IMG/VR virus record: IMGVR_UViG_3300036770_005220
Span: 1 to 20,077 of that record
Source: a virus
Length of the DNA stretch: 20,077 nt
Direction: 5' to 3' (one strand)
Part shown: positions 1 to 20,077 of the stretch, one piece after another
Layout: the number at the start of each line of letters is the position of its first letter
How positions within the stretch are numbered: position 1 is the first letter of the stretch
Notes under the pieces: model-generated
Told to the model about the DNA's origin: nothing
What the model saw: the letters and a program-made list of their open reading frames with translations, nothing else
Databases searched by the model: none
Made by a program: the position numbers and the translations under genes

Positions 1-1
1 C

Positions 2-493
2 GAAAAGCTCAGTGCTCGCATCATAGTGCCCACGGCCACAGGAGTCATGGCCTTTGGTTGCTACAACATAGATCCTGACAAAGACCAATACCGTGTCACC
101 AAGCGCAACGGTGGTTACTGGATGTTTGCGTCCCAGAGCCATGCCATGGCCTGGTGCATAGCAGACAAGTTTGCGCAGCCCACCACGCGTCGTCAGATAG
201 AATACTTGAGCGATCGATACCACAAACTCAGCACGGATCTTGCCAGCTACCGAGCCAAGTATCGGCGCCTGCAAGATCTCGCAGACATGGCCATACAAGA
301 GGCCAAAATATCCCAATGCATCTATGCTTTGACCAGTGTGTCAACCCAGCTGGAAAAATGTATATCTCAAACTAAATACTGGCAACAACAGGAATTCCAT
401 CATGAAATTGAACGATCTCAAGCCCCGAACTCCCCTGCAGCAAGTAGCTCAAGTCATGGAGAGCTATTTAGGGCATGGTCTAGAATTCAATAG
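2..493 (+). CDS. 5'-truncated phage protein, coiled-coil-like, unknown function
   Basis: The reading frame is open from the first bases of the window, so the true start lies upstream; a GTG at 26 is only an internal candidate. About 163 residues are visible. The N-terminal part is Tyr/Trp-rich and globular-looking; the middle (roughly 60-125) is rich in Gln, Lys, Leu and Ala with almost no Pro or Gly, as expected for a helical coiled coil, ending in a TKYWQQQEF-like stretch. The last 30 residues overlap the start of the next gene by about 90 nt in another frame and look low-complexity (Ser/Ala/Pro), so this tail may be poorly constrained. The pattern resembles small helical proteins seen near head genes of marine T4-like phages, but this is recollection of a family look rather than a search. 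No enzymatic motif is visible. Confidence 0.6.
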   Translation, partial: EKLSARIIVPTATGVMAFGCYNIDPDKDQYRVTKRNGGYWMFASQSHAMAWCIADKFAQPTTRRQIEYLSDRYHKLSTDLASYRAKYRRLQDLADMAIQEAKISQCIYALTSVSTQLEKCISQTKYWQQQEFHHEIERSQAPNSPAASSSSHGELFRAWSRIQ

Positions 494-1244
494 GGTCACA
501 ACCACACAAGCCCGGCACATGCTGCGTCGTGTGCGAGCTGTGCTGGAGGAGCAGCGCACCAGTTCCGCCATTTGGAACAGCCACAGAGATCCTGGCTACC
601 TCAAATTGGTCATGATGGAACAGGCTCTACAACAGCATGTGGAAGAAAACATGGCCCAAGCTCCCATGGCCATTGATGTCAACGATCCCAAGACCAAGGC
701 CACCATGAAAAAGGCCGAGCAAGGTCGTCCTCTTACCCCCGACGAACAAAAAACCATCACTGCCATGGCCATGATGAAGAAAGAAGCAGCCAAGCCCCGA
801 CGCCGCATGGTCAAAGAGCAAAACGAACTGCAACAGGCCCAGGTAGTGCTGGCCGCACAGGACATGATAGATCGCATACAAGGCATGATCGAAGACGTCA
901 GCGAGATGCAGTACAAAGATCTTCCCGCACTGTCAGCCAGCATCAAGGCTGATCCCAATCTCGGCGCTGACAAAGCATCGCAGTTCCAGAGCCAGACCAC
1001 CGGTGCCTTGACCGAGCTGCTGAATTCCCTCCAGGCCGGCAAGACTGGTCTTGAATCAGCGCAGGGTGTGTTGACTGGTCAAACCGCAGACCTCCAGGGT
1101 CTAGATGCCATGGCAGCCGGTGCTGCTCCCGCAGCCGGAGATGACTTGGACGTCAGTCTCGATGCCAATCTAGAAGCTCCGGTGGAACCCGAAGAGCCCG
1201 ACTCTGAACCCGATGAGACCAGCCTGGGACGCAAGCGAAGATAA
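402..1244 (+). CDS. conserved T4-like phage protein, possible head/scaffold-associated
   Basis: 280 aa from the ATG at 402, chosen because AGGA lies about 10 nt upstream and the N-terminus (MKLNDLKPRTP) begins a compact domain; an upstream in-frame ATG at 336 would lie deep inside the preceding gene. Residues 1-85 contain a helical segment with QARHMLRRVR and YLKLVMMEQAL. Residues 140-250 are Gln/Ala/Leu-rich and probably helical (QQAQVVLAAQDMIDRIQ, then a GKTGLESAQGVLTGQ stretch). The C-terminus is acidic and Pro/Glu-rich and ends in a basic GRKRR. Such helical, acidic-tailed proteins sit next to capsid genes in marine T4-like phages, so a scaffold or head-core role is possible but unproven. 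The stop overlaps the next ATG by one base (TAATG), indicating translational coupling. Confidence 0.75.
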   Translation: MKLNDLKPRTPLQQVAQVMESYLGHGLEFNRVTTTQARHMLRRVRAVLEEQRTSSAIWNSHRDPGYLKLVMMEQALQQHVEENMAQAPMAIDVNDPKTKATMKKAEQGRPLTPDEQKTITAMAMMKKEAAKPRRRMVKEQNELQQAQVVLAAQDMIDRIQGMIEDVSEMQYKDLPALSASIKADPNLGADKASQFQSQTTGALTELLNSLQAGKTGLESAQGVLTGQTADLQGLDAMAAGAAPAAGDDLDVSLDANLEAPVEPEEPDSEPDETSLGRKRR

Positions 1245-1588
1245 TGCGTATCCGTGAGGTAGACGAGCAGCAGGCTGATGTACTAAAGCTGGCTGGTCTT
1301 GCTGAGTTCCTCATAGGACGCAGCAACGATACCGGAGCCAGTGCGCAGATCAGCGTGGACGCATTTGTCAACATGGCTCGCAATCTTGGAATCAGCGTGG
1401 ATGCTGCTCGCCTGCAGAACCTCAGCGGTCAACCTCCACTCAGCAATGTCATCAACAAAGTCACCGACGACACCATTTACTTCGTGGGCAGCGAACCACC
1501 AGATCAAGACATGAGCGTGGACCAAGCTCGCCAAACCGTGGACACCATGGCCAAGCGAGCAGGAAAAAAAACTTTTGACAAATTGTAA
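1244..1588 (+). CDS. conserved small T4-like phage protein, unknown function
   Basis: 114 aa. Its ATG shares one base with the upstream stop, so the two genes are translationally coupled and probably act together. Visible parts: a helical N-terminus containing LAEFLIGRSND, a central ISVDAFVNMARNLGISVD segment, a short beta-like part (DDTIYFVG), and a C-terminal VDQARQTVDTMAKRAGKK helix. The architecture looks like a conserved companion of the preceding head-type protein in T4-like marine phages, but I cannot assign a function. Its last codons contain an A8 run (about 1564-1571) and also overlap the -35 box of the next promoter. Confidence 0.7.
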   Translation: MRIREVDEQQADVLKLAGLAEFLIGRSNDTGASAQISVDAFVNMARNLGISVDAARLQNLSGQPPLSNVINKVTDDTIYFVGSEPPDQDMSVDQARQTVDTMAKRAGKKTFDKL

Positions 1589-1603
1589 AATCTCTAGTAC
1601 AAT
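1575..1603 (+). promoter_or_regulatory. sigma70-type promoter with possible leaderless start
   Basis: A perfect -35 TTGACA (1575-1580), a 17-nt spacer and a -10 TACAAT (1598-1603). The expected transcription start, 6-7 nt after the -10, falls at about 1610, which is the A of the deformylase ATG. There is no Shine-Dalgarno sequence between the -10 and the ATG, so the transcript could be leaderless. The -35 lies inside the end of the upstream gene. Confidence 0.7.
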
Positions 1604-1609
1604 AGCCTG

Positions 1610-2920
1610 ATGTTTGAATCTCAGTTAAGGTTTTGGCCCGACCCCATACTGAACATAGAAACTGATCTTTGGGACTTTCAAGATCCTCCGTTTGATCCGC
1701 ATGAACTAGCAGAGGCCATGACTCTGTGTATGCAGCGCATGGGTGGCATCGGTCTATCAGCCAATCAATTCGGCCAACCCTACCGTGTGATGATTATGCA
1801 GCTCCAAAATGGCGTCACGGTGTCAATGTTTAATCCAAAACTACTGTGGGCCAGCCAAGACTTATGGCCATGTCCAGAAGGGTGTTTGAGTTTTCCTGGC
1901 CAGTCAGTGACCGTGGCTAGATCTCGAACGGTCAAGGCCGGTTGGCAAGACGCATTGGGTCAAGAACATGTTGATGTATTCCATGACATAGATGCCAAAT
2001 GCTTTTTACACGAGCTGGATCATCTCAATGGCGTTACCATGGAATCAAGATTCACTGCGCAACAACTTGAAGACCTCCGCAAACGCAGTGCAGCAAAACA
2101 CTCGGTCTATTATGGCACAGACCGAGTGGTGATACAGCATGCCATGCCTGGCGTAGACATGAAATTGACGGAGATTTGTTTGTTGTTGAACGGCCGCGTT
2201 ACCCCCTCCAGTCACATGATGATAGGCGCTTTCACCACGCTGGAAGAAAGATTTGAGTGGGTCATGCATTATCTGCGCTCATGGAATTTTCCATGGTGGC
2301 TGGATTTCAATCTCAGTAACCGTTGGCTCATAGACTCTATGCCAGGTGCGCTGTTGGCAAGGTTTGACTGGAGCGGCACAGAACAGCATTGGCTACATGA
2401 GAGGATGACCAAGCGTCACTTGAATTCCAGCATGCCATTGAGACTGCTGTCGCGTGGCCCAAAGTTGTTTTTTATAGCATCCTACAACTACGGCACTTTC
2501 CAATCTTTTGTGTCCCGGATTTGGGAGAGACCGCGTGTGATCATGGGCCATAATAGTTGTGCATGGCTGTCATGGCGTCACGGGATTTTAGATTGTCAGG
2601 AACAAACAGTTTTGCAACCACGGTCCATCATGGATCAGTTGGGAGAATCCAATGTGTTTGTTTTTGATGTCAATAGTTTTTTTGACACACATGCATTCTG
2701 TGATCAAATGCAAAATTTAAATAGGTGGCTGGACCTGCCATCATTGCCCTTGGACAAAGTCGCACAAATCCACCTGGAATATTTAAAAACTTGTGAAAGA
2801 GTCAAACATCTAAGAAGCAAAATCAAACATACCAAAATCAGTGGGGCAGCCATAGATCGATCACTGGGCGATCAATTCCCAATCAATTATCAACATCGCC
2901 TTGAACCTTATTTGCCCTGA
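1610..2920 (+). CDS. def: peptide deformylase fused to a degenerate sulfotransferase-like domain
   Basis: 436 aa. Residues 1 to about 160 form a peptide deformylase, the metalloenzyme that removes the N-formyl group from nascent proteins. All three signature motifs are present: GIGLSANQ (46-53), EGCLS (90-94, metal ligand C92) and HELDH (134-138, ligands H134/H138, catalytic E135), so it should be active. Phage deformylases are known but usually stop near 130-160 residues. Here about 270 more residues follow (from about 167). That part aligns by eye with the next gene: HYLRxxNxPWWxDF at 220-233, a GPKLFFIAS segment, and a C-terminal IHLEYLKTCERVK. The P-loop-like PGAGGN of the neighbour is replaced by PGVDMK at 180-185, so nucleotide-type binding is probably lost. 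The start is close behind a sigma70 promoter and the stop overlaps the next ATG by one base. Confidence 0.9.
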   Translation: MFESQLRFWPDPILNIETDLWDFQDPPFDPHELAEAMTLCMQRMGGIGLSANQFGQPYRVMIMQLQNGVTVSMFNPKLLWASQDLWPCPEGCLSFPGQSVTVARSRTVKAGWQDALGQEHVDVFHDIDAKCFLHELDHLNGVTMESRFTAQQLEDLRKRSAAKHSVYYGTDRVVIQHAMPGVDMKLTEICLLLNGRVTPSSHMMIGAFTTLEERFEWVMHYLRSWNFPWWLDFNLSNRWLIDSMPGALLARFDWSGTEQHWLHERMTKRHLNSSMPLRLLSRGPKLFFIASYNYGTFQSFVSRIWERPRVIMGHNSCAWLSWRHGILDCQEQTVLQPRSIMDQLGESNVFVFDVNSFFDTHAFCDQMQNLNRWLDLPSLPLDKVAQIHLEYLKTCERVKHLRSKIKHTKISGAAIDRSLGDQFPINYQHRLEPYLP

Positions 2921-3675
2921 TGAACATCGACAATGATCCAATACTGGGAAGTAATATGGTTTTCCTGCACTACGTTCCTGGAGCAGGGGGAAACTACATT
3001 GCTGCATTGTGTGCCCTGAGTCAGAAATGTGAATTCAGACACTGCGCGTTGATCAATTATTTTGATACTGCTGAAGAAAAATACGAATTTTTGCTCCATT
3101 ATCTACGAAATTACAACAATCCGTGGTGGGAAGATTTTCAAATGGGCAACGATAGACTTTTTGGGGTTGATCCCAGGGACAGCCAAGGACTCTGGCATTC
3201 GCTCAAACAAAAAGACCCTGCCAGCATATATGATTGGCTGCGCTCAAAAAATACCATGTCGGAATATTTTTACCATTCTGGACAAAAATTTTTCATGGTG
3301 AGTCACCATCGAGCCGAATTAAATTTGTACCTATCTACCTGGACACAGGCGCGGGTGCTGATCATGGTCAATACTGCAAATTGGCTGGAGCATCGGGTCA
3401 AGAGCAGGAGCAAGGAAACCGCACATGACGCGTTGACAGCACCCACGATAAAGCCCAAGTTTTATTTTGATACTGACTCATTTTTAGACACTGATAAATT
3501 GGTCCAGGAAATGCAGCGAGTTTTTGCATGGCTGGAACTGGATGATTTTCGAGAAGATTGGATAAGGAACATACACATGGAATATCTTAAAGTGATTGAC
3601 TTCTGTAAAAAAAGAGCCGACAGGCCCGGGTTTCTCATCGCTGGTCCTGGAGCAGCAGTGGGGCTTGTGATATGA
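2920..3675 (+). CDS. sulfotransferase-like P-loop protein, paralogue of upstream C-terminal domain
   Basis: 251 aa. The N-terminus has FLHYVPGAGGNYIAALCALS (15-34), which resembles the 5'-phosphosulfate-binding loop of PAPS-dependent sulfotransferases, where a strand is followed by a Gly-rich turn and a helix. The C-terminal part (FDTDSFLDT, then a helix and IHMEYLKVIDFCK) fits the 'distance-to-wing' layout seen in sulfotransferase-like proteins of marine phages. It shares HYLRxxNxPWWxDF (60-73) and several other blocks with the C-terminal half of the deformylase gene immediately upstream, with identical 43-residue spacing from the PG motif, so the two arose by duplication. The start TGATG overlaps the upstream stop and its own stop overlaps the next gene by 4 nt. 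The sulfotransferase assignment is an inference from motif shape; substrate unknown. Confidence 0.6.
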   Translation: MNIDNDPILGSNMVFLHYVPGAGGNYIAALCALSQKCEFRHCALINYFDTAEEKYEFLLHYLRNYNNPWWEDFQMGNDRLFGVDPRDSQGLWHSLKQKDPASIYDWLRSKNTMSEYFYHSGQKFFMVSHHRAELNLYLSTWTQARVLIMVNTANWLEHRVKSRSKETAHDALTAPTIKPKFYFDTDSFLDTDKLVQEMQRVFAWLELDDFREDWIRNIHMEYLKVIDFCKKRADRPGFLIAGPGAAVGLVI

Positions 3676-4382
3676 TTACCGCAAAATTTGACTACCCATC
3701 TCTGCACAGGCACAGCGTTAATGGGCAACGTTTTTATGAAACACCCACGGGAGCCGCTGTGCCTTCGGTGACCTCGGTGCTGGACCGTACCAAACCAGAA
3801 CAAGCAAAGCAAGCCCTGCAGGAATGGCGTAAACGTGTGGGAGAAAAGCAAGCACAAGCCATCACCACCGAGGCTGCTGGCCGCGGTACTCGCATGCATA
3901 AATGGATTGAAAATCACGTGCAGACTGGAGAAATCGGCACACCGGGCAGCAATCCCTATAGTCAGGTCAGTCATGCCATGGCCCAAGTGATCATAGATCA
4001 AGGTTTATCTCGCTGCCAAGAATTCTGGGGCACAGAAGTTCCGTTGTATTTTCCACAGGTATATGCCGGCACCACTGACCTAGTTGGGGTACATGATAAC
4101 ACTGATGCCATAATGGACCATAAGCAGACCAACAAGCCTAAAAAACGCGAATGGATCAATGATTATTTCCTACAACTAGTGGCCTATGCTTTGGCTCACA
4201 ACGAAGTATATGGTACAGCAATCCGCAAAGGGGTAATCTTTATGTGTGTGGCTCCCCAGGAAGCAAAGCCTGGCATCTGGACACAACCGCAATTCCAAGA
4301 ATTTGTGCTGGAAGGACAAGAGTTTGATAGATTCACAGACGCCTGGCTGCGTCGATTAGAAGAATATTATATGAAACTTTAG
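3672..4382 (+). CDS. PD-(D/E)XK exonuclease, MGME1/RecB/Cas4-like
   Basis: 236 aa. The fold of RecB-family nucleases is readable in order: GTRMHKWIE with H76, a Glu-containing strand (TEVPLY, E122), the metal-binding Asp in AGTTDLVGV (D136), the D-x-K motif IMDHKQTN (D149, K151), and the QxxxY motif FLQLVAYAL (Q168, Y172). This set and order match the single-strand DNA exonuclease family that includes mitochondrial MGME1 and many T4-like phage exonucleases; the spacing is complete, so it should be active. No Cys cluster is present, which argues against a Cas4-type Fe-S enzyme. Its ATG overlaps the previous stop by 4 nt (ATGA). A role in phage DNA recombination or host DNA breakdown is inferred from the family. 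Confidence 0.85.
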   Translation: MITAKFDYPSLHRHSVNGQRFYETPTGAAVPSVTSVLDRTKPEQAKQALQEWRKRVGEKQAQAITTEAAGRGTRMHKWIENHVQTGEIGTPGSNPYSQVSHAMAQVIIDQGLSRCQEFWGTEVPLYFPQVYAGTTDLVGVHDNTDAIMDHKQTNKPKKREWINDYFLQLVAYALAHNEVYGTAIRKGVIFMCVAPQEAKPGIWTQPQFQEFVLEGQEFDRFTDAWLRRLEEYYMKL

Positions 4383-4385
4383 TGC

Positions 4386-5588
4386 ATGTCAAAAAATTTC
4401 TCCTATGTTGCCTTACAACTCTTGATGTCTCGCTGCCGCCGACTTGTCACCAACAATCGTATCAGCGACGCGTTGGAATTATTAGATCCTGTGGGCATTC
4501 ACAGTCACGATACTGAGGCGGTGTTATACAAAGCACAGCTTTTGATCAATCTCAAACGCTTTCAGGAAGCAGAAAATCTGCTGCTTGATGAGATCAGATT
4601 TGATAATGACAACACTTCTTTGCAAGTTTTTTTGGGACAACTGTACCAACGACTTGGTCGTTGGGATCAATGTTGGTCATTGACAGAATCAACCGTTTTC
4701 AAACAACAAAAGATCATGGGTTGTGGGCCTGGCGACATGCCCAGCTCGCTGAATCATATCAAGGCTCAAGGACGCCGGCCTCGTGTGTTGTGCTATCAGG
4801 ATCGTGGAGGCTTAGGTGACTGTATACAATTTCTTAGATTTTTAAATCATCCATGTCTCCAGGATGTGGATCTTTGTCTCAGGGTCCCGGCTGTTTTACA
4901 GGACCTGGTGGCTTGCAATTTTCCCACGGCAACGGTACAAGCAGCGGCCACGGGTCATGTGCTGGAATCTACTAGAGCTGACTTTGATATACGGTGTACT
5001 TTCTTCAGTTTACCGGCGGCTCTGGGACTCACACAAGAAAGCCAGTTGCGCTCGGATCCGTATATTCACTGTGATGCAGCACAAGCACAATGCGTGAGAA
5101 CAAAGGTTAGGGCGCCACAAGACTCTTTGATCATGGGTTTTCAGTGGCGCGGCAGCGATGTATCGTTGGGGCAAGGACCAGGAGCAGAACGTTCCATACC
5201 ATTGACCTGTCTTGACGACTTTGTTCCAGGTTCAGTTAGCATTGTAAGTTTGAGGAAAGACACAGTGCCAGCTGAACAACAATGGATGTGCCACTGGGGC
5301 ATCATAGACGTAGTAGATGTAATTATGGACTTGGCACAGACAGCCGCAGTGATTTCCCACCTAGACTTTGTGGTCACCATTGATACCTCCACGGCGCACT
5401 TGGCTGGAGCCATGGGCAAACCAACATACTTGTTGCTGCCTTATTCCAGTGCACCAATTTGGTTAGAAAATCGTCTAGATACGCCATGGTACACTTCTAT
5501 GCAGTTAATACGCCAAAAAACTGCGGGCGATTGGCATGACTGTGCAGCCACACTCAGAATTTTACTGCGCCGGGACTGGGGCATCTAG
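4386..5588 (+). CDS. TPR protein with GT9/heptosyltransferase-like glycosyltransferase domain
   Basis: 400 aa. Residues about 10-110 form two or three TPR-like helical repeats (AVLYKAQLLINLKRFQEAEN and TSLQVFLGQLYQRLGRWDQC). The C-terminal half carries hallmarks of the GT-B glycosyltransferase family 9 branch found fused to TPRs: RGGLGDCIQFLRFL (140-153, the GxGD nucleotide/acceptor loop), IMGFQWRGS, and the donor-site DTSTAHLAGAMGKP (333-346), followed by the typical PWYxSMQLIRQ block. It probably transfers a sugar to a protein or surface glycan; donor and acceptor are unknown. It lies three bases after the exonuclease gene and just before the tail-spike gene, so it may modify a virion protein or the host surface. 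Catalytic residues of this family are not firmly fixed, so activity is inferred. Confidence 0.8.
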   Translation: MSKNFSYVALQLLMSRCRRLVTNNRISDALELLDPVGIHSHDTEAVLYKAQLLINLKRFQEAENLLLDEIRFDNDNTSLQVFLGQLYQRLGRWDQCWSLTESTVFKQQKIMGCGPGDMPSSLNHIKAQGRRPRVLCYQDRGGLGDCIQFLRFLNHPCLQDVDLCLRVPAVLQDLVACNFPTATVQAAATGHVLESTRADFDIRCTFFSLPAALGLTQESQLRSDPYIHCDAAQAQCVRTKVRAPQDSLIMGFQWRGSDVSLGQGPGAERSIPLTCLDDFVPGSVSIVSLRKDTVPAEQQWMCHWGIIDVVDVIMDLAQTAAVISHLDFVVTIDTSTAHLAGAMGKPTYLLLPYSSAPIWLENRLDTPWYTSMQLIRQKTAGDWHDCAATLRILLRRDWGI

Positions 5589-5713
5589 CAGCTGGCTGGT
5601 GCTTAGATAGGTAAATACACACAAACAGAGTTGCAAGCATGGCCATAGTACAAATTTCGCGCATTACCAACCGTAAAGGTCTTCAAGAAAATCTACCGCA
5701 GCTGGCTGGTGCT
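5588..5713 (+). repeat. 16-nt direct repeat flanking the tail-spike start
   Basis: GCAGCTGGCTGGTGCT occurs at 5588-5603, directly after the glycosyltransferase stop, and again at 5698-5713 inside the tail-spike gene, where it encodes QLAGA (residues 21-25). The first copy, in frame with the upstream stop, would read QLAGA followed by TAG. It looks like a relic of a duplication or a recombination join at the tail-fibre module boundary. Confidence 0.75.
5611..5617 (+). promoter_or_regulatory. possible T4-like late promoter element (GTAAATA)
   Basis: GTAAATAC lies 22 nt upstream of the tail-spike ATG in the only sizeable gap of this region. T4 late promoters consist of a TATAAATA-type -10 without a -35. 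This is a partial match, supported by similar nTAAATA strings at 15706, 16347, 18422 and 18915 near other gene starts. Confidence 0.35.
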
Positions 5714-7216
5714 GAGTTTGGTTATTGCGTTGATACCCGTAGATTGTTTATTGGTAATGGTACCCTGCAGGAAGGTGCGCCCACGGTGGGCAACACGGAA
5801 ATACTGACAGAATACAGCGACATCACAGAGCTCTTGGATTACACCTATGCTGATGTGGCCGTGGGCTATGCTGCTCAGACCGGAGCTTCAGGCAACACAC
5901 CCGTGGTGCGCACAGTGCAGGCCAAACTGGATGATTTTGCCAGCGTCAGAGATTTTGGTGCTGTGGGTGACGGTGTCGCGGATGACACTGCGGCCATCAA
6001 CAGGGCCCTGTTCCAGTTATATTGCCGTGAAGTCAACACCCAGATACGACGCAGTTTGTTTTTTCCTGCAGGAACTTACCGCATCACTGAAACCATTATT
6101 GTGCCCACATTCGCGAAGTTAGTGGGCGAAGGGGCAGACTGTACCACCATTTATCTTGACAACAACGTTGACATCAGCAGTCTCACAGCCTACGTGGCTC
6201 GATACGGAGACAGTCTACAACAAACCGGTGCCAACATCGGTACCAACGGTGCTACCCCACCAAAAAACATTGAAATATCCAGCATGACTTTCCAAAGTGG
6301 TGTGGACACTGACGTATTTCTAGTGGATCGAGCTTCGCAGTGTTGGTTCACCAGTGTAAACTTTGTCGGCAATATCACGCTGCAAGAAATACAGGACAAC
6401 AGCGTAACGCCAGTGCCTGAATTGGATTGTGTGGTATTTGACAGCGGTGCCGGGTTGGTGTGTACCGACATTATATTTGATCGATGTAAGTTTTCAAACA
6501 ATGCTTATGCGTTTGATATCGAGGACAATACCGAAGGTATAGTTGTCAGCAACAGCTGGTTTACCACTCTATTGCAAGGCTGTGATGTCAACAACCCGGA
6601 CACTGGCGGTGTAAGAATACTGCACAACATTTTTGATTTGATTTACCGGCAAGCCATAGTATTTAGGAACAGTCTCAACGTTTCGGCGTTCAACGTATTC
6701 TACAATGTGGGATACAGCATAGGATCGGTCAGTCCAGTAACATCCATAATAAGTTTTGAAAATGATCTTAATGTCAGTACCGGTGATCTATTTGAACGCA
6801 GCGATGCTGATGCCTACAACGTTCCTCGCATCACCATCACACAGTCGGGTGCGGTAACTGGCGGACAAGAAAATCAGCTGGGTAGATTCAATCAAGCTGC
6901 TGGTCGCAGTGTGAATATTGCCAACAATGTCAGCAATCAAAACATCCTGAGTGTCAAGAATGACAACATACGTGCTTTCAAACTCTACTACACCATTACT
7001 CGAGATACTGCCAACAGAACAGGCACACTCATGGTGGTCAGCGGACCCGATGACAGCACCAATCCAGTGGCCTACACAGATGAATTCACGGAGAATCAAG
7101 ACGCAGGTGTCACGCTGATTTGCACACAGGTCAGCAGCCAAATCAATGTGTTGTACACCAGTAATAATTCAGGCTTCGCTGGTGTGATGACCTATACCAT
7201 GTCTCATTTGGCTTGA
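5639..7216 (+). CDS. tail spike/fibre with Mtd-like N-terminus and pectate-lyase beta-helix
   Basis: 525 aa. Residues 1-45 (VQISRITNRKG ... GYCVDTRRLFIGNGT) match the N-terminal pattern of phage major tropism determinant-like and other fibre proteins, which dock the fibre to the virion. From about 102, the ASVRDFGAVGDGVADDTAAI block is the diagnostic start of the pectate_lyase_3 superfamily, a right-handed beta-helix found in tail spikes that bind or cut polysaccharides. The following 300 residues show the expected irregular beta repeats (NNxF, VSNSW, ILHNIF). The C-terminal 130 residues look like a separate beta-rich domain. No catalytic set can be fixed by eye, so binding versus hydrolysis is open. 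The Shine-Dalgarno is weak; a 16-nt repeat brackets the start. The stop overlaps the next ATG by one base. Confidence 0.85.
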   Translation: MAIVQISRITNRKGLQENLPQLAGAEFGYCVDTRRLFIGNGTLQEGAPTVGNTEILTEYSDITELLDYTYADVAVGYAAQTGASGNTPVVRTVQAKLDDFASVRDFGAVGDGVADDTAAINRALFQLYCREVNTQIRRSLFFPAGTYRITETIIVPTFAKLVGEGADCTTIYLDNNVDISSLTAYVARYGDSLQQTGANIGTNGATPPKNIEISSMTFQSGVDTDVFLVDRASQCWFTSVNFVGNITLQEIQDNSVTPVPELDCVVFDSGAGLVCTDIIFDRCKFSNNAYAFDIEDNTEGIVVSNSWFTTLLQGCDVNNPDTGGVRILHNIFDLIYRQAIVFRNSLNVSAFNVFYNVGYSIGSVSPVTSIISFENDLNVSTGDLFERSDADAYNVPRITITQSGAVTGGQENQLGRFNQAAGRSVNIANNVSNQNILSVKNDNIRAFKLYYTITRDTANRTGTLMVVSGPDDSTNPVAYTDEFTENQDAGVTLICTQVSSQINVLYTSNNSGFAGVMTYTMSHLA

Positions 7217-7644
7217 TGTGGCCACTGTTTTTTGAAGATCGCCTGCGTGCCTGGCACGACTTGCGGCAGAATCTTGGAGCCCAACTCAGTGCGGATCAAC
7301 TGCAACAGGTAAATCATTGGTGGTGGCGCGTACCCATGGTAAACTATTGTTTGCATTGGAATGATACCACCACATGGCCAGGTCCATGGGAACTGCTGAC
7401 CTTGGACGGATATTGTAATATTTCGCGGGCGCTAGGCATGGTATATACAATCGCGTTGGTGTCGCCACCATTGCGAGACAAACTAGTGCTTTTACATGGC
7501 CACGAAGCTACTTTGGTCACGATCAAGGGGCGTGATCATGTATTGAATTGGGATCCAAGTTCTGTAGACAGTATTGATCTGGCAGACTTCGCCTTGATTG
7601 ACAAGTTAAATTGTAGTAAAATTCTTGACTGGGAACACATATGA
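7216..7644 (+). CDS. conserved phage protein downstream of tail spike, unknown function
   Basis: 142 aa from the ATG at 7216, which shares one base with the tail-spike stop (TGATG); this is preferred over a TTG one codon earlier. The protein is very Trp-rich (WWWRVP, WPGPWELL), with the order aromatic helix, PWELL turn, then SRALGMVYTIALVS and a beta-rich end. This pattern is typical of a small conserved family found in marine T4-like phages next to tail-fibre genes, but no function is known to me. A chaperone or accessory role for the spike is only suggested by position. The end overlaps nrdA by 4 nt. Confidence 0.65.
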   Translation: MWPLFFEDRLRAWHDLRQNLGAQLSADQLQQVNHWWWRVPMVNYCLHWNDTTTWPGPWELLTLDGYCNISRALGMVYTIALVSPPLRDKLVLLHGHEATLVTIKGRDHVLNWDPSSVDSIDLADFALIDKLNCSKILDWEHI

Positions 7645-9941
7645 GCCAAATATACGTAGAAAAAAGAAATGGCAGCCGCGAGCTGTTGGACATAGAAAAA
7701 CTGCATCGCGTGGTTTTTTGGGCCACACAAGACATCACAGGAGTCAGTGCCAGCGAGGTAGAAATCAAGAGCCATCTGCAGTTTTACAATGGTATAAAAT
7801 CCACAGACATACAGGAAACCTTGATCAAGAGCGCTGCTGATTTGATATCAGAAGAAACTCCCAACTATCAATATGTGGCGGGACGCCTGATCTGTTATCA
7901 TTTGCGCAAGCAAGTGTATGGGGATTTCAAACCCTGGCATGTCTTGGCCTTGGTGCGACAAAATGTTGCTGCTGGGTTCTACGATGAGGAACTGCTGTCG
8001 GCCTACAGCGAAGAAGAGTGGGATCGAATCAACAGTTTCATCAAACACGAGCGCGACGAAGAATTGACCTATGCTGCTATGGAGCAGTTCCGTGGCAAGT
8101 ATCTGGTGCAGAATCGCGTCACCAAAGACATCTATGAAACACCGCAGGTGGCCTATGTGTTGATCGCGGCCACCCTGTTCAGCGGTTACCCCCGAGAGTC
8201 AAGACTGACCTGGGTCAAGGACTACTATGATGCCATATCCACGCATCAGATCTCGCTGCCCACACCTGTGATGGCGGGAGTGCGCACACCCATGCGCCAA
8301 TTCTCCAGCTGTGTGTTGATCGAGACTGACGACAGCCTGGACAGCATCAACGCCACGGCCAGCAGCATCGTGAAGTACGTGAGCCAAAAGGCCGGCATTG
8401 GCATTGGCGCAGGCCGCATCCGCGCCATCAAGTCACCCATACGCAACGGTGATGCCTACCACACTGGGGTGATCCCGTTCTACAAACTGTTCCAGGCCGC
8501 CACACGTTCTTGCAGCCAGGGCGGGGTGCGCAATGGTGCTGCCACTCTGTACTATCCCATCTGGCACCTTGAGGTGGAAGATCTCCTGGTGTTGAAAAAC
8601 AACAAAGGCACCGAAGACAACCGCGTGCGCCACATGGACTATGGGGTGCAGTTCAACAAGGTCATGTACGAACGTCTCTTGGCCAACGGCGACATCACGC
8701 TGTTTTCTCCGCACGACGTACCGGAAATGTACGAAGCGTTCTTCTCTGACGTGGACCGCTTCCGCGAATTGTATGAACGTGCCGAGCGCAACACCAAACT
8801 GCGCAAGAAAACCATCAAGGCCGTGGAACTGTTCACACGTTTCATGCAGGAGCGCAAGGACACCGGACGCATCTATCTCATGAACGTGGATCACGCCAAC
8901 AGTCACGGCTCGTTCCGTCCTGAAGTTGCGCCCATACATCAAAGCAATCTTTGCTGTGAAATCGACCTGCCTACACGACCACTCAACAGTGTGGACGACG
9001 CCGAAGGCGAGATCGCACTGTGTACACTCAGCGCCATCAACTGGGGCGCATTCCGCGATCCAGTGGACATGGAAAGAGCCTGCACCTTGGCCGTGCGTGG
9101 TCTAGACGCTCTCCTGAGTTATCAAAACTATCCCATCTTGGCCGCACGCCTGGCCACAGAAAATCGGCGTCCTTTGGGCGTGGGCATCATTAATCTGGCC
9201 TACTGGTTGGCCAAGAATGACTTCAGCTACAGCGATCCTGCTTGCTTGCCGGAACTGGATCGCTGGGCACAGCACTGGAGTTATTACCTCATCCGCGCGT
9301 CTGTGGACCTGGCTCGGGAATTTGGTGCTTGCCCCAAAAGCCACGAGACCAAATACCACAGCGGTGTGCTACCAGTAGACACCTACAAACGTGAAGTGGA
9401 CGAACTAGTACCGCACCAGGATCACGTGGACTGGCAAGGGCTGCGTGAAGACCTGTGCCAACATGGTATACGCAATTCCACGCTCATGGCTCTCATGCCA
9501 GCTGAAACATCAGCCCAGATCTCCAATGCCACCAACGGTGTGGAGCCTCCGCGCAGCTATGTCAGCATCAAGCAGAGCAAGGACGGTGTGCTGAAACAAG
9601 TGGTTCCGGAATATCGCAGGCTCAAGAACAAGTACGAACTGCTGTGGGATCAACGCAGTCCCGAGGGCTATCTGCGCATCATGGCAGTGCTGCAAAAGTA
9701 CATTGACCAAGGTATCTCTGTGAACACCAGTTACAACCCGCAGCACTACGAAGAAGAAAAGATCCCCATGAGTGATATGTTGCGTCACCTGGTGATGTTC
9801 TATAAGTACGGTGGCAAGCAACTGTATTACTTCAACACCTATGATGGCTCGGGCGAGATCGATATCGATCGCTTTGTGTCCGCCAGCAAAGAAACTCCCG
9901 ACTCTGATGGCACAGACGACTGTGACAGTTGCAAGATTTAG
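7641..9941 (+). CDS. nrdA: class Ia ribonucleoside-diphosphate reductase, alpha (large) subunit
   Basis: 766 aa, close to the 761 of E. coli NrdA. It reduces ribonucleoside diphosphates to dNDPs with NrdB. An ATP-cone (about 3-90, starting VEKRNGSRELLDIEKLH) is present, so dATP/ATP activity control is likely. Active-site features: C224 in FSSCVLIE and the SNLCCEI site with N436, C438 and E440; the tyrosine pair Y729/Y730 of the radical path (LYYFN); and a C-terminal redox pair (CDSCKI). The stretch ALMPAETSAQISNATNG is nearly the E. coli sequence. No intron or intein interrupts it. The gene overlaps the previous stop by 4 nt and is followed 9 nt later by nrdB, forming an operon. Confidence 0.98.
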   Translation: MSQIYVEKRNGSRELLDIEKLHRVVFWATQDITGVSASEVEIKSHLQFYNGIKSTDIQETLIKSAADLISEETPNYQYVAGRLICYHLRKQVYGDFKPWHVLALVRQNVAAGFYDEELLSAYSEEEWDRINSFIKHERDEELTYAAMEQFRGKYLVQNRVTKDIYETPQVAYVLIAATLFSGYPRESRLTWVKDYYDAISTHQISLPTPVMAGVRTPMRQFSSCVLIETDDSLDSINATASSIVKYVSQKAGIGIGAGRIRAIKSPIRNGDAYHTGVIPFYKLFQAATRSCSQGGVRNGAATLYYPIWHLEVEDLLVLKNNKGTEDNRVRHMDYGVQFNKVMYERLLANGDITLFSPHDVPEMYEAFFSDVDRFRELYERAERNTKLRKKTIKAVELFTRFMQERKDTGRIYLMNVDHANSHGSFRPEVAPIHQSNLCCEIDLPTRPLNSVDDAEGEIALCTLSAINWGAFRDPVDMERACTLAVRGLDALLSYQNYPILAARLATENRRPLGVGIINLAYWLAKNDFSYSDPACLPELDRWAQHWSYYLIRASVDLAREFGACPKSHETKYHSGVLPVDTYKREVDELVPHQDHVDWQGLREDLCQHGIRNSTLMALMPAETSAQISNATNGVEPPRSYVSIKQSKDGVLKQVVPEYRRLKNKYELLWDQRSPEGYLRIMAVLQKYIDQGISVNTSYNPQHYEEEKIPMSDMLRHLVMFYKYGGKQLYYFNTYDGSGEIDIDRFVSASKETPDSDGTDDCDSCKI

Positions 9942-9950
9942 GCCACACAC

Positions 9951-11075
9951 ATGACAGTTTTAAACCTAGCACATCGTGATCATACCAAATGTCTGGCCTT
10001 CCTGGATCCCGGTGGCGCCATAGGCATGCAGAGATTCGATACCTTGAAGTATCGCCAGTTCGACAAGCTCACTGACAAACAACTGGGCTTTTTTTGGCGT
10101 CCGGAAGAGGTTGACGTGTTGCGCGATGCCAAGGACTTCCGCGAGCTTACCATCCATGAGCAGCACATCTTTACCAGCAACCTAAAGCGACAGATCCTGC
10201 TGGACAGTGTGCAAGGAAGATCACCGGCCCTGGCCCTGCTGCCGCTGTGTACGTTGCCTGAGTTGGAAACCTTTATCGTGACCTGGACCTTTAGTGAGAC
10301 CATACACAGTCGCAGCTACACTCACATCATACGCAACATCTATGCTGATCCGGCCCGGGTGTTTGATGAAATGTTGGATGTGCAGGAAATCATACAGTGC
10401 GCCAACGACATCACAAAATACTACGACGATCTTGTGACCTACAGCAATCTGTATCAGAGCCTGGGTTGGGGCCAGCACTCAGTGAAAGGTCAAAAAATTG
10501 ACATCACGCCGCGTGAGCTAAAACGAAAACTTTGGTTGGCCTTGACATCAGTGAATGCTCTGGAAGGCATACGTTTTTATGTGAGCTTTGCCTGCAGCTG
10601 GGCCTTTGCTGAACTTAAAAAGATGGAAGGCAATGCCAAGATCATCAAGTTCATTGCCCGTGACGAAAACGTGCACCTGGCCTTTACACAACAGATCATG
10701 AAAATACTCCCACAGGATGATCCGGACTTTGCCGAGATCCGTGGCGAAACCCAAGACACCATGATGGAGATCTATCGCAGTGCCATACAACAAGAAAAAG
10801 ATTGGGCGCGATATCTTTTCCGTGATGGCAGCATGATTGGGCTCAACGAACAACTGCTGTGCGATTATGTGGACTGGATCGGTGCCAAGCGCATGACAGC
10901 CGTGGGACTGCCCACAGGACCACGTGGTGGCAGCAATCCCCTGCCCTGGACGCAAAAATGGATCGCAGGTGCCGATGTACAAGTGGCACCGCAAGAGACC
11001 GAAATCAGCAGCTATGTGGTGGGTGGTACCAAACAAGATGTTGATTCCAATACACTGGCAGGACTATCATTATGA
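9951..11075 (+). CDS. nrdB: class Ia ribonucleotide reductase, beta (small) subunit
   Basis: 374 aa, matching the family length. All diiron ligands and the radical tyrosine are readable, each one position later than in E. coli: D85 (LLDSVQGRSP), E116 and H119 and Y123 (FSETIHSRSYTHI), E205 (NALEGIRFY), E239 and H242 (ARDENVHLAF). It should therefore assemble the Fe-Fe/tyrosyl radical cofactor that starts catalysis in NrdA. The C-terminal tail (DVDSNTLAGLSL) is of the expected length to dock NrdA. The gene starts 9 nt after nrdA and its stop is embedded in the glutaredoxin start (ATGA), so the three genes are coupled. Confidence 0.98.
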   Translation: MTVLNLAHRDHTKCLAFLDPGGAIGMQRFDTLKYRQFDKLTDKQLGFFWRPEEVDVLRDAKDFRELTIHEQHIFTSNLKRQILLDSVQGRSPALALLPLCTLPELETFIVTWTFSETIHSRSYTHIIRNIYADPARVFDEMLDVQEIIQCANDITKYYDDLVTYSNLYQSLGWGQHSVKGQKIDITPRELKRKLWLALTSVNALEGIRFYVSFACSWAFAELKKMEGNAKIIKFIARDENVHLAFTQQIMKILPQDDPDFAEIRGETQDTMMEIYRSAIQQEKDWARYLFRDGSMIGLNEQLLCDYVDWIGAKRMTAVGLPTGPRGGSNPLPWTQKWIAGADVQVAPQETEISSYVVGGTKQDVDSNTLAGLSL

Positions 11076-11341
11076 TGCTTACAGTCTACAGCAAAGAAAT
11101 GTGCCCTTACTGTACCAACGCCAAACGGTTCTTGACCCAGCACGGTATTCCCTATCAAGAACGTCGTGTGGACTTGGATACGGACAACCTGAAATTCATC
11201 CGGGATCGAGGGCACCGCACCGTGCCACAAATTTATCTCGGAGATGAGTTGTTTGTGGAAGGCGGTTGGGATGGATTAAAAACACAAGACCCCGCGCAAC
11301 TGCGTTTGCGCATGGGCATGACAGATCTAGGTTACCTATGA
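11072..11341 (+). CDS. grx: glutaredoxin
   Basis: 89 aa. A dithiol glutaredoxin with the CPYC active site (C11, C14), the cis-proline motif TVP (50-52) and the GSH-binding GGWDG (63-67). It likely re-reduces the C-terminal disulfide of the phage NrdA. It starts by ATGA overlap with nrdB; a second ATG three bases later (11075) would serve equally. A further 4-nt overlap joins it to the next gene. Confidence 0.95.
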   Translation: MMLTVYSKEMCPYCTNAKRFLTQHGIPYQERRVDLDTDNLKFIRDRGHRTVPQIYLGDELFVEGGWDGLKTQDPAQLRLRMGMTDLGYL

Positions 11342-11637
11342 CGATTGAACCCGAAGAGATTTATACATTCAAACTCACCACCGGAGAAGAAGTGGTGGCC
11401 AAGGTTTTGGAGATACATGAAGACAGCCTGGTGATCCGGACTCCCATCAGCACAGTGCTGAGCCAGCAAGGTCTGCAGATGATGCCCACCTTGTTTAGCT
11501 CGGTACTGGAGCAAAATGTGCGACTAAATAAAAATGCTTGGGTCATGGTGGCGGTAACACGCAGCGATGTACGCAACAGCTACATCGAAGCAACCACTGG
11601 CATAGCCCCGGTCAACAAACAAATCATAACAGGATAA
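11338..11637 (+). CDS. small conserved phage protein, possible Sm-like barrel
   Basis: 99 aa from the ATG at 11338, which overlaps the glutaredoxin stop (ATGA). The N-terminus reads EIYTFKLTTGEEVVAKVLEI, then SLVIRTPISTVL, like the first strands of an Sm/LSm-type SH3 barrel (a Gly-bearing strand pair with a LVIR strand). A conserved-looking QQGLQMMPTLFSS segment and a C-terminal SYIEATTGIAPVNKQI follow. Proteins with this layout are common in marine T4-like phages, but I know of no assigned function. Grouping with RNR genes may be only positional. Confidence 0.7.
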   Translation: MTIEPEEIYTFKLTTGEEVVAKVLEIHEDSLVIRTPISTVLSQQGLQMMPTLFSSVLEQNVRLNKNAWVMVAVTRSDVRNSYIEATTGIAPVNKQIITG

Positions 11638-11639
11638 CG

Positions 11640-11939
11640 ATGTTTGCAGCCAGAGTTGGAGATCCTTGCGTACCGCATTGCACACCTTTTGTGATTGCGC
11701 CACCGGGATCGCTCAATGTTTTTATCAATGGTCTACCGGCTGCTAGACTCACCGACAAAGTAACGCCTCATACCATGCCCAAGGGTGGCTCATGCGTACC
11801 ACACTTGGGTGTCACTGTCATCAAAGGGAGCGCAACTGTGTTCATAAATGGACTGCCGGCAGCTAGAATGGGCGACACTGTGGGACCCATGTGTACTGCC
11901 ATACAAAAAGGCAGTGTTGATGTTTGGATTGGTGGATAG
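11640..11939 (+). CDS. PAAR-domain tail spike tip protein
   Basis: 99 aa. Two GLPAAR motifs (in VFINGLPAARLTD and VFINGLPAARMGD) and the repeated SCVPHLG / His-Cys positions identify a PAAR protein, which caps the membrane-piercing spike of contractile tails (the T4 gp5.4 type) with a metal-stabilised cone. The whole protein is the domain, with no toxin extension. Its presence supports a contractile-tail (myovirus) virion. ATG at 11640 follows an AGGA (11631) at the end of the previous gene. Confidence 0.93.
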   Translation: MFAARVGDPCVPHCTPFVIAPPGSLNVFINGLPAARLTDKVTPHTMPKGGSCVPHLGVTVIKGSATVFINGLPAARMGDTVGPMCTAIQKGSVDVWIGG

Positions 11940-11941
11940 CC

Positions 11942-14008
11942 GTGACCGCAGTGTATTCTTCCCTGCAATTGAATGCCGGTGCTGGATTCCTGCCTGCTCC
12001 TGACCCCTCGGTGGGCGCAGCCATACAATTTCCGCCAGATCTAGCCGGCGCTGTCAACACCTACGAAGGCATCAACATCGTGGCGGTGCTGTACTCCATA
12101 TGGCAGCAGGCACAAACTGAAGTTTCTTTGTCTAACCTCAGCACCAACACTCTGTTGTCTTTGCTAACGCTGGGTGCAGAACAGTACGCGGCCCTCACCA
12201 ATGTATTTGCCAACACCACCACTGCGTTGAGCGTGTACTACAACGGTGTGCTAGACGATTGGTCCAGCACCGTAACATATACCACCGGCAGTGTTGTGGT
12301 GGACAACAACGTGATCTGGCAAAGCCTGGCCATCAACGCCAACGTAGCACCCGGTAGTGATGTGACCACGTGGGTACCAGCTGTTGATTATTATCGAGCC
12401 AGCCAAGTGGCCGAAGTCAATGCCAATGCAGCGCTGGGCAATGGCGATCTCACTAAATTTTGTCAGATATTCACTGCCACCGACGCCTATGTTGCGCAGG
12501 CCAACTTGGTGTTGAGCTCTTGCGCAGGAGCAAACAATCTTGCCCAGACCTTTAGCGCCACCACAGGTGGCATGGACAACATCACTACCGGCAGCATGAA
12601 TCTTGTCAGCAACGATCTGTCTGCTGTGAGCCTGGATCTTGCTGCACTGGGCACCACCATAGACCTTGGCAATCTTGACAGTCTGGGCATGCCCAGCCAG
12701 CTGCTGATACAAACCACTCGCAGCACCGGGGGCATGATTCCCAGTCTGGCCAGTCTCCTGGCCACGGCAGGATTCACCAGCGCAGAGATAAATGCCCTGG
12801 CCAATGGCGTCAATGTGCTGAATCTTGATGGACAGAAGGCGCTGTATGAAGTGATGAAGAACATCACTGATGAGAATCTTGATCAGGTCTTGACCATACT
12901 ACAGGTAGACAACACTAGACTGCAGCTCACGAGCATGGCAGATCTTTTGGATCCAAGACGCATGTTCCCCAACAGTTACTTGACGTTGACCTGCCCCACG
13001 CCCACAGGAATAGCACCCATTTATCTGGAACCGGGGAATTTTGACCCCAGCCTGGGCGAAGCCTATGACGACAGCCAGGTCAACATGGCCCTGGAAGCCA
13101 TAGTGGAAGATCCCGTGGGCTATCTCTACGCTGGTCCCAACAACACCAACAGCTACAGTGCCATGCGCACAGTTATTCCATCTGGCATGGCCTTGGCCAA
13201 CAAGGCCTTGGCCTTGAGCCTATCACAGATCAAAAATGTTCAAAACATTGGTCTGCCAGCACTGGGCAGCACCATGGCACAGATCACCACCAATCAGGAC
13301 TTGCCCTTGGTGCAGTCCCTGACTGTGCCGGTACCGGCCGCGGTCACTGCCAGCTTTGTCAACAATGTTGGCAATGGTTCAGCAGCCGGCAATCTCTTGA
13401 CCTTGACCGACATCATTGGTGTGATAAATCTGTCACTGTATCCCACGGCATTCACCACTGCCAGCAACACCATCAATGAGCTCAATGAACTGGTGCAGTT
13501 GACTCCCCTGGACGATATCTACACCAACATGATAGACGTACTGGATGGTACCTATGGTACGGGTCCTGTGGTGATCCCGTCGGGTCCCGCAGCCGGTACC
13601 TACACTGACTTTGATGATGCTTTCGTGGGTGGCCTGATACCTGCCACGGAATCCATTTTAAACAGCATCGCCGCCACCAATGCCACCACACCGGGAGCCA
13701 GCACCCAAAGCACCATGGCGGCCTGGACCGCCATGCAGACCCAATACAACCGTGAGATCTACAATCAAATCAAGGCACAGTTGGACTTTTCTGCCTTTGA
13801 ATCCAACAGCATCAGCGCGGCCATGACCTTTGGCGTCAATCTACACAGCTTTGCATCACAGCCAGCTGCCAGTGCTGTGCTGGCTGCCGTGGCCAATGGC
13901 AGCACCCTCAGCGGGCAGAGTCTCACTGCCACTCTCAGGGAAGGTCGCAACATCAGAGCCATGGATGCAGTGGGGCTGGCCACTGTGACACAAATTCCAG
14001 CAATCTAA
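11942..14008 (+). CDS. large probable virion protein with CBM-like module
   Basis: 688 aa from GTG 11942; a TTG at 11924 is in frame but lies inside the PAAR gene, whereas GGTGGA sits just upstream of the GTG. Composition is rich in Ala, Asn, Thr and Leu, with no signal peptide or membrane segment. Around residues 104-150, WSSTVTYTTGSVVVDNNVIW followed by a W.P pattern resembles a small carbohydrate-binding (CBM5/12-type) module often used in phage tails. The rest shows long Ala/Leu helical stretches (about 180-300 and 380-680). Directly downstream of the PAAR tip, it may be a baseplate, tail or adhesin component. There is no recognised enzymatic motif and I cannot name the family. Confidence 0.7.
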   Translation: MTAVYSSLQLNAGAGFLPAPDPSVGAAIQFPPDLAGAVNTYEGINIVAVLYSIWQQAQTEVSLSNLSTNTLLSLLTLGAEQYAALTNVFANTTTALSVYYNGVLDDWSSTVTYTTGSVVVDNNVIWQSLAINANVAPGSDVTTWVPAVDYYRASQVAEVNANAALGNGDLTKFCQIFTATDAYVAQANLVLSSCAGANNLAQTFSATTGGMDNITTGSMNLVSNDLSAVSLDLAALGTTIDLGNLDSLGMPSQLLIQTTRSTGGMIPSLASLLATAGFTSAEINALANGVNVLNLDGQKALYEVMKNITDENLDQVLTILQVDNTRLQLTSMADLLDPRRMFPNSYLTLTCPTPTGIAPIYLEPGNFDPSLGEAYDDSQVNMALEAIVEDPVGYLYAGPNNTNSYSAMRTVIPSGMALANKALALSLSQIKNVQNIGLPALGSTMAQITTNQDLPLVQSLTVPVPAAVTASFVNNVGNGSAAGNLLTLTDIIGVINLSLYPTAFTTASNTINELNELVQLTPLDDIYTNMIDVLDGTYGTGPVVIPSGPAAGTYTDFDDAFVGGLIPATESILNSIAATNATTPGASTQSTMAAWTAMQTQYNREIYNQIKAQLDFSAFESNSISAAMTFGVNLHSFASQPAASAVLAAVANGSTLSGQSLTATLREGRNIRAMDAVGLATVTQIPAI

Positions 14009-14018
14009 TTGCCCAGAA

Positions 14019-14036
14019 GTTGGACAAAAGTCCAAC
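14019..14036 (+). repeat. inverted repeat upstream of ahpC promoter
   Basis: GTTGGAC (14019-14025) and GTCCAAC (14030-14036) form a perfect 7-bp hairpin with an AAAA loop, between the end of the large gene and the ahpC promoter. There is no U-tract on either strand, so a terminator is unlikely. It could be an operator for a regulator of ahpC or an mRNA-end hairpin. Confidence 0.5.
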
Positions 14037-14042
14037 AAAACC

Positions 14043-14072
14043 TTGACTTTCGCTGTACAAATCATATATAAT
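14043..14072 (+). promoter_or_regulatory. sigma70-type promoter of the ahpCD cassette
   Basis: TTGACT (14043-14048), 18-nt spacer, consensus TATAAT (14067-14072). Expected start near 14079, giving a 20-nt leader with AAGGAG (14088-14093) well placed for the ahpC ATG. A host-type early promoter in front of a non-structural cassette, in a phage region otherwise built of overlapping genes. Confidence 0.8.
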
Positions 14073-14098
14073 GTAGATCTTACCAACAAGGAGTCTTC

Positions 14099-14659
14099 AT
14101 GAAAACCGTAGGCGATAGTTTGACTAAATTTGCAATCACTGGCGTCAAGCCAGGTGCGTTGACCCCAGATGATGCTTTTGAGACCGTCACAGACAAAAGC
14201 TTTGACGGCAAGTGGAAGGTAATAGTGTATTACCCCAAGGACTTTACTTTCGTATGTCCAACAGAAATCGTTGCCTATGATAAGTTGAACAAGGACTTTA
14301 CGGATCGCGATGCTGTGTTGTTGATTGGCTCAACCGACAACGAGTTCTGTAAGTTGGCATGGAAAAATGCCCATGAAGATCTCAAGAAAACCACTTGCTG
14401 GTTTTTTGCTGACACTGCCCGCGGCATTGCCTACGATGATGTCGATGGTCTAGTTGACCAACTCGGCATTTTCTATGCACCAGCCGGCGCAGCACTACGC
14501 GCAACTTTCATCGTTGATCCAGACAACGTTATCCAGCACGTCACTGTCAACAACTTGAATGTTGGTCGCAACGCCGACGAGACACTGCGTGTGCTCGATG
14601 CTCTTCAAACCGGCGAACTCTGTGCATGCAATCGCGCCATTGGCGGAGCGACGCTGTAA
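14099..14659 (+). CDS. ahpC: alkyl hydroperoxide reductase C (2-Cys peroxiredoxin)
   Basis: 186 aa, the usual AhpC length. It reduces hydrogen peroxide and organic hydroperoxides with a cysteine thiol. The peroxidatic site FTFVCPTEI gives C53; the C-terminal ELCACN (C175, C177) supplies resolving cysteines, and the double-Cys ending resembles the AhpC type that is paired with AhpD (mycobacterial type) rather than the AhpF-dependent enterobacterial one. Own promoter and a strong Shine-Dalgarno precede it, and its stop overlaps the ahpD start (TAATG). No truncation or lost residue is seen. Peroxiredoxins are rare in phages, so this is probably an acquired auxiliary metabolic gene. Confidence 0.95.
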   Translation: MKTVGDSLTKFAITGVKPGALTPDDAFETVTDKSFDGKWKVIVYYPKDFTFVCPTEIVAYDKLNKDFTDRDAVLLIGSTDNEFCKLAWKNAHEDLKKTTCWFFADTARGIAYDDVDGLVDQLGIFYAPAGAALRATFIVDPDNVIQHVTVNNLNVGRNADETLRVLDALQTGELCACNRAIGGATL

Positions 14660-15177
14660 TGACTGCCTGGGTTGATACCTTAAAGGACAACAGTATCCCT
14701 GACTATGCCAAGGATACGCGCTTGAACCTTGACGCAGTGATCAAACGCAGTTCATTGGCTCCGGAAGAAGCCGAAGCAGTGGCATTGGCCGCTGCTTTTG
14801 CCACAGGCAACACAAAACTGTGGACCTGGATCCAAAGCCAGATCGCCAACGACACTGAAGCAGAAGCCGCACTCACCGCTGCTGCATTGATGGCACAGAA
14901 CAACGTATGGTATCCCTATGTTGAAATGACCGGGGATGAACAGCTCCAGGGCTTGCCTGCACAGTTGCGCATGAATGCCATCAGCACGCACGGTGGTACC
15001 ACCCGAGAACGCTTCGAGGCCTACAGCCTTGCTGCCAGCATTGTTGGTAAATGCCATTTCTGTGTGAAAGCACACTACGACGGACTCAAGAAAATGGGCT
15101 ACACAGTAGAACAGCTTCGTGACATTGGTCGTATCGCTGCTGTGATCACATCGGTTAGTCGAATAGTTGAAAATTAA
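14659..15177 (+). CDS. ahpD: AhpD-like alkylhydroperoxidase/carboxymuconolactone decarboxylase family
   Basis: 172 aa from ATG 14659, coupled by TAATG to ahpC; an upstream in-frame start at 14626 would lie inside ahpC. The signature CHFCVKAH gives the redox pair C132/C135 and H139 of the AhpD fold, followed by the typical helix YTVEQLRDIGRIAAVI. In known systems AhpD passes electrons from lipoamide to AhpC and is itself a weak peroxidase. Gene order and coupling show the two proteins work together here. The electron source in this host is unknown; the phage glutaredoxin upstream is an alternative but this is speculation. Confidence 0.92.
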   Translation: MTAWVDTLKDNSIPDYAKDTRLNLDAVIKRSSLAPEEAEAVALAAAFATGNTKLWTWIQSQIANDTEAEAALTAAALMAQNNVWYPYVEMTGDEQLQGLPAQLRMNAISTHGGTTRERFEAYSLAASIVGKCHFCVKAHYDGLKKMGYTVEQLRDIGRIAAVITSVSRIVEN

Positions 15178-15192
15178 AAAAAGGAAACAAAT

Positions 15193-15474
15193 ATGAAAAA
15201 GACCGCGATAGTATTGATTGGATTGATGAGCACCATGGCTGTGGCTCAGGATCGTGTCAGCAAGTTTGACACCAGTGGAGACCGGGCAGTGGACTTTGCA
15301 GAGCTTACTGCAGCTTGTCGTGTCACGCAAGGCCTGTTTGATCGCGCTGACAAAAACAGTGACGGTGTCTTGAGCAACTCAGAAATGCGTACGGCCAGAG
15401 CCTACTTATTTTCTAGCTGCGACGAAGCCCGGCTGGTTAAATATCCAGCAGACACCACAGCAGAAAAAATCTAA
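15193..15474 (+). CDS. exported EF-hand calcium-binding protein
   Basis: 93 aa. A Sec signal peptide (KK, hydrophobic core, AVA before Q19) leads a short protein with two EF-hands: D26-E37 (ligands D26, S28, D30, D34, E37; Arg replaces the usual Gly at position 6) and D53-E64 (DKNSDGVLSNSE, fully canonical). Two cysteines in the mature part (C42 and the one in SSCDE) could form a periplasmic disulfide. AAAGGAA lies at good spacing before the ATG. It follows ahpD by 15 nt and is probably cotranscribed. Short periplasmic EF-hand proteins are common in proteobacteria; in a phage the role is unknown. Confidence 0.85.
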   Translation: MKKTAIVLIGLMSTMAVAQDRVSKFDTSGDRAVDFAELTAACRVTQGLFDRADKNSDGVLSNSEMRTARAYLFSSCDEARLVKYPADTTAEKI

Positions 15475-15510
15475 ACTGCTGTGCGTCCGTTTGAATAACA
15501 AGGAGATATC

Positions 15511-15705
15511 ATGAAAACTTTTGCAACACTCGCCCTCTCAGCCCTGGTTCTCGCGGGCTGCGCCAAGACCGAAGAAGCCCAGCCAGTGGCTCCAGTGGAG
15601 CCTGCTGCTGAAACAGCTCCTGCTGCCGAAGCAGCTCCCACTGCCGAAGTGGCTGTGGAAGCCACTGCACCAGTGGCTGAAGCTGCGGTGACCCCGGCTC
15701 AGTGA
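15511..15705 (+). CDS. small Ala/Pro/Glu-rich lipoprotein
   Basis: 64 aa. The signal peptide ends in the lipobox L14-A15-G16-C17, so the mature protein (48 aa) should be lipid-anchored at C17. The mature part is low-complexity, made of repeated AP/AE/VE units, without a fold. It has the strongest Shine-Dalgarno of the window (AAGGAGATATC before ATG). Options: a phage lipoprotein that blocks superinfection, an Rz1-like outer-membrane spanin (proline content fits but no Rz partner overlaps it), or a gene carried along from the host with the ahpCD cassette. No choice can be made from sequence. Confidence 0.8.
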   Translation: MKTFATLALSALVLAGCAKTEEAQPVAPVEPAAETAPAAEAAPTAEVAVEATAPVAEAAVTPAQ

Positions 15706-15713
15706 TATAAATA
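15706..15713 (+). promoter_or_regulatory. T4-like late promoter element TATAAATA
   Basis: An exact match to the T4 late -10 box, starting just after the lipoprotein stop. No long gene follows; only a 33-codon reading frame without a Shine-Dalgarno (15719-15820) and a hairpin lie downstream before the terminator at 15858. It could start a short non-coding transcript or be chance. Confidence 0.4.
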
Positions 15714-15745
15714 AAGTCATGAACAGTAGACTACAACCCTCAAAC

Positions 15746-15777
15746 ACATGGTACCACACAACATCGTGGCACCATGT
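15746..15777 (+). repeat. hairpin-forming inverted repeat
   Basis: ACATGGTACCA (15746-15756) pairs with TGGCACCATGT (15767-15777) with one mismatch, around a 10-nt loop. It lies in the gene-free stretch between the lipoprotein and the terminator. No U-tract follows. Apart from this hairpin and the late-promoter-like box, 15714-15857 shows nothing I can name. Confidence 0.5.
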
Positions 15778-15857
15778 CTGCGCTCAAGGCGTCAAAACCC
15801 AGAGAGAAACGCAGACTTGACCGGGCTGTAAGTCATTGATTTTCAAGGACTTGTTGA

Positions 15858-15883
15858 CCCCGGGCAAAAACCCGGGGTTTTTT
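15858..15883 (+). terminator. strong rho-independent terminator
   Basis: CCCCGGG (15858-15864), loop CAAAAA, CCCGGGG (15871-15877) and a T6 run (15878-15883). It closes the ahpCD-EF-hand-lipoprotein unit and insulates it from the tRNA-array promoter that follows 12 nt later. Confidence 0.92.
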
Positions 15884-15895
15884 CTTATTATGCAC

Positions 15896-15923
15896 TTGAC
15901 ATTTGCAACACATAGTGTATAAT
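15896..15923 (+). promoter_or_regulatory. consensus sigma70 promoter of the tRNA array
   Basis: Perfect TTGACA (15896-15901), 16-nt spacer, perfect TATAAT (15918-15923); the strongest promoter in the window. The start near 15930 leads through a 130-nt structured leader into tRNA-Thr. Confidence 0.88.
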
Positions 15924-15929
15924 ACGTGA

Positions 15930-16060
15930 CCAGTGCTAGAGCGGAACGTGGCTGCGCAGAGCACTTTAATATCTGCAAACGGGCGGACAGGAAACATGAA
16001 AGGGATGGCGCAAACTTCCCTGGTAAGACTCCTGGGCAGGGCTTGACCCTGTCATGGTAT
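15930..16060 (+). ncRNA. structured leader RNA before the tRNA array
   Basis: The 130 nt between the promoter and tRNA-Thr hold no gene but several hairpins: AGTGCT (15932-15937) with AGCACT (15960-15965); an alternative GCAGA (15956-15960) with TCTGC (15972-15976); AGGGA with TCCCT near 15990-16022; and CAGGG (16037-16041) with CCCTG (16047-16051). It could be a leader removed by tRNA processing or a small RNA in its own right. It lacks tRNA features and I do not recognise a known RNA class. Confidence 0.5.
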
Positions 16061-16135
16061 GCCCCGGTAGCACAACGGTAGTGCAACTGATTTGTAATCA
16101 GTAGGTTGGGAGTTCGAATCTCTTCTGGGGCACCA
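16061..16135 (+). tRNA. tRNA-Thr(TGT)
   Basis: Acceptor GCCCCGG pairs with CTGGGGC; anticodon loop TTTGTAA (anticodon 16093-16095); T-loop TTCGAAT; encoded ACCA. Reads ACA. Its final CCA is the first part of an 18-nt inverted repeat that continues into the following RNA element. Confidence 0.93.
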
Positions 16136-16259
16136 TATTGAAGCACACTCGCCATTGGTCGTCGGCCTTGAGCGGTTGGCAAACCGGGACCGCACGACGA
16201 AGCAGCAATAGCCAGCGCGGTGGAAACGCCCATGGTGGGCAGAGTGTGCTTCAATATGG
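16133..16259 (+). ncRNA. structured RNA element 1, closed by 18-bp stem, between tRNA genes
   Basis: CCATATTGAAGCACACTC (16133-16150) is perfectly complementary to 16242-16259, enclosing about 90 nt; the pairing continues GCC/GGC past a bulged A. Inside are TCGTCG/CGACGA with a nested GCGGT/ACCGC hairpin, and a small hairpin GCG (16215-16217) - loop CGGTGGAAA - CGC (16227-16229). That hairpin loop recurs in the elements at 17983-18142 and 19500-19604. No reading frame is plausible. The 5' arm starts with the CCA of tRNA-Thr, so folding would compete with, or mark, tRNA 3'-end processing. Confidence 0.65.
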
Positions 16260-16339
16260 TTAGAGTCGGGTGACATGTAGGCGTTCTCTAAAACGTCGAG
16301 GGTTGGGATTCCCGAGCCTGCAACACAGGCACCATATTG
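16252..16339 (+). other. tRNA-like remnant or alternative-pairing element ending in ACCA
   Basis: CAATATGG (16252-16259) can also pair with CCATATTG (16332-16339), giving a second closed domain. It contains GGCGTT/AACGTC (anticodon-arm-like, but a 6-nt loop), a GGG-TTGGGAT-TCCC T-arm-like hairpin, and GCCTG/CAGGC followed by ACCA. The last 12 nt (GGCACCATATTG, 16328-16339) repeat the end of tRNA-Thr plus its flank (16129-16140). I read it as a decayed or tRNA-mimicking copy; a proper cloverleaf cannot be drawn because the 3' acceptor strand pairs locally. Confidence 0.4.
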
Positions 16340-16360
16340 CCATTGATTAAATATTTTACC

Positions 16361-17545
16361 ATGATGATAAAGATTTACATGCCAAGTGAACACCAAACCC
16401 CAATCGGCTGGGACCGATACCAGAGTGTGATCGTGGATTGGGAACCACCTGGCGTTGCATGGAAATATGTATCTGATATCCAAGATGCTGATTGGATCAT
16501 GTGTGTGATTAAATGGTATGATCTAGAAAAACAAATCGCATGGTTCCGTGCCAGGATCAGGCCCGATCAATTCGTGATCTTCATCAATGTTTATCATTCA
16601 GAAGAACAGCTGGGCCAGGTGTTTGAATCCCGCGACTGGCAGGATAACATAGATTTTTTCCAGCAGCATCAGCATAGGATTTGTTACGTTGATTGCAATA
16701 GCTGTGTACGAAATCAATATCCGGATGTGATATATTACGATTTCCTTTGGGAAAGACAACTAGTGTATTTTACGGAATATGAAAAACATGATTTGTCACG
16801 CCGCATACACACGAGATTTTCTACTGCAGAAATGTTTGCTCTTGAAGATATTAGTAAAACACCCGTGGCTAAACACTACCTTGCTGCCATGCGAGTCTGG
16901 TCAGAACAAGACGCGCCCCGTGGTCATTGGTACTCCTATGAGTCTCGTTCTCGATTTCGAGAGCTACTGCGAAACATCTTGGACGCAGACAAAGGCTATG
17001 TCAGCGATCACAAAAAAGGCGTGTTTATCCAACCGCAAGAGTACAAGCATTATATCAAACGTGATCTCGAAAATCCACAAGGGTGGTTCGCAGGAGGATC
17101 TTGGTATCCGGCACACAATCGTTATTATCAAGACAGTTTTGTCAGCGTGTATGTGGAAACCATTACTTTTGGTCACAGCTACAAACTTATAACAGAAAAA
17201 ACTTATGATCCTTTGATCAAAGGCAACTTTATACTGCCCATGGGATATCAGGGCATGGTCCAGGACATACTGGATCGAGGGTTCGTCTTGCCAGATTGGT
17301 TAGATTACAGTTATGACCAATTGCCAGACGCATCACGATTTGATGCCTATCTTGATTCTGTGCGATCTTTGTTGAACATGCGCCAGCATCAGTTATTTGA
17401 ATTGTATTGCCGGGACAAATATATTTTAGAGCACAATAGATCTATATTCTTTTCTACACCGCGAGTGAGTTTGTTGAGTCTTATACAAAACAATTTCCAA
17501 AATCGCGGATGTCATAAACAACCGGACCCATCGTCTAACGGTTAG
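16361..17545 (+). CDS. phage protein with GT10/fucosyltransferase-like C-terminus
   Basis: 394 aa from ATG 16361; 16364 and 16379 are alternatives and none has a clear Shine-Dalgarno. TTAAATA (16347-16353) just upstream resembles a late promoter -10, which would leave almost no leader. The C-terminal third reads FVSVYVETITFGH, then LITEKTYDPLIKGNFILPMG, then DRGFVLPDWLDYSYDQLPD, which follows the order of the donor-site block of GT10 alpha-1,3-fucosyltransferases (xTEKxYxPxxxGxxPI, then GFxxxxxxxDxSYD). The N-terminal two-thirds are aromatic and Asp-rich and not recognised. It may be a glycosyltransferase acting on host or virion glycans. The last 22 nt, including the stop, lie inside tRNA-Glu. 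Confidence 0.65.
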   Translation: MMIKIYMPSEHQTPIGWDRYQSVIVDWEPPGVAWKYVSDIQDADWIMCVIKWYDLEKQIAWFRARIRPDQFVIFINVYHSEEQLGQVFESRDWQDNIDFFQQHQHRICYVDCNSCVRNQYPDVIYYDFLWERQLVYFTEYEKHDLSRRIHTRFSTAEMFALEDISKTPVAKHYLAAMRVWSEQDAPRGHWYSYESRSRFRELLRNILDADKGYVSDHKKGVFIQPQEYKHYIKRDLENPQGWFAGGSWYPAHNRYYQDSFVSVYVETITFGHSYKLITEKTYDPLIKGNFILPMGYQGMVQDILDRGFVLPDWLDYSYDQLPDASRFDAYLDSVRSLLNMRQHQLFELYCRDKYILEHNRSIFFSTPRVSLLSLIQNNFQNRGCHKQPDPSSNG

Positions 17546-17598
17546 GACATTACCCTTTCACGGTAAGAATAGGGATTCGAATTCCCTTGGGTTCACCA
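17524..17598 (+). tRNA. tRNA-Glu(TTC)
   Basis: Acceptor GGACCCA with TGGGTTC; anticodon stem TTACC/GGTAA around loop CTTTCAC (anticodon TTC); T-loop TTCGAAT; encoded ACCA. Reads GAA. Its first 22 nt also encode the C-terminus of the preceding protein gene. Confidence 0.93.
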
Positions 17599-17603
17599 AT
17601 TAT

Positions 17604-17730
17604 GTGCGTTTCGTCTAAACAACGGACAAGACAGGGGGCCACATAAGTCTACAGTGGAAACACAACACTGAAAAGTGCGGTAGCGGTGGAATAACCTCTG
17701 AATGCGGGTTCGAATCCCGTAACGCACACC
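17604..17730 (+). other. interrupted tRNA-like gene with about 50-nt insert in the anticodon arm
   Basis: GTGCGTT (17604-17610) pairs perfectly with AACGCAC (17721-17727); a D-arm (GTCT 17613-17616 / AGAC 17629-17632) and a perfect T-arm (GCGGG-TTCGAAT-CCCGT, 17704-17720) are in the right places. The anticodon stem can be AGGGG (17633-17637) with CCTCT (17695-17699), but the loop is 57 nt instead of 7. The insert has CCAC/GTGG and a CACT-GAAA-AGTG tetraloop hairpin. Position 33 would not be U, so no anticodon can be assigned. The 3' end is ACCG, without full CCA, unlike every other tRNA here. Either a tRNA with a small intron or a tRNA-like RNA. Confidence 0.6.
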
Positions 17731-17751
17731 GTTTTTGTATTCTTGGGGTAA

Positions 17752-17802
17752 GATGATACACAGGCATCATCACGATAGTTCGCGGGTGTGTGGGCGACTA
17801 TC
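17752..17802 (+). repeat. two adjacent hairpins between tRNA-like gene and tRNA-Trp
   Basis: GATGAT (17752-17757) pairs with ATCATC (17766-17771) around an 8-nt loop. GATAGT-T-CGC (17774-17783) pairs with GCG-ACTATC (17794-17802) with one bulge. The 85-nt gap has no gene; the hairpins suggest a further structured spacer or processing signal. Confidence 0.5.
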
Positions 17803-17813
17803 ACTTATTATTT

Positions 17814-17887
17814 GCCGGGTTGGTCTATCGGTACGACAGGGGTCTCCAAAACCCTTAAGGGCGGTTCGACTCCGTCACCCGGTGCCA
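17814..17887 (+). tRNA. tRNA-Trp(CCA)
   Basis: Acceptor GCCGGGT with ACCCGGT (G1-U72 wobble); anticodon stem GGGGT/ACCCT around CTCCAAA (anticodon CCA); T-loop TTCGACT; discriminator G and encoded CCA as usual for bacterial tRNA-Trp. Confidence 0.9.
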
Positions 17888-17893
17888 TTTTAT

Positions 17894-17967
17894 TGAGGCG
17901 TCGTCTAACGGCAGGACAGCAGGTTTTGATCCTGCTTATCGTGGTTCGAATCCATGCGCCTCAGCCA
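17894..17967 (+). tRNA. tRNA-Gln(TTG)
   Basis: Acceptor TGAGGCG with CGCCTCA; anticodon stem GCAGG/CCTGC around TTTTGAT (anticodon TTG); T-loop TTCGAAT; discriminator G; encoded CCA. Reads CAA. Confidence 0.93.
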
Positions 17968-17982
17968 ACTTGGTGACCTGCA

Positions 17983-18142
17983 GGCCGGCCTGACGGGTTC
18001 ATCCTATCAGTGCAAGAGCTTTTCCGTTTTGGTAGCACTGATTGACACATGAGGTAGAACGGAATAGGTCATGCTGTCGGGGGGTATGACTGACAACAAT
18101 CCAGTAGCGGGAGAACTCGTGAACGATAGCCCCGGCCTTTTT
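17983..18142 (+). ncRNA. structured RNA element 2 with H-type pseudoknot, between tRNA-Gln and tRNA-His
   Basis: About 160 nt without a gene. GGCCGG (17983-17988) can close with CCGGCC (18132-18137), directly followed by T5. Stem ATCAGTGC (18006-18013) / GCACTGAT (18035-18042) is perfect, and TTCCGTT in its loop (18022-18028) is perfectly complementary to AACGGAA (18058-18064), a classic pseudoknot. GTCAT (18068-18072)/ATGAC (18086-18090) encloses a G6 run (18079-18084) that could pair with CCCC (18130-18133). A hairpin AGT-AGCGGGAGA-ACT (18103-18117) shares its 9-nt loop pattern with the other two elements. I know no named class that fits. Confidence 0.7.
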
Positions 18143-18144
18143 AC

Positions 18145-18221
18145 GTGACCGTTGTCAAGTGGCCTAAGACCCCGGGTTGTGATCCCGGTATTCGTTGGTT
18201 CGAATCCAACCGGTCACCCCA
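18145..18221 (+). tRNA. tRNA-His(GTG)
   Basis: Acceptor GTGACCG with CGGTCAC; anticodon stem CCGGG/CCCGG around TTGTGAT (anticodon GTG); T-loop TTCGAAT; C73 and encoded CCA. The base before G1 is C (18144), so the G-1 normally encoded in bacterial tRNA-His is missing. Confidence 0.9.
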
Positions 18222-18226
18222 TTTTT

Positions 18227-18321
18227 GCTCCTGTAGTTTAATGGTAGAACACCTGTCTTATACACAGGCTCAGGCGCCAGATTAGCGCACAGTACAGGTT
18301 CGAGTCCTGTCGGGAGCACCA
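18227..18321 (+). tRNA. tRNA with TAT anticodon (Ile-like) and long variable arm
   Basis: Acceptor GCTCCTG with CGGGAGC; D-arm TAGTTTAATGGTAGAACA; anticodon stem CCTGT/ACAGG around CTTATAC (anticodon TAT, 18259-18261); T-arm ACAGG-TTCGAGT-CCTGT; A73 and CCA. Between anticodon and T-arms there are 25 nt with a GCGC/GCGC stem instead of 4-5 nt, a class II feature not expected for Ile. It would read AUA if charged with Ile; identity is uncertain. It begins directly after a T5 run. Confidence 0.8.
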
Positions 18322-18330
18322 AGTTTTGAT

Positions 18331-18404
18331 GGGACCGTAGCTGGAAGGTCAAGCATAGGACTTTTAATCCTTCGACGAGGGTTCGATTCCCTCCGGTCCT
18401 ACCA
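18331..18404 (+). tRNA. tRNA-Lys(TTT)
   Basis: Acceptor GGGACCG with CGGTCCT; anticodon loop CTTTTAA (anticodon TTT) on a stem TAGGA/TCCTT with a terminal T-T mismatch; T-arm GAGGG-TTCGATT-CCCTC; encoded ACCA. Reads AAA. Confidence 0.9.
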
Positions 18405-18421
18405 ATCGCAACTGGTAGAGC

Positions 18422-18428
18422 ATAAATA
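18422..18428 (+). promoter_or_regulatory. possible late promoter element ATAAATA before HNH gene
   Basis: CATAAATACTCT closely follows the T4 late consensus. The expected start is about 18435, at the first ATG of the HNH gene, which favours the second ATG (18450) or a leaderless message. The preceding CAACTGGTAGAGCA (18408-18422) looks like a tRNA D-arm. Confidence 0.4.
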
Positions 18429-18434
18429 CTCTAA

Positions 18435-18857
18435 ATGAGAGCTCGACCAATGAAAGTGTATAACTGTGTTAACTGTGGAAAAGAAACAAAGTTTTGTCAT
18501 TCAAAAGTAAACAAGTATTGTACCCTAAAGTGCCAAGGGGAGCATCGCAATAAGGTTTGGTTTGTAGATAACAAACCTTTATTTGAAAAAGGTCTTTTAA
18601 AGAGTAGACCGGCTATCAAGAGATTTGTAGAATTAAGAGATGGATATAAATGCTCGATATGTGGGCAACTTCCCGAACACCGTGGTAAATCGTTAGTAAT
18701 GATATTAGATCATATAGACGGAAATGCAAGCAATAATAAACCGGAAAACTTTCGTTTAGTGTGTCCAAATTGTGACACTCAACTGCCAACATATAAAGCA
18801 AAAAATATTGGAAATGGTAGAGCAACGAAAGGAATGAAATGGTGCAGTAGGCTTTGA
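18435..18857 (+). CDS. HNH homing-type endonuclease with N-terminal zinc finger
   Basis: 140 aa from ATG 18435, or 135 aa from ATG 18450. An N-terminal zinc-binding segment has CVNCGKE, then FCHS and YCTLKC. The nuclease core has CSICG, then the catalytic ILDHIDGNASNN, ENFRLVCPNCDTQ and a final KN/GR basic end; this is the standard HNH-ribbon layout with D-H-x-D-G and a CPxC zinc pair, so it should be active. Base composition is clearly more A+T-rich than the flanking genes, suggesting recent acquisition. It sits inside the tRNA array directly after a D-arm-like fragment, as expected for a mobile endonuclease that targets tRNA genes. Confidence 0.9.
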   Translation: MRARPMKVYNCVNCGKETKFCHSKVNKYCTLKCQGEHRNKVWFVDNKPLFEKGLLKSRPAIKRFVELRDGYKCSICGQLPEHRGKSLVMILDHIDGNASNNKPENFRLVCPNCDTQLPTYKAKNIGNGRATKGMKWCSRL

Positions 18858-18914
18858 TTTAATTCTAGATCCTACCATGTTTTCTCCCTAGGTATTTGAC
18901 CGCCAGCGGGGTAC

Positions 18915-18921
18915 CTAAATA
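18915..18921 (+). promoter_or_regulatory. possible late promoter element CTAAATA
   Basis: CTAAATATTTT lies 39 nt upstream of the small membrane-protein ATG; the same 10-mer TAAATATTTT occurs at 16348-16357 before the GT10-like gene. A GATGG/CCATC hairpin (18930-18944) lies in the leader, ahead of the AGGA ribosome site. Confidence 0.4.
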
Positions 18922-18959
18922 TTTTGGGGGATGGCTAGACCATCTTCCTGAGGAAATAT

Positions 18960-19196
18960 ATGGAATCTTTAAACAAACTATTCACATCTGTGAGCGATTT
19001 CCTGGGCCACATCACCCACTTGGGTGTCAAGCTCATCGCCGTGGGTGTGGTGCTGCAGATACTTTTTGGGGCTGCAGTGCCCTTCCTAGGACTGGATGTC
19101 GTGGGTGCCATCACATCATTTGTGGCAGCCCTAGGCGACAAAGGTCTGGTGGGATTGGTAGCACTAGCAGTGCTGTACTGGGCCTTTAAGAAGTAA
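18960..19196 (+). CDS. small two-helix membrane protein, holin-like by topology only
   Basis: 78 aa, well placed behind AGGAA (18951-18955). Two hydrophobic stretches are visible: about 20-42 (VKLIAVGVVLQILFGAAVPF) and about 59-75 (GLVGLVALAVLYWAF), joined by an amphipathic DVVGAITSFVAALGDK linker, and it ends in a basic KK. There is no signal-peptide cleavage site. Size and topology would fit a class II holin, but similar small membrane proteins of unknown role are frequent in marine T4-like phages and no endolysin gene lies nearby. A strong terminator follows 25 nt after the stop. Confidence 0.75.
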   Translation: MESLNKLFTSVSDFLGHITHLGVKLIAVGVVLQILFGAAVPFLGLDVVGAITSFVAALGDKGLVGLVALAVLYWAFKK

Positions 19197-19219
19197 GAGT
19201 TCCAGTGTTGTCTCACAAG

Positions 19220-19245
19220 AACCCGCTGGCAACAGCGGGTTTTTT
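19220..19245 (+). terminator. rho-independent terminator abutting tRNA-Arg
   Basis: CCCGCTG (19222-19228), GCAA tetraloop, CAGCGGG (19233-19239), T6 (19240-19245). A strong terminator, yet the next base is position 1 of tRNA-Arg and no promoter lies between, so downstream tRNAs depend on read-through or on a promoter further up. Confidence 0.9.
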
Positions 19246-19322
19246 CTGCCCGTAGCTCAGCTGGATAGAGCATGAGCCTTCTAAGCTCAGGGCCACAGGT
19301 TCGAATCCTGTCGGGCAGGCCA
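19246..19322 (+). tRNA. tRNA-Arg(TCT)
   Basis: Acceptor CTGCCCG with CGGGCAG (C1-G72, an uncommon first pair); D-arm TAGCTCAGCTGGATAGAGC; anticodon stem TGAGC/GCTCA around CTTCTAA (anticodon TCT); T-loop TTCGAAT; encoded CCA. Reads AGA. Confidence 0.93.
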
Positions 19323-19327
19323 TATTT

Positions 19328-19412
19328 GTCCTTGGTGGTGAAATCGGTAGACACCACAGACTTAAAATCTGTCGGCGCAGCCGTGCCGGTTCGATTCCGG
19401 CCCAAGGCACCA
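19328..19412 (+). tRNA. tRNA-Leu(TAA)
   Basis: Class II tRNA: anticodon loop CTTAAAA (anticodon TAA) on ACAGA/TCTGT, variable arm CGGC-GCA-GCCG, T-arm GCCGG-TTCGATT-CCGGC, A73 and CCA. The acceptor is imperfect at its end: TCCTTGG faces CCAAGGC, giving a U-C mismatch at 1-72 (or one extra T if the mature end is G19328). Reads UUA. Confidence 0.88.
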
Positions 19413-19419
19413 TGATGAT

Positions 19420-19494
19420 GTTGCGGTGGCTGAGTGGTCAGGCAACAGTCTGCAAAACTGTGAAACGCAGGTTCAAATCCTGTCCGCAACTCCA
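19420..19494 (+). tRNA. tRNA-Cys(GCA)
   Basis: Acceptor GTTGCGG with CCGCAAC; anticodon stem ACAGT/ACTGT around CTGCAAA (anticodon GCA); T-arm GCAGG-TTCAAAT-CCTGT; discriminator U, as required for Cys identity; encoded CCA. Confidence 0.92.
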
Positions 19495-19499
19495 ATTTT

Positions 19500-19604
19500 G
19501 CTTGTGTGCCGCTGGTGCTGGCATCGCGAACCAGTGGCTGGAAAACTGCCCAAATCTGTCATGACTTTGGTCAGAGACGTGTGGAAGTGCAGAGGCACAC
19601 AAGC
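19500..19604 (+). ncRNA. structured RNA element 3, closed by 11-bp stem, between tRNA-Cys and tRNA-Asn
   Basis: GCTTGTGTGCC (19500-19510) is perfectly complementary to GGCACACAAGC (19594-19604), enclosing 83 nt. Inside are CTGGT/ACCAG, a hairpin CAGT-GGCTGGAAA-ACTG (19532-19548) and TGAC-TTTG-GTCA with outer GTC/GAC. The hairpin loop GGCTGGAAA and the flanking CCAG/GCCCA match the element at 16133-16259, as does the opening GCCnnTGGT. There is no reading frame and no tRNA feature. Confidence 0.65.
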
Positions 19605-19616
19605 ATCCTGAATTGA

Positions 19617-19691
19617 TGGCGAGTAGATCAGTGGTAGATCAGCTGACTGTTAATCAGCCTGTCGTAGGTTCGATCCCTACCTCGCCAGCCA
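19617..19691 (+). tRNA. tRNA-Asn(GTT)
   Basis: Acceptor TGGCGAG with CTCGCCA; anticodon stem GCTGA/TCAGC around CTGTTAA (anticodon GTT); T-loop TTCGATC; discriminator G; encoded CCA. Last tRNA visible; a minus-strand frame overlaps its 3' half. Confidence 0.92.
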
Positions 19692-20077
19692 ACCTTGCTA
19701 GCCCACTGAGATCAAGGTCATTGAGTCCTCGTGCCTGCCGCCAGTGGTGGTATTCTCTTACAGCAAGATCATCATGGCGTATCATGCCTGCGCGGTCTAT
19801 GATGCTGTGATACTGAGATAAAAAACCTTGTTCATGTGCCATGATCATGGCCAAATCAATGCACCATGGATTATACTCTTGTAGATATCGCGCATCGTAA
19901 AGAGAATCTTGCGCATGATACCAAGTTTGTCCAGAACCAGTAGGCCATGGGTTATCTTGCTGGAATTTTTTGATTATCCATTCATGACACTGATCAAGAT
20001 ACACATGGAAGAAATTTACCTGAGCGTTGTGTTTTATTGAATCAAATCGGGCTTTGTCCCGGAAAAACTCGCGGGGA
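19654..20077 (-). CDS. 5'-truncated minus-strand protein, unknown function
   Basis: The frame is open to the right edge, so the start lies outside; a GTG at 20004 is internal. About 140 residues are visible, with FDSIKHNAQVNFFHVYLDQC, then NPWPTGSGQTWYHAQDSLYD and YNPWCIDLAMIMAHEQG. The composition (aromatic, His- and Asp-rich, no low complexity) looks like a real soluble protein. The last 12 residues (GEVGIEPTTG) are the antisense reading of tRNA-Asn, so the true end may be poorly constrained. It is the only minus-strand gene here and is convergent with the tRNA array. No domain is recognised. Confidence 0.6.
   Translation of the reverse strand, partial: PREFFRDKARFDSIKHNAQVNFFHVYLDQCHEWIIKKFQQDNPWPTGSGQTWYHAQDSLYDARYLQEYNPWCIDLAMIMAHEQGFLSQYHSIIDRAGMIRHDDLAVREYHHWRQARGLNDLDLSGLARLAGEVGIEPTTG

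What the first reader, a model, noticed from the sequence alone, without database searches (positions are those of the whole stretch)
16133..19604. A repeated unnamed RNA motif between phage tRNAs
Three gene-free elements (16133-16259, 17983-18142, 19500-19604) each contain a short hairpin whose 9-nt loop fits N-G-S-K-GGARA: GCG-CGGTGGAAA-CGC, AGT-AGCGGGAGA-ACT and AGT-GGCTGGAAA-ACT. The 3-bp stem changes (GCG/CGC versus AGT/ACT) while pairing is kept, and each is preceded by CC/CCAG. Elements 1 and 3 also share GCCnnTGGT at the 5' side, GCCCA after the hairpin, and a long perfect closing stem (18 and 11 bp). This suggests one structured RNA family spread through the tRNA array; a role in tRNA processing or as independent sRNAs is inference.
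Basis: partly seen in the sequence, partly recalled or inferred. Interest (0 to 1): 0.78.

Follow-up and report, generated by a model that had tools for sequence, protein, structure and literature searches.

The report
Helix-closed RNA cassettes between phage tRNAs

Summary
The letters, gaps and closing stems described are present, but the proposed shared hairpin (N-G-S-K-GGARA) is not a family signature. Homologues break it: in E1's six distinct relatives and in E2's family, where a different, covarying stem occupies the place. E3 has no relatives found.

What is there is larger. E1 (16132-16260) belongs to an undescribed class of phage RNA elements. A 15-20 bp closing helix, 5'-ACCAUAUUGAAGCACAUU...AGUGUGYUUCAAUAUGGU-3', starts at the CCA of the upstream tRNA and often ends at the first G of the next gene. 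I recovered 245 distinct elements in 119 loci, 299:4 on the tRNA strand. The helix covaries far above shuffles, with 259 G.U against 21 A.C cells. The insides fall into 152 families, some found beside different tRNAs. Scanning with E1's inside alone returned seven relatives, all with the helix. No Rfam, isolate-phage or bacterial-genome match was found.

Best explanation: modular small RNAs co-transcribed in the array and cut out by tRNA-end processing, sealed by a common helix. The class is shown; release and function are inferred. E2 and the RNA after E1 (16258-16335, a covarying pseudoknot) are further new RNA families.

The parts
16132..16260 (+). E1: helix-closed RNA element; arms 16132-16150 and 16242-16260 (consensus arms ATATTGAAGCACACT 16135-16149 and AGTGTGCTTCAATAT 16243-16257), variable inside 16150-16242
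16061..16135 (+). tRNA-Thr(TGT) whose 3' ACCA (16132-16135) forms the outer part of the E1 helix
16258..16335 (+). E1b: CCA-ended RNA of about 76 nt with a covarying pseudoknot (TTAGAG with CTCTAA) and a 3' hairpin; separate new RNA family
17968..18144 (+). E2: separate RNA family filling the gap between tRNA-Gln and tRNA-His; conserved hairpin is 18107-18120 (GCGGG-AGAA-CTCGT)
19499..19605 (+). E3: orphan gap RNA candidate between tRNA-Cys and tRNA-Asn, closed by a 12-bp stem of other sequence; no relatives found

Best explanation
E1 is one member of a large class of modular phage small RNAs carried inside tRNA arrays. Each has a common closing helix, nearly fixed in sequence, that begins at the 3' CCA of the tRNA (or other CCA-ended RNA) in front and often ends at the first G of the RNA behind; inside it sits one of about 150 different insert domains. 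The array is transcribed as one precursor. The enzymes that make tRNA 3' and 5' ends cut on either side (possibly with RNase III in the long helix) and release the element as a small RNA whose ends are sealed by the helix. The helix serves as a common handle or protection and the insert carries the specific activity, most plausibly binding or decoying a host factor during infection. Shown: the class, its RNA-strand structure, its exact placement, and the reuse of the same insert at different array positions. Inferred: transcription, cleavage, stability, and any target.
For: Class: 299 elements on the tRNA strand and 4 against, 245 distinct; two-sided and one-sided scans of IMG/VR gave 20, 44 and more than 119 stretches. 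Helix as RNA: with one element per insert family (150), 96.9% of cells are paired, 14 positions have changes on both sides (shuffles: mean 5.5, max 10), 90 such cells (shuffle max 20), slid controls 27-51% paired, and 259 G.U against 21 A.C cells. Independent test: a scan with E1's inside alone found 7 relatives, all with the helix; of 300 insert matches in all held loci, 298 have paired flanks. E1's own inside has compensated pairs. Placement: 105 of 245 start exactly at A76 of a tRNA and 35 end exactly at G1 of the next. In 12 large contigs (104-400 kb) the exact matches to the arm lie in or close to the tRNA arrays. Movement: E1 sits after tRNA-Thr in the window, between tRNA-Leu and tRNA-Val in L337, and before tRNA-Met in L281/L303; 11 of 49 multi-member insert families occur after different tRNAs. 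Near-empty sites exist. Architecture match: a permuted tmRNA in L204 has a helix-closed spacer between its CCA and its next G.
Against: No expression data. The insides as a group fold only slightly better than shuffled (z -0.41). Many tRNA pairs in the same arrays have only 4-8 nt spacers, so the element is not needed for tRNA processing in general. Wobble bias and covariation would also be expected, more weakly, of a single-stranded DNA hairpin of that strand. About half of the elements are not next to a tRNA that ARAGORN recognises; many of those adjoin other CCA-ended RNAs, whose own reality is mostly inferred.
Confidence: 0.6

Rival explanations
1. DNA-level mobile cassettes: the conserved arms are recombination or transposition ends, like integron attC sites or a short palindromic element, that insert behind CCA ends; the RNA helix is incidental.
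For: Conserved inverted ends with variable inside, one orientation, same insert at different sites; one comparison shows a direct repeat ATACCATA at the insertion, another an empty site carrying the left end.
Against: No tyrosine recombinase domain in 12 large contigs and none obvious among recurrent neighbour proteins by eye. The same insert is kept with differently mutated but still paired arms. Arms vary through G.U intermediates (position 8: G.U 56, G-C 50, A-U 40). Exact fit to mature tRNA ends is natural for RNA.
Confidence: 0.2
2. Passive processing spacers: the helix only punctuates the precursor (for example as an RNase III site) so neighbouring RNAs separate; the inside has no function.
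For: Placement at the CCA/G1 junction, same architecture as the excised spacer of the permuted tmRNA, weak folding of insides.
Against: Insides form conserved families across phages, mean interior identity 0.88 with helix identity 0.92 against 0.87 between unrelated elements; E1's inside has compensated pairs; most tRNA junctions lack an element.
Confidence: 0.17
3. One reading: E1, E2 and E3 are one RNA family defined by the N-G-S-K-GGARA hairpin.
For: The pattern occurs once in each gap.
Against: Stem broken in relatives of E1, replaced by another covarying stem in E2; E1 and E2 have different relatives and folds.
Confidence: 0.02

Closest known systems
Intervening segment of permuted (two-piece) tmRNA
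   Same: Lies between a CCA end and the first G of the next RNA piece; in L204 it is closed by a helix with core AAGCATACT/AGTATGCTT close to the element's AAGCACATT/AGTGTGCTT
   Different: E1 follows a complete tRNA-Thr; elements occur at many junctions with about 150 kinds of inside; no tmRNA in the window
GOLLD and ROOL RNAs
   Same: Structured RNAs of unknown function encoded near phage tRNA islands (PMC12286853)
   Different: Hundreds of nucleotides long with fixed folds; no Rfam match here; no common closing helix with exchangeable inserts
T4 tRNA-cluster stable RNAs (RNA C and D; from memory, not checked)
   Same: Small non-tRNA RNAs co-transcribed with phage tRNAs
   Different: Not known to share a sealing helix or to be a multi-family class
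Integron attC sites (from memory)
   Same: Conserved inverted ends, variable inside, one orientation, arrays of small cassettes
   Different: No integrase found in 12 contigs; GTTRRRY-type boxes not at the ends; covariation runs through G.U pairs

Membership tests
Helix-closed tRNA-junction element class (defined here) | closing helix matching ATATTGAAGCACAYT...AGTGTGYTTCAATAT | tested here: met
   E1: perfect pairing, C-G in place of the usual U.G at one position. E2 and E3 do not match
Helix-closed tRNA-junction element class (defined here) | 5' arm starts at A76 of the upstream tRNA, same strand | tested here: met
   E1 starts at 16135 = A76 of tRNA-Thr
Helix-closed tRNA-junction element class (defined here) | inside has relatives that also carry the helix | tested here: met
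   7 of 7 E1 relatives
Helix-closed tRNA-junction element class (defined here) | released as a discrete small RNA | not testable with these tools
   needs RNA from infected cells
Rfam release 15 families | match at gathering score | tested here: not met
   only tRNA in the window
GOLLD / ROOL | covariance-model match | tested here: not met
Permuted tmRNA intervening segment | flanked by the two halves of one permuted tmRNA | tested here: not met
   window E1 follows a complete tRNA-Thr; no tmRNA found
Integron attC site | tyrosine recombinase (integrase) encoded in the same replicon | tested here: not met
   PF00589 absent from 12 contigs of 104-400 kb, several of which may be fragments

The most novel reading that the evidence does not exclude
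Large uncultured phages keep, inside their tRNA arrays, an exchangeable library of small effector RNAs: one conserved sealing helix that plugs into any CCA/G1 junction, around more than 150 interchangeable domains, spread between phages and used against host factors or defences.
Probability: 0.35. Interest if true: 0.93.

Novelty: categorically new. Interest (0 to 1): 0.8.

Why it matters
Phage tRNA arrays are usually read as codon-supply or tRNA-replacement islands. Here they also carry a large modular RNA class that tRNA finders and Rfam do not see, with hundreds of members from one virus collection. The placement suggests RNA genes that need no promoter or terminator of their own because they borrow the processing of tRNA ends. 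It makes the question 'what are the non-tRNA RNAs in phage tRNA arrays for?' directly testable, by RNA sequencing and by swapping or deleting insides, and gives defined families to test as decoys or inhibitors of host defences.

Tried and rejected
blastn of E1 and E3 against isolate phages: only short chance matches; the consensus helix ends and several element-rich stretches matched isolates only at tRNA genes, by chance, or not at all. E3 interior pattern: 8 contigs, none with tRNAs, and the matches look like coding sequence. Reading GCCnnTGGT as a tRNA-like D-arm: considered, not pursued, since relatives of E1 do not keep GCC. Amber-suppressor tRNA reading of 16260-16335: rejected, the CTCTAA loop is half of a conserved pseudoknot. 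Isolate-genome elements L188, L190, L203, L214, L216, L220 share only the GAAGCACACT arms, have other flanks and (where checked) no tRNAs, and were set aside. Rfam low-score hits in the window (anti-hemB, PsrR1 at 15806-15885) are below gathering score and overlap a terminator-like hairpin. Literature searches found no description of such elements in the held library.

Full report
OBSERVATION. The window is a 20,077-base IMG/VR virus fragment with eleven tRNA genes between 16061 and 19691. The 19-bp inverted repeat of E1 is far beyond chance; the 12-bp repeat of E3 is only suggestive. The exact hairpin pattern is rare (7 in 2.07 Mb), but it was derived from these sequences, so only relatives can test it.

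THE PROPOSED HAIRPIN FAILS. Relatives of E1 were found with a pattern from its inside only. In the alignment of seven distinct sequences the GCG/CGC stem is paired in 43% of cells and never covaries. E1 and E2 are thus two unrelated RNA families. E3 has no relatives in the loci held or with an interior pattern in IMG/VR.

WHAT E1 IS. A search for E1's closing stem in tRNA arrays of other phages showed the same stem with different insides in L091 and L136. Scans of IMG/VR for the two-sided stem returned 20 and 44 stretches, and a one-sided scan more than 119. The two-sided stem was not seen in one scan of 84,980 bacterial and archaeal genomes; that scan covers insides of about 21-81 nt only. 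Requiring only similarity of each arm to the consensus, not pairing, 299 elements lie on the tRNA strand and 4 on the other. With one element per insert family, 96.9% of helix cells are paired, 14 positions show changes on both sides, 90 cells are doubly changed (shuffle maximum 20), and wobble is almost entirely of the G.U kind on the tRNA strand, 259 to 21 with position 5 left out because it holds a recurrent A.C mismatch. One U.G pair is conserved in 123 of 150. This is what an RNA helix leaves behind; a single-stranded DNA hairpin of the same strand could leave a weaker version of it.

PLACEMENT. Of 245 distinct elements, 105 begin exactly at A76 of a recognised tRNA and 35 end exactly at G1 of the next one; others lie between RNAs that are not tRNAs but start GGT and end CC(A). 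In 12 large contigs of 104-400 kb, strong matches to the arm fall in or near the tRNA arrays; in one of them the nearest listed tRNA is about 2.7 kb away. L212 and L301, 96-97% alike around one junction, differ by the element standing in place of a 7-nt spacer between tRNA-Tyr and tRNA-Asp.

INSIDES. They fall into 152 families (103 seen once), 25-127 nt long; 11 of 49 multi-member families occur behind different tRNAs. Some insides are kept while arms change in compensated ways, and 298 of 300 matches to an inside have paired flanks. Eighteen of 245 contain a T-arm-like GGTTCGA motif against 0.2 expected, so some are probably tRNA-derived. E1's inside has compensated pairs. As a group the insides fold only weakly better than shuffled (z -0.41).

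HOW IT PROBABLY WORKS (inference). An RNA that begins at one tRNA's 3' end and stops at the next tRNA's 5' end would be set free by the enzymes that trim tRNAs, without its own promoter or terminator. The helix would seal its ends and give a common handle; RNase III cleavage inside the 18-20 bp helix is an alternative first step. The permuted tmRNA of the element-rich array L204 (ARAGORN and two Rfam models) has a spacer of the same architecture at the same kind of junction, and phage-borne permuted tmRNAs are known (PMC9004378). The diversity and turnover of insides fit an arms race with host factors, but no target is known.

RIVALS. A DNA cassette of integron type is disfavoured by the absence of tyrosine recombinases in 12 large contigs and by paired arms that drift under unchanged insides, but mobility of some kind is real and its mechanism is open. 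A purely passive spacer is disfavoured by conserved insides.

KNOWN KINDS. GOLLD and ROOL are phage RNAs near tRNA islands (PMC12286853) but are far larger and do not match. No held paper describes the class, and Rfam 15 has no model that matches the window beyond tRNA. I rate the class categorically new, with the reservation that literature outside the held library could not be searched and that no expression data exist.

Noticed in passing
window 16258-16335: A CCA-ended RNA of about 76 nt with a covarying pseudoknot (TTAGAG with loop CTCTAA) and a 3' hairpin; eleven sequences aligned, 11 of 14 pairs doubly changed, 0 of 500 shuffles as good. A new RNA family in its own right.
   Followed up: yes
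window 15940-16055: Conserved RNA-like leader just upstream of the tRNA array; matched in more than 20 other array loci; no Rfam match.
   Followed up: partly
window 17741-17806: 66-nt gap with two hairpins whose loops are complementary (ACACA / TGTGT), 98% identical in L004/L005 and found in L088, L091, L095, L101.
   Followed up: partly
window 17604-17730: tRNA-like gene missed by ARAGORN: acceptor GTGCGTT/AACGCAC, D-arm, T-arm GCGGGTTCGAATCCCGT, anticodon stem AGGGG/CCTCT, but about 49 extra nt in the anticodon loop with nested hairpins; no relatives of the insertion. A short intron or a non-decoding tRNA-like RNA.
   Followed up: partly
L204 5093-5467 (minus): Phage-borne permuted tmRNA, tag ANDDVYAMAA, betaproteobacterial type, in an element-rich array.
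   Followed up: yes
gaps between elements in L237, L256, L289, L310, L315: RNAs of 180-190 nt that look like two tRNA-like units in tandem with D-like and T-arms but no anticodon arm.
   Followed up: no
L091, L095, L101, L004, L005, gap after tRNA-Cys: A 220-440-nt conserved gap RNA containing GCGCTGGCAATGCGA, vaguely like E3's GTGCTGGCATCGCGA but not matched by profile search.
   Followed up: partly
window 14099-15177: Adjacent peroxiredoxin (AhpC family) and carboxymuconolactone-decarboxylase (AhpD-like) genes in a phage; AhpC relatives lie near tRNA arrays in several other phages.
   Followed up: no
window 18435-18857: HNH endonuclease gene inside the tRNA array.
   Followed up: no

Follow-up and report, generated by a model that had tools for sequence, protein, structure and literature searches.

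The window analysed here, a stretch of 20,077 bases from a virus record, encodes a ribonucleotide reductase, a peptide deformylase, AhpC- and AhpD-like proteins and an HNH endonuclease, and it also carries a tRNA array. Ordinary spacers within this array measure 5-9 nt and most of its tRNAs have nothing more between them; the gap between tRNA-Gln and tRNA-His, which measures 177 nt, holds the element that is the subject of this report (Table 1). Elsewhere in the window the AhpC-like and AhpD-like genes lie adjacent to each other (14099-15177) in what is a phage genome. Relatives of the AhpD-like protein number in the hundreds in IMG/VR and are absent from the cultured-phage collection. Several related phages carry near the AhpD-like gene a tRNA with a CTA anticodon (called as tRNA-Pyl), which is possibly an amber suppressor, and related phages (L005, L008, L014, L015, L322 and others) possess tmRNA genes of the permuted type, ANDEVYALAA being one of the tags that they encode.

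The first-pass annotation of the window had drawn attention to an 8-bp hairpin, in which ATCAGTGC pairs with GCACTGAT, and to the perfect complementarity between its loop strand TTCCGTT and a downstream heptamer AACGGAA; both features are indeed present in the sequence. Taken by itself the window provides weak evidence for an RNA structure, because 42 of 1500 dinucleotide shuffles of this 177-nt gap also contain a hairpin of at least 8 bp whose loop has a complementary 7-mer no more than 60 nt away, and because the minimum free energy of the window copy is ordinary (z -0.37 relative to shuffles). An RNA transcribed from the minus strand was considered and rejected: it has a z of 0.18, the neighbouring tRNAs are all on the plus strand, and the G-U pairs that are kept suit the plus strand.

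Table 1. Features of the element in the window and its homologs in other phage contigs
Feature	Position	Strand	Remarks
tRNA-Gln (TTG)	17894..17967	+	immediately upstream of the element; ARAGORN and Rfam; tRNA-Gln also precedes the element in L325, L326 and L327
Whole structured RNA	17968..18138	+	from 1 nt past the tRNA-Gln CCA to the last strand of pseudoknot 2
5' hairpin H0	17972..18003	+	13 pairs, two bulges; 1/65 cells unpaired
Pseudoknot 1, stem A (8 bp)	18006..18042 (18006-18013 with 18035-18042)	+	paired in 5/5
Pseudoknot 1, loop strand TTCCGTT	18022..18028	+	invariant in 5/5; partner 18058-18064
Pseudoknot 1, downstream strand AACGGAA	18058..18064	+	invariant in 5/5
Pseudoknot 2, stem E (8 bp)	18068..18090 (18068-18075 with 18083-18090)	+	loop 18076-18082, GTCGGGG, 7 nt
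Window-private 15-nt insert AGCGGGAGAACTCGT	18105..18119	+	small hairpin, part of the long pseudoknot 2 loop; ends alignment-dependent
Pseudoknot 2, downstream strand CCCCGGC	18130..18136	+	pairs with the entire loop 18076-18082
tRNA-His (GTG)	18145..18221	+	downstream of the element; neighbour not kept in homologs
Homolog L318	10952-11107		between tRNA-Asn and tRNA-Ala; nhmmer E 9.5e-16
Homolog L325	1501-1655		directly behind tRNA-Gln; covariance model R2
Homolog L326	1508-1662	-	directly behind tRNA-Gln; covariance model R2
Homolog L327	1501-1655		directly behind tRNA-Gln; covariance model R2

Four homologs were recovered in other phage contigs, which come from four different metagenome samples and together with the window give five main copies. 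L318 was reached by means of a pattern derived from a neighbouring conserved tRNA-like RNA (window 17600-17733), and L325, L326 and L327 through relatives of the small membrane protein encoded at 18960-19193, the full records being searched with covariance model R2 (E-values 7e-33 to 8e-31). This model was run against about 180 records and a further model, R3, against about 145, and in neither set was the element detected outside these phages. Searches that started from the protein at 16337-17542 in IMG/VR, from a long exact pattern, from the AhpD-linked loci and their records (blast/nhmmer) and from the pattern GCACTGATTGACACATGA yielded no homologs, and a loop-strand pattern gave 29 matches, of which none adjoined a tRNA or was recognised by the model. 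A pattern search of GTDB and blastn against cultured phages and plasmids likewise returned no match to the element. Rfam 15 has no match to it at gathering score and none at E<=10 inside the target, nor any in L318, and L325 shows just two minus-strand matches to Rfam that fall far below threshold.

All five copies are preceded by a tRNA, tRNA-Gln in four and tRNA-Asn in one, and conservation sets in 1 nt past its CCA. The next gene downstream differs, being tRNA-His in the window and tRNA-Ala in L318, each beyond a short AT-rich spacer, with no tRNA directly following in the others. The four homologs lack the 15-nt insert of the window, and each is about 15 nt shorter at that place. No open reading frame is conserved across the homologs. 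A possible AUG with a Shine-Dalgarno-like GAGGT in loop 1, seen in L318 and L325, was rejected as a kept reading frame, since the window lacks it and L326 and L327 run into a stop at once. The 98 columns at the 5' end of the alignment are 78-98% identical, and the half that contains pseudoknot 2 is only 45-61% identical between lineages and retains its pairing; as read from the alignment, this combination of a well-kept 5' half and a diverged but still paired 3' half is a signature of selection on structure. Homology, the absence of coding potential and the compensatory changes described below together indicate that the element is a previously uncatalogued structured RNA.

With the four homologs at hand, the comparative signal for an RNA structure is far beyond chance. 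In a MAFFT alignment made without regard to structure (A7, into which the window was entered without its private insert), 99.4% of cells are paired under the proposed model, as against 34-43% when the strands are slid by 1-3 columns. The covariation score of this alignment is 0.267 versus 0.140 in shuffles, none of 500 shuffles scoring as high, and the number of pairs changed on both sides is 6 versus 2.5. Unguided folding of the same alignment with RNAalifold recovers the hairpins H0 and E. That the RNA is real follows from the observation that its relatives alter the letters yet preserve the pairings, and the comparison of homologous contigs for compensatory changes, which had been proposed on the basis of the window, disclosed them in H0, in stem A, in stem E and in the loop helix of pseudoknot 2. 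The fold supported by these comparisons consists of the 5' hairpin H0 followed by two H-type pseudoknots in tandem, the first of them probable. H0, with a folding energy of -16.0 kcal/mol in the window, has three pairs with two-sided changes across the homologs (GC/AU/GU; AU/UA; GU/GC/AU). A potential further helix, CTATC (18004-18008) with GATAG (18125-18129), is invariant except for one wobble; it crosses pseudoknot 2 and overlaps stem A.

Pseudoknot 2 emerges as an H-type pseudoknot proven, at the level of sequence comparison, by covariation. Six of the eight pairs of stem E are changed on both sides and none of the 40 cells in the five sequences is unpaired, and in the helix formed by its loop all seven pairs are changed on both sides, with 2 of 35 cells unpaired. 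The loop and its partner read GTCGGGG/CCCCGGC in the window, GCGTGGG/CCCACGC in L318 and TAGTAAC/GTTACTA in L325, and L326 and L327 have one mismatch each. When the downstream stretch was shuffled 20000 times, no shuffle gave full pairing of the loop in three sequences at once. The register of the loop helix in L325-L327 was set by hand for the count of seven out of seven pairs, because MAFFT places this helix one column off in those sequences. The same helix had been anticipated in the first-pass annotation as a possible second contact between a G-run and a C-run, and it is now the best supported helix of all.

The conservation of pseudoknot 1 is of a different kind. TTCCGTT and AACGGAA are kept in all four homologs; a loss of their complementarity, which the first-pass annotation had named as a refutation, was thus looked for and did not occur. 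Stem A has a single compensatory pair, the loop-closing one (C-G / U-A / U-G). As both heptamers and most of the letters flanking them are invariant in the five main copies, the helix between them has no covariation of its own, and a nested hairpin that can be built from the same heptamers is equally conserved; the topology as drawn is likely. Kissing between the loops of stem A and of an alternative hairpin B (18044-18052/18069-18078) was also considered: the arrangement looks attractive in the window, where 10 of 5000 shuffles match it, yet it occurs about once per 14 kb across 3 Mb of real sequence. Hairpin B shows one compensated pair, to be set against six of eight in stem E, which shares its 3' strand with B, and the kissing model was dropped.

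Right behind the target homolog in L325 (1656-1778), and at the same place in L326 and L327, we observed a diverged second module in tandem. Its strands TCTGTT/AACAGA represent a C-G to U-A exchange relative to pseudoknot 1, one changed pair that speaks for that helix, and are preceded by a different 5-bp stem (GTTGT/ACAAC), the homology of this first half to the pseudoknot 1 region being weak. The part corresponding to pseudoknot 2 is intact, with strands (GCGTGGG/CCCACGC) identical to those of L318, and the module is matched by R3 in two records (E 9e-8 and 3e-4). In phages with the second module, the number of successive pseudoknots may accordingly be three to four.

Several explanations for this element can be weighed against the pattern of conservation. 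It had initially been pictured as an attenuator or switch controlling read-through into tRNA-His, in which the G-run/C-run contact would compete with a closing stem GGCCGG/CCGGCC placed before a run of five T residues. All three sequence motifs do occur in the window copy, the T-run next to tRNA-His, and the second module of L325 likewise ends in CCTTTTT. However, the closing stem is disfavoured already in the window, at a cost of about 11 kcal/mol, because its GGCCGG strand belongs to the stable 5' hairpin, and its complement is gone in all four homologs. The T-run, too, is absent from the four homologs, a terminator scan made no call at the site of the element, and T5 is also found within the ordinary His-Ile spacer of the array. 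With the competing stem lost, the T-run not conserved and the next gene variable, the switch is unsupported and we consider it very unlikely. It is more improbable still that the element acts as DNA, for instance as a recombination or homing site or as a cassette of tRNA arrays, with the RNA fold as a by-product. Different tRNAs do precede the element in different phages and a GTGACC direct repeat flanks it in the window, but this repeat, which was examined as an insertion footprint and rejected, is not kept in L318, and many of the conserved pairs are G-U, which pairs in RNA and not in DNA. Least credible of all is a neutral spacer with chance complementarity; the shuffle count and the ordinary folding energy of the window copy are within reach of such a spacer, but the compensatory changes in the homologs already contradict it.

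Two further explanations take the constant position behind a tRNA as their starting point. The element could be a cis-acting part of the tRNA precursor that protects the 3' end of the upstream tRNA or positions it for cleavage; it would be degraded afterwards and have no function as a free RNA. Every copy indeed begins 1 nt past the CCA of the tRNA in front of it, and two different tRNAs take this place; on the other hand, most tRNAs of the same array have spacers of 5-9 nt and no such element, and a conserved stretch of 165 nt is more than a signal for end processing needs, and we judge this explanation unlikely. Alternatively, the double pseudoknot located right at a tRNA 3' end could be a new self-cleaving ribozyme that frees this end, similar in action to the theta ribozymes, which are HDV-like, pseudoknotted and used by phages directly at tRNA 3' ends (PMC10879173), but with a different fold. 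Against this, no Rfam ribozyme matches the target, L325 or L318 at E<=10, and a loose HDV/theta descriptor of our own yields no match that begins 20 nt or less from the tRNA end in any of the five copies. The tRNA upstream of the element furthermore encodes its CCA, which is true of only 4.5% of theta-associated tRNAs (PMC10879173). A ribozyme of this kind appears rather improbable. A bolder proposal, to which we assign a small chance of being correct, is that the element is an active device and one of many uncatalogued RNAs of these arrays: it would be either a new class of ribozyme that matures phage tRNA 3' ends, or a decoy for the ribosome or for a host defence nuclease that attacks tRNAs.

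On balance we lean towards reading the element as a gene for a stable non-coding RNA of about 165 nt, which would be co-transcribed with the tRNAs, freed by tRNA processing and active in trans. A small RNA had been among the earlier suggestions for this locus, and it is compatible with the conservation; the stability and the action in trans are suggested by the position and by other RNAs of phage tRNA islands. The element would be an RNA gene of related uncultivated tailed phages, lying in the tRNA array immediately behind a tRNA and transcribed within the polycistronic tRNA precursor. Its 5' end would be generated when the 3' end of the upstream tRNA is processed; the opposite end would come from RNase P cleavage at the next tRNA, in the case of the window and L318, or from a nearby end of transcription. 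Excision by the enzymes that mature tRNAs is the simplest reading, given that the element starts 1 nt past the CCA whichever of the two tRNAs precedes it, and that in the window and L318 an AT-rich spacer leads to the next tRNA. The freed RNA would then persist during infection and bind a host or phage protein or ribonucleoprotein, an idea already entertained for other RNAs of phage tRNA islands. This preferred reading also draws, by analogy, on a position like that of the T4 RNAs C and D and on the presence of other structured RNAs with homologs in the same arrays.

We observed several such RNAs, and the element is best read as one member of a set of uncatalogued structured RNAs in these arrays. 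At 15896-16060 of the window a perfect sigma-70 promoter (TTGACA-16-TATAAT) is followed by a conserved structured leader before tRNA-Thr, with homologs in L025, L028, L064 and ten further loci. A stretch at 16132-16260 is closed by a stem of about 19 bp, ACCATATTGAAGCACACTC/GAGTGTGCTTCAATATGGT, which starts in the CCA of tRNA-Thr (z -4.7). It exemplifies a family, ACCATATTGAARCACA.../...TGTGYTTCAATATGGT, whose stem begins in the CCA of a tRNA; IMG/VR contains at least 120 such stretches. Of 147 arms, 136 have their partner within 260 nt, mostly near tRNAs. This stem recurs in many tRNA arrays of uncultivated phages, with compensating changes, a very variable interior and several copies per array, and for the family represented at 16132-16260 neither cultured phages nor Rfam gave a match beyond chance. 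The tRNA-like RNA at 17600-17733 has normal acceptor, D and T arms and an insert of about 55 nt in the anticodon loop that forms two adjacent hairpins with GAAA (GNRA) loops; full homologs, among which the acceptor stem shows a compensatory change, occur in L255, L318, L320, L321 and L322, and L214, L267 and L319 have only the hairpin core, the stems of which covary. Between tRNA-Cys and tRNA-Asn lies an element of 107 nt (19499-19605) with a 12-bp closing stem (z -3.1), for which no homolog was found. Downstream of the target homologs in L325 (1826-2001) and L318 (11188-11365) there is another conserved non-coding RNA (GAGAGTCCGAAAGCGA...), which is also present in L326, L227, L285, L296, L300 and L308 and absent from the window. 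The finding points to the tRNA arrays of uncultivated phages as a rich source of RNA structures not known hitherto.

A succession of H-type pseudoknots is also a feature of tmRNA, which contains several in a row. The element shares the tandem arrangement but differs from tmRNA in having neither a tRNA-like domain nor a tag frame, and no tmRNA call or family match falls in 17968-18144. Theta ribozymes, in turn, are built around a nested double pseudoknot (P1-P2-P3) with the catalytic C in J4/2 and cleave no more than 5 nt from the tRNA 3' end, whereas the two H-type pseudoknots of the element stand in tandem. A parallel in location and size is offered by phage T4, in which rnaC (139 nt, "species 1") and rnaD (119 nt, "species 2") are annotated as small stable RNAs and, like the element, are non-coding RNAs of similar size inside a phage tRNA cluster, where they adjoin tRNAs and a homing-endonuclease gene. 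rnaC ends with a T-arm-like hairpin that the element lacks, and a search of the T4 tRNA region (L088) with model R1 gave no match, there being no detectable similarity to RNA C or D. GOLLD and ROOL are structured RNAs of phages and prophages that often occur near tRNA islands and are of unknown function (PMC12286853); they measure about 660 to more than 800 nt as against about 165 nt for the element, which is placed between two tRNAs and is without an Rfam match. As an RNA family proven by covariation and found neither in Rfam nor among 50,697 cultured-phage records, the element joins T4 RNAs C and D, GOLLD and ROOL among the few RNAs of phage tRNA islands that have no assigned function, and since the exact helices to mutate are now defined, it makes the role of non-tRNA RNAs in phage tRNA arrays testable.
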